DNA from: Sideroxydans sp.
GTDB lineage: Bacteria; Pseudomonadota; Gammaproteobacteria; Burkholderiales; Gallionellaceae
DNA length: 64,000 bases
Assembly: GCA_028707175.1 (NCBI GenBank)
Contig: JAQTUV010000007.1
Span: 1-64,000 of the forward strand
Reading direction: 5' to 3'
In this document: piece after piece, positions 1 through 64,000 of the stretch
Numbering within the stretch: the first letter of the stretch is position 1
Layout of the letters: each line of letters starts with the position of its first letter
Made by a program: the position numbers and the translations under genes
Notes under the pieces: model-generated
Told to the model about the DNA's origin: nothing
What the model saw: only the letters and a program-made list of their open reading frames with translations
Database searches by the model: none

Positions 1-821
1 AGGCTCTTGGACATCTTCTCGTTGTCCACGCGCACGAAGCCGTTGTGCATCCAGTAGTTCACATACTGGCATTGGTGCGCACCTTCACTTTGTGCGATCT
101 CGTTCTCATGGTGTGGGAACTGCAAGTCGGCACCACCACCGTGAATGTCGAATTGATTGCCGAGCAACTCAGACCCCATCGCGGAACATTCGATATGCCA
201 ACCGGGACGACCTTTGCCCCACTTGGAATCCCACTTCACTTCGTCTGCTTCGCTCTCTTTGGCGGATTTCCACAACACAAAATCGAGCGGATCGTTTTTG
301 TCTGTCGCCACGTCCACACGCTCACCTGCGCGTAGGTCTTCCAGCGATTTACCTGAGAGCTTGCCGTAGCCTTCAAACTTGCGCACGGCGTAGTTCACAT
401 CACCATCGGCAGCTTGATAGGCTAGCCCGTTCTTCTCCAGCATTTCGATCATCTCCAGCATCTGCGGCACGTACTGTGTGGCACGTGGCTCATGATCGGG
501 GCGCTGTACGCCCATCGCGTCGGCATCTTCGTGCATCGCGTCAATGAAGCGTTGCGTGAGTTGATGGATGGACTCTTTGTTCTCTGCCGCACGCTTGATG
601 ATCTTATCGTCGATATCGGTGATGTTACGCACATAGGTCACGTCGTAACCACTGGCCTTGAGCCAGCGTTGCACCATGTCGAACACCACCATCACACGGG
701 CATGGCCGAGATGGCAGTAGTCGTACACTGTCATGCCGCACACGTACATGCGAACGGTGTTCGGGATGAGGGGTTTGAAGTCTTGCTTATCGCGTGAGAG
801 GGTGTTGTATATCTTCAGCAT
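1..821 (-). CDS. cysS: Cysteinyl-tRNA synthetase, 3' end cut by window edge
   Basis: Charges tRNA-Cys with cysteine in the cytosol. The visible N-terminal 273 residues begin [12 protein letters not shown]. Cys28 sits in the zinc-binding segment ([10 protein letters not shown]), followed by HLGH at residues 37-40, the class I HIGH motif. KMSKSL lies at the extreme left edge, so about the last 190 residues of a normal CysRS are outside the window. The ATG at 821 is preceded by no strong Shine-Dalgarno. The reading frame is open to base 1. The gene follows glnS and a small membrane-protein gene on the same strand, so the two synthetase genes may share a transcript. Confidence 0.95.
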
Positions 822-826
822 CGGAT

Positions 827-1174
827 TTATACGGGCATCGGTTTGTTGTCGTTGAGATTGAGCCAGCCTTTGACGATTCGATACACCATCCAACAGAAGC
901 CTGCGAACAGGATGACGAAGCCAATCACAATGACCAGCGTAAACCAACCAATCAGGCACCACAGCAAACCGTACCAGAAAGTGCGAATCTGCCAAGTGAA
1001 GTGACTCTCCAGCCACGTGCCTTTCGCATCGTCACGCTTCACATAGTTGATGATGATGCCTACGATGCCGGTGATACCGGTGAAATATGACAACGCGTAA
1101 AGCACGTACACTACTTGGGCGATTGTCTTCAGCGACTTCTCTTTGTCTTCATTCGATTCGATGATTTCGTTCAT
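827..1174 (-). CDS. Small membrane protein, DUF4870-like
   Basis: The product is about 115 residues, with a short acidic N-terminus ([13 protein letters not shown]) and three or so hydrophobic segments ([40 protein letters not shown] and a third near the end). This pattern fits the DUF4870/YidH-like inner-membrane family of unknown function. The ATG at 1174 was chosen because AAGGAA lies just upstream; an in-frame ATG at 1192 would overlap glnS by 16 bases. The gene begins two bases after the glnS stop and ends five bases before cysS, so it is embedded in the synthetase transcript. Confidence 0.75.
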
Positions 1175-1176
1175 GC

Positions 1177-2850
1177 CTATTCCTTCGTCCAAGAATCTTT
1201 CAAAGTGACGGTGCGGTTAAACACCAATTTATTACCCGCTTGATGATCGCGACGGTCAGTGCAGAAATAGCCGATGCGTTCGAACTGGTAACGCGTCTCC
1301 GGCGCTGCATCTTTCACACTCGCCTCCACCCAACCTTGCACCACTGTGAGCGAAGTCGGATTCATGTGGGTAAGGAAATCCACATCCTTGTCACCGTCTG
1401 GCTCTGCCACGTTGAACAAGCGGTCATACAGACGAATCTCCGCAGGGAGTGCGTGCTCACGCGACAAGAAATGGATGACGCCTTTCACTTTGCGTCCTTC
1501 AGGATTCTTGCCCAATGTCGCATGGTCGATGCTGCACTTGAGTTCGATGACATTGCCTGTCGCATCTTTCACCACCTCGTCGCAACGCATCACGTAGCTG
1601 TGGCGCAAACGGATCTCGCCGCCCAGCGTCAGACGCTTCCATCCCGCAGGTGGAACTTCGGCGAAGTCATCCGCCTCAATCAGTAGATCTTTGGAGAAAG
1701 GCACGACACGCTTGCCCAACTCTGGCACGTTCGGATGGAAATCTGCTTCGCGCGTCAACGCGCCATCGGCATTGGTGATAGTCACTTTGAGCGGATTGAT
1801 GACGGCCATCACACGAGGCGCACGCAGCTCCAAATCTTCGCGGATCGCACCTTCCATGATCGCCATGTCCACACTGTTCTCGCTCTTGGAGACACCGATG
1901 CGCTTGGCGAACTCGCGTATACCTTCGGGTGTGTAGCCGCGACGGCGCATGCCGCTGATAGTGGGCATACGCGGGTCATCCCAACCGCTCACCTTCTTCT
2001 CGTTCACCAGTTGCAGCAACTTGCGCTTGCTGGTGATGGTGTAGTGCAACTCCAAGCGCGAGAACTCGTACTGGCGCGGATGGCAAGGGATGGTGATGTT
2101 GTCCAGCACCCAGTCGTACAAGGGGCGGTGGTCTTCGAATTCCAGCGTACAGATGGAATGCGTGATGCCTTCCAGCGCATCGGAGATGCAGTGCGTGTAG
2201 TCGTACATCGGGTAGATGCACCACTTGTCGCCCGTGCGGATGTGATGGGCGCGACGGATGCGGTAAATGGCTGGGTCGCGCATGTTCATATTGGGCGAAG
2301 CCATGTCGATCTTGGCGCGCAACACCATCGCACCGTCGGCGAATTCGCCGTTCTTCATGCGTGTGAACAAATCAAGATTCTCGGCGACAGAGCGCGCACG
2401 GTTCGGACTATTCTTGCCCGGCTCTTTCAATGTGCCGCGATATTCTCGCATCTGCTCAGGTGTCAGATCATCCACATAGGCCAAGCCCTTGTTGATGAGT
2501 TCGACCGAAAAATCGTATAACGCATCGAAATAATCCGACGCCCAGCGCACCTCGCCATTCCACTGGAAGCCCAACCACTGCACGTCGTCTTGGATGGATT
2601 GTGCGTATTCGTTGCTCTCTTTTTCCGGGTTCGTATCGTCGAAACGCAGATTGCACAGGCCGTTGTAGTCCTTGGCCAAACCGAAGTTGAGACAGATGGA
2701 TTTGGCGTGGCCCACGTGCAAATACCCGTTCGGCTCGGGCGGGAATCGTGTCTGAATGGTGCTGTGCTTACCACTCGCAAGGTCACCATCGATAATGGTG
2801 CGAATGAAGTTAGATACGGACGCTGTTGGTGCGGGAGTATTGCTAGTCAT
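1177..2850 (-). CDS. glnS: Glutaminyl-tRNA synthetase
   Basis: Class I synthetase that charges tRNA-Gln. The product of 557 residues is close to the 554 of the E. coli enzyme. [15 protein letters not shown] carries the HIGH motif at residues 45-48; ITSKRKL is the KMSKS equivalent, followed by [17 protein letters not shown], a hallmark of GlnRS. The C-terminal beta-barrel anticodon-binding region is complete, ending near [11 protein letters not shown]. The ATG at 2850 has GAGAGAA upstream; starts farther out (to 2913) add 21 residues not typical of the family. A plausible promoter lies at 2909-2938. Confidence 0.97.
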
Positions 2851-2908
2851 AATTCTCTCGAAAAGATACATGCCATAAAGGTCGGTGATTTTACCTGAAT
2901 ACCACTTC

Positions 2909-2938
2909 ATCAAAGCACCCTGTTAGACACGCAGTCAA
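2909..2938 (-). promoter_or_regulatory. Candidate sigma-70 promoter for glnS
   Basis: Read on the minus strand, TTGACT (-35, 2933-2938) is followed 18 bases later by TTTGAT (-10, 2909-2914). This gives a leader of about 50 bases before the glnS ATG. It is a by-eye consensus match only. Confidence 0.4.
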
Positions 2939-2964
2939 TCTGTGTGGCACCCGTTATTCTTTGG

Positions 2965-2970
2965 TAGAAT
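2965..2970 (+). promoter_or_regulatory. Candidate -10 box for the TPR/L,D-transpeptidase operon
   Basis: TAGAAT with an upstream TGG resembles an extended -10 element 58 bases before the TPR gene start. No clear -35 is visible. Confidence 0.3.
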
Positions 2971-3027
2971 CGCGCCCTGACTTTGTAGCCTCTTTTACTA
3001 CCAACCTTTCACGGAACGACCAACACC

Positions 3028-3993
3028 ATGGACATGTTCAACAAACTCAAATTAGGCATTACCTTTTGCGCCTTGCTGATGTTAAGCGGCCTGAGTCAGG
3101 CGGACGACATTCAAGATGCCAACAAACTTTTCAAGCAAGGACAAAATACACAAGCACTTGAAAAAGTTAATTCCTTCCTCTCAAATAAGCCCAAGGACCC
3201 TCAAGCTCGTTTCCTCAAAGGATTGATCGTCAACGAGCAAGGCAATCCAGCAGAAGCAATCAAAATTTTCACCGCATTGACGGACGACTATCCAGAACTG
3301 CCAGAGCCCTACAACAACCTCGCTGTGCTGTATGCAGGTCAAGGTCAATATGACAAAGCGAAGATCGCATTGGAAATGGCTATCCGCACTCATCCCAGCT
3401 ACGCCACAGCTCACGAGAACCTTGGCGACATCTACGCAAAAATGGCTAGTCAAGCCTATGATCGCGCACTACAACTGGACAAAAACAACACCGCCACGCA
3501 AACCAAGCTAGCGCTGATTCGCGATCTGTTCGGCAAAAAACAAAGTGGCAAACCTGTCACCACAACGACAGCTGCGACAACAACCAAACCCGCCGTTGTT
3601 GCTACCGCACCGACCACTCCAGCCACCACTTCCACACCTGCGTCAGCTGATACAAACGCCGAAGTATTAAAAGCAACCAAAGCGTGGGCTGCAGCATGGT
3701 CTGCTCAAAATAGTGATAAATATTTGAGCTATTACGCCGCCGACTTCAAAACACCGAATGGTGAAGGACGTGCAGCTTGGGAAGCGATGCGTAAAGACCG
3801 TATCAGCAAACCCAAATCGATTGATGTTGGCATCAGTGAAGCCAAGGTCAGCGCAATTGACGCACAACATGCCAGCGTCAGCTTCAAGCAAAGTTATCGT
3901 GCGACACACTTAACCTCTAGTAGCCATAAAGTGCTGGTATGGGTAAAGAACGGCAACAACTGGCAAATCACCGAAGAGCAATCATCTAACTAA
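3028..3993 (+). CDS. Exported TPR protein with C-terminal NTF2-like (Cds6-type) domain
   Basis: The product of 321 residues begins with a signal peptide (hydrophobic stretch LGITFCALLMLSGL, cleavage likely after LSQA), so it should act in the periplasm. Residues about 28-160 form TPR repeats (ANKLFKQGQ, ARFLKGLIVNEQGNPAEAI, PEPYNNLAVLYAGQGQYDKA). A Thr/Ala/Pro-rich linker covers about 175-210. Residues about 212-321 are an NTF2-like domain of the kind found in Cds6-family L,D-transpeptidases (WAAAWSAQNSDKYLSYYAADF). The next gene, five bases downstream, is an L,D-transpeptidase ending in a related domain, so a shared role in peptidoglycan cross-linking is likely. The exact partner is unknown. 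Confidence 0.85.
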   Translation: MDMFNKLKLGITFCALLMLSGLSQADDIQDANKLFKQGQNTQALEKVNSFLSNKPKDPQARFLKGLIVNEQGNPAEAIKIFTALTDDYPELPEPYNNLAVLYAGQGQYDKAKIALEMAIRTHPSYATAHENLGDIYAKMASQAYDRALQLDKNNTATQTKLALIRDLFGKKQSGKPVTTTTAATTTKPAVVATAPTTPATTSTPASADTNAEVLKATKAWAAAWSAQNSDKYLSYYAADFKTPNGEGRAAWEAMRKDRISKPKSIDVGISEAKVSAIDAQHASVSFKQSYRATHLTSSSHKVLVWVKNGNNWQITEEQSSN

Positions 3994-3998
3994 AGCTA

Positions 3999-5165
3999 AT
4001 GGAATTTAGATTACTTGCATCCCTTCTGGTCTCTCTCTGCATCGCCCCCCTAGCGTACGCAGAACCTGATTCACGCGATTTAGAGCAAGCATTGGCACAC
4101 AGCCTACAAGCTGTGGCCAATAACGAGCTAGATGTCGCGCTGAAGGAAGTCGATGCCATCATCAAACGCAATCCCAATTTCAAATTGGCACAGCTCGTCA
4201 AAGGCGATCTGCTGATGGCGCGTGCGCACCCCCTAAAAGGGATCGGCGATGCAGCCAATGCCCCGCATGATCGCGTGCAAGATTTGCGAGATGAAGCAAG
4301 CGCACGTTTGCAGCGCGTACAAAAACAAGCGCCCACCACCTTGCCAAAATACCTGTGGCAACTTGAGCCCTTACAACGGTTTGCGCTAGTCGTCGATGCA
4401 AGTAAATCCACCTTGTATCTGTTTGAGAACGTGCAAGGCGAGCCGCGCTACGTCACCGACTTTTATATCAGCGTCGGCAAAAACGGCGCTGCCAAGCTCA
4501 CCGAGGGGGATCAAAAAACGCCGCTCGGTGTGTATTTCATCGAAGACCACATCGACAAAGATAAGCTCACTGATTTCTACGGCCCCGGCGCCTACCCGCT
4601 AAGCTACCCCAACGAATGGGATAAACGCGAAGGCCGTGATGGTCATGGCATCTGGCTACATGGAACACCCAGCGACACCTATAGCCGCCCGCCCCGCGCC
4701 AGCAATGGTTGCGTCGTACTCGCTAATGCGGACTTCAAAAAGTTAGAGAAAAATCTACAAGTGGGAGTCACCCCAGTCATCATCGCCGACCACATCGACT
4801 GGAGTGACGACGCCGATAAAGCAGACCGCGATACATTGCTCAAATCAATCGAGCAATGGCGCAATGATTGGGCAAGCCGAGACACGGAGACGTACCTCAA
4901 ACATTACGCACGCGATTTCTCTACAGGTACGACAAACTATAAAGAATTCGCCCAGCAAAAACGCCTCGTCAACTCAGGCAAGACGTGGATACGCGTCAAT
5001 ATCGACCACCTTAGCGTATTCCCCTACCCATCACAGCCCGGCTTGGTGGTGGTGAATTTTGAACAAGATTATGAAAGTAACAATCTGTCGAATCGCATGC
5101 TCAAACGCCAATATTGGATCAAGCGTGATGGGCGCTGGAAGATCATCTACGAAGGAGCTGCTTAA
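3999..5165 (+). CDS. L,D-transpeptidase (YkuD fold) with C-terminal NTF2-like domain
   Basis: Predicted periplasmic enzyme that forms 3-3 cross-links in peptidoglycan or anchors protein to it. It has 388 residues: a signal peptide (cleavage after AYA), a helical TPR-like region at about 25-110, the YkuD catalytic domain at about 125-260 with His221 in WLHGTP and catalytic Cys238 in the ASNGCVVL motif, and an NTF2-like domain at about 285-388 (WRNDWASRDTETYLKHYARDF). This matches the Cds6-type L,D-transpeptidase family. The ATG overlaps no Shine-Dalgarno but follows the TPR gene by five bases, so coupled translation is likely. Confidence 0.92.
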   Translation: MEFRLLASLLVSLCIAPLAYAEPDSRDLEQALAHSLQAVANNELDVALKEVDAIIKRNPNFKLAQLVKGDLLMARAHPLKGIGDAANAPHDRVQDLRDEASARLQRVQKQAPTTLPKYLWQLEPLQRFALVVDASKSTLYLFENVQGEPRYVTDFYISVGKNGAAKLTEGDQKTPLGVYFIEDHIDKDKLTDFYGPGAYPLSYPNEWDKREGRDGHGIWLHGTPSDTYSRPPRASNGCVVLANADFKKLEKNLQVGVTPVIIADHIDWSDDADKADRDTLLKSIEQWRNDWASRDTETYLKHYARDFSTGTTNYKEFAQQKRLVNSGKTWIRVNIDHLSVFPYPSQPGLVVVNFEQDYESNNLSNRMLKRQYWIKRDGRWKIIYEGAA

Positions 5166-5756
5166 ATGAAAATCATGCGCATCGTTCTCTCATTTCTGTT
5201 GGTAGGCCTGTTCGCCCTACCTGCACATTCCGCATCCACTACCTCAACTAAAGGAAAAGCAACAATGGTCAAACTCCATACCAACCACGGCATCATCACT
5301 TTGCAATTGGATGCAGAAAAAGCCCCCATCACGACTAAGAATTTTATCGACTACGTAAATGCAGGCTTTTACAGCAACGTAATTTTCCACCGCGTCATTC
5401 CAAATTTCATGATTCAAGGTGGCGGTTTTGAACCTGGCATGAAACAAAAATCCGTTAATGCTGCTATCCAAAATGAAGCCGCGAATGGCTTGAAGAATGA
5501 GCAATACAGTATCGCCATGGCACGCACAGGCGACCCTCATTCCGCAACTGCACAGTTCTTCATCAACACCAAGAACAACAGCTTCCTTGATTACCCAGGA
5601 CAAGACGGCTGGGGCTACTGCGTGTTTGGCAAAGTCGTCGAAGGTCAAGAAGTCGTTGATGCCATCGGTAAAGTCAAAACTAGCAGCAGCGGCTTTCACC
5701 AAGATGTGCCCCGTGAAGATGTGATCATCACTAAGGCAGAAGTTGTAGCGAAATAA
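5166..5756 (+). CDS. Cyclophilin-type peptidyl-prolyl cis-trans isomerase, exported form
   Basis: Catalyses proline isomerisation during protein folding. The 196 residues comprise a signal peptide (cleavage near AHSA) and a complete cyclophilin domain: [33 protein letters not shown] and the [12 protein letters not shown] segment. GAAGGAG precedes the ATG, which directly abuts the transpeptidase stop. An internal in-frame ATG at 5265 (codon 34) has its own AAAGGAA nine bases upstream and begins MVKLHTNHG, where cytosolic PpiB-type proteins start. The gene could therefore make both a periplasmic and a cytosolic enzyme. A strong terminator follows. Confidence 0.93.
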
Positions 5757-5757
5757 C

Positions 5758-5780
5758 AAACGGCGCCTCGGCGCCGTTTT
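5758..5780 (+). terminator. Rho-independent terminator after the cyclophilin gene
   Basis: A perfect 10-bp stem (AAACGGCGCC with GGCGCCGTTT, two-base loop) is followed by a short T tract. It starts one base after the stop codon and ends only six bases before the lpxH ATG. Confidence 0.85.
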
Positions 5781-5786
5781 ACTTTC

Positions 5787-6512
5787 ATGCCCCACACTTT
5801 ATTCATCTCCGACCTACACCTGAGCAACGCGCATCCACTCAGCACAGAGTTGTTCTACCTGTTTGTCGCAGACACCGCCCCCAAAGCAGAAGCACTCTAC
5901 ATCTTGGGCGACCTGTTCGAATACTGGGCGGGCGATGATGACCTGAACGATCCTTTCCATTTATCCATCTGCTCCGCATTGAAGGCATTGAGCGAGAACG
6001 GCACGCGCATCTTCATCATGCACGGCAACCGCGACTTCTTGATGGATACGCAACTTGCCGCCGCCTGTGGCGCGACGCTGCTGGCAGACCCAACGTTACT
6101 CGACCTCTACGGCACGCCCACTCTGCTCACCCACGGCGATGCCCTATGCACCGACGATGCCGGCTACCAGCAGTTTCGCAGCATGGTACGCAGTGACACA
6201 TGGCGCACCGACTTCCTTGCGCAACCACTCGCGCAACGCAAAGCGCAGATCGAACAACTGCGCACACAAAGCGAACAGTCGAAACGCACCAAAGCCATGG
6301 ACATCATGGATGTGAACACCGAAGCGGTGAGCGACCTACTGCGCCGACACCACTACCCTCGCCTCATCCACGGCCACACCCATCGCCCCGCCCAACACAC
6401 GCATCAAATAGATGGGCACGACTGCGAACGTTGGGTATTGGGTGACTGGGATAGCGGCACTGCACGTGTTTTGTGTTGCGATGCGGATGGGCTACATTGG
6501 GAAGAGATTTAG
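5787..6512 (+). CDS. lpxH: UDP-2,3-diacylglucosamine diphosphatase
   Basis: Cleaves UDP-2,3-diacylglucosamine to lipid X and UMP in lipid A synthesis, peripheral to the inner membrane. The 241 residues carry the calcineurin-like metallophosphatase motifs in order: SDLHLS, GDLFEYWAGDDD, GNRDFLM, and HGHTHRP near the C-terminus. The length matches the family (about 240). The start lies just past the preceding terminator with no visible Shine-Dalgarno, so initiation is either weak or depends on an upstream promoter and read-through. Confidence 0.95.
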   Translation: MPHTLFISDLHLSNAHPLSTELFYLFVADTAPKAEALYILGDLFEYWAGDDDLNDPFHLSICSALKALSENGTRIFIMHGNRDFLMDTQLAAACGATLLADPTLLDLYGTPTLLTHGDALCTDDAGYQQFRSMVRSDTWRTDFLAQPLAQRKAQIEQLRTQSEQSKRTKAMDIMDVNTEAVSDLLRRHHYPRLIHGHTHRPAQHTHQIDGHDCERWVLGDWDSGTARVLCCDADGLHWEEI

Positions 6513-6561
6513 GTATGATCAACCGAGTTCGGCACGTGACTCAACCTTGCAGGAGGCAAAT

Positions 6562-6957
6562 ATGCTCGATCATCTTGATCACTTAGTTCTAACAACCGCG
6601 AATCAAGCCGCCTGTATCGATTTTTATACTCGCGTACTTGGAATGAGGCTGGAGACCTTTGTGGGCGGCACTCCTCCTGTTGAACGCACAGCGTTCAACT
6701 TTGGCAATCAAAAAATCAATCTTCACATCAAAGGTAAAGAATTCGAACCCAAAGCGCACTTGCCCACGCCAGGTTCTTTAGATCTGTGCTTTATCGCTAG
6801 CGTGCCACTAGAACAAGTGATTCGCAATATTCACGCTGCCGATTGGCCTATTGAAGAAGGGCCTGTATTACGCACTGGAGCCACATCAAAGATCAGGTCT
6901 GTGTATTTAAGAGACCCTGACCTCAATCTCATTGAGATATCCGAGATATTGGAATGA
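6562..6957 (+). CDS. VOC (glyoxalase-like) family protein
   Basis: The 131 residues show the vicinal-oxygen-chelate pattern: LDHLVLTTANQAACIDFYTRVLGM at the N-terminus and SVYLRDPDLNLIEISE at the C-terminus, which supplies the typical metal-binding Glu. The His near the start and the final Glu are consistent with metal binding. The substrate cannot be told. The ATG at 6562 has a full AGGAGG at 6551-6556. The upstream frame-open extension into lpxH is a shadow. Confidence 0.88.
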   Translation: MLDHLDHLVLTTANQAACIDFYTRVLGMRLETFVGGTPPVERTAFNFGNQKINLHIKGKEFEPKAHLPTPGSLDLCFIASVPLEQVIRNIHAADWPIEEGPVLRTGATSKIRSVYLRDPDLNLIEISEILE

Positions 6958-7114
6958 TGCTCTATCGGCGATGAAGCATCGACCAAAGTTTGACTGTCGG
7001 CTCAAGCTTCAGAGCCTCCCACCTCAAGCAGTCGTAGGTTGAACCTATACTGATCGAATTAAGATTTTTAGCTCCGCTAATGAAATCGGACGAAGGCTTC
7101 GTTCGATTGCACCA
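6958..7114. other. Intergenic region between convergent genes
   Basis: 157 bases between the VOC gene and the minus-strand nuclease gene. I see no gene, strong hairpin or RNA here. Confidence 0.5.
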
Positions 7115-7792
7115 TCAGTCCAACACCCCGCACAAGCTCTCACAAGGAATGCCATCTTTGTTGGTATCCAACCTTTTGACACCACACACTGTCAGATAGA
7201 AATGCGCCTCGTCACAGGTGACCATCTGTGAGCAGTAGTTCTTCTTGCCGCAGGCCAAGGTGCTAAATTTCTCCAGCTTTTGAGTTTGTGGCTGTACCTT
7301 TTTTTGCTGCGGTTGTATGCGTTTGGTCTGTTCGGGTGGATGCAGCTTGCGCCACTGCGATGGCTGCTGCGGGGCAGATTGAGACCACAGACCACGTCTT
7401 GCTTGCTGCGCTTCGCTCTGTAGTTTGTCGTAGGCTCTACCCTCACGAGAACGCGAGTACGCCCACGCCATACCGCGCTGTACTTGCTCTTCGTTCACAT
7501 TGAGCTCGCCGATACTGATGAGCGCGATGGTGCGCCCGAATTTGTCCACGGCTTTGCTCTCGACATGGATGACTTTGCCACCGATGAGCGACTGTAACGA
7601 TTCTTGCGATTCCTTACCAAAGGGCTGATCTTTCTCTGGCGCGTCGATGTTCACCAGCCTGAGCTTTGCTTTGAATGGGCCGCTTTTGACGAACACGGTG
7701 TCACCATCCATCACCGCCAATACTTTTGCCTCAAACGATTCTGCCTGTACGTTCAGTGCAAGGAAGAAGAATAGTGTGGCAAGAATCTTCAT
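7115..7792 (-). CDS. Exported thermonuclease-family protein with Excalibur-like C-terminus
   Basis: Predicted secreted or periplasmic nuclease of 225 residues. It has a signal peptide (ILATLFFFLALNVQA). An SNase domain covers about 20-135, with VLAVMDGDTVFVK, KLRLVNIDAPE and a GRTIALI segment; these Asp/Arg/Glu positions match the staphylococcal nuclease active-site layout. A Gln/Pro/Lys-rich linker spans about 140-180. The last 45 residues have paired cysteines and a DTNKDGIPCESLC motif like the Excalibur calcium-binding domain. The ATG at 7792 was chosen because it starts the signal peptide; sequence farther upstream reads through a palindromic repeat. Confidence 0.88.
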   Translation of the reverse strand: MKILATLFFFLALNVQAESFEAKVLAVMDGDTVFVKSGPFKAKLRLVNIDAPEKDQPFGKESQESLQSLIGGKVIHVESKAVDKFGRTIALISIGELNVNEEQVQRGMAWAYSRSREGRAYDKLQSEAQQARRGLWSQSAPQQPSQWRKLHPPEQTKRIQPQQKKVQPQTQKLEKFSTLACGKKNYCSQMVTCDEAHFYLTVCGVKRLDTNKDGIPCESLCGVLD

Positions 7793-7819
7793 CACTAATA
7801 GTTCACTACCGCGGTCGTT

Positions 7820-7916
7820 CCTTCCCCCATGCAGGGGGAAGGTTAGGATGGGGGTTGAGTAGTAGGGATACCTCGTTTCTACCCCCACCCTAGCCCTCCC
7901 CCTGCATGGGGGAGGG
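7820..7916. repeat. Palindromic intergenic repeat element
   Basis: Two 36-base arms (7820-7855 and 7881-7916) are inverted copies, differing at about four positions. Each arm also contains its own small hairpin, CCCCCATGCAGGGGG. The element lies between pgpA and the nuclease gene, and a degenerate relative flanks the REP doublet at 45.45 kb. It looks like a MITE or REP-type mobile palindrome rather than a simple terminator. Confidence 0.75.
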
Positions 7917-7944
7917 AATAATGGATTTGATGATCCATCTAGAT

Positions 7945-8451
7945 TCAAGTGAGTGCGATCTTGATAACAGCGAGACACAGCAAGGCATAGCCTGCTGCGA
8001 GGAGGTCGTCGAACATCACACCGAGACCGCCATGCCAGTGCGAATCGAAATGGCGGATGGGTTGCGGTTTGACGATGTCGAAGAAACGGAACAGTGAAAA
8101 GGCAAGCACTTGCCAGAAGAATCCTTCGGGCGTGAAGAACAGCACCAGCATGAAGGCCACGATCTCATCCCACACAATGCCGCCGTAATCGCCCACCCCC
8201 AGCTCTTTGCCTGTCTTGTCGCACACCCACACACCGATGGCAAATGCCCAGATGAGGACGAAGAGGAACATGGCATCACTCAAACGCGGCGCTAAGAACC
8301 AATACAGGGGGAAGGCGACCAACGTACCCGCTGTGCCCGGCCCTTTCTTCACCAGACCTGCGCCAAAACCAAACGAGAGTAGATGCGCGGGATGACTGAA
8401 CAAGAACTTCCAGCTTGGCGTGATCTTCAATTCTTCATGCGAAGTGGTCAT
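7945..8451 (-). CDS. pgpA: Phosphatidylglycerophosphatase A
   Basis: Dephosphorylates phosphatidylglycerol phosphate to phosphatidylglycerol in the inner membrane. The 168 residues show the PgpA signature LLSFGFGAGLVKKGPGTAGTL near the N-terminus, DKTGKELGVGDYGGIVWDEIVAFM in the middle, and several membrane segments. The length is normal. The start overlaps the end of thiL by 17 bases, the usual arrangement at the end of a nusB-thiL-pgpA operon. Confidence 0.95.
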   Translation of the reverse strand: MTTSHEELKITPSWKFLFSHPAHLLSFGFGAGLVKKGPGTAGTLVAFPLYWFLAPRLSDAMFLFVLIWAFAIGVWVCDKTGKELGVGDYGGIVWDEIVAFMLVLFFTPEGFFWQVLAFSLFRFFDIVKPQPIRHFDSHWHGGLGVMFDDLLAAGYALLCLAVIKIALT

Positions 8452-9379
8452 AACCGCCTTTCTCTATCTTGATCGCTTTGCCTTCACCATCACGCACCAC
8501 GCAGCCAAGCGCCTCTGTGATGTGACCGATGCGCGTGAGCGGGAATTTGAGTTGTTCAGCGAGCGCCATCAGTACCTCTTGCTGACTTTCTGGCGCGGTG
8601 AAACAAAGTTCGTAATCGTCACCACCGGCCAGTGCGCATTGTTGCGCGACATCTTTCTCGACGCCGTCATCCACGATGGGGAGCGCTTCGATCTCGATCT
8701 CCGCGCCGACACTGGAGCGTTCCAAGATGTGGCCAAGGTCGGCGAGCAAGCCATCTGAGATGTCGATGGCACTATTAGCGATGCCACGTAGCGCCAAGCC
8801 CAAGGACACTCGCGGTTGTGGCTGATGCAAGGCTTTGAGGCATTCATCGCGCACCTCGCCATAGAATTTTAATTTGCCTTGCAAGTTCGCCAAACCAAGT
8901 GCGGCTTGGCCCAACTTACCCGACACCCAGATGTCGTCGCCCACCTTGGCACCATCTCGGCGCAAGGCCTTACCGCGTGGCACATCACCCATGATGGTGA
9001 TACACAAATTGAGCGGGCCGCGTGTGGTGTCGCCTCCGATGAGTTCCACTCCGTTGTCATCCGCCAAAGCGAAGAAGCCTTCGCTGAAACGCTGCAACCA
9101 TTGCTCATCCACGGCGGGTAATGAAAGTGACAGCGTCGCCCAGCGCGGCACAGCGCCCATCGCGGCGAGATCGGACAGGTTCACCGCGAGTGTCTTATGG
9201 CCTAACAGGAAGGGGTCGGCATCCGCAAAGAAATGCGTGCCGCTCACCAGCATGTCAGTGGAGATAGCGAGTTCTTTGCCGTCTGCCACACGCAGCAATG
9301 CAGCATCATCCCCCACGCCAAGCTCTGCGCTCGGCGTGGGTCGGGTGAAAAATTTGTGGATGAGATCGAATTCGGACAT
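8435..9379 (-). CDS. thiL: Thiamine-monophosphate kinase
   Basis: Phosphorylates thiamine monophosphate to thiamine diphosphate, the last step of cofactor synthesis. The 314 residues are close to the E. coli length. Typical segments are FDLIHKFF at the start, VGDDAALL (metal and substrate binding), ISTDMLVSGTHFF, NLSDLAAMGA and the later IDISDGLLADLGHI and GGDDYELCFTAP. It sits in the nusB-thiL-pgpA order, separated from nusB by 87 bases. Confidence 0.96.
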   Translation of the reverse strand: MSEFDLIHKFFTRPTPSAELGVGDDAALLRVADGKELAISTDMLVSGTHFFADADPFLLGHKTLAVNLSDLAAMGAVPRWATLSLSLPAVDEQWLQRFSEGFFALADDNGVELIGGDTTRGPLNLCITIMGDVPRGKALRRDGAKVGDDIWVSGKLGQAALGLANLQGKLKFYGEVRDECLKALHQPQPRVSLGLALRGIANSAIDISDGLLADLGHILERSSVGAEIEIEALPIVDDGVEKDVAQQCALAGGDDYELCFTAPESQQEVLMALAEQLKFPLTRIGHITEALGCVVRDGEGKAIKIEKGGYDHFA

Positions 9380-9466
9380 CTCTATCGCTTAGGGAATAAA
9401 ACTAGCTACGGATAAACGCTGATTGGCACGGAGACTATGCAGTGGCATCCGTGACTAATCACGACA

Positions 9467-9919
9467 TTACTTGGCGTTGATTTCAGCAGCGCGAACTTTT
9501 GCCGCCAACTTGTCCAGCACGCCATTAACGAATTTATGACCGTCACTCCCACCAAAAGTCTTTGCCAATTCGACGGCTTCGTTAATGACGACGCGATAGG
9601 GGACTTCAGGCTGATGGATCAACTCATACGCACCAACCAATAGCACTGAAAATTCGACGGGGCTCAATTCGCTCACAGGGCGGTCTAAATGCGGAGTGAG
9701 TTGCTCTGCCAAGGCTTCGCTTTGCCCAATGACACCACGTAAAAGCAGACAAAACAGCTCCAAGTCATAACGACCAATACTTTTTTCGGCCAGCGTAGCG
9801 CGTTCAATCAATGAAGCTGGTTTATCAGACAAGCGCCACTCATAGACGCCTTGCATCGCCAATTCGCGCGCACGATGACGTAGGCTCTTTGCGGGTGTCA
9901 CTGCTTTTTTTTCGTTCAT
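9467..9919 (-). CDS. nusB: Transcription antitermination factor NusB
   Basis: RNA-binding partner of NusE (S10) in rRNA antitermination. The 150 residues are all-helical and carry the conserved [17 protein letters not shown] start, [18 protein letters not shown] and the closing [10 protein letters not shown]. The gene overlaps ribH by four bases, and the ribH-nusB coupling is classical. Confidence 0.96.
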
Positions 9920-10368
9920 TCTATTTCTTCCAACAAATTGACCATCTCGATGGCGACCAAAGCAGCCTCCGCACCTTTGACATTCATACGCACTTCGGCT
10001 TGTTCGTCCGTATCGGTGGTGAGAATTGCATTTGCGATTGGCACACCGCTGTGTAATTGCACTTCACCAACACAACGCGCTGACTCATTGGATACCACTT
10101 CAAAGTGATAGGTATCACCGCGAATGACGGCCCCCAATGCGATGAGCGCATCATATTTCCCACTCAACGCCATCGCTTGTAATGCCAAGGGGATTTCCAG
10201 TGCACCAGGAACGGTAACCAGCGTGATATCGTCTTCGCTGACACCATTTTTAACCAGTTGGGCGCGGCATGCAGACAACAAACCTTCGCAAACGGGTGTG
10301 TTAAAACGGCTTTGCACGATACCGATACTCATGCCTTTGCCGTCTAGGTTTTTTTCAATCTCTCTCAT
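9916..10368 (-). CDS. ribH: 6,7-dimethyl-8-ribityllumazine synthase
   Basis: Condenses 5-amino-6-ribitylaminouracil with dihydroxybutanone phosphate in riboflavin synthesis and forms icosahedral or pentameric shells. The 150 residues include [39 protein letters not shown] (with the catalytic His) and [12 protein letters not shown]. The gene overlaps ribBA by four bases and nusB by four bases. Confidence 0.97.
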
Positions 10369-11468
10369 TTTTCATTCCCTGAAGAACAGTAACTGACGAT
10401 TTCTAATCCGAAGCCCGCCATGCTCGGCATCTTGCGCGGCGTGGCAATGAGACACATTTTTCCTACGCCCACATCACGCAAAATCTGTGCGCCGATGCCG
10501 TAACTTTTTGGATCCCATTTCGTCGCATGGTGCGTAGCAGGGGTGTCCAAGGCGCGTGCCAACAAACTTTGTGGCGTTTCATCTTGATGCATCAATACCA
10601 ATACACCACCAGATGCGGCGCTAATCTTGGTCAGCGCGTCGTGCACACTGGTACTCTTCTCGAAGCTGCCATGTTCCATAAAATCCATCACAGATAATGG
10701 CTCATGCACGCGCACCAATGTCTCGAATTCTGGCTTGATATCTCCCTTAACCAAGGCAAGGTGAGTACGCTGTGTGCTCTTATCAGAATAAGCAAACAAC
10801 TCGAATTCCCCATAGGCAGTCTGAATGGTGCGCTTGCCCACACGTTCGACCAACGTCTCATTGTGGATGCGATATTCGATGAGGTCAGCGATGGTGCCAA
10901 TCTTTAGACCGTGTTGCTTAGCGAAGGGAATGAGATCGGGCAAGCGTGCCATCTCGCCATCTTCTTTCAATATCTCGCAAATGACTGCAGCAGGTGTCAC
11001 ACCCGCCAACTGTGACAGATCACACCCCGCTTCTGTGTGCCCCGCACGCACCAGCACCCCACCATCACGCGCCATGAGCGGAAAGATATGGCCGGGCTGC
11101 ACGATGTCGGTGGGTTTCGCATGTTTGTTCGCGGCAGCCAGCACAGTGCGCGCGCGGTCTGCCGCCGAGATACCGGTGGTAACACCCGTCGCTGCTTCAA
11201 TGCTCAAGGTGAAATTGGTCGCCAAAGGCAAACCGTTCTCGCGCACCATCAAAGGCAAATCAAGTTGCTTACAATGGCCTTGCGTCAAGGTAAGGCAGAT
11301 CAAGCCACGTGCATGCTTGGCCATAAAATTGATCATGTCAGGCGTAGCAAATTCGGCTGCGAACACGAGGTCGCCTTCGTTCTCGCGGTCTTCCTCGTCA
11401 ACCAGCACGACCATCCGGCCGGCGCGTATCTCTTCGATGATTTCAGTGATTGGTGCTACATCAGTCAT
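10365..11468 (-). CDS. ribBA: DHBP synthase with degenerate GTP cyclohydrolase II-like domain (RibBA/RibBX type)
   Basis: The N-terminal 200 residues are 3,4-dihydroxy-2-butanone-4-phosphate synthase, with [11 protein letters not shown] for metal binding, [10 protein letters not shown] and [13 protein letters not shown]. This half makes the four-carbon unit of riboflavin. The C-terminal 165 residues occupy the place of GTP cyclohydrolase II but lack its zinc cysteines (the family's C-TGD...CDC) and the GRNIGL segment. This half is therefore probably inactive as a cyclohydrolase, as in the RibBX proteins reported from proteobacteria such as Shewanella. A separate ribA should exist elsewhere in the genome. 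Confidence 0.9.
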
Positions 11469-11473
11469 TTCAA

Positions 11474-12070
11474 TTATTCTTTCTCTGCTTGCATCATGCG
11501 TTCTACATAACGCGCGATGAGATCTATCTCCAGATTCACATGCGCGCCGACTTTTAATTCATTCAAGGTGGTCACTTCCAAAGTGTGTGGAATGAGGTTC
11601 ACTTCGAACTCATGACCCGCGACACGATTCACCGTCAGGCTCACCCCATTGATGGTGATCGAACCTTTCGTGGCGATGTATTTGGATAACGCTTGCGGTG
11701 CGCGCACCACCAAACGCCAGCTTTCGCCGATGTCGTTAAACGCGATCACTTCACCCACGCCATCCACATGCCCGCTCACCAGATGCCCCCCCAGCCGGTC
11801 GGAAAGACGCATCGCCTTCTCTAGGTTCACATGCTTGCCATGCTCGCCCAAACCTGTGGTGCAATTCAGCGTCTCGCGCGACACATCGACATCAAAATCA
11901 TTACCATCGATCTGCACCACTGTCAGGCATACGCCGTTCACCGCGATGCTATCGCCAAGTTGTACGTCATCCATACCCAGCACTTCGGTCGCCACGGTCA
12001 GGCGCAATCCGCCCTCTCTGTCCTTTACCGATTTGATGAGGCCTGCATCCGCAATGATTCCACTAAACAT
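11474..12070 (-). CDS. ribE: Riboflavin synthase, alpha chain
   Basis: Dismutates two lumazines into riboflavin. The 198 residues contain the two lumazine-binding repeats: [14 protein letters not shown] and SIAVNGVCLTVV in the first half, LVSGHVDGVGEVIAF and SITINGVSLTVNRV in the second. The length is normal. It overlaps ribD by eight bases and sits five bases before ribBA. Confidence 0.96.
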   Translation of the reverse strand: MFSGIIADAGLIKSVKDREGGLRLTVATEVLGMDDVQLGDSIAVNGVCLTVVQIDGNDFDVDVSRETLNCTTGLGEHGKHVNLEKAMRLSDRLGGHLVSGHVDGVGEVIAFNDIGESWRLVVRAPQALSKYIATKGSITINGVSLTVNRVAGHEFEVNLIPHTLEVTTLNELKVGAHVNLEIDLIARYVERMMQAEKE

Positions 12071-13154
12071 GTTTTATCCTCGCTGTGATTCGAATGTCGT
12101 TACCAACATGGCGCACATCCTGCCAAGCCAACTCCACTCGTTGTTCCAATTGCGTCAATTCACCCAGATCCGCCAAGCCACGCGCCGCATCGCCCAACAA
12201 TTGAGGCGCGAGATACAACACCACTTCATCAACCAATCCTGCTTTCAGCAATGCACCATTCAATACCTTGCCTGACTCCACCAACACTTCGTTGATGCCA
12301 CGCTTAGCTAAATCACTCAACACCGCAGCAAGTGGCAATGCCTCTTTTTCTGTTTGCATCACCACAACATCGGCACCTCGTGCGCGCAACGCATCTTGCT
12401 TAGCTACATCTGTCGAAGCGGTATAGATCAGCGCATTTCCGCCCTGCAATATCTTTGCATCCGCAGAGATTCGTAGACCAGTATCCAACACCACGCGCAA
12501 TGGTTGCCTTACCGCCCCCGCATCACGCACATTGAGTTGCGGATCGTCCGCCAACACCGTGCCGATACCGGTAAGCACCGCGCAAGAACGTGCGCGCCAC
12601 TGTTGCACATCCTGCCGCGCTGAGCTACCCGTAATCCACTTGCTCACGCCGTTCGCCAAAGCGGTGCGACCATCCAGACTCGCCGCAATTTTGCTGCGCA
12701 CCCAAGGTGTGCCGCGTGTCATACGCGAGACGAAGCCGATGTTGAGCTCACGTGCAGCCGCTTCCATCAAACCACATTCGACTGCGATACCTGCCGCTTT
12801 CAATTTGGCGATACCCCGCCCTGCCACCAAAGGGTTCGGATCTTGCATCGCGACTACCACTCGCTCTACACCAGCAGCGATCAGTGCATCAGCGCAGGGC
12901 GGTGTACGTCCGTGGTGACTGCATGGTTCTAGCGTGACATAAGCTGTCGCGCCACGAGCGGCTTTACCTGCCACTCGCAAGGCATGCACTTCCGCATGAG
13001 GCTCGCCCGCACGTTCATGCCATCCTTCACCGAGGTTCTTTCCGTCTTTGACTAACACACAGCCCACGCGCGGATTGGGCGAGGTCGTATGCAAGCCACG
13101 TTCTGCCAATTGCAACGCACGCGCCATCCAAGCTGCGTCAGCTACCAGCGTCAT
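12063..13154 (-). CDS. ribD: Riboflavin biosynthesis deaminase/reductase RibD
   Basis: Bifunctional enzyme that deaminates the pyrimidine and then reduces the ribosyl side chain. The 363 residues begin with a zinc deaminase domain ([11 protein letters not shown] and the [19 protein letters not shown] cysteine pair). A reductase domain begins near residue 150 ([21 protein letters not shown]). Both halves look intact. The start overlaps nrdR by four bases. Confidence 0.97.
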
Positions 13155-13633
13155 GATTTATCTAGCTGACGCCGACGCACAGGTGACTTGCGTACGGCAT
13201 CCACCGCATCGGTGAAGTCATCCACATCTTGAAAACTTTTGTACACTGAAGCGAAACGAATATAGGCAACCTTATCCAACTTCAGCAATTCTTTCATCAC
13301 CATCTCACCGATTTGGCGCGAACCGATCTCGCGCTCTCCGAAGGCGAATACCTTCTGTGTGATGTGATCGATAGCAGCATCGACCAATTCGGTCGGTACT
13401 GGACGTTTGTGCAATGCGCGATTAAAACTGGTGCGCAATTTCGCATCATCAAACTCACTACGCATGCCATTCTGCTTCACTACTTGCGGCATCCGCAATT
13501 CGACATTCTCAAACGTGGTAAATCGCTTCTCACATGACAAACAACGACGACGACGACGCACGCTGTCGCCTTCTTCGCTTTCGCGAGTATCAACAACTTG
13601 CGTGTCGGGATGTTTGCAGAAAGGACACTTCAT
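13151..13633 (-). CDS. nrdR: Transcriptional repressor NrdR
   Basis: Zinc/ATP-cone repressor of ribonucleotide reductase genes. The 160 residues include the zinc ribbon ([19 protein letters not shown] and [12 protein letters not shown]), followed by an ATP-cone from about residue 49 ([16 protein letters not shown]). It starts the ribD-ribE-ribBA-ribH-nusB chain and follows glyA by 84 bases, the standard proteobacterial order. Confidence 0.97.
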
Positions 13634-13659
13634 AGATTCGAGGAATCAGGAACTAGGTT

Positions 13660-13696
13660 CGGGATTCAGGTAAGTTGCTGCGCTCACTGAATCCCG
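13660..13696. repeat. Inverted repeat between glyA and nrdR
   Basis: CGGGATTCAG and CTGAATCCCG form a perfect 10-bp stem with a 17-base loop. No T run follows, so it is more likely an RNA-processing or stability element, or a repeat remnant, than a full terminator. Confidence 0.5.
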
Positions 13697-13717
13697 ATCT
13701 CCGGCTCCCGTATCCTA

Positions 13718-14965
13718 TTAAGCTCCGTACACTGGGAACTGCGTCGTCAGCTTCTTCACTTCACCGACCACACGCGCGATCACTACTTCATCAGTCGGCG
13801 CGTCCAACACGTCGGCGATGAGGTGAGCCAATTTCTCAGCTTCCAACTCTTTGAAGCCGCGTGTCGTCATCGCTGGTGAACCAATACGAATGCCGGAGGT
13901 GACGAATGGCTTTTCTGGATCGTTAGGGATAGCGTTCTTATTCACGGTGATATGTGCTTTGCCCAAAGCGGCTTCAGCGTCTTTACCAGTCAGCTTCTTG
14001 GCGCGCAGATCGACGAGGAACACGTGACTGTCGGTACGGCCAGACACGATACGTACGCCGCGCTCGGTCAATACCTTTGCCATCACGCGTGCGTTGTCGA
14101 TGACTTGTTTTTGGTATGCCTTGAATTCGCTGCTCGCCGCTTCTTTGAATGCCACAGCCTTGGCCGCGATGACGTGCATCAACGGACCACCTTGCAGTTG
14201 TGGGAAGATGGCAGAGTTCAAGGCTTTTTCGTGTTCCGCTTTAGCCAGGATCAAACCACCGCGAGGACCACGCAATGTCTTGTGAGTGGTGGTGGTCACG
14301 AAGTCAGCGATGCCGACTGGGCTTGGGTAGTAACCTGCAGCGATCAGCCCCGCGTAGTGCGCCATGTCCACGAACAGATAAGCGCCAACGCTGTCAGCGA
14401 TGGCACGGAAGCGCTTCCAGTCAATGACCAGCGCGTAAGCAGAAGCCCCAGCCACGATCATCTTGGGTTTGTGTTCGGTCGCCAAAGCTTGCACTTGGTC
14501 ATAGTCGATCTCTTCTTTGTCGTTGAGACCGTACTGGATGGCGTTGTACAACTTGCCGCTGATGTTCACCGTCGCACCGTGGGTCAAGTGACCACCATGC
14601 GCCAAGCTCATACCCAGAATAGTGTCGCCGGGTTTCAATACCGACACATACACACCTTGGTTGGCCTGTGAACCCGAGTGCGGTTGCACGTTGGCGTATT
14701 CGGCACCGAACAATGCCTTAGCGCGGTCGATAGCCAGTTGTTCAGCAATGTCCACATACTCGCAACCACCGTAGTAACGCTTGGCAGGATAACCTTCAGC
14801 ATATTTATTGGTGAGCTGGCTACCTTGCGCCTCCATCACGGCAGGGCTGGTGTAGTTTTCAGACGCGATCAACTCGATATGATCTTCTTGGCGAACAGTT
14901 TCTTGTTGAATTGCGCTCCACAATTCAGGATCAACAACAGCAAGGGTATTTTTACGCGAGAACAT
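13718..14965 (-). CDS. glyA: Serine hydroxymethyltransferase
   Basis: PLP enzyme that interconverts serine and glycine and charges tetrahydrofolate with a one-carbon unit. The 415 residues match the family. Visible landmarks are [20 protein letters not shown], the [19 protein letters not shown] segment, and [15 protein letters not shown], in which the Lys binds PLP. It is followed by nrdR and the riboflavin genes. The region upstream (14966-15060) carries TAAAAT-like promoter sequence and GGAAGG before the ATG. Confidence 0.98.
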
Positions 14966-15057
14966 AATGGTGAAGGCCTTCCAAATTTAAAGGTGAACAA
15001 AGAAAGGCGCGCATTTTATCACGTCAACCCACCCCGCCACCGAGAAGAAAGAGCCAA

Positions 15058-15082
15058 GAAAAAGCCGCCAAAATGGCGGCCT
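15058..15082 (-). terminator. Rho-independent terminator after the LysM-FecR gene
   Basis: Read on the minus strand, GGCCGCC and GGCGGC-side arms form a 6-7 bp GC stem with an ATTTT loop, followed by a run of T. It separates the LysM-FecR gene from glyA. Confidence 0.8.
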
Positions 15083-15116
15083 CTTCCTGCGACAATTTCG
15101 TCACACCCCACTCACA

Positions 15117-16412
15117 TTAGCGCGGCGCTTCAAACATGCTCGGCACGTCCCATTCTACCGATTGTCCAGGGCCATACATCTGACGTACGCGCATAAAGTA
15201 GCGCCCCGACTTAGGCCTAGGAATTTCAATGACGTTGCGATCTGTATTGACATCTAGAAGGTTACGTTGGAATTGCAAATTATCGGCGACTTGCACCTGA
15301 TAACTGGCACTCTCTTTACGACCAACCCAACGCAACTGCAAAGTCTCGCCAGAGATATATGTTTTGGTCATCGGGAATTTACGCACAGGTGCGTTCACCT
15401 TGAAGGCAACCTTCGCCTCTGTTCCTTGCAAGCCGTTTTTATCTACCGCACGCAGCCTCATCCAATATTCCCCGTTCGGCAATTCATTCAAACGGATTTT
15501 TCGTCCATCGCCACGCACAGTTACCAAACGATTTGAAAACGTTTCGTTGCGCGCTAATTCGCCGATAAAACCAATTGATCCAGACAACTCCGGCATCGTC
15601 CATTCGACGAAAGGCATGTCGAATACACTAGGCAACTTAGGAAAGGTCGGCGCGGGCAACAAAGGGATAGCCTCTACCGCTCTCACGCCATCGGACACTG
15701 CACCATACCCCCCAGCCAATACCAACACAGTTGGCCTGTTGACTGCATCTAAACCGACCAATCCCTCCTCAATTTCCGCATAAGTATTTTGATCGTCTTG
15801 GCGCATACGGAAGCGGGTGCCTCGCACACCGATGGTCGCGGTTTTAGCGCGCACACTCATGTTGGCCTGCCCCTCTGGGTACTTCCGTTTAAAGGCTTCG
15901 ATCTGCCCTGTAACCAATCTAAAAAGAGACGAAAACCGCTCGCCCGCTTGCACATCAAGCTTCTCAACTTCCAACTGGGAGTTTTCCATCAGGTTAACTA
16001 ACGATCCGTCAGGCAAGCGCAAACTCAATGCTGCCTCAGCAGGCGTTGCAAGCTTCGCCCCCACAGGCACCTCATCACCCAGCTTGAGTGCTCGGCCATC
16101 CACTGTCGCCGCACCCGAAACACCCTCAACTTTCAACACACTAAGCGGCAGTGCTGAAACAGTAGGCGTCTTCATCCAAGGCTGCTTGATGCGCAACACT
16201 TGTTTGGGGGTAATACGATGCGGATCTTTCAATTTGTTATAGGCCGCAACATCTTTCCAACGCGCAGTCTCAGCCAACAAATCATGGGAAAGCTTGCTCA
16301 GCGTGTCACCCGGTTTAACTTCATAAACAAAATCAGGCGCATCAGATGGCGTTTCAAGCGCATATCCAGCCTGAACAAACAACATCAAAAAAGATAAAAA
16401 TATGACTCTCAT
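15117..16412 (-). CDS. Exported LysM and FecR domain protein
   Basis: The 431 residues begin with a signal peptide (VIFLSFLMLFVQAGYA). A LysM peptidoglycan-binding domain covers about 28-78 (YEVKPGDTLSKLSHDLL, ITPKQVLRI). A FecR-like beta domain follows at about 95-230 (LSLRLPDGSLVNLMENSQLEV and TATIGVRGTRFRM). The C-terminal half has Fn3-like stretches (GEYWMRLRAVDKNG, RYFMRVRQ). FecR/LysM proteins of this kind often partner with a CHASE2 sensor, which is absent here. The ATG at 16412 has GGAGGGG directly upstream; the longer TTG form overlaps that site. Confidence 0.85.
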   Translation of the reverse strand: MRVIFLSFLMLFVQAGYALETPSDAPDFVYEVKPGDTLSKLSHDLLAETARWKDVAAYNKLKDPHRITPKQVLRIKQPWMKTPTVSALPLSVLKVEGVSGAATVDGRALKLGDEVPVGAKLATPAEAALSLRLPDGSLVNLMENSQLEVEKLDVQAGERFSSLFRLVTGQIEAFKRKYPEGQANMSVRAKTATIGVRGTRFRMRQDDQNTYAEIEEGLVGLDAVNRPTVLVLAGGYGAVSDGVRAVEAIPLLPAPTFPKLPSVFDMPFVEWTMPELSGSIGFIGELARNETFSNRLVTVRGDGRKIRLNELPNGEYWMRLRAVDKNGLQGTEAKVAFKVNAPVRKFPMTKTYISGETLQLRWVGRKESASYQVQVADNLQFQRNLLDVNTDRNVIEIPRPKSGRYFMRVRQMYGPGQSVEWDVPSMFEAPR

Positions 16413-16424
16413 GATCCCCTCCAA

Positions 16425-17771
16425 TTAACTCCCTGCAACAGACATCTGCTCCACCAGGACCGAACCACATTGGCGCGAACCTTGCACCAATACATCCCTT
16501 CCGACGGCAACGATGCTCTTATAGATATCTTTCAAATTTCCTGCAATCGTAATCTCTTCGACAGCATATTGTATCTCACCACCGTCCACCCAGAACCCAG
16601 CTGCACCACGCGAATAATCACCTGTAACAGGATTAACGCCGTGCCCCAACAACTCGGTGACAAGTAATCCACGTTGCATTTTGCGTAACAGCCCAGAAAA
16701 ATCGTCTGTGCCGGAACGGACGATCAGGTTGTGCGTCCCGCCTGCGTTACCGGTGGTCTGCATCCCCAACTTTCGTGCGCTATAACTGCTCAAGAAGTAC
16801 CCGCGCAACATCCCTTCATCAACAATTGTACGGCGACGCGTGCGCACACCCTCATCGTCAAATGAGCTGCTCGACAAACCGCGCGCAATATCGGGAACGT
16901 CATCGACATGTACAACATCAGAAAATACTGCCTGATCCATCCGGTCAAGCAAAAACGAAGATTTACGATACAAGCTTCCGCCACTCACAGCCTGCACAAA
17001 ATGGCCAAATAAACTAGCAGCGACCGGCGCTTCAAATAAGACTGGGCATTGCATCGTAGGTAATTTTCGAGCTTTCAAACGCCTCACTGTCCGCTCGGCC
17101 GCAATACGACCGATCTCATCAACACGCAGAATATCGTGTGCATTGCGGGCAACGCTGTACCAGTAGTCCCGCTGCATATGCTCGCCTTTGCCTGCAATAA
17201 CTGAACAGCTCATGCTATGGCGCGACGTTGGAAAACCACCAATAAAGCCTAAGCTATTAGCATGAACGAAATTTGCCTCATGTACGTTGACCGACGCCCC
17301 TTCAGAATTAGAAATTCTTCTATCTGTATCCAACGCAGCTTGCTCACACTCGCGAGCCAAGTCCACAGCCTGCTCTACGTTTATCTTCCACGGATGATAA
17401 AGGTCTAAATCGCTGAATTCGGTTGCCAACATCGACTGTTCCGGCAAACCCGCACAATCATCCTCCGCAGTAAATCGTGCAATGTTGAGTGCCGCATCGA
17501 CCGTATCTCGCACTGCTTGTTCCGAAAAATCAGAAGTACTGGCATTGCCGCGCTTATTCCCCAAGTAAACGGTTACACCAAGCCCCTTATCACGGGTGTA
17601 CTCAATTGTCTCGATCTCCCCCTGACGCACACTGACGCCTTGCCCTATCGCTTCAGAAACTTCCGCAGCACTGGCTGTAGCGCCTCGTTTACGTGCGTAG
17701 GCCACCATATCAGAGGCGATTTGATGCAAAGTGTCGTTATGGGTTGGAGGGGTATTTTGGGAGGTCGTCAT
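16425..17771 (-). CDS. pmbA: TldE/PmbA family metalloprotease subunit
   Basis: Partner of TldD in the heterodimer that processes modified peptides and antitoxins. The 448 residues span the whole family. Recognisable segments are KRGATASAAEVSEAIGQGVSVRQG near the N-terminus, GVTVYLGNKRGNAS, and GHGVNPVTGDYSRGAAGFWVDGGEI near the C-terminus. TldD, not TldE, carries the zinc motif, and no HExxH is seen here, as expected. It is divergent from darP, with 68 bases between. Confidence 0.95.
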   Translation of the reverse strand: MTTSQNTPPTHNDTLHQIASDMVAYARKRGATASAAEVSEAIGQGVSVRQGEIETIEYTRDKGLGVTVYLGNKRGNASTSDFSEQAVRDTVDAALNIARFTAEDDCAGLPEQSMLATEFSDLDLYHPWKINVEQAVDLARECEQAALDTDRRISNSEGASVNVHEANFVHANSLGFIGGFPTSRHSMSCSVIAGKGEHMQRDYWYSVARNAHDILRVDEIGRIAAERTVRRLKARKLPTMQCPVLFEAPVAASLFGHFVQAVSGGSLYRKSSFLLDRMDQAVFSDVVHVDDVPDIARGLSSSSFDDEGVRTRRRTIVDEGMLRGYFLSSYSARKLGMQTTGNAGGTHNLIVRSGTDDFSGLLRKMQRGLLVTELLGHGVNPVTGDYSRGAAGFWVDGGEIQYAVEEITIAGNLKDIYKSIVAVGRDVLVQGSRQCGSVLVEQMSVAGS

Positions 17772-17839
17772 AAAAATTTCAGTCGGGCAAATGCGACAGG
17801 GGCGCTATCATAACAATATCTTTAGTTATTCCAGAGTAG

Positions 17840-18358
17840 ATGATGAGACCTCAGCCGCAACAACAAGACAACGAAGAAGAACTCCCCCCCAGCAAGACCA
17901 AGATCAAAAAACAGATGCACGAGTTACAAGACTTGGGCGAGATCATCGCAAACTTACCGAAAGAAAAGTTGCGTCAGCTTGACCTGCCTGAAAACATTTT
18001 TGAAGCCTGCCTTGAATACAAGCGCATCTCCAAATTTGGCGCACTTAAACGGCAAATGCTCTACATCGGTCGCTTGATGCGCGATATCGACACCGCCCCC
18101 ATCTTGGCCAAAATGGACACATGGAACGGCAACTCTCGCCAGCATACCGCTTGGCTTCATTTGGTTGAACGCTGGCGCGATCGCCTAATGGAAGAGGATG
18201 AAGCACTAACCGAATTCATGGCTGCCTACCCAGCAGCGGACTCACAACAATTGCGCGCGCTCATTCGCAATGCAAAAAAAGAAAAAGAGTTGATGAAACC
18301 ACTCAAAAGTTACCGAGAGATATTCCAACTGTTGCGCGAGTTGATTCCTCAACCATGA
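17840..18358 (+). CDS. darP: Ribosome-associated protein DarP/YjgA (DUF615)
   Basis: Small, charged, helical factor linked to late 50S subunit assembly. The 172 residues include SKTKIKKQMHELQDLGEII, FEACLEYKRISKFGALKRQM and LIRNAKKEKELMKPLKSYREIF, all typical of the family. The pmbA-yjgA divergent pair is standard in beta- and gammaproteobacteria. The stop overlaps the next ATG (ATGA). Two adjacent ATG codons make the exact start uncertain by one residue. Confidence 0.93.
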   Translation: MMRPQPQQQDNEEELPPSKTKIKKQMHELQDLGEIIANLPKEKLRQLDLPENIFEACLEYKRISKFGALKRQMLYIGRLMRDIDTAPILAKMDTWNGNSRQHTAWLHLVERWRDRLMEEDEALTEFMAAYPAADSQQLRALIRNAKKEKELMKPLKSYREIFQLLRELIPQP

Positions 18359-19020
18359 GCAATTTGCTCTCACATATCGTTCTGGAAACAGGAAAAAATC
18401 CACAGTACAGCTTGATTTGGCTGCATGGCCTAGGGGCAAACGGTGAGGATTTTGTGCCTATCGTTGATGAGATACACCTTGCGCAGGAGGTGCGCTATCT
18501 CTTCCCCAACGCACCCAAACGGCCTGTCACGATCAATGGTGGTTTTGTCATGCCGGCTTGGTATGACATTCGCAATGCCGCGATAGACAGCGCACAAGAT
18601 GCTGAAGGCATTCACGCATCACAAGTACTCATCGAACAATTGATTCAACATGAGGTCAGCAAAGGCATTCCTGAAAAGCATATTTTTCTGGTTGGATTTT
18701 CGCAGGGAGGGGCAATGGCGCTGCACTGTGGTCTGCGAACAATGAAACAGCTAGGTGGCATTGTGGCGCTTTCAGCCTATCTCCCTCTGGCTGAGCGCGT
18801 CGAAGCAGAAGCCAATGCACACAACCTTTCGATGCCCATATTCATGGCACACGGACTCAGCGACCCAATCGTACCTTTCGAGCTAGGAAAAACTTCTGCG
18901 ACAAAACTAGAACAGATCGGCTACCCCCCTGAGTGGCACGTATATCCGATGCAACATACGGTATGCATGGAGGAGGTAGCAGATATAGAACGTTGGCTGA
19001 AAGAACGGATGGCAAAATAA
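18355..19020 (+). CDS. Carboxylesterase/phospholipase-type alpha/beta hydrolase
   Basis: The 221 residues match the YpfH/EstB-like serine esterase family. The nucleophile elbow is GFSQGGAMAL, the acid is the Asp in AHGLSDPIVPF, and the catalytic His is in MQHTVCMEE. LIWLHGLGANGEDFVP supplies the oxyanion region. There is no signal peptide, so it is cytosolic. The natural substrate is unknown. It is translationally coupled to darP. Confidence 0.92.
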   Translation: MSNLLSHIVLETGKNPQYSLIWLHGLGANGEDFVPIVDEIHLAQEVRYLFPNAPKRPVTINGGFVMPAWYDIRNAAIDSAQDAEGIHASQVLIEQLIQHEVSKGIPEKHIFLVGFSQGGAMALHCGLRTMKQLGGIVALSAYLPLAERVEAEANAHNLSMPIFMAHGLSDPIVPFELGKTSATKLEQIGYPPEWHVYPMQHTVCMEEVADIERWLKERMAK

Positions 19021-19024
19021 TGGT

Positions 19025-20548
19025 TTATTCTTCCTGCCCTATTTCTTGCTGCATCATGCGGTAACGCGCAAGATCATAGTCATCGCCACGCTCGCTCAAA
19101 GCAATCGGCAGCAACAAATATTCCTTACCGTCCAAGTTCATCACCAAACTGCGCCCCACGGTGAATGTCTCTGACTTCATCAGCAACCACGCCTCACCAC
19201 TATTGTCATTGGGCCTGTTCAAATAGAGTCCCCACATAGAAGCGTCTGCCCCCACTTTAGTTTTGTCGTACAAACTCACGCCAATAAACCAAGTGCTCAA
19301 TACCTCCACGCCAACATGCAAATTATTGTCTGCGTCGAAGCTCAAACGACGTACAACACCGGCCCCCCAATGAGAGACACTTTCCGCGCGACTCCCCAGT
19401 AATGAGCCAATCTTGATGTCATCGACACGAGAGAGAGGAACTACACTTCTGAATCCAGTTGCACTCACATCTTCGACATCCCATGTTTCGCAGGACTCCG
19501 CGTTAAAGTTCAAACCAACTTCAGTCTGTTCTAACATCCGAGAAAAACCATTGGCCACTTTAAGATTCACATTGATCTTACGGCGCTGATTCCGCCTTTT
19601 AGGTGCAGGAAGCGTGATACTTTGCAAAAGTTTCCGAGCAACATCCGCAACCAATTCAGCCTCATATTTAGCACCAAAAAAATTGAGGCCATCTGAAAAT
19701 ATCCCCTTATCAAGCGTGCGCACCAAGCCTTCCAGCGCTAAACGCGCACCTTCTGCTTCAATGAATCGCAATGACGGATGAATCGTGGCATCAACGGTTG
19801 CTCGCATCGGTGGCGTAGGTTGCACCATGTCAAACACATATAGGCCAAACCCATTGTATGACTGTCCAATCTTGAGCCCCTTGCCCAGATAAGAATAGAT
19901 ACATTCAGCAATGTGGCATTGTGCCGAGTTCAACGTGCCTGCTGTCGAGCCATACCATGCCAGCAACACTGAGAACTCTTGTGTAACCGTTGTATTCAAT
20001 CCGGTATACATTGCCATGGGATACTGTTCAAAGCCTTGTGACTCGGCATAACCATAGTATCCAGCTAGATGTTTCCACAAAGCAGGGTCAACCAATGAAT
20101 GTCTCGATGCCGCCAATTTGAGGCGGCCTTTAACGAGCGATATTCCTCGTGCGCATAAGAGCGCCAGATCCGGCTTGAGCGTAGCCCCGCCCTTTTCCCC
20201 ATTCCGATATCGAGTTAATACATCGAAATGACACTGCTCACTTTGAGAATAGAAGTTGTCCAGCAGTGTTCTTAAACGATTCTCTTGAAATTTAGACAGG
20301 GGCTGCAACGTGAAAAATTCACTGAGTAGTTTGCGCACATGACCTTGCGCAGCTTGGTCGAACATGCGTAACAATGCCCACTGGTGATCCAACCGAAAAT
20401 CACCGGCCAATTCGCGCACAGACTCCAAGATATCTGCCAACTCTTGTAATGATTTGATCGCATCAGCCTTGGGAAGGTCGTCCAAAAGCATCTGCGCAGA
20501 TTTGATATCTGCCAGAGGATGATCTGACTTCTTCCCAAACAATCGCAT
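19025..20548 (-). CDS. Hypothetical protein with PilZ-like C-terminal segment
   Basis: The 507 residues are mostly helical and soluble in the first 330, with no signal peptide or membrane segments. After a basic stretch (PKRRNQRRKINVNLKV) comes a beta-rich region with WDVEDVSATGFRSVVP and GSLLGSRAE, and later HVGVEVLS. This order resembles a PilZ c-di-GMP-binding domain, which would need an RxxxR and a D/NxSxxG; DVSATG supplies the second and the basic stretch the first. A role in c-di-GMP sensing is therefore an inference. The ATG at 20548 has GGAGGTGA upstream; a TTG at 20566 is the longer alternative. Confidence 0.65.
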   Translation of the reverse strand: MRLFGKKSDHPLADIKSAQMLLDDLPKADAIKSLQELADILESVRELAGDFRLDHQWALLRMFDQAAQGHVRKLLSEFFTLQPLSKFQENRLRTLLDNFYSQSEQCHFDVLTRYRNGEKGGATLKPDLALLCARGISLVKGRLKLAASRHSLVDPALWKHLAGYYGYAESQGFEQYPMAMYTGLNTTVTQEFSVLLAWYGSTAGTLNSAQCHIAECIYSYLGKGLKIGQSYNGFGLYVFDMVQPTPPMRATVDATIHPSLRFIEAEGARLALEGLVRTLDKGIFSDGLNFFGAKYEAELVADVARKLLQSITLPAPKRRNQRRKINVNLKVANGFSRMLEQTEVGLNFNAESCETWDVEDVSATGFRSVVPLSRVDDIKIGSLLGSRAESVSHWGAGVVRRLSFDADNNLHVGVEVLSTWFIGVSLYDKTKVGADASMWGLYLNRPNDNSGEAWLLMKSETFTVGRSLVMNLDGKEYLLLPIALSERGDDYDLARYRMMQQEIGQEE

Positions 20549-20728
20549 TACCAAATTCACCTCCAAGATTCATAGATCAAGTGTCGCACACACCATCAGC
20601 CAACCGTCAGCCAACCTTTTTCAAAACAGATTGTAACTTATCGGCATTTTCGGCACATTACTTCCATCACCCCTGCGAGGTTGGTACGCTAACGCCCCTA
20701 TACTCTCGCTATCCACAACTCAATATAA

Positions 20729-21433
20729 ATGGTCATGATTCCGATATTGCAACCTAACATGCCTTTGCCGCCAGCAAACCGAGCATTATTGAGCCCTAAT
20801 GGCTTGGTCGCAGCAGGAGGAGACTTGTCGCCGTCTCGCTTAATTGAAGCTTATCGGCATGGCATTTTTCCTTGGTTCGGAGCCGACGATCCTATTTTGT
20901 GGTGGAGCCCCGATCCTCGAATGGTTTTGTTTCCATCCGAAATTCACCTATCGACCTCATTCAGAAAAACTTTAAAGAAAAAGCATTATGAAGTGCGCAC
21001 CGACTCCGCATTCAAACAGGTAATGCAGGCCTGTGCTGCACCACGCAAAGGGCAAGAAGGCACGTGGATCACCACAATCATGATCGAAGCCTATTGCGAA
21101 TTGCATCGCAGAGGATTGGCTCACTCCGTCGAGGTTTGGTCTTCCCAAGGTGAGTTGATTGGCGGCCTTTATGGCGTCGCGATCGGCAAGATATTCTTCG
21201 GAGAATCCATGTTTAGTCGGCAGGCAGATGGCTCCAAGATTGCTTTCGCACATTTGGCCAAACAACTTGAGCGTTGGAATTTTGGCCTGATCGACTGCCA
21301 GATGCACACTACTCATTTAGCCTCATTAGGAGCACGCGAGATCCCACGCGCAACGTTTCTCACTTACCTAAATGACTTGATAGACTGCGAACCCATTTCA
21401 AACTTTGAATTCGATGGAGATCTCTTCGAATGA
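20729..21433 (+). CDS. aat: Leucyl/phenylalanyl-tRNA--protein transferase
   Basis: Adds Leu or Phe from aminoacyl-tRNA to N-terminal Arg/Lys, creating N-degrons for ClpAP. The 234 residues match the family: [67 protein letters not shown], and [15 protein letters not shown]. Neither of the two in-frame ATGs (20729, 20735) has an evident Shine-Dalgarno. It overlaps bpt by four bases. Confidence 0.96.
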
Positions 21434-22173
21434 GCCTGCTCACCGACATCCCACTCTCTGCCATCCAACTCTATTTGACTGCGCCCTATCCGTGCAGCTA
21501 CCTCTCAAACCAAGAAGCACGTTCACAAGTTGCAACCCCAGCACATCTCATCACCGCACCGGTCTACTCAGAGTTGGTGCAACGCGGCTTTCGTCGTAGC
21601 GGGACCTTTACCTATCGCCCGCATTGCGAGGCATGCCAGCAATGCACCCCCGCTCGATTGGTCGTTTCCGAATTTGAACCCAGTCGTTCGCAGCGTCGTA
21701 GCTGGAACCAGCACCGCGACCTGTCCATACAATTGCACCCCTTGCAGGATAAGCCAGAATATTTCGATCTTTATCTGCAGTACCAAAAAGATCGCCACGC
21801 GGATGGCAGCATGAATGACAGCGATCCAGAGCAATACCGAAGTTTTTTACTACAAAGTCATGTAGACAGCCTGCTAGTTGAATTTCGCCAAGGCGACGAA
21901 TTGCGCATGGTCAGCGTTATCGACGTATTGGAAGATGGACTATCTGCGGTCTATACGTTTTATGAGACCCGCATTCCTCACACCAGCTTTGGAACATTCA
22001 ATGTGTTGTGGCAAGTCGAACTTTGTCGCAAACTGAATCTACCGTATCTATACTTAGGCTACTGGATAGAGGACTCCCGCAAGATGGCCTACAAAGCAAA
22101 ATTTCAACCTTTGCAAGGCTTGCGAGATAATCACTGGCAACTCATCAACCCAACAGAATTAAAACAAAAATGA
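21430..22173 (+). CDS. bpt: Aspartate/glutamate leucyltransferase
   Basis: Transfers Leu to N-terminal Asp/Glu, the second N-degron branch in proteobacteria. The 247 residues are Ate1-like. The conserved N-terminal region has [13 protein letters not shown], and the core has [20 protein letters not shown] and [30 protein letters not shown]. It is coupled to aat upstream and overlaps the next gene by four bases. Confidence 0.95.
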
Positions 22174-23045
22174 AAACTCGATTAACACTGTTTTTTGTCA
22201 TACTTTTTACCATCCCCATGGTTGGCATGTTGGTGAGCGGGGGACAACCGCTTGAACTAGCGATGCTTGACGCAACTCGCGAAGAATTGACACCACTCGC
22301 CTTAACATCCCTCATGTTGTTGATTTACACAGTTGCCATTAATTTTTGGCTCACACGACGTAGCGGCAACAACACTTTTAAATTGCAGCGCAATTTTTAT
22401 CTTGGTGTTGCACTGATCGGACTGGGTCTAAATTGGACCTTAATCTATCTCAACAGTTTTGTAGCCAGCTGGTTCACCGAAGAGATGCTGGGCATCGCTA
22501 ATGCAGCGATCCAATCATCACTATTTTTGCTCCTCGCCCCCGCAATCTATATCACCCGCGCATTGCTTGGGTCTTTCGGCGGATTACTTAAACGTCTGAC
22601 ACGCAACTTTACGATTAGCGCCCCAAAAAATGACACATTGATCTACCTGCTGACGCCCATCGCCTTGATCGGTTTGCTCGGCGGGGTCGCGTGGCCAAAC
22701 ATGTTATTTGCCTTATTTTGGATTGCTCCGCTATTGTTGATCGTCACCCTGCAACTTCTATGGCACGAGAGCACCATCTTCGCTGGCATTCACACTGGCG
22801 ATTGGAGTCGAATCGTCACAGCTGCACTGGCTGGCATTCTCGTGGCGAATCTCACCGCGATAGCTTACACAATCGCTGGCGGGACACTCATCATCCAACT
22901 CCCCAATCTTGCTTTGGCTCAACTTGGATACGCGCTGTACGGATTGCTCATCTTGCAACTCGGCGATGTCGTCGCAGAATTTTGGCGCGGCAAAACACAA
23001 CCCTCCAAGAAAAAACCTTTTCCAATTCCTGTCGTCGTCAAATAA
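22170..23045 (+). CDS. Polytopic membrane protein of unknown function
   Basis: The 291 residues hold about seven hydrophobic segments, for example [74 protein letters not shown] and [21 protein letters not shown] short basic C-terminus ([12 protein letters not shown]) ends it. I do not recognise a family. It is coupled to bpt and to pyrD by overlaps, but that order alone gives no function. Confidence 0.8.
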
Positions 23046-24073
23046 TGAATCCTTATTCCCTACTCCGCCCAGCGCTCTTCACACTTGATCCAGAGACTGC
23101 ACACGACGCCACGCTCACCTCACTCAATACCGCACATTGCTTGGGGCTGACACGTTTAATACCCCAGCCAAAATCTGATCCAAGACAAGTAATGGGTATC
23201 GAATTCCCCAATCCTGTAGGACTGGCCGCAGGTTTGGACAAGAATGGTGACTGCATCAACGGCCTTGCCGCGCTCGGCTTTGGCTTCATCGAAATCGGCA
23301 CCATCACGCCGCGCCCACAACTAGGCAACCCGCGCCCACGCTTGTTTCGTCTGCCCGATGCTAAGGCCATCATCAACCGCATGGGTTTCAACAATCACGG
23401 CGTAGATACGCTAATAGCGAACGTTGAACGGGCAAACTTCAAAGGCGTCTTGGGTATCAACATCGGCAAAAATGCCGACACCCCCATCGAAAAAGCAGCG
23501 GATGACTATCTCATCTGCTTGCGTAAGGTGTATACACACGCCAGCTATGTGACAGTGAACATCTCTTCGCCCAACACCAAGAACCTGCGTCAATTGCAGG
23601 GGGGGGACGAGCTGGATGCCTTACTCACACAACTCAAATCAGAACAAGAGAAGTTAGCGCAACAACATGGCAAGTATGTACCCCTGGCATTAAAGATCGC
23701 TCCCGACCTAGATGCAGAACAGATCAAACAGATCGCCTCGCTACTCATCAAACATCGTATCGACGGCGTGATCGCCACCAACACCACCTTGTCACGCGAA
23801 GGCGTGGAAGGGCTCGTTCACGGCAATGAGACAGGTGGATTGAGTGGTGCACCAGTGAAAGAAAAATCGACCGCAGTGATTCGCGCATTGTCCACCGAAC
23901 TCGGTGGCGCACTCCCCATCATTGGCGTAGGCGGCATCATCAGCGGAGCGGACGCTGCAGAAAAGATGCAAGCAGGCGCATCCTTGATACAGATATACAG
24001 CGGGTTGATCTATCGCGGCCAATCGCTGATAACCGAGGCCGCAGAGTCGATCAGACTAGGAAGTAAAAACTAA
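23045..24073 (+). CDS. pyrD: Dihydroorotate dehydrogenase (quinone), class 2
   Basis: Flavoenzyme of the fourth step of pyrimidine synthesis, bound to the inner membrane and reducing quinone. The 342 residues match the family: [18 protein letters not shown] is the membrane-associating N-terminus of class 2 enzymes; [28 protein letters not shown] and [19 protein letters not shown] are signatures; [11 protein letters not shown] carries the catalytic Ser. The ATG shares one base with the preceding stop (TAATG). An open frame farther upstream is a shadow of the membrane gene. Confidence 0.97.
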
Positions 24074-25992
24074 GAAGTCACAACGGTTCTGTTGCGGCCG
24101 GCATCCTTGGCCGCATACAGGTTGTTGTCGGCACGAATCAACAAGGCTTCCAGCGTATCGCTAGATTGGCTCTTCTCAGCCACGCCGACACTCACCGTCA
24201 TCTTATGCTCTCCACCATTCTGCAAACGCAAACCTTGAGCGGCGACATGCGTACGTAAACGTTCCGCGCATTGCACGGCGGCTTGCGCATCCGTGTCTGG
24301 GCAAATCACCAAGAACTCTTCCCCTCCATAGCGACATACGACATCTTGAGTGCGCGCTGCGCGCCGCAAGGTATCCGCCACCAGTTTCAAGGCTTCATCC
24401 CCCACTTGATGCCCGTATTGATCATTGATGGATTTGAAATGATCAACGTCAACCATCAAACAGGACAGTGTCCTATCTCCCCGCTTGGTCAGCGCCCACT
24501 CCTGCTCCAGACGTTCCATAGCGAAACGGCGATTAGGCAAACCTGTCAGCGCATCCGACAATGCTTGCGCTTGCAATCGTTCATTTGCGGCTGATAGCTC
24601 AGACGAAAAACGCAGCAACTGCTCGCGATCAAACGCGATCTCTTCTTGCAACTCAACCACACGTTGCGCGGCTCTCAATCGTGCAAAGAATATCTTGGGG
24701 GTGAGCGGTTTGTGCAGATAATCATCTGCCCCTACCTCAAATGCTTCAACCAACTTATCAGCCGACTCTTCCGACGTCACGATGATCACATAGATGCTGC
24801 GATTTTCAGGCTTGCTACGCAGCTCTCGACAGAGCGAGAGGCCATCCATCTGCGGCATGATCCAATCCGTCACAATGAGTTGAGGACGTTCTTTTTCGAT
24901 CAATCTTAGCGCCTCCACCCCATTGGAGGCGATGACCACCTGATGTCCGGCGGCAAGCAACATCTTTTCCATCAACGTGCGCATGGCGCGATCATCTTCA
25001 ACAACCAGCACGCGCATCTTGTAATCATGGGACGAATAATCCCCTTGAGGCATGACGATCTCTTCTGGCTCGTTATCCACATAATCAAACAGCTCCGCGA
25101 ACGAATGTAGATGGCGCGCGCCCATGTTCAACAATGTCGACCACTCCATCCATTCACGCGCGCACTCGTCCGCCACTTTCACCAATGTTTCCTCTTCGAG
25201 CGCAGCCAATGCCGCATCCGACCTTAACTTTCTGGCCAATTTATTGCGCACCGCAGGCGTGCCCAGACTCACCTCTGCCATCAACGACGCCAAATGCAAC
25301 ATGTTCATCAACTTCCATTCGCGCGACCCTTCTACAACGCGGCTAACTTCTGGCTGTGGATAGTCATGAATCAAAGTCTGGAAGATGGTGGGGAAATTCA
25401 TATCCGCCAAGATAGCCGCACTCAGTTCGGCCTGTTCGAAGCCAAACTGTTCTCGTTCTTTGCGGTATAACTCATCCAAGGGTTGGAGCTCAGAGTCAGA
25501 GAGCATGTTGCCAAACTCGGCGGGATACACGGTCGCCATCGCCAATTGCCCTATCCCGCCCAATAAACCGATAACGAACACCTCTTCTGCGGCAGCTAGG
25601 CGCGAAAGCGCCGCAAGATGTCGCACATAGATACCGGTCAACAGCGAATGCGCCCAGAAATGTAAATAGTTAAACTGTTTGCAAGGGCCATGTTGATAAT
25701 CGACGATGAGCGCGATCCCCAGCACAAGCTGCCGCAAAGCACGAACACCCAAGACGGTAACAGCATCTGAGATGGTGACGATGGGACGCGAAGAACTAGA
25801 GAGCAAGACATTGGCTGCTTTGATGACACGCATACTCAGGGCAGGATCGGCACTGATGAGGCGCACGATATCTTGATTCGAGGCATTCTCCCGTTGTGTC
25901 AGGTTGATGACCTCTAACGCCACTCCTTTGGGCGTGGGCAGGCGACCACTGAGCTTGAGTTTGGCCAATATATTTTTCTGGTTAGATGTCAC
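24070..25992 (-). CDS. HDOD - response receiver - GGDEF regulator (putative diguanylate cyclase)
   Basis: The 640 residues form three modules. An HDOD domain covers about 10-290 ([35 protein letters not shown]). A receiver follows at about 328-445 ([15 protein letters not shown], phosphoacceptor Asp in [14 protein letters not shown], switch Lys in [10 protein letters not shown]). The GGDEF domain at about 480-635 has [39 protein letters not shown] and an active-site [12 protein letters not shown]. It should therefore make c-di-GMP under phosphorelay and HDOD control. No histidine kinase is adjacent. It ends four bases into the pyrD 3' end on the opposite strand. Confidence 0.92.
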
Positions 25993-26041
25993 CGATTTCC
26001 CCTTGAGCGAACTGATTCTAAACCTATTTCTGCACCCCAGA

Positions 26042-26069
26042 TAAACACCTCAGGTTATATCCTTATAAT
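26042..26069 (+). promoter_or_regulatory. Candidate sigma-70 promoter of the rsx operon
   Basis: TAAACA (26042-26047), a 16-base spacer and a perfect TATAAT (26064-26069). It is well placed for a 5' leader of about 70 bases before rsxA. Confidence 0.5.
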
Positions 26070-26079
26070 GCCTTCTTGG

Positions 26080-26095
26080 TTGAAGCAAGCTTCAA
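26080..26095. promoter_or_regulatory. Palindrome downstream of the rsx promoter
   Basis: TTGAAGC-AA-GCTTCAA is a perfect 7-bp inverted repeat placed 10 bases after the TATAAT box. This is a natural position for an operator or an RNA hairpin in the leader. No known regulator is implied. Confidence 0.4.
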
Positions 26096-26144
26096 TCGGG
26101 CGCATAATCCGCGCCTATTTCAGTCTCTATCGGCAAGTTTTTGA

Positions 26145-26720
26145 ATGTCTGAATACCTATTGATTCTCGTTGGCACGGTTTTCGTAAACAACATCGTCAT
26201 GGTCAAGATTCTTGGCCTGTGTCCTTTCATGGGGGTTTCCAAGAAGTTGGAGGCCGCTATCGGCATGGGCGCGGCCACTACGTTCGTGCTGACATTGGGC
26301 TCAGGCGCAAGTTATCTCATCCAGCATTACCTGCTGGGCCCCGAACTCGCCTACCTGACCACCCTGTCATTCATCGTGGTCATCGCAGGTATCGTGCAGT
26401 TCACCGAGATGGCGATCAAAAAGACCAGCCCCGACATGTACCAGACACTGGGCATCTATCTGCCACTGATCACGACCAACTGTGCGGTGTTGGGCATTCC
26501 CTTACTCAACGTCCAAGCCAAACATGACTTTATGCAGTCCTTGCTGTTCGGCTTCGGTGGTGCAGTCGGCTTCACGCTGGTGATGGTGCTGTTTGCTGGC
26601 ATCCGTGAACGCTTAGAAGGAGCTGATATCCCCAGCATCTTCAAAGGCACAGCCATCGCCATGGTCACCGCTGGATTGATGAGTCTATCGTTCATGGGGT
26701 TCTCGGGTCTGGTGAAATGA
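26145..26720 (+). CDS. rsxA: Electron transport complex subunit RsxA/RnfA
   Basis: Integral membrane subunit of the Rnf/Rsx complex, which couples ferredoxin-NADH redox exchange to ion transport or, as Rsx, keeps SoxR reduced. The 191 residues carry six membrane segments with inverted symmetry: [20 protein letters not shown] and later [15 protein letters not shown], each with the cysteine that ligates the intramembrane iron-sulfur centre. It is first in a six-gene operon, with the stop overlapping rsxB. Confidence 0.97.
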
Positions 26721-27268
26721 TCTCTGCGTTGTGGGTGATGATCGGCATCTCTTTGCTGCTCGGCGCAGTATTGGGCTATTCCTCCATCAAATTCAAAGTT
26801 GAAGGCAATCCGCTGGTCGAGAAGATCGATGCCGTATTACCGCAGACACAGTGCGGCCAGTGCGGCTACCCCGGTTGCAAACCCTACGCCGAAGCCATCG
26901 CCAAAGGTGAAACAAGCATCAACAAATGCCCCCCAGGCGGCGAAGAAGGCATTCAGAAACTAGCTGATTTACTCGGTGTCGAGTTCCAACCTTTCGGAGA
27001 AGGGGCTGCCCCTAAAGGTAAAGCCGTCGCGTTCATCGATGAACAAACCTGCATCGGCTGCACACTGTGCATCCAAGCCTGCCCCGTCGATGCCATCGTA
27101 GGTGCCGCCAAGCAGATGCACACCATCATTGCTTCCGAATGCACAGGCTGCGAACTGTGCCTGCCTCCCTGCCCCGTCGATTGCATCACTATGCAAGCTA
27201 TCGGCGAAAACATTACCAATTGGAAGTGGCGCCATCCTGTGATCATCCCCATCAAGGCGGCCGCATGA
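26717..27268 (+). CDS. rsxB: Electron transport complex iron-sulfur subunit RsxB/RnfB
   Basis: Ferredoxin-like subunit on the cytoplasmic face. The 183 residues have an N-terminal membrane anchor ([20 protein letters not shown]). An Fe-S domain follows, [16 protein letters not shown]...CPPGG. Two 4Fe-4S clusters come next: [16 protein letters not shown] and [16 protein letters not shown]. The length is typical of the short gamma/beta-proteobacterial form. It is coupled to rsxA and rsxC by ATGA overlaps. Confidence 0.97.
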
Positions 27269-28935
27269 GGAAGCTCTTCTCGTTCCACGGCGGCGTACAT
27301 CCCCCGACTCATAAAGATGAGTCAACTCGTTCGCCCATCGCACAAGCGCCACTACCATCGAAACTAGTCATCCCTTTGAGCCAGCACGTCGGCAACCGCG
27401 CTGTACCTATCGTGCAAGTAGGTGAGCGTGTACTCAAAGGTCAACAGATAGGCCGTCCAGAAGGCAAACTGTCGAGCGCAGTGCATGCCTCCACTTCTGG
27501 CACAGTGACCGCTATCGACATGCAACTGGTTGCACATCATTCTGGATTGCCGGATCTATGCGTCACCATCATCCCCGATGGCAAGGACGAATGGATAACG
27601 CATGCGGGAATGGATCTCAAGAACACACCACATTCCGAATTGCGCAAACAGTTGCGCAATGCAGGGGTAGTCGGCTTAGGCGGCGCGGTGTTCCCCAGCG
27701 ACCAGAAAACCGACGCACACCATCACCAGATCAAGACGCTCGTCATCAATGGCGCAGAGTGCGAACCCTACATCACCTGCGACGACCTGCTGATGCGCGA
27801 ACGTGCCGCCGACATCCTGCATGGTGCCGAGATATTGCGCGAACTGCTACATGCCGAAGAAGTGCTCATCGGCATTGAGGACAACAAGCCAGAGGCCGTC
27901 GCTGCGATGCAGTTCGCTGTAGAACAAGACAAGCACGACAAAATGGAAGTGTTGTCCATCCCCACCATGTATCCGAGCGGCGGCGCGAAGCAACTCATCC
28001 GCATCCTCACCGGTATCGAAGTCGCAGCAGGAGTACGCTCCACCGAGATGGGCGTGCAATGCTTCAACGTCGCCACCGCCTACTGCGTATGGCGCGCACT
28101 GGCTCACGGTGAACCCTTGCTGTCACGCATCGTCACCGTCACCGGCAATGTGACAGATGCACAAAACTTCGATGTGCTGATCGGCACCCCACTTGATGAA
28201 CTGGTCGCACTGGCAGGCAGCAAACCGGACACGGATCGCCACATCATGGGCGGGCCGATGATGGGGGTGGATCTGCCGGCGGGTACAGTAGGTATCACCA
28301 AAGCGACCAACTGCATCATCGAGTCCTCGCCCAAACTTTTCCCGCCGCAAGCCCCCGCCTTGCCGTGCATCCGCTGCACGCGTTGCGCCGATGTGTGCCC
28401 TGCCGAATTGCAACCACAAGATCTGTACTGGTTCGCCAAATCCAACAACTTCGGCAAGACGCAAGAGTTCCACCTATTCGACTGCATCGAGTGCGGTGCG
28501 TGTGCCTATGTCTGCCCCAGCAATATCCCGCTAGTGCAGTACTACCGCTACGCCAAGAGCGAGATACACGAACGCGAACGCGACAAAAAAGCTGCGGACC
28601 TTGCGCGCGAACGCCACGAATATCGCCAACTGCGCATCGAGCGCGACAAGCAAGAGAAGGCTGAAAAATTAGCGCAGAAGGAACGCGAGGCGGCGGCCAA
28701 GGCGGCTCAAGCTGCCGCTGCCGCGCCTGTTGCTACGCAGAATGATGCACAGCAGAAACTCATCGAAGAAGCGATAGCGCGCGCCCAAACTCAAGCTGCC
28801 GTTGCGCATCCGCAAAACACTGAGGCTCTCACACCCGAGCAATCGGCAGAGATCGCCGCCATCGAAGCGCGCCGCGCCAAGATACGAGAGATGGCGACCG
28901 ACGCGGGTGCAGACGATGAGCCGCACAAACAGTAA
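27265..28935 (+). CDS. rsxC: Electron transport complex subunit RsxC/RnfC
   Basis: NADH- and flavin-binding subunit. The 556 residues start [17 protein letters not shown], the conserved RnfC N-terminus. The NADH/FMN-binding region includes [13 protein letters not shown] (Gly-rich loop) and [16 protein letters not shown]. Two 4Fe-4S clusters follow: [15 protein letters not shown] and [16 protein letters not shown]. The tail after about residue 440 is a charged Ala/Glu/Lys coiled coil, shorter than the repeat tail of E. coli RsxC. The start is the ATG overlapping rsxB; the frame is open upstream but spurious there. Confidence 0.96.
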
Positions 28936-28952
28936 TCGAGGAATATAGAAGC

Positions 28953-29981
28953 ATGTTGAGTTCACCTTTCATCGCACAACCCAGCAGCGTCAGCCAAATC
29001 ATGCTACGCGTACTGCTCGCGCTCATCCCCGGCATCGCACTGTACGTGTGGTATTTCGGCCCTGCGATCTTGGTCTCCATCACGCTCGCGTCCATTACCG
29101 CACTGGCCACCGAAGCGGCGATGCTCAAACTGCGCAACCGCCCTATCAAACCTTTCATCTCTGACAACACCGCGCTACTCACCGCTTGGCTGTTGGCGTT
29201 ATCCATTCCGCCGCTTGCTCCGTGGTGGATGGTAGTCGTAGGTACAGCATTCGCCATTGCTGTCTCCAAACATCTGTATGGCGGTCTCGGTAGCAACCCG
29301 TTCAATCCAGCGATGATAGGCTATGCGGTGCTCATCATCTCTTTCCCCGTGCACATGACACACTGGCTGACTCCTCACGCGTTGAGCGGCGTAGAGCTGA
29401 CCTTCATCGACCAACTGAACTACATTTTTAATGGTGTACTCCCCAATAATTTGACGCTGGATGCCATCACCATGGCCACCGCGCTGGACACGATGAAGAC
29501 GCAACTGCATCTTGGTCTATCCGTGAATGACATTCGCGACATGCCCATCTATGGCCGTCTAGCCGGCAAAGGCAGTGAGATGGTCGCTATCGGCTTCGCC
29601 ATCGGCGGCCTCTACCTGCTTTTCACTCGCATCATCACTTGGCATCTGCCTGTGGCTTACCTAGCCGCACTGTTCGCCACCTCAGGGATATTTCATCTCG
29701 TTGATCCGCAACATTACGTCACACCGCTGTTCCATTGGTTCTCTGGCGCGGCGATGATCGGCGCGTTCTTCATCCTCACCGATCCCGTCACCTCTCCCAC
29801 CACCGCCAAAGGCAAAATCATTTTCGCTGTCGGCGCAGGTATCCTCACTTACCTCATCCGCGCTTTCGGCGGTTTCCCTGACGGTATGGCCTTCGCCACA
29901 CTACTGATGAACATCTGTGTGCCATTGATCGATACCTACACACAACCCAAGGTGTTCGGCAAAAAGGGGGGCGGGAAATGA
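28953..29981 (+). CDS. rsxD: Electron transport complex subunit RsxD/RnfD
   Basis: Integral membrane flavoprotein. The 342 residues have about nine or ten membrane segments. FFILTDPVTSPTTAKGK contains the Thr expected to hold covalent FMN. GGLGSNPFNPAMIGYAVLII is a family signature. GAGGAAT precedes the ATG by about nine bases. It overlaps rsxG by four bases. Confidence 0.96.
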   Translation: MLSSPFIAQPSSVSQIMLRVLLALIPGIALYVWYFGPAILVSITLASITALATEAAMLKLRNRPIKPFISDNTALLTAWLLALSIPPLAPWWMVVVGTAFAIAVSKHLYGGLGSNPFNPAMIGYAVLIISFPVHMTHWLTPHALSGVELTFIDQLNYIFNGVLPNNLTLDAITMATALDTMKTQLHLGLSVNDIRDMPIYGRLAGKGSEMVAIGFAIGGLYLLFTRIITWHLPVAYLAALFATSGIFHLVDPQHYVTPLFHWFSGAAMIGAFFILTDPVTSPTTAKGKIIFAVGAGILTYLIRAFGGFPDGMAFATLLMNICVPLIDTYTQPKVFGKKGGGK

Positions 29982-30628
29982 AACGTATCGCCCGCTCCAC
30001 CCTGCAAACAGCGGCTAATTTGATCTTCTTCGCCATCATCGGCACCGCCATTCTCGCGTCCACCTACTTCATGACACATGACGCTATCGTGAAGAGCGAA
30101 GAAGCTGAAAAAATGAAACTCATCACACAGATCGTGCCGACGACGCTGTTCGATAACGACATCATCCAAGACAAACTGAGCGTCGCACCAAGCCCGTTGC
30201 TGGGTACGGAAGACGTCACCATCGCCTATCGCGCCCGCCTCAATGGCGAGCCGTCTGCTGTCGTGCTGGAATCAATCGCACCAGATGGTTACAGCGGCAA
30301 GATCGCACTCATCCTCGCCGTGCGCGCCAATGGCGAACTAGCCGGCGTACGTGTGGTGACTCACAAAGAGACCCCCGGTCTAGGCGACTATATCGAGCTA
30401 CCGAAAGACCCTTGGATCAAAGGGTTCGACGGCAAATCGCGCGAGGTGTACAAAGACGATGATTGGAAAGTGAAGAAGGATGGCGGCCAGTTTGCATACA
30501 TGGCAGGGGCAACCATCACCCCACGTGCCATCGTGAAAGCGGTGAACAAGGCACTTATCTACTACGCTGAGAATCGTGAACAATTGTTCGCGGCGAATGA
30601 ACCCGTGAAGAAGGAGAAACGCAAATGA
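29978..30628 (+). CDS. rsxG: Electron transport complex subunit RsxG/RnfG
   Basis: Periplasm-facing flavoprotein with one N-terminal membrane anchor (AANLIFFAIIGTAILASTYF). The 216 residues include GYSGKIALILAVRANGELAGVRV and THKETPGLGDYI. AGATITPRAIV holds the Thr that binds FMN through a phosphoester bond. Start and stop both overlap the neighbouring rsx genes. Confidence 0.95.
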   Translation: MKRIARSTLQTAANLIFFAIIGTAILASTYFMTHDAIVKSEEAEKMKLITQIVPTTLFDNDIIQDKLSVAPSPLLGTEDVTIAYRARLNGEPSAVVLESIAPDGYSGKIALILAVRANGELAGVRVVTHKETPGLGDYIELPKDPWIKGFDGKSREVYKDDDWKVKKDGGQFAYMAGATITPRAIVKAVNKALIYYAENREQLFAANEPVKKEKRK

Positions 30629-31323
30629 CTCTCCAAGAATTCCGCGACATCTTCCACAACGGTATGTGGAAGCAGAACCCAGGCATCGTGCAATTGCTCG
30701 GCCTGTGTCCACTGTTGGCTGTGAGTAGCTCGGTGGTGAACGGCGTGAGCTTGGGACTCGCTACCGCCATCGTGATGGCATTGAGCGGCGCATCCATCGC
30801 GCCTATCCGCAACTACGTACCGAACGAGATCCGCATCCCCGTATTCATCCTCATCATCGCGGTGTTGGTCACCGTGGTGCAATACCTGATGAATGCTTAC
30901 ATGTACGGCCTGTACGTCGTACTCGGCATCTTCATCCCCCTTATCGTCACCAACTGCATCGTGCTGGCACGGGTGGAAGCCTTTGCCTCCAAGAATGGCG
31001 CAATGGCTTCCGCATGGGATGGATTCTCCATGGGGCTTGGCCTGACTGCCGTGCTCGGCGTATTGGGAGCAATACGTGAAGTCGTCGGCAAAGGCACTCT
31101 ATTTTCCGGTATTGATCTAGCCTTGGGCGACATGGCGCATGGCTGGGTGTTGCATGTTATCCCCGACTACAAGGGCTTCCTGCTCGCCATTCTGCCACCC
31201 GGTGCATTCATCGGCCTAGGCCTGCTCATCGCAGGTAAGAACTGGCTGAACCTGCGCGCCGAAGCTAAGGCGCGCAACAAACCCGCGTCTGCTCCGACCG
31301 TGGGCGAGGCTGTGCAAGGATGA
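30625..31323 (+). CDS. rsxE: Electron transport complex subunit RsxE/RnfE
   Basis: Integral membrane subunit homologous to RsxA. The 232 residues include NPGIVQLLGLCPLLAVSSS, FIPLIVTNCIVLARVEAFASKN and six membrane segments, with the paired cysteines matching those of RsxA. The operon continues directly into nth (ATGA overlap), as in E. coli rsxABCDGE-nth. Confidence 0.96.
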   Translation: MTLQEFRDIFHNGMWKQNPGIVQLLGLCPLLAVSSSVVNGVSLGLATAIVMALSGASIAPIRNYVPNEIRIPVFILIIAVLVTVVQYLMNAYMYGLYVVLGIFIPLIVTNCIVLARVEAFASKNGAMASAWDGFSMGLGLTAVLGVLGAIREVVGKGTLFSGIDLALGDMAHGWVLHVIPDYKGFLLAILPPGAFIGLGLLIAGKNWLNLRAEAKARNKPASAPTVGEAVQG

Positions 31324-31952
31324 ATGCGGCAAAACGGCGCGAGATCTTCTTGCGCCTGCAAGCGGCCAATCCTCACCCCACCACCGAACTAGAGCACAAG
31401 ACCTCCTTCGAACTGCTGGTCGCGGTGATCCTCTCTGCGCAAGCCACTGACAAGAGCGTGAACCTTGCCACGCGCGAACTCTTCCCTGTCGCCAACACGC
31501 CGCAAAAGATAGCCGACCTCGGCGAGAACGAATTGCGCGGGTACGTACAGCGCATCGGCCTGTATCAAACCAAGAGCAAACACATCATCCAGATGTGCCG
31601 CATCCTGCTGGAGCAACATGACGGACAAGTGCCGCAGACACGCGAAGCGCTGGAAGCCCTGCCCGGCGTGGGCCGCAAAACCGCCAACGTCATCCTCAAC
31701 ACCGCCTTCGGTCAACCCACCATCGCCGTGGATACACACATCTTCCGCATCAGCAATCGTATTGGTTTAGCACCTGGCAAAGACGTACAAGAAGTCGAAA
31801 AGAAACTATTGAAGTTCGTGCCGGATGAATTCAAACTCGACGCGCACCATTGGCTCATCCTGCATGGACGTTACACCTGTGTGGCACGCAAGCCAAAGTG
31901 CGGCGACTGCATCATTGAAGATCTGTGTGAATACAAAAAGAAAGAATTGTGA
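31320..31952 (+). CDS. nth: Endonuclease III
   Basis: DNA glycosylase/AP lyase that removes oxidised pyrimidines. The 210 residues contain the helix-hairpin-helix LPGVGRKTANVILNTAFG with the catalytic Lys, the catalytic Asp in VDTHIFRISNR, and the 4Fe-4S cluster CVARKPKCGDCIIEDLC with C-x6-C-x2-C-x5-C spacing. It is co-transcribed with the rsx genes and shares a TGATG junction with the next gene. Confidence 0.97.
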   Translation: MNAAKRREIFLRLQAANPHPTTELEHKTSFELLVAVILSAQATDKSVNLATRELFPVANTPQKIADLGENELRGYVQRIGLYQTKSKHIIQMCRILLEQHDGQVPQTREALEALPGVGRKTANVILNTAFGQPTIAVDTHIFRISNRIGLAPGKDVQEVEKKLLKFVPDEFKLDAHHWLILHGRYTCVARKPKCGDCIIEDLCEYKKKEL

Positions 31953-32374
31953 TGTTCAATCCCACCCGCGATGAAGCGCGTCTTTTCCTATTCGAATCTT
32001 GGCGTAAGCGCTGCGCTAAGGAACTGCTGTCTCCGCTAGAAGACCTGACGGCGCAGCTGATCGACAAACATCCCGAATACCACGCCATCTTCAACGATGC
32101 CGAAAAGAATCGAGATAAGGATTTTGCTGCGGATGGTTCCGTGGTGAATCCTTTTCTGCACCTGATGATGCACCTGACCATCGAAGAACAAATTTCTATT
32201 GGCCAGCCACACGGCATCCGTGAACAATTTCAGCGATTGACGCAGAAGTATGAATCCGAACACGAAGCGCAACACGCAATGATGGATTGTTTAGGCGAGA
32301 TGATTTGGCAGGCGCAACGTAATAAAACCGCTCCTGATGCAGCGGTTTATTTGGGGTGTTTAGGAAAACAGTAG
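31952..32374 (+). CDS. DUF1841 family protein
   Basis: The 140 residues, MFNPTRDEARLFLFESWRKR at the start and HLMMHLTIEEQISIGQPHGI in the middle, match the DUF1841 family of beta/gammaproteobacteria. It is soluble and helical, with several conserved His. The function is unknown. The start is the ATG that overlaps the nth stop (TGATG); a GTG three bases earlier is the alternative. It is the last gene of the rsx transcript. Confidence 0.85.
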   Translation: MFNPTRDEARLFLFESWRKRCAKELLSPLEDLTAQLIDKHPEYHAIFNDAEKNRDKDFAADGSVVNPFLHLMMHLTIEEQISIGQPHGIREQFQRLTQKYESEHEAQHAMMDCLGEMIWQAQRNKTAPDAAVYLGCLGKQ

Positions 32375-32381
32375 GGAGTGA

Positions 32382-33140
32382 TTAAGATTCACTGGCAGGT
32401 GGAATGGTTGGCTTGCGCAAAGCAAGCAATGCCGTCACGTAACCAGATAAACAGTATCCAAGAAATAACAAGAATAAATTTTGCGCAGGATTTTGCGCAA
32501 CAAATATAAAAAACAGTGCGACCAAAAAGATGCTAAAGAAAGGCACGCTCTTGCGCATGTTGATGGTTTTGAAGCTGTAGTACTTGATGTTACTAACCAT
32601 GCTTAAACCCGCAAAAACGGTAAGTGCTGCAGCCCCCCAACGCAAGTCATGCCCTGTATAGCCATAATCTAGTGCCACCCACACAGCGCCAGCCACCAAA
32701 GCCGCAGCCGCTGGGCTGGGCAATCCTTGGAAGTAGCGTTTGTCGATCACATCGATATTGGTATTGAAACGAGCCAAACGTAGCGCTGCACTCGCGCAAT
32801 AGATGAAAGCGGCGAACCACCCCCATTTACCCAGATCTCGGAACGCCCATTCGTACATTAAGATGGAGGGCGCAACGCCGAATGAAACCATATCAGACAA
32901 GCTGTCATATTCCGCGCCGAACTCACTTTGCGTGTGTGTCATGCGTGCTACTCGCCCGTCCAAACCATCCAATACCATTGCAACAAAGATAGCGACCGCA
33001 GCCACCTCATACTTGCCATTCATCGATTGCACGATGGCATAGAAACCTGCAAACAGGGCCGCCGTGGTGAACAGGTTGGGCAGCAAATAAATGCTGCGCC
33101 GACGGAGGTTCATTTTTTCGCGCTGTTTGAGATCAATCAT
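32382..33140 (-). CDS. pssA: CDP-diacylglycerol--serine O-phosphatidyltransferase
   Basis: Makes phosphatidylserine, precursor of phosphatidylethanolamine, in the inner membrane. The 252 residues carry the CDP-alcohol phosphotransferase motif in DGLDGRVARMTHTQSEFG followed by AEYDSLSD, plus about six to eight membrane segments. This is the membrane-embedded class II type rather than the E. coli type. It follows ilvC, as in many Betaproteobacteria, but the two are separated by a terminator. Confidence 0.94.
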   Translation of the reverse strand: MIDLKQREKMNLRRRSIYLLPNLFTTAALFAGFYAIVQSMNGKYEVAAVAIFVAMVLDGLDGRVARMTHTQSEFGAEYDSLSDMVSFGVAPSILMYEWAFRDLGKWGWFAAFIYCASAALRLARFNTNIDVIDKRYFQGLPSPAAAALVAGAVWVALDYGYTGHDLRWGAAALTVFAGLSMVSNIKYYSFKTINMRKSVPFFSIFLVALFFIFVAQNPAQNLFLLFLGYCLSGYVTALLALRKPTIPPASES

Positions 33141-33210
33141 AGTGAGGGCACTGTTGCCAAGTTTGGGGTCGTTGAGGGCACTTTATCACCGAAAGTGACT
33201 TGGGCGTAAC

Positions 33211-33272
33211 ATGAAAAAAGGGGAAGCGATTTGGGCACGGAGATTTTAACCTCCTCCCAAACCCCTTCCCCT
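33211..33272 (-). terminator. Terminator-like hairpin after ilvC
   Basis: Read on the minus strand, AAGGGGAAGGGGTTTGGG pairs imperfectly with CCCAAATCGCTTCCCCTT across a short loop and ends in a T run. It lies between the ilvC stop and the pssA start. Confidence 0.65.
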
Positions 33273-33281
33273 TCGTGCTTC

Positions 33282-34829
<1,548 letters not shown>

Positions 34830-34830
<1 letters not shown>

Positions 34831-36536
34831 CACAAGTCCTCCGCCAAAATCACTTCAGACAAACCCTTGCCGCCAGGAACCATCGGATAGACGTTTTCTG
34901 TCGAGTCGGTACGGAAGTCGAGGAACACCAGATCATCTTTGCGCGCAAAAGCTTCTTTCAAAGCGCCTTCCACATCGGAAGGTTTATCCACACGGATACC
35001 CACGTGACCATACGCCTCGGCCAACTTCGCAAAGTCTGGCAATGCATCCATGTAGGAGTGCGAATAACGATTGCCATGGAAGAACTCTTGCCACTGGCGC
35101 ACCATGCCCAAATAACGATTGTTCAACGCAATGATCTTGATGGGAATGTTGTATTGCTTGCAGGTGGACAGCTCCTGAATGTTCATCTGGATACTGCCCT
35201 CACCTGTCACACAGGCCACAGCCGCACCTGGATGAGCGAGTTGCACCCCCATCGCAGCAGGCAAACCAAAGCCCATCGTGCCCAAGCCGCCAGAATTGAT
35301 CCATTGGCGAGGTTTATCAAACTTGTAATATTGAGCCGCCCACATCTGATGTTGCCCCACGTCAGACGTGATGAATGCTTCACCACGAGTGATCTCGTAT
35401 AGCTTCTCGATGACGAATTGTGGCTTGATGAGTTCGTCGGAGTTCTTGTAGGTCAGCGACTTGCGGCTACGCCACGTATCGATCTGCTGCCACCAAGTCT
35501 TCAGGTTAGCCGCATCAGGTTTCTGTTTGCTCGCAGCCAACACGCCCAGCATGTCGGTCAACACTTGCTTCACATCACCAACAATAGGCACATCGACTTT
35601 GACGCGCTTCGAGATACTTGCCGGATCGATGTCGACGTGGATGATCTTGCGTGGTACGGAAGTGAAATGCTTCACATTGCCAACAACGCGATCATCGAAG
35701 CGTGCGCCAACTGCCAACAACACGTCGCAATCCTGCATCGCAAGATTCGCTTCGTAAGTGCCGTGCATGCCCAACATACCGAGATTTTGCGTATCGGTAG
35801 CTGGGTAACCGCCCAAACCCATCAGCGTATTGGTGACGGGGAATCCAAGCTTTCGCACCAACTCTGTCAGTTGCGTGGAAGCATCAGACAGCACCACACC
35901 GCCACCGGCATACACCATGGGACGTTTAGCTTCGAGTAACAGCTTAACCGCTTCTTTAACCAACCCCATGTCGCCATGCGTTTGCGGATTGTAAGAACGG
36001 ATGCTGACAGACTCGGGATAATGGAACTCGGTTTTAGTGTTTGAAACATCCTTAGGGATATCCACCAGCACAGGGCCCGGGCGTCCGGACTTCGCCAGAT
36101 AGAACGCTTTTTTCAGCGTAACCGCGAGGTCTTTGACATCCTTGACTAGGAAGTTATGTTTAACGCAGGGGCGTGTAATACCGACCGCATCCACTTCTTG
36201 GAACGCATCTTCACCGATGAAGCTGGTCGGCACTTGACCGCTGATGACCACCATCGGGATGGAGTCCATATAGGCAGTGGCGATACCCGTCACCGCATTG
36301 GTCAAGCCGGGGCCGGAGGTGACTAATGCCACGCCGACTTTGTCTGTGGAGCGCGAATAGCCGTCTGCCGCATGCACAGCTGCCTGTTCGTGACGCACCA
36401 AGACGTGCTTAACCTTATCCTGCTGAAACAGTGCGTCGTAGATGAACAGCACTGCACCGCCAGGGTAGCCAAAGACGTACTCGACGCCCTCTTCCTGCAA
36501 ACATTTGATGGTTATTTCTGCGCCGGTCAGTTCCAT
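34830..36536 (-). CDS. ilvI: Acetolactate synthase large (catalytic) subunit
   Basis: Thiamine-diphosphate enzyme that joins two pyruvates, or pyruvate and 2-ketobutyrate. The 568 residues include VFGYPGGAVLFIYDAL with the catalytic Glu region just after (RHEQAAVHAADGY), a central FAD-binding part (GMHGTYEANLAMQDCDVLLA), and the ThDP/Mg motif GEGSIQMNIQELSTCKQY with NNRYLGMV. A good promoter lies at 36577-36605. It may equally be named ilvB. Confidence 0.97.
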
Positions 36537-36576
36537 GAGCGAAAACCTATGAATTGCTTCGAATTAAAGACCGCGC

Positions 36577-36605
36577 AAGATAAAGGCTGGCGGCGTTTTG
36601 GTCAA
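36577..36605 (-). promoter_or_regulatory. Candidate sigma-70 promoter of ilvI-ilvH-ilvC
   Basis: On the minus strand, TTGACC (36600-36605) is followed after exactly 17 bases by TATCTT (36577-36582). The leader to the ilvI ATG is about 35 bases, too short for a classical peptide attenuator. Confidence 0.6.
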
Positions 36606-36633
36606 CCCCAATCAAATCAAAAAACCGCGAAAA

Positions 36634-36662
36634 CCCTTGTAGCAACAGGAATTTGCTATGAT
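36634..36662 (+). promoter_or_regulatory. Candidate promoter of the sigma factor gene
   Basis: TATGAT at 36657-36662 is a good -10. The -35 is weak (CCCTTG at 17-base spacing, or TTGTAG at 14). It diverges from the ilv promoter. Confidence 0.4.
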
Positions 36663-36686
36663 GCGCGCCCCAAAGGAGCTGCAATA

Positions 36687-37268
36687 TTGTCCACCCGAGA
36701 ACAACTGTCTGATTTTCTTGCCAGCGTCGAACGTCGAGCCTACAAACACGCGACATTCGCGGTACGCGACCCGCATATTGCATTAGATATCGTGCAAGAT
36801 GCGATGCTAAAACTGTCTGAAAAATATGGCGACAGACCATCAGAAGAGTTCCCGATGTTGTTTCACCGCATCCTGCAGAACACCATTTTGGATCACTTTC
36901 GCCGCCAAAAAGTACGCTCCTTTTGGCTCACCCCATTTTCCTCATTTACCTCACAACAAGCAGAGGAAGAGTTTGACCCACTAGATGTCTTAGAAGACCC
37001 CGACAATCCAGCCCAAGCTGCGCACCCAGATGATTCATTACAACAAGCCCAGATCATAGACATCATTGAAACAGCGCTTAGTTGCTTACCCCCCCGTCAA
37101 CGAGAAGCCTTCTTATTACGTTACTGGGAAGAATTAGATACTGCCGAGACCGCCGCTGCGATGGGATGTTCAGAAGGCAGCGTCAAAACACATTGCTCAC
37201 GTGCAACACACGCTATGACAAAAATGCTAAAAGCGAAAGGAGTCGATTTATCATGGGAATCAAATTAA
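36687..37268 (+). CDS. ECF-type RNA polymerase sigma factor, TTG start
   Basis: Alternative sigma factor of 193 residues. Region 2 is about 20-85 (PHIALDIVQDAMLKLSEKY, ILQNTILDHFRRQKVRSF) and region 4 about 130-185 (LSCLPPRQREAFLLRYWEEL, then TAAAMGCSEGSVKTHCSRA as the helix-turn-helix). I place the start at TTG 36687 because AAAGGAG lies eight bases upstream and the protein then begins STREQLSDFL; a longer frame runs back into ilvI. The next two genes, DUF3619 and DUF3106, follow it in many Betaproteobacteria, which suggests sigma, anti-sigma and periplasmic sensor. Confidence 0.88.
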   Translation: MSTREQLSDFLASVERRAYKHATFAVRDPHIALDIVQDAMLKLSEKYGDRPSEEFPMLFHRILQNTILDHFRRQKVRSFWLTPFSSFTSQQAEEEFDPLDVLEDPDNPAQAAHPDDSLQQAQIIDIIETALSCLPPRQREAFLLRYWEELDTAETAAAMGCSEGSVKTHCSRATHAMTKMLKAKGVDLSWESN

Positions 37269-37603
37269 ACACCAGCGAATTTCGCCAACACCTAAATCGC
37301 TCAACCACGCAACTTGAGAGCGAAACAATAGACAAACTTCTCAGCGCTCGCCGCAATGCCTTACAAGCGCAGAATCGCTATACGCAACGTGCCCCTGTTG
37401 TTGCTTGGCTGTACGAACACGGCATCATTGGACACCACTCACACAACAAACGTAGCGCACTAAATTTAGGTTTGGCTGCCTTGTTCGCCATCACCATCAT
37501 CAGTGGTTTTACCTACTGGCAAAGCAATCAAAAACACATTCAAAGCAATGTTGACATCGCCATCCTGACGGATGAGCTACCCGTCAATATGTACGTTGAC
37601 TGA
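37253..37603 (+). CDS. DUF3619 family single-pass membrane protein, putative anti-sigma factor
   Basis: The 116 residues comprise a cytosolic N-terminal half (SEFRQHLNRSTTQLESETID), a single membrane segment (LGLAALFAITIISGFTYW, about residues 72-90) and a short outer tail. This topology, together with the 16-base overlap with the sigma gene, resembles a membrane anti-sigma factor. The family itself has no assigned function, so this is an inference. GAAAGGAG sits about ten bases before the ATG. Confidence 0.8.
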   Translation: MGIKLNTSEFRQHLNRSTTQLESETIDKLLSARRNALQAQNRYTQRAPVVAWLYEHGIIGHHSHNKRSALNLGLAALFAITIISGFTYWQSNQKHIQSNVDIAILTDELPVNMYVD

Positions 37604-37625
37604 TTTGGATCAATCTGGAGTTGAT

Positions 37626-37997
37626 ATGTCACGATTTTTTACTCACTTGATGGCCGGCCTGTTACTCCTTCCACTTGCTGCGCAGGCAGACTCTTGGGCA
37701 TCTCTGAGCGCAGAACAGCAACATATCCTTGCGCCACTTTCAAGCACATGGAGCAACCTTCCTAACGAAGAACAAGAGAACTACATTGCCATCACGAAGG
37801 GGTACGCCAAACTTACTCCCGAGAAACAACAACGCCTGCACGAACAGATGGCAACTTGGGCAAAATTAACACCGGAACAACGTCAGCGTGCGCGCGAAAA
37901 ATTCACTGCATTTAGCAAAGTCCCCGCAGAAAAACGTGAGGCGGTGAAACAGATGGTGCGTGAACAACAAGCCGATCCTGCCAGCACTACAAAATAA
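37626..37997 (+). CDS. DUF3106 family exported protein
   Basis: The 123 residues comprise a signal peptide (cleavage after AAQA) and a helical mature part with repeating LT/LS-x-EQ motifs: SLSAEQQHIL, KLTPEKQQRL and KLTPEQRQRAREK. These recall the LTxxQ motifs of CpxP/Spy-like periplasmic sensors or chaperones. A GGAG lies eight bases before the ATG. It probably acts as the periplasmic sensing partner of the upstream sigma/DUF3619 pair. Confidence 0.82.
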   Translation: MSRFFTHLMAGLLLLPLAAQADSWASLSAEQQHILAPLSSTWSNLPNEEQENYIAITKGYAKLTPEKQQRLHEQMATWAKLTPEQRQRAREKFTAFSKVPAEKREAVKQMVREQQADPASTTK

Positions 37998-38005
37998 ACG
38001 CCAAG

Positions 38006-39085
38006 TCAGCGGCGCTCAGTGCGCCACAACATCGCCAGCGCCAGCCCAAGGAATATCCACATCATGGCCGTTGCACTGAACAGCGGCCACCAATCCTTGA
38101 GCGCACCCAAATTAGCGAACAATCGGCTAGAAAAGTGGAACCCCAAGCCCAACACCACCCCCAAGAATATCTTGCTGCTAACGCCGCCTTCGCGTTTGTT
38201 ATAAGAAGAGAACGGCAAAGCCAATAACATCATCACCAATACCGCAAAAGGGTAAGCCAACTTGTTCCACATAGCGATCTCGTAACGCGCCGTCTTTTGC
38301 TTGTTATCGTCCAGATGCTGGATGTATTGATACAAGCTCCACGCCGACATCTGCTCAGGCTCGATCAACAACACTGTAAAAATATTCGGGTTCAGCGCCG
38401 ACATCCATTCCATCCTGTCTAACTGATTCGCCTGTGCACCAGCCTCGCTGAACTTCGTCTGCTTAACACCCGTCAACTCCCAATTTTGTCCATTTTGATA
38501 AGTTGCACGTTCTGCCGCCGTGATGCTGCGCAAGTGATACCGCTCATCAAACTGATAAATACTGAGCCCCATCAAAGTGGTATCAGGCAATACAGTCTTC
38601 ACATTAACGAAGCTCCCTTCGTCCTTCAACCACACGCCCGAACGAAACTCGCTCAAGCTCACATTCGCATTTTTAGCTTTTAATTTGATCTGCTTGGCCA
38701 AATGTTGGCTGGGTGGTGCAACAAACTCGCCGACCACAAAACAAGCCACCATAAAAGGCAGTCCGATGCGCAACAAGGAATAGATCAACTGCTTTAGCGA
38801 GACCCCCGAAGCTCGATAAACAGTGAGCTCTGAATTTGCCGCCATTTGCACCAGCGCAAAGATAGTGCCGATCAAAACTGCAACGGGAAATAGCTCGTAG
38901 ATATGGTTAGGGGCGGTGAGCAAAACAAACAGCAACACATAACCCATGTGATAGCCGCTCCCCTCGCCCATCTCATTCATCTGATTGATGAGGTCGAGCA
39001 ACTCAAACAACATAAGCAGTGCCGCGAACACCATGAGCACGCTCAGGTAGATCTCTTTTGCCAAATAGCGTGTTAACAGATTCAT
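38006..39085 (-). CDS. lptG: LPS export permease LptG
   Basis: Inner-membrane permease of the LptB2FG transporter that extracts lipopolysaccharide for export. The 359 residues have an N-terminal membrane pair (NLLTRYLAKEIYLSVLMVFAALLMLF), a periplasmic beta-jellyroll in the middle, and four more C-terminal membrane segments (AMWNKLAYPFAVLVMMLLALPF). The ATG at 39085 overlaps the lptF stop (ATGA); an earlier TTG at 39103 is unlikely. Confidence 0.95.
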   Translation of the reverse strand: MNLLTRYLAKEIYLSVLMVFAALLMLFELLDLINQMNEMGEGSGYHMGYVLLFVLLTAPNHIYELFPVAVLIGTIFALVQMAANSELTVYRASGVSLKQLIYSLLRIGLPFMVACFVVGEFVAPPSQHLAKQIKLKAKNANVSLSEFRSGVWLKDEGSFVNVKTVLPDTTLMGLSIYQFDERYHLRSITAAERATYQNGQNWELTGVKQTKFSEAGAQANQLDRMEWMSALNPNIFTVLLIEPEQMSAWSLYQYIQHLDDNKQKTARYEIAMWNKLAYPFAVLVMMLLALPFSSYNKREGGVSSKIFLGVVLGLGFHFSSRLFANLGALKDWWPLFSATAMMWIFLGLALAMLWRTERR

Positions 39086-40224
39086 CGGCGCCACCTTTGC
39101 CAAGAGAATGGCGAGCTACGGTGATAGAAATACACAATCGTGCCCACCAACAACACCAGATGAATTCCCCACAAACCGACCAACATGCCAACCTTCTCAC
39201 GTGCAACCCAAGAGACAGCGATCGTCGACATGTTGTTGTAAAACATATAAATGACAATAGCGGCGATCATGCTAAATGAGCGCCCCGCACGCGGGTTCAC
39301 GTAACTCAACGGTATCGCCAGCAAAGCCAGCATAAGCGCTCCGAGCGGCAAACTAATACGCTCCACTAACTGAGATTGGTTCAAAGGATCTGGGTGCTGA
39401 ATGAGATAGAGCGTGGAATAGGCCCTTCGATTATGCGTCTCCTGCGGCAGCTCCACCGGTTCGATACGGATGGAATAACGTTCGAACTCCGCAATCTTAA
39501 AATCCGCCCGCCCTGGAATTCCTTCGTAACGAGAGCCATTCAACAACACGAGGAATCGATCACCGTTGGCCGCAATCTCCTGATACCCCTCTTTCGCCAC
39601 CATCGTTCCATCTTTACCATTCTGCACAGACTGCACAAAGATATTGGCAACACGCTTCTTCTCGACATCAACTTCTTCCAGAAAAAACACGCGATCCGCC
39701 TGCTTAGATTCCCTAAACACGCCCGGCGCAGCGGACGAAACATCGTCACGACTATTCAGACGCCGCTTGAACTCATCCGCCATCGACCATATCCACGGCG
39801 ACAGCACCAAACTCAGCAAAGCGATTACGGTCACCACAGGAAGCGTATAAGCCATCACAGGCCGTATGAATCGCGTCAACCCAACGCCTGACGAGAACCA
39901 CACCACCATCTCGCTATCGCGATAAACACGGGTCAATGTAAGCAATACAGATAGGAACAGACTGATGGAAAGTAAAACCGGAATAAAGCTCAAGGCACTA
40001 AAGCCCAAGATCACCATCACACCGTCCACCGCTAACGCACCACTGACGGACTCCCCCAGCAACTTAATCAATTGGGTAAAAACAACGATACCCATCAAAA
40101 TAGAGAAAATACGTAAGCCCGTACTCGCAAATTCCTTCACCAAAGACCAATAGAAGATGCCACGCACAGTACGCGTGCAATGCTTCTTTGACTTTTGGTC
40201 TGGGGATTGCGGATAATCGGGCAT
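39082..40224 (-). CDS. lptF: LPS export permease LptF
   Basis: Partner permease of LptG. The 380 residues show two N-terminal membrane segments, a periplasmic beta-jellyroll, and four C-terminal membrane segments (ISLPLGALMLALLAIPLSYV, NPRAGRSFSMIAAIVIYMFY). Typical LptF proteins begin near IFYWSLVKEFASTGL, so the first 22-25 residues (MPDYPQSPDQ...) are an unusual basic extension. An internal GTG just before that point is an alternative start. It is divergent from pepA, with only 33 bases between. Confidence 0.92.
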   Translation of the reverse strand: MPDYPQSPDQKSKKHCTRTVRGIFYWSLVKEFASTGLRIFSILMGIVVFTQLIKLLGESVSGALAVDGVMVILGFSALSFIPVLLSISLFLSVLLTLTRVYRDSEMVVWFSSGVGLTRFIRPVMAYTLPVVTVIALLSLVLSPWIWSMADEFKRRLNSRDDVSSAAPGVFRESKQADRVFFLEEVDVEKKRVANIFVQSVQNGKDGTMVAKEGYQEIAANGDRFLVLLNGSRYEGIPGRADFKIAEFERYSIRIEPVELPQETHNRRAYSTLYLIQHPDPLNQSQLVERISLPLGALMLALLAIPLSYVNPRAGRSFSMIAAIVIYMFYNNMSTIAVSWVAREKVGMLVGLWGIHLVLLVGTIVYFYHRSSPFSWQRWRR

Positions 40225-40257
40225 TGAAGTTCAATTCTGAAGAATAAGGAGTAGCAC

Positions 40258-41745
40258 GTGGAATTTAGCATAAAACAAGGCAATCCGGACTCGCTGAAGA
40301 GTGGCTGTGTAGTCGTTGGCGTATTCGATGGCGGCAAACTATCTAAAGCGGCGCAACTCCTCGACAAGGCCGCAGCTCATGCTTTAAGCGACCTCATCGC
40401 ACGTGGCGACATGACCGGCAAAGCCGCAACCACACTACTGCTACAAAAACTCCCCGGCGTCACCGCCGACCGCGTACTGATGGTTGGTTTAGGCAAAGCA
40501 AGTGAATCAACACACAAGTCCACACTCGACATTCTGAATGCCACTTTCAAAGCATTGAATGGAACGCCCGCCAAAGACGCCGCACTATTCTTAAACGATG
40601 AAGGTATCGGCAAAGATACAACGTGGACAACCAAGCAAGCCGTGCTCATCGCCGCTGAACAAAGCTTCCGCGCAGACGGTTTAAAGAGCGACCCCGCCAA
40701 ACCAGCAACACTCAAACACGTCGTTTTTGCCTCATTAGAGAAACCATCCGCCGCGCTAAAGACCACCTTGGAGCAAACCGCTGCCATCGCCAACGGCATG
40801 GAATTAGCCAAGACTCTAGGCAACCTACCCGGCAACATCTGCACCCCCACTTACCTCTCCGCGCACGCTTTGGCGTTGGACAAAGTACACAAAAAAATCA
40901 AGACCACCGTGCTGGAAGAAAAGGACTTGCAGAAGTTGGGCATGGGTTCTTTCCTCTCTGTCACACGCGGTAGCGAACAACCTGCAAAACTCATCACCCT
41001 CGAATACAAGGGCGGTGACAAGAAACAGAAGCCCATCGTGCTGGTCGGCAAAGGCATCACCTTTGATACTGGCGGCATCTCGCTCAAACCCGGCGCCGAG
41101 ATGGATGAGATGAAATACGACATGTGCGGCGCAGCCAGCGTGCTCGGCACCATGCAAGCCATCGCCGAGATGGGATTGGAACTGAACGTAGTCGGCGTCA
41201 TCCCCACTTGCGAAAACATGCCTTCCGGCATCGCCACCAAACCGGGCGACATCGTCACCTCCATGTCCGGCCAGACCATCGAGATCTTGAACACCGACGC
41301 TGAAGGTCGCCTCATCCTGTGCGACGCACTCACCTACTCCGCCAAGTTCGAACCCGACACCGTCATCGACATCGCCACATTGACTGGCGCATGCGTCATC
41401 GCCTTGGGACACGTCGCACACGGCTTGTTCGCCAACGAAGACAAACTGGCGAAAGAACTATTGGCCGCCGGCGAACAATCACACGACCGCGCATGGCAAC
41501 TGCCGCTGTGGGACGACTACCAACCCTTGCTCGACAGCAACTTCGCCGACATGCAAAACATCGGCGGCCGCGCAGGTGGCACCATCACCGCTGCATGCTT
41601 CTTGGCGCGCTTCACCAAGGAATATCGCTGGGCGCACTTGGACATCGCAGGTACGGCATGGTTGTCGGGCAAACAAAAAGGCTCGACAGGTCGCCCTGTA
41701 CCGCTGCTCACGCAATACCTCATCAATCGCGCAGCGGCAAAGTGA
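40258..41745 (+). CDS. pepA: Leucyl aminopeptidase (M17)
   Basis: Cytosolic di-metal aminopeptidase; in E. coli it is also a DNA-binding factor in Xer recombination and carAB control. The 495 residues contain VGKGITFDTGGISLKPGAEMDEMKYD and the family signature NTDAEGRLILCDAL with metal ligands. The GTG at 40258 has AAGGAG six bases upstream. It overlaps holC by four bases. Confidence 0.97.
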   Translation: MEFSIKQGNPDSLKSGCVVVGVFDGGKLSKAAQLLDKAAAHALSDLIARGDMTGKAATTLLLQKLPGVTADRVLMVGLGKASESTHKSTLDILNATFKALNGTPAKDAALFLNDEGIGKDTTWTTKQAVLIAAEQSFRADGLKSDPAKPATLKHVVFASLEKPSAALKTTLEQTAAIANGMELAKTLGNLPGNICTPTYLSAHALALDKVHKKIKTTVLEEKDLQKLGMGSFLSVTRGSEQPAKLITLEYKGGDKKQKPIVLVGKGITFDTGGISLKPGAEMDEMKYDMCGAASVLGTMQAIAEMGLELNVVGVIPTCENMPSGIATKPGDIVTSMSGQTIEILNTDAEGRLILCDALTYSAKFEPDTVIDIATLTGACVIALGHVAHGLFANEDKLAKELLAAGEQSHDRAWQLPLWDDYQPLLDSNFADMQNIGGRAGGTITAACFLARFTKEYRWAHLDIAGTAWLSGKQKGSTGRPVPLLTQYLINRAAAK

Positions 41746-42167
41746 CCCGCGTCGACTTCTACACAGGCTCAGAAGACAAGCTACGCACCGCTTGCCAACT
41801 GAGCCAAAAAGCGATGCAGGCTGGGCAGCGCGTCTTGCTACACGTCGCAGATGAAGCAACCGCGCAACGACTCGACCAACTGTTGTGGCACTATCCGCCC
41901 ACGGCCTTTATTCCACATTGCCATAGCCATCAAGCAGACGCGGCGAACATGCCAGTAGTGATTGCATGCGATGAACAATTTCCTCACTCCGAATTGCTCA
42001 TCAGCTTGCACGACGAATGCACCACCTTCTTCAGCCGCTTCGAGCGCGTCATCGAAATTGTTGGCGAGGACGAAGAAGAAGCACGCCTCGGACGACTGCG
42101 CTTCAAGTTCTACCGCGACCGAGGCTTCGACCCACACCATACTGACTTGAAAAAAATAAACCGATGA
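41742..42167 (+). CDS. holC: DNA polymerase III chi subunit
   Basis: Links the clamp loader to single-strand-binding protein at the fork. The 141 residues begin TRVDFYTGSEDKLRTACQLSQKA and contain LLWHYPPTAFIPHC and FSRFERVIEIVGEDEEEARLGR, typical HolC segments. The GTG start overlaps the pepA stop (GTGA), the usual pepA-holC-valS order. Confidence 0.94.
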   Translation: MTRVDFYTGSEDKLRTACQLSQKAMQAGQRVLLHVADEATAQRLDQLLWHYPPTAFIPHCHSHQADAANMPVVIACDEQFPHSELLISLHDECTTFFSRFERVIEIVGEDEEEARLGRLRFKFYRDRGFDPHHTDLKKINR

Positions 42168-42547
42168 CACAGCCACTCAACGATTCAGATGATTTCCCCA
42201 CCTTAACGGATGTGGTCGGCGAACCAACCGGCAGCCATCCCATTCCGAACACAGAGATAGGTGATGCGACAGGGCAATACTCCTTACACACACAAGTGAT
42301 CGATCACAGCGAATCCGCTGATACGCCTGCCGCACTCCCTATAAACGACCCAACCGCCTTTTTAATCCAGCTCCACCAAGACCTTGAGACACATATCGAG
42401 AATGTCTTCGCCAAGAAGCTACAACGCCATCTAGCAGACGCACAACAACGTGCAGTCGAGGCCGCTCTTGCCGAGCTAAAGGACGAACTGCCACAACTTG
42501 TCGTCGATGCATTCGAAGCAACGAAGACATCACAAACCCCCACCTGA
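42164..42547 (+). CDS. Hypothetical acidic protein between holC and valS
   Basis: The 127 residues have a disordered acidic first half (NDSDDFPTLTDVVGEP) and an amphipathic helical second half (FLIQLHQDLETHIENVFAKK, then DAQQRAVEAALAELKDELPQ). This is like the small DUF2486-type proteins often found here in Betaproteobacteria. No signal peptide. It overlaps holC by four bases. The function is unknown. Confidence 0.75.
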   Translation: MTQPLNDSDDFPTLTDVVGEPTGSHPIPNTEIGDATGQYSLHTQVIDHSESADTPAALPINDPTAFLIQLHQDLETHIENVFAKKLQRHLADAQQRAVEAALAELKDELPQLVVDAFEATKTSQTPT

Positions 42548-42575
42548 AGCGCCCGCAGGCTTACGGCCTGTCTTG

Positions 42576-42581
42576 TATAAT
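42576..42581 (+). promoter_or_regulatory. Candidate -10 box of valS
   Basis: A perfect TATAAT, 48 bases before the valS ATG. I see no convincing -35. Just upstream, CAGGC and GCCTG form a short hairpin with no T tract. Confidence 0.45.
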
Positions 42582-42628
42582 CGCGCCCCTCAAAAGCCAC
42601 ACGGCTGAACCCTACACATCGCACGATC

Positions 42629-45430
42629 ATGACTCAAAAAGAACTCGCAAAAAGTTTCGACCCCAAAGACATCGAAGCACGTTGGTATCCCGAGTGGGAA
42701 GCCGCTGGCTACTTCAAGGCTGGCATAGACGCCGCCAAGCAAGACAACTTCTGCATCCAACTACCGCCGCCCAACGTCACTGGCACCTTGCACATGGGCC
42801 ACGGCTTCAACCAGACTTTGATGGATGCGCTCACGCGTTACCACCGCATGCGCGGGGACAACACTCTGTGGCAACCGGGCACCGACCACGCAGGCATCGC
42901 CACGCAGATCGTCGTCGAGCGCCAACTCGATGCGCAAGGTGTATCGCGCCATGACCTCGGACGCGAGAAGTTCATCGAAAAGGTGTGGGAGTGGAAGAAA
43001 TTCTCTGGCGACACCATCACACGTCAGATGCGCCGCCTCGGCACCTCGCCCGATTGGTCGCGCGAACGCTTCACCATGGACCCCGCGCTGAACAAGACCG
43101 TCACCGAAACCTTCGTACGCCTGTTCAACGAAGGCCTCATCTATCGCGGCAAACGTCTGGTGAACTGGGATCCGAAACTGCACACCGCAGTGTCCGACCT
43201 CGAAGTCGTGCAAGAGGAAGAAGACGGTTTCATGTATCACATCCGTTATCCGCTGGCTGATGGCAGCGGCCACCTCACGGTCGCCACCACTCGCCCAGAG
43301 ACCATGATGGGCGACGTCGCCGTGATGGTGCATCCAGAAGACGAGCGTTACAAACACCTCATCGGCAAACAAGTCACGCTACCGTTATGCGACCGCACCA
43401 TCCCCATCATCGCCGATGAATATGTCGATAAAGAATTCGGCACCGGCGTGGTCAAGGTCACGCCCGCGCATGACTTCAACGACTACGCCGTCGGTCAGCG
43501 TCACAAGTTGGAGATGATCTCCATCCTCACGCTGGATGCGAAGATCAACGAGAACGCACCCAAGCAATATCAAGGCATGGATCGATTCGCCGCACGCAAA
43601 CAGATCGTTGCCGATCTGGAGACAGCAGGCGTATTCGACAAGGCCGAGAAGCACAAACTCAAAGTGCCGCGCGGCGACCGCACCGGTGTGGTCATCGAAC
43701 CGATGCTCACCGACCAATGGTTCGTCGCCATGAGCAAGCCGAGCGACAACGGCAAGAGCATCACCGAGCAAGCGCTGGAATGTGTGAGCTCCGGCGAGAT
43801 CAAGTTCCATCCTGAGAACTGGGTGAACACCTACAACCAGTGGCTCAACAACATCCAAGACTGGTGCATCTCGCGCCAACTGTGGTGGGGTCATCAGATT
43901 CCCGCATGGTATGGCGTGAACGGCGAAGTGTTCGTTGCGCATGACGCAGACGAAGCGCGCAAGCTGGCCGACAAGGCAGGTTATGCCGGACAACTCGACC
44001 GCGACAACGACGTGCTCGACACGTGGTTCTCTTCCGCGCTGTGGTCCTTCTCCACACTGGATTGGGACATGAGCAAACCATTCGATGCGCAGAATGAATT
44101 CGTGAAGCAATACCTGCCGTCGTCAGTGCTGGTCACTGGCTTCGACATCATCTTCTTCTGGGTGGCGCGCATGGTGATGATGACCAAACACATCACCGGC
44201 AAAATCCCGTTCAAAGACGTGTACGTGCACGGCCTCATCCGCGACGCGGAAGGCCAGAAGATGTCCAAGTCCAAGGGCAACGTGCTCGACCCTATCGACC
44301 TCATCGACGGTATCGGCATTGAAGAGCTGGTGAAGAAACGCACCACTGGATTGATGAACCCGAAAGACGCCGAGAAGATCGAGAAGCGTACGCGCAAAGA
44401 ATTCCCCGAAGGTATCACCGCGTTCGGCACCGATGCGTTGCGTTTCACCTTCGCCTCGCTCGCCTCACCCGGACGCGACATCAAGTTCGACATGCAACGC
44501 TGCGAAGGCTATCGCAACTTCTGCAACAAGTTGTGGAACGCCACCCGTTTCGTTCTGATGAATTGCGAAGGCAAGGACGTAGGACAAGACGAATCTCTGG
44601 CACTGGAATTTTCCGCCGCCGACAAGTGGATGATCAGCTTGCTGCAACAGACTGAAGCGGAGATGGCGAATAACTTCGCCGACTACCGTTTCGACATGGC
44701 CGCACGTGCGGTGTACGAACTGGTGTGGAACACTTACTGCGACTGGTACGTGGAACTGGCGAAGGTGCAGATCGCCAACGGTAACGATGCACAACAACGC
44801 GCCACCCGCCGCACCTTGGTGCGTGTGCTAGAGACCATCCTGCGTCTCGCGCATCCGATCATCCCGTTCATCACGGAAGAGTTGTGGCAATCCGTCGCAC
44901 CGATGGCGAATACACAAGGCAGCAGCATCATGCTGCAAACCTATCCAAAATCAGACGACGGCAAGATCGACAACGCAGCCATCGCACAAATCGGTTTGCT
45001 ACAAGAACTCATCACCGCATGCCGCAGCTTGCGTAGCGAGATGAATCTGTCGCCTGCCGCACGTGTACCGCTCATCGCCGCCGGTGATGCAACGGTGCTG
45101 AACGCACTCGCGCCTTACATCAGCAGCCTTGCCAAGTTGAGCGAAGTGAATGTGGTGGCTGAGTTGCCAGAAGGTGACGCACCCGTTTCTATCGTCGGCA
45201 ATTTCAAACTGATGCTGAAGGTGGAGATCGACGTAGCTGCCGAGCGTGTGCGTCTGGATAAAGAGATTGATCGTTTGACCAACGAAGTCACCAAGACACA
45301 AGCCAAGTTAGGCAATGAGAGTTTCGTTGCCCGTGCGCCAGCTGCTGTGGTGGAGCAAGAGAAGAAACGCATGGAAGACTTCGGCGCGACGCTGGTGCAG
45401 TTGCAGGCACAGCGCAAGAAGTTGGGGTGA
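42629..45430 (+). CDS. valS: Valyl-tRNA synthetase
   Basis: Class I synthetase with editing of mischarged threonine. The 933 residues match the bacterial length. [15 protein letters not shown] carries HIGH; the CP1 editing domain covers about 200-350 ([22 protein letters not shown]); [12 protein letters not shown] is near residue 545; and a C-terminal coiled coil covers about 870-930 ([20 protein letters not shown]). Confidence 0.98.
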
Positions 45431-45545
45431 ACCCCAACCCCTCCTAGTTTTTGTAGGTCGGGTTTCAACCCGACAACACATGTCGGACTGAAGTCCGACC
45501 TACAAAGCGCCCTCCCTGACATGGGGGAGGGATGGGGAGGGTTAA
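45430..45545. repeat. REP-like doublet inside a GC-rich palindromic element
   Basis: The core is a 12-bp inverted pair TTTGTAGGTCGG (45450-45461) and CCGACCTACAAA (45495-45506). It encloses two perfect hairpins, GTCGGGTT-TC-AACCCGAC (45457-45474) and GTCGGACT-GA-AGTCCGAC (45483-45500). The flanks (CCCAACCCCTCC and the GGGGGAGGGATGGGGAGGG side) resemble the arms of the 7820-7916 element. It separates valS from the convergent TusA-like gene and may serve as a terminator for both. Confidence 0.75.
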
Positions 45546-45548
45546 TTC

Positions 45549-45785
45549 TTATCGGCGGCGAATAAAGAAAATAAATTCGTCGCCCTTTTCTTCTGACGAC
45601 AGCAATTCATTTCCCGTCTTGCTACAAAAATCTAAGAAGTCTTTGGGCGAGCCTTTGTCTGTCGCCACCAACTTCAATACCTGACCACTCGTCATCGGCG
45701 ACAGTGCTTTCTTGGCTCGCAGGATAGGCAGCGGACACGCCAATTGGCGCACATCCAACTCCACATCGAATGCCATCTCGCTCAT
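45549..45785 (-). CDS. TusA-like sulfur carrier protein
   Basis: The 78 residues carry the TusA signature LDVRQLACPLPILRAKKAL with the CPxP cysteine that takes up persulfide sulfur, and end in a beta-strand rich half (DEFIFFIRRR). The ATG at 45785 overlaps the rhodanese stop (ATGA). This pairing with a rhodanese suggests a small sulfur relay. The acceptor is not shown by the sequence. Confidence 0.9.
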   Translation of the reverse strand: MSEMAFDVELDVRQLACPLPILRAKKALSPMTSGQVLKLVATDKGSPKDFLDFCSKTGNELLSSEEKGDEFIFFIRRR

Positions 45786-46096
45786 GCGACGACCTCGCCA
45801 CCCGAGTGATACCAAGCGGTGATACCACCTTGCAGGTTGTATACATCGGCATGGCCTTGCGCCGCCGCAAACGCAGCGGCTTGTGCCGAGCGACCGCCCA
45901 TCTGGCAATAGAACACGGTGGGTTTGCTTGCATCCAATTCATTCAATCGCATGGGCAACAAATGTAAAGGCAGCAACACTGCGCCTTTAATGAAGCCTCG
46001 CGCCACTTCCGCATCAGTGCGCACATCAACCAACGATGCGCCGCGCTCCAACATCCCATGCAACTCATCAACCGTGATATTTTTAAAACCTGACAT
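45782..46096 (-). CDS. Single-domain rhodanese-like sulfurtransferase
   Basis: The 104 residues form one rhodanese domain: ASLVDVRTDAEVARGFIKGA at the start and the active-site loop FYCQMGGRSAQAA with catalytic Cys. There is no signal peptide, so it is cytosolic. It probably hands sulfur to the TusA-like protein encoded next. Confidence 0.93.
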   Translation of the reverse strand: MSGFKNITVDELHGMLERGASLVDVRTDAEVARGFIKGAVLLPLHLLPMRLNELDASKPTVFYCQMGGRSAQAAAFAAAQGHADVYNLQGGITAWYHSGGEVVA

Positions 46097-46122
46097 TACA
46101 CTTACTCTCCAAAAATTATTTA

Positions 46123-47409
46123 CTAACCTTCTGCGCCATCACTCAACAAGCGCGAGATGCGCGTGTTGGCAACAGCTAATCTTTTCACCAACATACCCAA
46201 GAACGCCTCGCTGAATTGAAAGCGACAATTTGCAGAGGCCAGCGCCAAGACTGCCGGATCGATCTCGATCAACTTCACATCCGTCTTGGCGAACACATCG
46301 GTAGAACGCCTCGCATCCTCGCCCGAAAAATGTGCCATCTCACCAAAACAATCGCCCTTATGTAGCAGGCTGATCAACCTACCTTGCTTCACCACGCGCA
46401 CCGAACCGTTCGCGACGATATAGAACTTTTCCCCTAGCTCGCCCTCGCTGATGATTTGCTCATCCTTATGAATCTTGCGCCATTCACTGATGCGCAACAC
46501 CTCCCACAACTCCACATCGCTGAAACCTGCAAAGAATGGTAAAGCGCGCAAGGTATCGAACTTTTCAGTATCAAAAAATTCTGCCTGCTGCGGCACGTTG
46601 TAGCTGATGAACGACACCAAGTCGCGCGCAAAGGCATCCCATGTCTGGTAACGATGTGCCACATCCTTGCACATGGCGCGCATCACGATGGCATCTAACT
46701 CAGGCGGAATCTCCGGACGGAAAGTGCTCGGCACAGCCGGATCGATATTCATGATCTGATAGATCATGCTGAAATTATTCGCGGCCTCATAAGGCAAACG
46801 CCCTGTCAGCAAGCGATACATCGTGACACCCAAAGAATAAATGTCAGTTTGATGCGACAGCTTTTGTTCTTTGATCTGCTCCGGCGACATATAGGCAGGC
46901 GACCCTACGCCCGTCACCTGCGTCGTCTGATGATTCTCCAGCAGCGCCGCACCGAAGTCGGAAATCTTAATATCGCTCTCACCCTGAATCAGAATATTCG
47001 CCGGCTTGATATCGCGATGGATGACACCTTGGAACTGCGCGTATTCCAGCGCCTTAGAACATTTATAGACAATCTCGGCGATACGTCCAAGGGGCAGCAG
47101 ATGATCGACCTCGCCGAACTTCTCCAACGTCTCACCCTCGACGTATTCGATCACCATGTAATTCACATCCCCTTCCATCACCGCGTCCAGAATCTTGACG
47201 ATATGAGGATGAGATAGTTTTCCAACCAGCGACGATTCAACCAAAATCAGCTTACGCATCGCCCTGCCCGCTGTGGTTAATTTCAACACATCAGAGAACA
47301 CCTTCAACGCCACCTGCTGTTGATTGAATGGGTCTAGCGCGAGGTACACCGTACTGGTGGCCCCGCTTCCCAACTCTTTCAAAATTCTGTATTTCCCTAC
47401 TAATTGCAT
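46123..47409 (-). CDS. Ser/Thr protein kinase with C-terminal cyclic-nucleotide-binding domain
   Basis: The 428 residues start MQLVGKYRILKELGSGATSTVYL (Gly-rich loop). Catalytic lysine is in ALKVF, then HRDIKPANIL, the DFG of IKISDFGAALL, and SPEQIKEQKLSHQTDIYSLG. The whole kinase spans about 5-265. From about 290 to 405 is a cNMP-binding fold (IISEGELGEKFYIVANGSVRVV, GDCFGEMAHFSGEDARRST). There is no membrane segment between. Cyclic-nucleotide control of the kinase is an inference from this architecture. The start was chosen where the kinase fold begins. Confidence 0.92.
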   Translation of the reverse strand: MQLVGKYRILKELGSGATSTVYLALDPFNQQQVALKVFSDVLKLTTAGRAMRKLILVESSLVGKLSHPHIVKILDAVMEGDVNYMVIEYVEGETLEKFGEVDHLLPLGRIAEIVYKCSKALEYAQFQGVIHRDIKPANILIQGESDIKISDFGAALLENHQTTQVTGVGSPAYMSPEQIKEQKLSHQTDIYSLGVTMYRLLTGRLPYEAANNFSMIYQIMNIDPAVPSTFRPEIPPELDAIVMRAMCKDVAHRYQTWDAFARDLVSFISYNVPQQAEFFDTEKFDTLRALPFFAGFSDVELWEVLRISEWRKIHKDEQIISEGELGEKFYIVANGSVRVVKQGRLISLLHKGDCFGEMAHFSGEDARRSTDVFAKTDVKLIEIDPAVLALASANCRFQFSEAFLGMLVKRLAVANTRISRLLSDGAEG

Positions 47410-47463
47410 GGTAGTTACTCGCGCTGAATAGCCCATATTCTGGGGCTTTGAGGCACTACTGTC

Positions 47464-47479
47464 CAGTTCACGGGAACTG
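47464..47479. promoter_or_regulatory. Dyad between the divergent kinase and M48 protease genes
   Basis: CAGTTC-ACGG-GAACTG, a perfect 6-bp inverted repeat in the 97-base divergent region. A TATCAT -10-like box for the protease gene lies 11 bases downstream (47491-47496), so the dyad sits where an operator could act. Confidence 0.4.
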
Positions 47480-47506
47480 ATTCAGGGCGGTGCTATCATA
47501 TCCGCC

Positions 47507-48928
47507 ATGAGAAAAATATTACTCCCCCTGTTACTCCTTCTGCCCCTACACAGCCATGCCGATGGCCTACCCGATTTGGGCGACATCTCACAAACCATGG
47601 TCTCGCCACAGATGGAACGCCAGATCGGCGAGCAAAGTATGTTGCGCATCCGAGCCAGCGAGAGCTACCTCGATGATCCCGAGCTAACTGACTACATCAA
47701 TCAATTGGGCGCGCGCCTCGTTGCCAACAGCAGCGAACCCAGCCAACCCTTCGAATTCTTCATCATCAACGACAGCGGCATCAATGCCTTCGCCATGCCC
47801 GGTGGGTTCGTTGGCGTCAACACTGGCCTGCTGCTATTGGCACAAAATGAATCTGAGCTCGCCTCAGTGCTCGGCCACGAAGTGTCACACGTCACCCAGC
47901 ATCACTTAGCGCGCATGGTGTCGGGTCAAAAATACGACTCACTCGCCGCTATGGCCACCATGGCGGTTGCCATCCTCGCCGCACGTAACAACCCGCAAGC
48001 GGCCAGTGCCGCCATCGTCGGCGCACAAGGCGGCATGATGCAACGCCAACTCGACTTCACCCGTGAACACGAAAAAGAAGCTGACCGCTTCGGCATCAGC
48101 ATCCTAGAAAAATCCGGCTTCGACACCCGCGCCATGCCGCTCTTTTTTGAGCGCATGCAAAAGGCCACGCAGATATTAGAAACCAATGCACCTTCTTATC
48201 TACGCACCCACCCCATCACCACCGAACGTATTGCCGACGTGGATGGCCGCGTACAACAGATCCCCTTCAAGCTCGTACCTGACAGCCTCGAATTCCAACT
48301 CATGCGCGCACGCGTGCATGCCCTGCAAGATGCACCGCGTGACGCTGTCGCCTACTTCAACGGCGCACTGGGAGAACAACGCTTCGGCAACCCCATCGCC
48401 CAACGCTACGGCCTCGTCATTTCATTGGTGCGCGACAAACAAGATGCACTCGCCACACAAGAATTTGCCACCCTCTACAAACAAGCACCGCACAACGCCA
48501 CCATCGAAGCACTGGCCGGACAGATTAAACAACTCAACCACGACAAAGACACCCTCAGCTTCTATCGCAAAACATTCAAACAATTCCCCACCCATCACGC
48601 ACTCATCTACGACTATGCCGAAGCCCTCATCGATGCCAAGCAATACCCCGAAGCGGCCAAACTACTCGACGCACAGGTGAACATCAACGGCAACGACCCA
48701 CGCCTGTACGAACTGCAAGCGCGCAACTACACCGCCCTCAACCGCCACCAAGAAGCACACCACGTGTTGTCTTACTACCAAATTTTGCATGGCAATTTGC
48801 GCGGCGCAATTGAACAACTCGAACTCGCCAAACTATCGGGCAACGACTACTACCAACTCTCCACCATTGAAACCGAGCTCAAGCAGTACCGCGAGATCAT
48901 GGATGCACAGCGCAGTAAGAAAAAATAA
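47507..48928 (+). CDS. M48 family periplasmic metalloprotease, BepA-like
   Basis: Predicted periplasmic protease/chaperone for outer-membrane assembly (BepA/YfgC type). The 473 residues comprise a signal peptide (LLPLLLLLPLHSHA) and an M48 domain with HEVSHVTQHH as the HExxH zinc site and EHEKEADRFG as the third-ligand motif. The C-terminal half, about 270-470, is TPR repeats (DYAEALIDAKQYPEAAKLL, YELQARNYTALNRHQEAHHV). Length and layout match BepA. slyX follows. Confidence 0.94.
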   Translation: MRKILLPLLLLLPLHSHADGLPDLGDISQTMVSPQMERQIGEQSMLRIRASESYLDDPELTDYINQLGARLVANSSEPSQPFEFFIINDSGINAFAMPGGFVGVNTGLLLLAQNESELASVLGHEVSHVTQHHLARMVSGQKYDSLAAMATMAVAILAARNNPQAASAAIVGAQGGMMQRQLDFTREHEKEADRFGISILEKSGFDTRAMPLFFERMQKATQILETNAPSYLRTHPITTERIADVDGRVQQIPFKLVPDSLEFQLMRARVHALQDAPRDAVAYFNGALGEQRFGNPIAQRYGLVISLVRDKQDALATQEFATLYKQAPHNATIEALAGQIKQLNHDKDTLSFYRKTFKQFPTHHALIYDYAEALIDAKQYPEAAKLLDAQVNINGNDPRLYELQARNYTALNRHQEAHHVLSYYQILHGNLRGAIEQLELAKLSGNDYYQLSTIETELKQYREIMDAQRSKKK

Positions 48929-48951
48929 AACCTAACCCACACACTCACGCC

Positions 48952-49161
48952 ATGATCGAAGAACGCCTAGAAAACATCGAAACCAAACTCAGCTTCCAAG
49001 AAGACCTCGTGGAAGAACTGAACAAGACTGTGTACCAGCAACAGCTAAAGATCGAACGACTGGAAGCCATGTGCCAATCACTCGCACAAAACATGCAATC
49101 CCTCTCAGCAACGCGCAATGATGGCGGCACGCTAGACAATGAAAGACCGCCGCATTATTGA
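48952..49161 (+). CDS. slyX: SlyX family protein
   Basis: The 69-residue coiled-coil protein, MIEERLENIETKLSFQEDLVEELNKTVYQQQ, matches SlyX in length and heptad pattern. Its role is unknown. It is the last core gene before the accessory island and is followed by a terminator. Confidence 0.9.
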   Translation: MIEERLENIETKLSFQEDLVEELNKTVYQQQLKIERLEAMCQSLAQNMQSLSATRNDGGTLDNERPPHY

Positions 49162-49185
49162 TTGGTAATTGCTCCACCAGAAACG

Positions 49186-49214
49186 AAAAAGCCGCGCAGT
49201 GATGCGCGGCTTTT
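49186..49214. terminator. Terminator after slyX, at the left edge of the accessory island
   Basis: GCCGCGCA and TGCGCGGC form a perfect 8-bp stem with a four-base loop, flanked by A's on the left and T's on the right. It can therefore end transcription from both slyX and hsdR. Confidence 0.85.
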
Positions 49215-49238
49215 CAACACCAAATAAATTTACAGCAC

Positions 49239-50474
49239 TCATCCATTCGACCATTCTTCCGACAAGACTTCCGCTTGCTTAAGCACAAGTTCGATAGCGG
49301 CTTCCTGCATATCAGGCGGGTATTTATGACGACGCAACGTGATACGCACTAAATTGCGCAACCTAGCACGAACGCTGTCGCGTTTCTGCCAATCCACCGT
49401 CGTGCTGTTGCGCAGCTTATCGGTCAATTCGTGCGCTATCGTTTTCAAAATCTCATCGCCGAGTTCACGCACTGCACTTTCGTTATCTGTCAGGGCATCA
49501 TAGAAAGCCAGCTCAGACTCATTCAAACCAAGCTCATCACCACGCTTAGCTGCTTCGCGAAATTCTTTGGCCATAGCGATCAATTCTTCAATCACCTGCG
49601 CACTTTCAATAGCACGATTACGGTATCTGTTCAGCGCAGCCAGTAGACGGTCACTAAATTTTTTCTCTAGCAATACGTTAGTGCTACAGCGCGATTTAAT
49701 TTCGTCATTCAATAACTTTTGCAGCAGCTCCACCGCGAAATTACGCTGAGGAAGCTGCCGAACCTCTTCGAGAAATCCATCCGACAAAATACCAATATCC
49801 GGCCTCTCCAAACCTGCCAATTTGAAGATATCTTCCACGCCTTCTGCCAGCACGGCATTGTCGAGTATCTGTTTGAGCACCGCATTTTTATGCTCTTCCG
49901 AGAGTTTCTTGTCAGTTTCTGTTGCCTTGGCAATCACGGCTTTAATCGCTTGAAAGAAAGCGATCTCCTCACGCAGTGACATCGCTTCATCCAACGTACC
50001 GCACAATGAAAACGCCTTAGTGATTTTCAGAACAACATCAAACCAGCGCTTCTTTCCATCTTCTAAACCCAGCACAAAATTAGCAGTAGGCAACAGTAAT
50101 GTCGTCGCCTTGGTTCGATAAGCTGCGTAGTCGAAGCCGCTCAACTGCCCGCGCGCAATCTCCATGTATTCTTTTAGCTTGGCCAGCGCTTCGGCAGCAT
50201 CCAACGTCGGCATGCCCTTGCCCCAGCTCTCGGTATAAATCTTCAATGCCTTGCGCAACTCAGAAGCGATGCCGATGTAATCCACCACCAGTCCACCTTC
50301 TTTATCGCGGAATACACGATTCACCCGCGCAATCGCCTGCATCAAATTGTGATCACGCATCGGCTTATCCACATACATCGTATGCAGACACGGCACATCA
50401 AAACCTGTCAGCCACATATCGCGGACAATCACCAACTTCAGCGGATCTTTTGGATTCTTGAAACGCTTCTCCAA
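49239..50474 (-). CDS. hsdR: Type I restriction enzyme HsdR, C-terminal part (frameshifted)
   Basis: Continuation of hsdR in another frame. The 411 open residues, usable only if the frame is restored or from a TTG at 50474, begin [37 protein letters not shown], helicase motif V, followed by [14 protein letters not shown], motif VI. They end in the T1RH-like C-terminal domain (DUF3387): [20 protein letters not shown] and LRRHKYP near residues 360-386. This C-terminal part mediates docking on the HsdM/HsdS core in characterised systems. Together with the N-terminal part it forms a full-length HsdR (about 1,050 residues) broken by one frameshift. Confidence 0.9.
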
Positions 50475-52381
50475 CTCCTTCTTGGTCTTGCCGTTGTAGA
50501 TGTGATGACTGGCTCGGTATCCGCTGCCGAGCCAGTCATCACCACCTTGATCGCCCCCTGCGTTGGGTCGTCGCTGTGCCAGTCCGGACGCAATGTCACG
50601 ATTGCCTTGTAAAGGTGCGCGCAGATTTCACGGCTCATGGCCACAATCATGCCCTTGCCTTCCACTGCGGATGTGCGCGCCTCGAAATGTTGCACGATAT
50701 CTTTCGCTACTTGCTGAATGCGTGGCTCTGAGCCAACCAACTTTTCCAGTGCAGCCCACTTAGACTTCGCAGCTTCACGCGTCGCTGCGCTCTCCTCATC
50801 TTCGAACACCTCCTCAACATCATCGTTGAGTTGCTCAATCTGTGCTTGATTGATGTCCAGCTTGGCGAGACGACTCTCGTAATAGATCGGCACCGTCGCA
50901 CCATCATCCACCGCATCTTGTATGTCATAGATGCTGACGTAATCACCAAATACTGCGCGCGTGTCTTTGTCGTCGTTCTCCACTGGCGTGCCGGTAAAAC
51001 CCACAAAAGTTGCATGCGGCAGCGCGTCACGCAAATGCTTGGCGAATCCGTATTTGAACTTGCCAGTTTTCTTATCCAGCACAGCATTAAAGCCGTACTG
51101 CGAACGGTGCGCCTCGTCAGCGATCACCACGATATTGGTACGCTGTGTCAGCGTGGGGAACACTTCCTCATCCTTACTTGGCGCGAACTTCTGCATCGTT
51201 GTAAAAATAATCCCACCTGATGGACGCCCATCCAGCAGCACGCGCAATGCGTCTCGATCTTCAGCCTGTTGCGGCGTTTCTTTCAGCAGCGCACGCGCAC
51301 CGGTAAAAGTCTGGAACAACTGCCCGTCCAGATCGTTGCGGTCAGTCACCACCACGATGGTCGGATTGTGCATCTTCGGCTGTTGCATCAGCTTGCCGAC
51401 GAAGCACACCATCGAAATGCTCTTGCCCGAACCCTGCGTATGCCAAACGATGCCGCCCTTGCGCGAACCGGGCTTCACTTCCTTGCCGTAAGTCGCACGC
51501 ACCAGCTCCGCCGTATTGGGCAGCGGCCCTGTGGCCGCAACCACCGTCGCCCGCACCGCCTCGCGGACCGCATGGAACTGGTGATAGCCCGCAATCTTTT
51601 TGACGATGCCATCCTCGCCTTGTTCGTAAAGGATGAAATAACGCAAGTAATCCAGCAGCAGATCGGGCGCGAAGAATCCGCGCACCATCTTCTCCAGCTC
51701 GAACTCCAGCAAAGGCTTATCGTTCTCACTGCGCAAGGTGCGCCAAGGCAGATAGCGCTCGCGGTCTGCAGTGAGCGAACCCACGCGCGCCAGCAAACCA
51801 TCCGAAATCACCAGCGCCTCGTTGAACACAAACAGATCGGAAATTTCCGCCTTATACGTTTCCAGTTGATTGAACGCAGACCAGATGTCCGCCTGCTCGG
51901 CAGCCGGATTTTTCAGCTCGATTACTGAGATGGGCAAACCGTTGATGAAGCACACCAGATCGGGGCGGCGTGGCTGCTTAATACCCTGAATGGTGAACTG
52001 ATTCACCACCAAAAAGCGATTGTTCTCGGCATGCTCAAAATCCATCAGCCGCACGCGGTCACCGCGTTTCACGCCGTCAACTTCCACCTCCACCGCCACA
52101 CCGTCCAGCAACAGCTCGTGAAAGCTGCGGTTACTCTGAAGCAGCGAAGGCTCGTGCAGCTTGCTCACCCGATGCGCCACCTCATCTAGCACCGATTCCG
52201 GCACACCCGGATTCAGTCGGCGCAACGCATCAAGCAGACGCTCTGCCAGCACTACCTGCCTGTAGTCTGCGCGCTCAGGTGCTGTGCCATCCGGCGCAAT
52301 GTCCGGACCATAGCAATATTCCCAGCCGCAGTCCTGAAACCAAGTAAGGGCAAGTTGTTCTAGCTGATCTTCGTTAATCAT
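50438..52381 (-). CDS. hsdR: Type I restriction enzyme HsdR, N-terminal part (frameshifted)
   Basis: Restriction and translocation subunit. From the ATG at 52381 there are 647 residues. The nuclease domain has [20 protein letters not shown], a PD-(D/E)xK site. The helicase motor has WHTQGSGKS (Walker A), [13 protein letters not shown] (DEAH motif) and VGFTGTP (motif III). The frame fails after VVMTGSAAD, where family members continue with a WQPH segment; the remaining residues to the stop are out of frame. The break coincides with a 16-bp inverted repeat. The start overlaps the upstream AlbA_2 gene by eight bases. As it stands, restriction should be inactive unless the frame is restored. Confidence 0.93.
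50502..50542. repeat. Perfect 16-bp inverted repeat at the hsdR frameshift
   Basis: GTGATGACTGGCTCGG (50502-50517), spacer TATCCGCTG, then its exact reverse complement (50527-50542). On the coding strand the arm that encodes VMTGS has been copied in inverted form over the place where the WQP codons are expected. The net length leaves the frame off by one class. Confidence 0.9.
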
Positions 52382-54356
52382 TGCTACTGCCCTTATTGCT
52401 GGTATATGCCTGCTGCGGATGCGTCGGCACTGTTGGGAAGGCCAAAGCCAGATGGCCGCTATCAACCAAAGGCTTCAAAGTATTTTTTCTCAACGCTTCC
52501 GGTTTGCGATTCACAAGCTCCGCCAACACTTGCTGCGTCAGATAAACATCCTTGCATAGCCTTGTAAGAATTCTTGTCATTTCATCCGGAGCCATTCGAG
52601 GTTTATTTCTAGCTTCCTCGGCTACGGACATTAGCTCCTGTCGCAGAGTATCTGGCAGTAGAGCAATGTTATCTATCAAGGGCTTGTTTAACCCTTTGAC
52701 CAGCAGGTGGCCATCTTCATGGCGGGCCGATTTGGGCTGTATGCAGTCGTTATGTCCGGAGCTCAGATCGTTATGTCCGGAGCTCAAATCTGAGGGGGAA
52801 TCCTGAGCTCCGGACATAAAGCTACCGTCACCAAACGCTTGATCGGGCGTCGGCAGATTTTGCCCCGGCAGATGGTAAACCGTGCCTTTACCATGCCCAC
52901 TAGATTCCAAAATTTCTGATTTAACCAGTCTCTGGAAAGCCAACGTCAGATCATGTGCATGTTCCGTGGAAATTTCCGCCATACGCCTATGAGTAACGGT
53001 TTGCTCTGTCGCTGCCGCTGCAAGAATCAATTGCTCCAGATGTGGCAAGTGGTCGAACATCTTGCCCAAGCTCTCCCGCAATTCGCGAACCGCCCCTTCC
53101 GGCAACAAACTTAACATCCTGAGCTCAAGCAGCGTTTGCTCCGATGGTTGTTCTTTTTCCACCAGCAATGGAGCACGCCAATGCTGGCTATCCCACCCTT
53201 GATATATCTTCGGTATCCCCGACCCGGCCTGCTCACCCAGACCGATATAGCGGAACATCTGATGCAGCAAACGATTACGGCAATCACTATCACCACCGGC
53301 AACGGCAATTTCCTGCGGCACCCGCATCAAACCTGGATTGCGGAAACCAAACATATCTGGGCGCTTAACCACCAGAACCGAGGCCCGCCCTGAATAGTCC
53401 GCATGTACAAGCGTATTGACCAAAGCTTCACGCAATGCCTGATGCACCGCCGTATCGTCCTTGCGCAAATCGCCTTCCAGCGAGAAGGGCACCTTCAAAT
53501 CACTCGTCAGCTTTTTAATCACCCGCCGGTAAAAATCAAACAGATTGCCGGACCACGAACCATCCAGCGTCAACCGATCAACCCAACGCGCCTCAGTCTT
53601 GGCCTCGGCACGCTCCTGATAGTCGAGCATATAGTTAGGAAACGCCTCTTGAATGGAAGGCAGTCGACCGAACATCAGCAGCCCGGCGCGAGTGAATCCA
53701 CCTTGCCCCGTCTCCCGATCTATCCGCCAAGCACCAATATTCCGCATAAAGGTTTGCGGATCGCCCTGATTCCACGGATGGTCTGGTGAGCGAGCTGCAT
53801 AAAGATTGCGGTAAGCATTGAAACTCTCTACATCGATATCATTCAGACCGTAGCCTTGGAGAATCTCGTTGTCGCGGCTATCTTCCACCTGCTCCGCCAG
53901 CATGCGACGCACGCTTTCTTCATCGCATTGATAATCGCCGCTGTTCTGCCTTTTATAAGTGCCCGTTATCGGATTGCCACCGATGTAAACCGGCCGACTC
54001 TTACGGGCTGCCCTCGGCACATGAATGCGAATCACCGACTGCCCGTCAAGATCAATCACCTGCACATGTTGCTCATTCAGCAGATTGGCGCTCACCTTCT
54101 GCGAGTTGTTCAGGTTATTCCAAAGTTCTTCGATGACCCTGCCATGATTCACGATGCCATGAATCTGAAACCGCCCCGCATTTTCTTTCACGCCAAGCAA
54201 CACATCGCCACCATAGCTGTTAGCCAATGCGCTATAGGTCGCCCAAAAGTCCTTCGGCAGCTCACCCTTGCCATCGCGCCCTGCCGCCAGCTTGCATTCC
54301 ACCTCGAAACTTTCTCGGAGTGCCTCAATATCGGCAATGGATTTAATTTCAAGCAT
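52374..54356 (-). CDS. AlbA_2 / HATPase_c_4 ATP-binding protein of the RM operon
   Basis: The 660 residues begin with an AlbA_2 (Schlafen-type) domain at about 8-140 (ESFEVECKLAAGRDGKGELP, SYGGDVLLGVKENAG). A GHKL-like ATPase region, HATPase_c_4, follows at about 290-410 (QALREALVNTLVHADYSGRA, then GEQAGSGIPKIY). The rest is winged-helix-like segments. This is the COG2865 type, often called a transcriptional regulator and frequently found inside type I RM loci. Its action there is not established; it may regulate the operon or be a defence component. A low-complexity linker has a 7-residue tandem repeat. It overlaps hsdR by eight bases. Confidence 0.85.
   Translation of the reverse strand: MLEIKSIADIEALRESFEVECKLAAGRDGKGELPKDFWATYSALANSYGGDVLLGVKENAGRFQIHGIVNHGRVIEELWNNLNNSQKVSANLLNEQHVQVIDLDGQSVIRIHVPRAARKSRPVYIGGNPITGTYKRQNSGDYQCDEESVRRMLAEQVEDSRDNEILQGYGLNDIDVESFNAYRNLYAARSPDHPWNQGDPQTFMRNIGAWRIDRETGQGGFTRAGLLMFGRLPSIQEAFPNYMLDYQERAEAKTEARWVDRLTLDGSWSGNLFDFYRRVIKKLTSDLKVPFSLEGDLRKDDTAVHQALREALVNTLVHADYSGRASVLVVKRPDMFGFRNPGLMRVPQEIAVAGGDSDCRNRLLHQMFRYIGLGEQAGSGIPKIYQGWDSQHWRAPLLVEKEQPSEQTLLELRMLSLLPEGAVRELRESLGKMFDHLPHLEQLILAAAATEQTVTHRRMAEISTEHAHDLTLAFQRLVKSEILESSGHGKGTVYHLPGQNLPTPDQAFGDGSFMSGAQDSPSDLSSGHNDLSSGHNDCIQPKSARHEDGHLLVKGLNKPLIDNIALLPDTLRQELMSVAEEARNKPRMAPDEMTRILTRLCKDVYLTQQVLAELVNRKPEALRKNTLKPLVDSGHLALAFPTVPTHPQQAYTSNKGSSND
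52749..52819. repeat. 21-bp tandem repeat and 16-bp inverted repeat within the AlbA_2 gene
   Basis: Two 21-base units (52749-52769 and 52770-52790) differ at one base and encode DLSSGHN twice. TTATGTCCGGAGCTCA at 52771-52786 is followed after 17 bases by its exact reverse complement at 52804-52819. Confidence 0.85.
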
Positions 54357-54376
54357 CAGGCTCCTCCATCACACAA

Positions 54377-54450
54377 GCGATCCAGCGCGATGCCTAGTCC
54401 GCAGCAATACCCAACCCACATTCTGGAACCAGGTGTGTGTGAGTTGTTTA
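54377..54450 (-). pseudogene. Decayed duplicate of the hsdR 5' end
   Basis: The 120-base gap between the PD-(D/E)XK gene and the AlbA_2 gene contains a sequence that aligns with 52286-52361, codons about 7-31 of hsdR. By eye roughly two thirds of positions match, with a two-base deletion. Translated, KQLTHTWFQNVGW matches [13 protein letters not shown], and after the deletion YCCGLGIALD matches [10 protein letters not shown]. It is not translatable as a gene. Confidence 0.75.
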
Positions 54451-54476
54451 AAGTGGTCTCGGCTATCACAAAATTG

Positions 54477-55685
54477 TCACCACCAAGTGCCGGCTAACTG
54501 ATTACCCTTAAACCAGAGCAATCGTATTTCAGCGTACCTAAGTAAATCTTTAACGTTTGCTTCCGGCTCTTTGGGAAGTAAAACAGCCATATCGACTTTA
54601 TCTCGATTGTCTAACTGCCGATGGTAATCAAGCAGTTGTCCTATTGCCATCCGCACATCCGATATTTCAGTGCTGGATTTCACCTCAATGAGCAAGTCAG
54701 ACATGCCGTCGTAATCCGTAACCAAGGCATCGTATCTACACTTCTGATCGCTCCCCTCGACGATCTTGCCTTTTCCGATAAAGACACGCAGCAATTGGTT
54801 GGTCAGATCATTGTGTATTCTCTTCGCCTTCACCGACAGGTTCTTCTTCAGCACCTCATAATCATCTGCGTCCTTAGGCGGTAAATCTCTGCTCTTAGGC
54901 GTAACCAACTTAAACTTGTTTTTCAGTTGTTGAATTTCTTTTGAATCCCATTTTCGAAGTTGATCAAGGTCTGCCGCGTCTTTTACGCCTTTACTTCCTA
55001 ACAACGATACTAGCGCCGAATACTTAACAGCAAGCTTGGCCTTATTGACATCAAATTCACGCAACAGGTTTACCACGTTGACTGATCCGTTAATAATCGG
55101 GAAACGTAAATTAGGATCAAGACAAAAACAAAGGGGGGAAAGCAGATATTCCGGATGTGCGGCACGTTCCCCACTGGGGGAAGGTATTGGGCTTAAGCTG
55201 CTTATTTTTTCTGCAATTAGCACACCCTGATTATCTGATTCCGATGAATATGTATCCTTCAAAATTGCCGATATCTTCGACCGATTTGCCCGTATCCAAT
55301 CCAGAGAAGAATTCCGATAGGCCTTATAAAAATTGGTAAATCCCGTACTACCCTCAATGATGGGCTTTACCTTTGATGCTGGTTCGCCCGTGATTGCCTG
55401 TATGTCTTTTGATACATCTGATAATGACCACCCAGAATAATCCCGATTAAAAATCGTACCGAGTGCTGGTAGTTTGGTGCTTATCACGTAACTGCTATCA
55501 GTCACTGCCTGCTCATAGTTCTTTGTAATCCACGTAAGCTTGACCAAGGCGTGCATCGTCTCAGCCTTCACACTTGATGTCCGGCTTAGATACTCATAAC
55601 AAAACCTGACCAATTGAGACGTAAGCCGCTGCTTCTTGGACCAGACATCCGCGTAAGAATGCTTCTTTAGCGATTTAAGACTCAC
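54477..55685 (-). CDS. Unrecognised protein with a C-terminal PD-(D/E)XK nuclease-like domain
   Basis: The 402 residues are not in a family I know. The C-terminal 90 show the layout of a restriction-endonuclease fold: RYDALVTDYDGMSDLLIEVK, with Asp319 or Asp330, Glu334 and Lys336 as possible metal ligands, and Gln350 in GQLLDYHR as the helix residue seen in several PD-(D/E)XK groups. The first 300 are mixed and basic. The GTG start at 55685 overlaps the FRG gene by 11 bases. At about residues 167-190 an odd Pro/Ser-rich insert (SPIPSPSGERAAHPEYLL) looks like a palindromic repeat read in frame. It could be a second nuclease of this locus. Confidence 0.75.
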   Translation of the reverse strand: MSLKSLKKHSYADVWSKKQRLTSQLVRFCYEYLSRTSSVKAETMHALVKLTWITKNYEQAVTDSSYVISTKLPALGTIFNRDYSGWSLSDVSKDIQAITGEPASKVKPIIEGSTGFTNFYKAYRNSSLDWIRANRSKISAILKDTYSSESDNQGVLIAEKISSLSPIPSPSGERAAHPEYLLSPLCFCLDPNLRFPIINGSVNVVNLLREFDVNKAKLAVKYSALVSLLGSKGVKDAADLDQLRKWDSKEIQQLKNKFKLVTPKSRDLPPKDADDYEVLKKNLSVKAKRIHNDLTNQLLRVFIGKGKIVEGSDQKCRYDALVTDYDGMSDLLIEVKSSTEISDVRMAIGQLLDYHRQLDNRDKVDMAVLLPKEPEANVKDLLRYAEIRLLWFKGNQLAGTWW

Positions 55686-56916
55686 TCTGCCCCTCCGTAA
55701 TCTTTACGGGCACGACCACTTCAAACAATTTATCCAACACCTCTTCCCGCACGCTTGCTGGATACCCATATTTCCGCAACACCACCCTTGCCGCATTGCG
55801 CATCGCGGCCTTGATGCTTTCGCGCTTCTCCCAATCGACATATTGGTTTCTGGCGATTTCCGCAGCCAGTTCGCGGGCGATAAGCTCCAGACGCGATGCC
55901 TCTACCTGTGCACTATCTGTTGGTGCAGACAAGACCTTTTGGAATTCGGCAATCAATGCTTCAGCTGGCTCGACCTCTATTTCTTCGGTAATTTCCGGCA
56001 GTGGCTTCTCAGTTTCTTGCTGCTTACGTTTGACAATCTCCTCCTCGCGCATTTGCTGCGCCTCTTCCGCCACCATGATGTTGCAGAACGAGGAAGCTCC
56101 AATCAGGTCAGGGAACAGGCTGGCATGGTGCACGTTCATCATGCGTAAATGACGCAAACAATCCGTTCGGTCTTCGTTTGGAATATAGATTTTGCACAGA
56201 TAATTGGACAAAACTTCGGCCTCGTCATCCTCAGGCACATCCTGCAACACCTCATCCTGCAAGGACTGAATTAAGAAATTTTCCAGCGTATTTCCATAAG
56301 AAGTATATGTGAACAACCCAGCCTGATTCACCAGACGACCATGATCATCCTTACGCGGTTCAAGGACGCTCACATCCGGACACTGATCCGCTGCCTCAAC
56401 ATGCGTTTTGTTCAGCACGTAGATCGCACGGTATGGATTTTCCAATTCACCCTGTCTCGGATCATCCACCTCAAATGCAAAGAACAAGGCCACATAGGGC
56501 GAATATGTCCAATCTAGCAGCGGCGTCAGCAAACCGTGATGCTGCCCCACCGACCATAGTTCATATTCTTCTTCCATCTCAACTAATGTTCGGTCTGAAA
56601 GGCGACCGCGCACCGCACGTCGGAACAAGCGCAGCTGTGCATCGGCCACTTCTTGAGTAATGATCCGACGTGTATCAAATCTCCCAAGCGATGGTGTCAG
56701 CGGCCAGTCATAGCGGCGGTGACCGCGAAAAATCAGTTGTGTCTTGGGTCGATTAAAGAAGGGAGCCTCCAACAACTCTGGCAATTTCCTCCAACTTGAT
56801 ACTCGCGTTACCGGTATACGCCCGCTAACTAAATCACCTGTGACTGCAAACACAGGCCACTCCGGCACGTTATCGAAGTGTTTTGTGTCAAGCATTTCTT
56901 CGGGCTGATCACTCAT
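55675..56916 (-). CDS. FRG-domain protein with an HsdR-type C-terminal domain
   Basis: The 413 residues contain an FRG domain at about 35-220: QLIFRGHRRYDWPLTPSLGR with the naming F-R-G, and LWSVGQHHGLLTPLLDWTYS. FRG domains are of unknown function and are common in defence loci. After a Glu/Lys-rich linker (about 275-310), residues about 340-390 match the C-terminus of the HsdR in this operon: VDWEKRESIKAAMRNAARVV followed by LRKYGYP against [20 protein letters not shown] followed by LRRHKYP, 14 of 27 identical. I infer that this protein docks onto HsdM/HsdS as HsdR does. The start overlaps the hsdS stop (ATGA). Confidence 0.85.
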   Translation of the reverse strand: MSDQPEEMLDTKHFDNVPEWPVFAVTGDLVSGRIPVTRVSSWRKLPELLEAPFFNRPKTQLIFRGHRRYDWPLTPSLGRFDTRRIITQEVADAQLRLFRRAVRGRLSDRTLVEMEEEYELWSVGQHHGLLTPLLDWTYSPYVALFFAFEVDDPRQGELENPYRAIYVLNKTHVEAADQCPDVSVLEPRKDDHGRLVNQAGLFTYTSYGNTLENFLIQSLQDEVLQDVPEDDEAEVLSNYLCKIYIPNEDRTDCLRHLRMMNVHHASLFPDLIGASSFCNIMVAEEAQQMREEEIVKRKQQETEKPLPEITEEIEVEPAEALIAEFQKVLSAPTDSAQVEASRLELIARELAAEIARNQYVDWEKRESIKAAMRNAARVVLRKYGYPASVREEVLDKLFEVVVPVKITEGQSES

Positions 56917-58235
56917 GTATCACCTGTAACCGGAACGCGTAATTCGCCGGTGAGTAGCTTTGGAAGCAATGCATCGCGAGCATCTGCCAAGCCGATGTTC
57001 TGTACATTAATGGCGGAAGTTTTTCGCCTAAGGTCAAGCACACATTCATCGAAATGATTCCGCAAGGCGATTGGCGGCATCAACACTGAAAGAGCGCCTA
57101 GCCGAGTCCGTGACAACTCAGTCTGGCCCGTACTTCCCTCCCCTAGCGCTTCAATCTCGGCTTGCCGTTCCAGCAACACCACGCCCAAATAATTCCAAGA
57201 TACTTTCTGCGCGTCTGCGCGCACAACGGTGACATGAGAATCAACAATCGTTGGTTCATCTATTACGAGTATTTGTGCAACACGACCAAGTGTTCCTACA
57301 CCTGTCGAGTTAACGAGAATATCGCCTATCTTAATATCTCGATCATCCACACCACGTTGTGTTGGGTCATGACGCCGGCCTTTCGATGTATCGACATGAC
57401 TATCACGGACACACTTCTGGTTGAGAACCAGGATCCCTCCATCGTCAATGTACTTAGGCGAAATGCCACGACCGAGGTAGTTCGTTAACTGATCGAGCTG
57501 CTTCACTTCCCACCCCTCCGGTATCTCGCCGAGTTTGGAGACCACGAGGCGGTCGGGGAAGAGAGCGAGGAGTTCGGGGGTGAGGCCAAGGCGTTGGCAG
57601 ATGGATTCGGGCGGTTCGCCGTTCATCTTGGCGCGGACGGGATCAAAGCTCACGAACCACGACTTGAACAACGCCCGCGCGATGGCCTCCAGCGTTCCGT
57701 TCATGCGGCGGTTCAGTTCGATCTTGTCGTCGAACGCGCCAAGGATATGGGCGATTGCGCGTTGCTCTTCCGGTGATGGAAGGTTTACGCTCATGCGTTT
57801 CAAGTGCATTGGCCCAAAATGCTTAATTACGCTTCCTACCCCAGCAGCTTCAATCTGATGCTGAAAATCAGACGAAGCTAAGAGGTAACGAATAAATGGA
57901 GCAAAGACACGCCGATCACGCGGGCGCATCCGAATCAGACCCGTGTAGGCAATTGCGCCAATCCCATCTGAGCCAACAACTGCAACACGCCCTAGAGACG
58001 CAGACGTGCTAAGCAGTATGTCACCTTCTTGAAGCGCAAAATGCGACCATTTCTTTGCAACCATTTCAGGATCGAGGTAGTTACAACCATTCAGGATCGA
58101 CGCACCCACATCAAGACCTGCCAACCTAACAAGTGGCACGCCTTCTTCCCTAAAGTCCTTTGCGAGAATGCCCGGCCCTTCCTGAAAGTCTATGACTTCA
58201 GCAAACGGCCAATTCGTATATTCCTCACCCGCCAT
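56913..58235 (-). CDS. hsdS: Type I restriction-modification specificity subunit HsdS
   Basis: Recognises the two-part DNA target for methylation and restriction. The 440 residues form two target-recognition domains, about 5-160 and 245-395, separated by conserved helices: LPSPEEQRAIAHILGAFDDK and the LNRRMNGTLEAIARALFKSW segment, and by the closing ALLPKLLTGELRV. The target cannot be read from sequence. The ATG at 58235 overlaps hsdM by 11 bases; a longer frame to 58283 lies within hsdM. Confidence 0.95.
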   Translation of the reverse strand: MAGEEYTNWPFAEVIDFQEGPGILAKDFREEGVPLVRLAGLDVGASILNGCNYLDPEMVAKKWSHFALQEGDILLSTSASLGRVAVVGSDGIGAIAYTGLIRMRPRDRRVFAPFIRYLLASSDFQHQIEAAGVGSVIKHFGPMHLKRMSVNLPSPEEQRAIAHILGAFDDKIELNRRMNGTLEAIARALFKSWFVSFDPVRAKMNGEPPESICQRLGLTPELLALFPDRLVVSKLGEIPEGWEVKQLDQLTNYLGRGISPKYIDDGGILVLNQKCVRDSHVDTSKGRRHDPTQRGVDDRDIKIGDILVNSTGVGTLGRVAQILVIDEPTIVDSHVTVVRADAQKVSWNYLGVVLLERQAEIEALGEGSTGQTELSRTRLGALSVLMPPIALRNHFDECVLDLRRKTSAINVQNIGLADARDALLPKLLTGELRVPVTGDT

Positions 58236-59859
58236 AACCCAGCCTCGCCAAGTTATCGCGTATCGCCCTTTCCAATCCCGCACTCTCGCCGAACTGCTCG
58301 TTCAACTGCGCAGTGAGCCGCGCCATCTTTTCCTCGAAAGGCTCGCCGTCTTGTTCCTGTTCTGCCGCGCCAACGTAGCGACCTGGGGTGAGAACATAGT
58401 CATGTTTGCGAATGTCATTAAGCACGACGGATTTGCAGAAGGCGGGTATATCTTCGTAGCCTTCACCTTTTTTCCATGCATGGAAGGTGGCGGCGATCTT
58501 GCGGATGTCTTCTTCCGCGAAGTCGCGCAGCACGCGATCTTTCATGTAGCCGAGGTTGCGGGCGTCGATGAACAAGGTGTGGTTCTTGCGATCTCGCCAG
58601 CCGCTACGTGCCGTCTTGTTGCGGGTGAGGAACCAGATGCAGGCAGGTATCTGAGTGTTGGTGAAAAGCTGACCGGGCAGCGCGACCATGCATTCGACGA
58701 GATCGGCTTCGATAATGGCCTTGCGTATCTCGCCTTCGTTGTTGGTGTTGCTGCTCATGGAGCCGTTGGCGAGCAGCAGGGCCATGCTGCCGTTGGGGGC
58801 GAGGTGGTGGATCATGTGCTGCATCCACGCGAAGTTGGCGTTGCCGGCGGGCGGGATGCCATATTTCCAGCGCGGGTCGTCGTCTTTTACGCCGGCGTTC
58901 CATTCCTTCATGTTGAAGGGCGGGTTGGCCATGATGAAGTCGGCACGCAGGTCGGGGTGCTGGTCGCGGGTGTAGGTGCTAGCGGGTTCCTTGCCGAGGT
59001 CGAAATCCATGCCGCGAATCGCCATGTTCATGCAGGCGAGCTTCCAGGTGGTGGGGTTGGACTCCTGCCCGTAAACGGAAAGTTGGCCGATGCGCCCACC
59101 GTGTTCTTCGACGAATTTTTCAGATGAAACGAAGAAGCCGCCGGAGCCGCAGGCGGGGTCGTACACGCGGCCTTTATAAGGCTCCAGCATTTCGACAATG
59201 GTGGTGACGATGCTCTTGGGCGTGTAGTACTGCCCGCCCTTCTTGCCTTCGGCAATGGCGAACTGGCCGAGGAAATATTCATAGACGTGGCCGAGGATGT
59301 CTTTGGCTTTGAGCGTGTGATGCTTAAAGGGGACTTCGGCGATGAGGTCGATCAGACCGGGGAGTGCGCTGTCGATCTGTTTGCGCGCATAGTCTTTTTC
59401 CAGCACGCCTTTGAGTTTGGTATTTTCTTTTTCAACGGCTTCGAGCGCGTCGTCAAGCAGGCGTCCGATGCCGTTGAATTTGTATTCGTAAACCTTGCCG
59501 TTTTTGACCTCAAGCTTGGTGCCGTTGGCGACCTTGGCGTGATCCTTGATGAAGTCCCAGCGCGCTAGCGCAGGCACCCAGAATACGTTTTTCTCGGTGT
59601 AGTAGTCACGCGCTTCGAGTTCCTGTTCGATCAGCTCTGCGCTGTCGGGGCCGAGGTAGTAATCGTTCTTAGGGTCAATGAACGCAGCCTGCAATTCTTC
59701 GCGACGTTCTTTGAATGCATCGGATACGTATTTGAGAAAGATGAGGCCGAGTACGACGTGCTTATAAACTGCCGCATCGAGCATAGGAAGCAGCTTGTTT
59801 GCTGCGGTCCATAATTTCTTGTCGAGTTCGTTGAGAAACTGCTGCTCTTCATTATTCAT
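58225..59859 (-). CDS. hsdM: Type I restriction-modification methyltransferase subunit HsdM
   Basis: N6-adenine methyltransferase. The 544 residues have the helical N-terminal domain (FLNELDKKLWTAANKLLPML, YVSDAFKERREELQ). The AdoMet motif lies in VYDPACGSGGFFVSSEKF and the catalytic NPPF in FIMANPPFNMKEW. The C-terminal region near residue 490 onward is complete. The ATG at 59859 has GGGGAG upstream. It begins the operon hsdM-hsdS-FRG-PD-(D/E)XK-AlbA_2-hsdR. Confidence 0.97.
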   Translation of the reverse strand: MNNEEQQFLNELDKKLWTAANKLLPMLDAAVYKHVVLGLIFLKYVSDAFKERREELQAAFIDPKNDYYLGPDSAELIEQELEARDYYTEKNVFWVPALARWDFIKDHAKVANGTKLEVKNGKVYEYKFNGIGRLLDDALEAVEKENTKLKGVLEKDYARKQIDSALPGLIDLIAEVPFKHHTLKAKDILGHVYEYFLGQFAIAEGKKGGQYYTPKSIVTTIVEMLEPYKGRVYDPACGSGGFFVSSEKFVEEHGGRIGQLSVYGQESNPTTWKLACMNMAIRGMDFDLGKEPASTYTRDQHPDLRADFIMANPPFNMKEWNAGVKDDDPRWKYGIPPAGNANFAWMQHMIHHLAPNGSMALLLANGSMSSNTNNEGEIRKAIIEADLVECMVALPGQLFTNTQIPACIWFLTRNKTARSGWRDRKNHTLFIDARNLGYMKDRVLRDFAEEDIRKIAATFHAWKKGEGYEDIPAFCKSVVLNDIRKHDYVLTPGRYVGAAEQEQDGEPFEEKMARLTAQLNEQFGESAGLERAIRDNLARLGYGG

Positions 59860-59970
59860 AATGCCAACCAACTCCCCTTTATTGGCCGCAGAGTGTCGCA
59901 TTCAGCGGGCGGTGTGTCTATATGCCATTTGGCCTATATATATTCAGTGCGGCCATATACCTTTTGTTTG

Positions 59971-59989
59971 TGGTCACAAATTGTGGCCA
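59971..59989. promoter_or_regulatory. Palindrome upstream of hsdM
   Basis: TGGTCACAA-A-TTGTGGCCA is a 19-bp dyad with one mismatch pair, about 112 bases before hsdM. Repeated TATATA/GGCC motifs lie between it and the gene. It fits an operator for this locus, but no promoter is unambiguous. Confidence 0.4.
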
Positions 59990-59996
59990 TAAAGAA

Positions 59997-60025
59997 GAAA
60001 GCCTCGCATCGCTGCGAGGCTTTCG
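59997..60025. terminator. Terminator hairpin, duplicate of the tRNA terminator
   Basis: AAGCCTCGCA-TCGC-TGCGAGGCTTT forms a long GC stem flanked by A and T runs. It is identical over about 27 bases to the hairpin at 62832-62858 after the tRNA. Here it separates the 92-residue gene from hsdM. Confidence 0.8.
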
Positions 60026-60045
60026 TTATTAGTGCACTTGCACTT

Positions 60046-60324
60046 TCAATGGTGCAGCGCTTTATCCAACGAGTGGTGAAACTTCTCGGCGTCGTGTTGG
60101 TTGACGTGATATTTGATGGTGGGGCCGGTCATCAATTTGGCACAGGAGTTCACCAGTTCCATGGCGATGGGATATTTGCCAGTAGCGATGGCTTGGGTGA
60201 GGAAGGTGAGGCGATTGCCTGCGTCTTCTAGGGTGAGGCAGAAGTGGTGTTCGTCATCGGTGATGCTAATGCTTTTGACACCTGCGTGGGTGACGGCTTG
60301 GCAATGGAAGCGTTTCTTTGACAT
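60046..60324 (-). CDS. Small hypothetical protein
   Basis: The 92 residues (MSKKRFHCQAVTHAGVKSIS at the start, EKFHHSLDKALHH at the end) are not recognised. It is soluble and His-rich with no signal peptide. GGAGA lies a good distance before the ATG, so translation is plausible. It points toward hsdM, but a terminator lies between them. It is in the accessory island. Confidence 0.55.
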   Translation of the reverse strand: MSKKRFHCQAVTHAGVKSISITDDEHHFCLTLEDAGNRLTFLTQAIATGKYPIAMELVNSCAKLMTGPTIKYHVNQHDAEKFHHSLDKALHH

Positions 60325-60485
60325 GGTGTTCTCCGGTGGTGATGTGTGCTTTGCGAATGCGCGGCAGTCTGCGCGCGGCCGCTGGGTGTGTCAAAGTTTT
60401 CGCTGTATGCGTGCGGGTTGCTGTTTGTCGTGCGGGTGTTGTTGTGCTGGTAAAGTGGGCGCCTATCGCGATCTGAGGATTCATC

Positions 60486-62048
60486 ATGAGTGTTGAAATG
60501 TGGCTGCTACGTTTTGGGTGTCACTTGGGCAAGGCGCTGTTGTTGCTGGCTTGTGTGATGGCTTCAGCGAAAGCAGAGGGCGTGGGCAATGCGGATGAGG
60601 GGGTGGTGACGTGGTCGCTGACTGCGCAGGATTTTGTTTGCTTGCAGGATAGCCAGGCTTGCTCTACTGCTGGGCATGCCAGCACTCGTGGAGCGGTGGA
60701 TATGCGCCCCTGTGCGGGTGAATCAGCGGGGAAAGTCAGCGTCACTGCATCAAATCAAATTCCAGCGTGCTTTTTCGAATACTTGGCGGATTTGCAGGGG
60801 GTGGATTTTGCTTCGCCTGATTTGCTCTGGCAGGCGGTGAAGGCAAAGTTTGTATTGGCTAACTATCACTACTCCACGCAACAAATGATTGAAAAGGTGA
60901 TCGATCGCAATATCGGCGAGGTGCTAGATGCAGCGACACTTAAAAAAGCCCGTGGTGAGTTGGGCCTATGGGGGCAGTTTGAGACGCTCAATGGTCGAAG
61001 CATTAAGCATTCGACAGATTTCAAGGCTGAGCTGAGTCGTTCGCTCGCGGCGCTTGGTGAGCGATTAGAACCTTACCGCGCCGTGATGATGAATCAGGCA
61101 CGCAAGGTGCACCGTTACGATGCGGGCAGCACAGTGCAATGGCAGCCTTTGCGCAAGACTGAAGGTGCATTGGCTGGTGAGGTGTATGGCTTCATGCCGT
61201 TCTGGCTGGCGGCTGAAAAGCGTGTGATTGATTTTGGGGCACAGACTCGGCTGGGCTATTACGCGGTGAGTTTTGATGAGCGCGGCAGCGTGACGCATGA
61301 TGAGCCGTGGCGCGCGTTGAATGGGGCTTTTTCCCAACAAATCGGCAAGGAAGGTGGCAAGTTGGATATGGTCGTCTATCGCAATGATTGGGCGGCATGG
61401 GCGCGACTGAGTGGTGCGGATAAGCAGCGTATTTTTTCAACGCTTGCTGACGATATCGTGAAGCGGGTTGAGATTCCGCGCAGCCATTTATTTTCCCGAT
61501 TGAAGCCCTATCTGACTTTGGGTTTGAGTGATGCGCCTGTGCTGGGCGATGGCGTGACGCTGTATTTCGAACACTATCCACAAGATGCGGAATCGGTTGA
61601 GGCGTTCACATTTTTGCTGGATGCGCTGAGTAACAAGTTGGATGCAAATAGGCGCGGCGTGTCGCTGAACATCATGTTGCACAGTGATGAGATGGGCAAA
61701 GGAATCTACGACTACGAAAGATTGCATGCACGTGTGGCGCATCCATCCAAACAGAATTTGAAGACGATGCTGTTGGTGATGCTACAAGAGCCAACGATGA
61801 ACAATAAAAAGCAACTGAGATTCGCCATCGAAAACGCGCTTCATGGCGAGCAAAGACAAACGCTGTTGCGACATACCGTGATGGTGTTGAGCTTTGATGG
61901 GCACAACGTTCCCCAATTAGAGGACGATATCATTTACGCCAAAGATAATTTCGGTGGGGTGGGATTCTGGATGCAACCTGCAACTGTGAACACCAACGAA
62001 GTCAACGCGACGATTGCGGCAAAGTTGCACGAACGTTATCAACCTTGA
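60486..62048 (+). CDS. Exported protein of unknown function
   Basis: The 520 residues have an N-terminal signal peptide (hydrophobic LGKALLLLACVMASAKA). After it lies a region with four to five cysteines (FVCLQDSQACST, MRPCAGES, PACFFEYL). At about 240 GEVYGFMPFWLAAEKRVIDF and RLGYYAVSFDERGSV resemble the start of GH18-like (chitinase-type) barrels, which would end near residue 510, but I see no DxxDxDxE catalytic motif. The fold call is therefore weak. GAGGA precedes the ATG by about six bases. It lies in the island and has no obvious partner. Confidence 0.7.
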   Translation: MSVEMWLLRFGCHLGKALLLLACVMASAKAEGVGNADEGVVTWSLTAQDFVCLQDSQACSTAGHASTRGAVDMRPCAGESAGKVSVTASNQIPACFFEYLADLQGVDFASPDLLWQAVKAKFVLANYHYSTQQMIEKVIDRNIGEVLDAATLKKARGELGLWGQFETLNGRSIKHSTDFKAELSRSLAALGERLEPYRAVMMNQARKVHRYDAGSTVQWQPLRKTEGALAGEVYGFMPFWLAAEKRVIDFGAQTRLGYYAVSFDERGSVTHDEPWRALNGAFSQQIGKEGGKLDMVVYRNDWAAWARLSGADKQRIFSTLADDIVKRVEIPRSHLFSRLKPYLTLGLSDAPVLGDGVTLYFEHYPQDAESVEAFTFLLDALSNKLDANRRGVSLNIMLHSDEMGKGIYDYERLHARVAHPSKQNLKTMLLVMLQEPTMNNKKQLRFAIENALHGEQRQTLLRHTVMVLSFDGHNVPQLEDDIIYAKDNFGGVGFWMQPATVNTNEVNATIAAKLHERYQP

Positions 62049-62099
62049 ACATCGCGGCAATGGCCGTGCTGCTGTTGTCAGATTGATGCGCAAAACAAA

Positions 62100-62138
62100 G
62101 CGGCTTAAGGGATCAACCTTAAGCCGCCTGTTTTTTTG
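62100..62138. terminator. Bidirectional terminator after the exported-protein gene
   Basis: GCGGCTTAAGG-GATCAA-CCTTAAGCCGC is a perfect 11-bp stem followed by CTG and eight T's on the plus strand. On the minus strand it also lies directly behind the tRNA 3' fragment, as a tRNA terminator would. Confidence 0.9.
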
Positions 62139-62175
62139 GTGGGCCCTCCCGGACTTGAACCGGGGACCAAAGGAT
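62137..62175 (-). pseudogene. 3' fragment of a tRNA gene (attachment-site remnant)
   Basis: The minus strand reads variable loop, T arm (CCCGG TTCAAGT CCGGG), acceptor strand AGGGCCC and ACCA, the 3' half of a tRNA. It matches the intact tRNA at 62865-62903 in the same orientation, except that the T-stem pairs differ. No 5' half is present. Confidence 0.85.
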
Positions 62176-62233
62176 CAATATATTTTGAAACCTACTTGCG
62201 AAATCGTCGGTCAAGTATGCGTCCAGTTATTGG

Positions 62234-62557
62234 TCAAGCAAACCCCAAGAAAACTGCTAACGCTCGATTGACTGCCAACATCGTTTGGTCGTCCATATGC
62301 CCGATCACGTCGCCAATCTTGTCGCGTGAGATGGATTGCGGTTTATCCACCATCACTTGGGATGGTTTGCCCAATCCGTTTTGCTCCGTTGGTGTCACAG
62401 CGATTCGAAACAATGGGGTATCACGCAATTCGCTGGTGATTGGCAAGATGGTGACGGAAGGATGGCTGCCGAACATATCTGATTGGATGACCAAGGCTGG
62501 GCGAGGTTTGCCAAGATCGCCCTGCAAGGCCACTGTTACCAGATCACCCCGCCTCAT
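62234..62557 (-). CDS. mazF: Type II toxin, MazF/PemK family endoribonuclease
   Basis: The 107 residues show the MazF fold: MRRGDLVTVALQGDLGKPRPALVIQSD, TILPITSELRDTPLFRI, and KPSQVMVDKPQSISRDKIGDV with the catalytic Arg/Ser/Thr region. It should cut mRNA at short motifs when the antitoxin is lost. The ATG overlaps the antitoxin stop (ATGA). The length is normal. Confidence 0.93.
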   Translation of the reverse strand: MRRGDLVTVALQGDLGKPRPALVIQSDMFGSHPSVTILPITSELRDTPLFRIAVTPTEQNGLGKPSQVMVDKPQSISRDKIGDVIGHMDDQTMLAVNRALAVFLGFA

Positions 62558-62766
62558 TGCCAACCTTCGTGATCACCTGCCGCTTCAAGCCATTCGGTCG
62601 TTTCGCGTTCGTGTGCATCACCTTGCAGTAAAAGCGATTGACGTCGGCATTCTTCGGCAAAACCCGCACGTCGCGTATCTGGCACCCATATTTGTACTGG
62701 GCGCAAGCCAGATTCGCGCAATGCGGCGCGATGCTTTTGTACTCGTTCAGATGTGGCTACGCGCAT
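62554..62766 (-). CDS. mazE: Antitoxin, MazE-family (DUF3018)
   Basis: The 70 residues contain the DUF3018 pattern ALRESGLRPVQIWVPDTRRA and FAEECRRQSLLLQGDA, typical of antitoxins paired with this MazF branch. GGAGG lies five bases before the ATG at 62766. It should bind its own promoter and neutralise the downstream toxin. Confidence 0.9.
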   Translation of the reverse strand: MRVATSERVQKHRAALRESGLRPVQIWVPDTRRAGFAEECRRQSLLLQGDAHERETTEWLEAAGDHEGWQ

Positions 62767-62787
62767 GGAAACCTCCAATTGTTTTCA

Positions 62788-62835
62788 TTACATGTAACGC
62801 ATGGTAGCTGGGCTTTTTGTTACATGCAACAAAAA
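62788..62835. promoter_or_regulatory. Paired palindromes upstream of mazE
   Basis: A perfect TTACATGTAA at 62788-62797 is followed 16 bases on by a larger dyad centred on GTTACATGCAAC (62814-62835, 10 of 11 pairs matching). Both share the core TTACATG, as expected for two operator sites of a self-regulating toxin-antitoxin operon. The second overlaps the tRNA terminator. Confidence 0.55.
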
Positions 62836-62862
62836 GCCTCGCATCGCTGCGAGGCTTTCGTT
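62830..62862 (-). terminator. Terminator of the tRNA gene
   Basis: AAAGCCTCGCA-GCGA-TGCGAGGCTTTTT, read on the minus strand a few bases after the tRNA CCA end. The stem is also found at 59997-60025. Confidence 0.85.
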
Positions 62863-62864
62863 TT

Positions 62865-62941
62865 TGGTGGGCCCGGACGGACTTGAACCGTCGACCAAAG
62901 GATTATGAGTCCTCTGCTCTAACCAACTGAGCTACAGGCCC
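62865..62941 (-). tRNA. tRNA with CAT anticodon (Ile2 or elongator Met)
   Basis: A complete 77-base cloverleaf. Acceptor GGGCCTG pairs with CGGGCCC, the D arm contains AGCTCAGTTGGTTAGAGC, the anticodon loop is CTCATAA (CAT), the T arm is GACGG TTCAAGT CCGTC, and CCA is encoded. The TTTGGTCG after the anticodon stem is closer to E. coli ileX than to metT, so I lean to tRNA-Ile(CAT) needing lysidine. An elongator methionine tRNA cannot be excluded. Confidence 0.95.
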
Positions 62942-62948
62942 GTAAGGC

Positions 62949-64000
62949 TTAGCTCTCGCCGTCGAGGAAGCTCTTGAGCTTCTCGGAGCGTGAAGGATGA
63001 CGCAGTTTGCGCAGTGCCTTGGCTTCGATCTGGCGGATACGTTCGCGGGTCACGTCGAATTGTTTGCCGACTTCTTCGAGTGTGTGGTCGGTGTTCATTT
63101 CGATACCGAAGCGCATACGCAATACTTTGGCTTCACGTGCGGTGAGCGAATCCAAGATGTCTTTGGTGACGTTGCGCAGGCTGTCGTAAACGGCGGCTTC
63201 GACGGGTGCGAGGCTGTTGCCGTCTTCGATGAAGTCACCCAAGTGCGAGTCGTCATCATCGCCCACGGGTGTTTCCATGGAGATTGGCTCTTTGGCGATT
63301 TTGAGAATCTTGCGAATCTTGTCTTCTGGCATTTCCATCTTAGTCGCCAAGGTGGCGGCATCGGCATCCACACCTGTCTCTTGCAAGATTTGGCGCGAGA
63401 TGCGATTCATCTTGTTGATGGTTTCGATCATGTGCACCGGAATACGGATGGTGCGCGCTTGGTCGGCGATGGAGCGTGTGATCGCTTGGCGAATCCACCA
63501 TGTTGCATACGTCGAGAATTTGTAACCACGACGGTATTCGAATTTATCCACGGCCTTCATCAAGCCGATGTTGCCTTCTTGGATAAGGTCGAGGAATTGC
63601 AAACCACGGTTGGTGTATTTCTTGGCGATGGAGATGACGAGGCGCAAGTTAGCCTCGATCATGTCGCGCTTCGCACGGCGTGCTTTCGCTTCGCCGTTGG
63701 TCATTTGTTTGTTGATGTCTTTCAGATCAAGAATGGGGATGCCCACGCGTTGCTGTAAGGCATACATCTTTTTCTGTTGCTCGACGATGGCATGTTGGTA
63801 ACGCACAAGTGATTCGCTGTATGGCTTCTTAGCGGCGATTTCTTGTTTGACCCATTCCAAGTTTTGCTCGTTAGGCGGAAACACTTTGATGAAGTGTGGG
63901 CGCGGCATACGTGCTTTGGTGACGCAAATTTCTTGGATGGCGCGCTCACAACCGCGCACTTCTTCTACCAAGCCGCGCATGGTGTCGCACAAGGCGTCCA
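62949..64000 (-). CDS. rpoD: Primary sigma factor RpoD, 5' end cut by window edge
   Basis: Housekeeping sigma-70. The visible C-terminal 350 residues include region 2 ([41 protein letters not shown] then ATWWIRQAI), region 3 and region 4 ([40 protein letters not shown]). The frame is open through the right edge, where a further 250 or more residues are expected. The stop lies seven bases from the tRNA. Confidence 0.97.

What the first reader, a model, noticed from the sequence alone, without database searches (positions are those of the whole stretch)
55675..56916. FRG-domain protein that has borrowed the HsdR docking tail
The protein encoded right after hsdS has an N-terminal FRG domain and a C-terminal segment (about residues 340-390) that matches the last part of HsdR in the same operon, 14 of 27 identical over VDWEKRESIKAAMRNAARVV plus LRKYGYP. 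HsdR C-termini of this T1RH-like type are known to attach HsdR to the methyltransferase core. The simplest reading is an alternative effector recruited to the HsdM/HsdS complex, giving the methylation machinery a second output beside DNA cleavage. I know of no described system of this form.
Basis: partly seen in the sequence, partly recalled or inferred. Interest (0 to 1): 0.88.

Follow-up and report, generated by a model that had tools for sequence, protein, structure and literature searches.

The report
FRG effector carrying HsdR's C-terminal tail
Inside a bacterial DNA-restriction operon sits a predicted NAD-using enzyme whose end matches that of the restriction subunit, which suggests that the DNA-surveillance complex may carry a second, non-cutting weapon against phages.

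Summary
The 413-aa ORF at 56916-55675 (minus strand), directly after hsdS, has an FRG domain (PF08867, 88.8 bits) and a C-terminus matching the last 70 positions of T1RH-like_C (PF11867, 54.3 bits, cut-off 26.8); it aligns to its own operon's HsdR with E=2e-10. It is not a one-off: 12 more loci have hsdM-hsdS-FRG-[0-2 genes]-hsdR with an FRG protein of the same clade. The HsdR tail is over Pfam's cut-off in 8 of the 13, significant in a ninth, weak in four. In an unselected survey it was on 2 of 53 FRG places, both in such operons. FRG is placed in the ADP-ribosyltransferase (ART) superfamily by others; my AlphaFold model agrees weakly. Best reading: a latent ART/NADase effector docking on HsdM2S through HsdR's terminal helices, in the slot where PrrC or DarTG2 sit elsewhere. 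Docking, activity and trigger are untested. PADLOC already lists the protein as an uncharacterised candidate (PDC-S15); ten paper searches showed neither the HsdR tail nor this operon form.

The parts
55675..56916 (-). FRG-domain protein with HsdR-type C-terminal tail (413 aa)
   Evidence: Pfam PF08867 and PF11867; PADLOC PDC-S15 PDLC04934, 520.8 bits over aa 9-401; AlphaFold model pLDDT 88.7
56461..56739 (-). FRG domain core, aa 60-151, with motifs R64-G65 and G124 to T137 (GQHHGLLTPLLDWT)
   Evidence: invariant R64, G65, Q125, H126, T131, D135, F146, R194, Q198, F202 over 53 FRG sequences
55720..55929 (-). HsdR-like tail, aa 330-399 (D361-W362 invariant in the 10 proteins of alignment A3)
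58225..59901 (-). hsdM, N6-adenine methyltransferase subunit
   Evidence: PF02384, PF12161
56913..58283 (-). hsdS, specificity subunit; stop overlaps the FRG start codon (ATGA)
   Evidence: PF01420; junction read
54477..55685 (-). 402-aa accessory protein, no Pfam family above cut-off, none in NCBIfam or PADLOC; overlaps the FRG gene by 11 nt
52374..54356 (-). accessory protein with SLFN_AlbA_2 and HATPase_c_4 domains
   Evidence: PF04326, PF13749
50438..52465 (-). hsdR, first part: HSDR_N nuclease and SWI2/SNF2 motor
   Evidence: PF04313, PF18766
49239..50474 (-). hsdR, second part in another frame: T1R_D3-like and full T1RH-like_C; carries the shared tail
   Evidence: PF22679, PF11867 408.6 bits; one continuous ORF in relatives

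Best explanation
The gene encodes a second effector of a type I restriction-modification complex. An FRG domain of the ADP-ribosyltransferase superfamily, predicted to consume or transfer ADP-ribose from NAD+, is joined by a long helix to the terminal helices of HsdR. Through these it is proposed to sit on the HsdM2S core, at or near the site HsdR uses, and to stay latent there. No partner antitoxin is seen in the operon, so the complex itself would hold it silent. When the core meets unmodified phage DNA, or when a phage anti-restriction protein disturbs the complex (the PrrC logic), the FRG domain is set free or switched on and stops phage growth by NAD+ depletion or ADP-ribosylation. Shown: domain make-up, tail homology, conserved gene order, conserved putative active-site residues. 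Inferred: docking, latency, enzyme activity, trigger.
Confidence: 0.47

Rival explanations
1. Assembly regulator: the FRG protein competes with HsdR for the HsdM2S core and tunes or delays restriction; its FRG domain is not a weapon.
For: Same tail as HsdR, same operon, gene placed before hsdR. EcoR124I restriction is tuned by R1/R2 assembly (PMC12707154, passage).
Against: Putative active-site residues stay invariant over 53 diverse FRGs; FRG domains occur mostly outside this fusion (51 of 53 survey places), as expected for a portable effector.
Confidence: 0.2
2. Direct second output: FRG acts at the unmodified site itself, recruited in place of one HsdR and modifying phage DNA, with no guard function.
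For: Tail would place the enzyme on DNA-bound M2S; another DNA-acting ART, DarT of DarTG2, is found in the hsdS-hsdR slot elsewhere (PMC12255303, passages).
Against: FRG was suggested to be a NADase (PMC9503650, passage). No test here separates this from the guard model.
Confidence: 0.2
3. The tail is only a dimerisation or folding module; the FRG gene is an independent abortive-infection gene that travels with hsd operons.
For: Accessory genes of many kinds sit in the same slot: TIR_2, DUF4268/PDDEXK, DUF3800, AlbA_2. No own-operon matching of tails. Tail weak in 4 of 13 loci.
Against: No protein kind other than HsdR-length ORFs, HsdR pieces and FRG carried the tail in 299 genomes, and the gene sits directly after hsdS in 13 of 13 loci, which free cargo would not need.
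Confidence: 0.13

Closest known systems
PrrC in the EcoprrI type IC operon (guardian anticodon nuclease)
   Same: Extra effector gene embedded in an hsd operon; product sequestered by the RM complex and released on T4 infection (PMC3874165, passage; PMC12707154, passages). Its exact position between hsdS and hsdR is recalled.
   Different: PrrC is an ATPase/tRNA nuclease, not an FRG protein; I recall no HsdR-derived tail on PrrC and did not test it. Guard function of FRG is untested.
RRDM island of EPEC E2348/69: DarTG2 between hsdS and hsdR
   Same: An ADP-ribosyltransferase toxin in the same slot of a type I operon; the island protects against phages (PMC12255303, passages).
   Different: DarT is paired with the antitoxin DarG; none of the seven operon ORFs here matches an ADP-ribosylhydrolase or macro domain. 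The passages I saw mention no HsdR-like tail on DarT.
PADLOC PDC-S15 (phage defence candidate)
   Same: Model PDLC04934 (416 positions) covers this protein over aa 9-401, 520.8 bits, and the R. johnstonii one, 452.4 bits.
   Different: A candidate without named function; such candidates are called still uncharacterised in PMC12482510 (passage). I saw no link to HsdR or an hsd operon stated.
T1RH-like_C (PF11867, DUF3387) of HindI-type HsdR
   Same: Last ~70 positions shared, including the V/I-D-W motif.
   Different: Most of the domain (~329 positions) and the motor are absent from the FRG protein.

Membership tests
FRG domain (PF08867) | Profile match over the curated cut-off | tested here: met
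   88.8 bits against 25, profile positions 2-89 of 94; met in all 12 further loci
T1RH-like_C (PF11867) | Profile match over the curated cut-off | tested here: met
   window 54.3 against 26.8 bits, only positions 251-321 of 329. Of the 12 further loci: over cut-off in 7 (L056-L060, L073, L074), below in L062 (19.7), L061 (13.4), L063 (12.9), not listed in L064 and L065
HsdR subunit | HSDR_N nuclease plus SWI2/SNF2 motor | tested here: not met
   FRG protein has only FRG and the tail
ADP-ribosyltransferase superfamily | ART fold with NAD-binding core | tested here: inconclusive
ADP-ribosyltransferase superfamily | NAD+ cleavage or ADP-ribose transfer | not testable with these tools
   needs an enzyme assay
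PrrC-type guardian of type I RM | Effector gene embedded between hsdS and hsdR of a type I operon | tested here: met
   window and 12 further loci
PrrC-type guardian of type I RM | PrrC ABC-ATPase and anticodon nuclease sequence | tested here: not met
   Pfam finds only FRG and T1RH-like_C
PrrC-type guardian of type I RM | Held latent by HsdM/S/R and released by an anti-restriction protein | not testable with these tools
   needs biochemistry and phage assays
DarTG2-embedded type I island | DarT paired with antitoxin DarG | tested here: not met
   no such domain among the seven operon ORFs
PADLOC PDC-S15 | Match to a PDC-S15 model | tested here: met
   PDLC04934, E=6.7e-157

The most novel reading that the evidence does not exclude
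The HsdM2S core of T1RH-type restriction systems is a docking platform with interchangeable outputs: HsdR and a predicted ADP-ribosyltransferase/NADase plug into it through the same terminal helices, so that one DNA-methylation sensor can either cut invading DNA or trigger an NAD-based shutdown.
Probability: 0.38. Interest if true: 0.88.

Novelty: new variant of a known kind. Interest (0 to 1): 0.72.

Why it matters
Type I restriction is one of the oldest known defence systems, and PrrC showed that it can carry a hidden toxin. A toxin that carries HsdR's own end would explain how such toxins are held, would show that the methyltransferase core serves more than one effector, and would give a place and a trigger to the FRG domain, a predicted immune enzyme for which I saw no described mechanism. 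The question is testable at once with one operon of a non-pathogenic laboratory strain, that on plasmid pRL11 of Rhizobium johnstonii 3841.

Tried and rejected
Chance similarity: rejected for the window protein. Circularity: the tail profile was trained on FRG tails as well as HsdR tails, so its E-values for L056-L064 prove nothing; I repeated it with 23 HsdR tails alone and with Pfam, which cut the strong cases from 13 to 8 plus one. In the same test the 359-aa AqS3 paralog (L063:14013), which I had counted as tailless, scored like the weak four (E=1.4e-3); the best of the remaining 54 FRG proteins scored E=0.78. Recent duplication of the hsdR end inside this operon: not supported (11 operons with both tails; L056 and L061 left out because hsdR runs off the contig). 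A tree of the tails was unresolved, with very long branches, and I draw nothing from it. Other carriers of the tail: the 13 short non-FRG matches were the window's second hsdR ORF, seven at contig ends, four internal pieces (L207, L210, L211, L215; L211 abuts an integrase-core ORF) which I take as remnants, and one 49-codon piece (L217) where my profile found nothing. Of the short matches, four were followed (L052-L055) and were split, contig-end or IS21-cut HsdR genes; the others were not followed. First AlphaFold run (10 sequences) was poor (pLDDT 55) and not used. Viral-contig scan with the whole protein: nothing; phage records: one weak hit. PDB sequence search: no relative of either part. 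The FRG profile missed the FRG ORF in 10 of 53 survey loci; none of these ten held any tail ORF.

Full report
What is there. On the minus strand lies a contiguous operon: hsdM 59901-58225, hsdS 58283-56913, the FRG gene 56916-55675, a 402-aa protein 55685-54477, an AlbA_2/HATPase protein 54356-52374, and hsdR 52465-49239 in two overlapping ORFs. hsdS and the FRG gene overlap by ATGA, the FRG gene and the next by 11 nt, so they are likely translated together. Pfam gives FRG (88.8 bits) and T1RH-like_C (54.3 bits, cut-off 26.8) in the FRG protein. The tail aligns with this operon's HsdR end at E=2e-10, 20 of 53 identical.

Recurrence. Rhizobium johnstonii 3841 plasmid pRL11 carries hsdM-hsdS-FRG(421 aa)-hsdR. 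A genome-contig scan with a three-member alignment (patterns from the FRG part only, so a narrow FRG subfamily) returned nine loci, each with hsdM, hsdS, FRG, hsdR in that order and with matches reaching query residues 384 to 409; L062 and L063 are the same loci as L031 and L045. L061 has a Fic-type gene between hsdM and hsdS; in L063 (AqS3) hsdS is in two pieces. Titles place the nine in alpha- and gammaproteobacteria, with one Margulis MAG contig of 7.5 kb, where a binning error is possible. With the window that is 13 loci. HsdR is one full-length ORF in 10 of 13; it is cut by contig ends in L056 and L061 and frameshifted in the window. So FRG stands beside HsdR, not in its place.

How good is the tail in each? 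PF11867 over cut-off: window, L056, L057, L058, L059, L060, L073, L074. R. johnstonii: 19.7 bits, E=6e-4; E=5e-6 with a profile made from 23 HsdR tails only. Weak: L061, L064, L065 at about 1e-3 and L063 at 8.5e-3 with that profile; in the multiple alignment L061, L063 and L064 keep V/I-D-W, L065 does not. An earlier mixed profile had FRG tails in its training set and is not counted as proof.

How specific is the link? PF08867 matched at 54 places in 47 of 397 Pseudomonadota genomes. I fetched all 53 places other than the window. Tail: 2 of 53, both between hsdS and a T1RH-type hsdR, found also with the HsdR-only profile. L103 has a tailless FRG gene upstream of hsdM of a T1RH-type operon; L075 and L081 have a different, tailless FRG subfamily between hsdS and a non-T1RH hsdR. 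FRG ORFs of 80 viral contigs (best 80 of 281) carry no tail. In reverse, the tail alignment gave 53 matches in 47 of 299 genomes: 38 on ORFs of 1000 aa or more, which I take as HsdR by length, 2 on FRG proteins (window, G811), 13 on pieces. In plasmids the tail hit 77 records; of the 60 listed, every annotated one is a type I R subunit or DUF3387 protein.

Descent. In a tree of 36 FRG domains (those with profile E<=1e-18 among the loci, duplicates left out, window added), the 13 proteins of these operons lie in one clade (94/85, just short of the tool's star) with four others: three AqS3 paralogs nested inside (100/100 with the AqS3 operon copy) and a long-branch Legionella protein of unsure place. 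The tree needs three changes of the label, two of them forced by starred branches (L065 was labelled tail-bearing by hand). The simplest account is one old fusion followed by decay or loss in AqS3 paralogs outside an intact operon; one of these (359 aa) still shows a weak tail score, the others (278 and 274 aa) are too short to have one. FRG and HsdR tails of one operon are not specially alike.

Mechanism. Shown: make-up, homology, gene order, conservation. Inferred: the tail docks FRG on HsdM2S; the complex keeps it silent; infection releases or activates it. The analogues are PrrC, embedded in the EcoprrI operon and sequestered in the complex until T4 infects (PMC3874165, passage; PMC12707154, passages), and DarTG2 between hsdS and hsdR (PMC12255303, passages). 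FRG differs from DarT in having no antitoxin among the seven operon ORFs, and from both in carrying HsdR's end. That R binds M2S through M is stated in PMC3874165 (passage); that the T1RH tail is the binding piece is inference. The other accessory genes after FRG vary: TIR_2, DUF4268/PDDEXK-like, DUF3800, AlbA_2, which marks the slot as a place for exchangeable extra genes.

Novelty. PADLOC already lists the family as PDC-S15; such candidates are called still uncharacterised in PMC12482510 (passage). Ten paper searches showed in their listings no paper on an FRG protein with an HsdR tail or on this operon form; the library lacks most subscription papers and all bioRxiv preprints. I file it as a new variant of a known kind: a type I system with an embedded effector.

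Noticed in passing
window 50438-50474: hsdR is split by a frameshift in this assembly: nuclease/motor part and C-terminal part lie in different frames, while relatives have one ORF of about 1050 aa. Real decay or sequencing error not decided.
   Followed up: partly
window 54477-55685: 402-aa accessory protein without family match; its C-terminus has an I-E-V-K-S stretch that recalls PD-(D/E)XK nucleases (by eye only).
   Followed up: no
L065:7190-8212: A TIR_2-domain protein sits between the FRG gene and hsdR: possibly two NAD-linked effectors in one type I operon.
   Followed up: partly
L058:9249-11577 and L064:9359-10366: DUF4268/PDDEXK-like proteins in the same slot between FRG and hsdR.
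   Followed up: partly
L061:1790-2884: Fic/DOC-family protein between hsdM and hsdS.
   Followed up: partly
L075:8366-9385 and L081:8328-9365: FRG proteins of another subfamily with a long Gly/Ser-rich insert lie between hsdS and a non-T1RH HsdR, without any HsdR tail.
   Followed up: partly
L045 and L046 (G244, AqS3 MAG): One 38-kb contig holds at least three FRG genes: one near an AAA protein, an Eco57I-type methylase and a SNF2/PLD helicase, one in hsdMS-FRG-hsdR, one beside hsdM pieces.
   Followed up: partly
window 62234-62563: PemK/MazF-like toxin, PF02452, 87.1 bits.
   Followed up: partly
window 46123-47436: Protein kinase with a C-terminal cyclic-nucleotide-binding domain (PF00069, PF00027).
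   Followed up: partly
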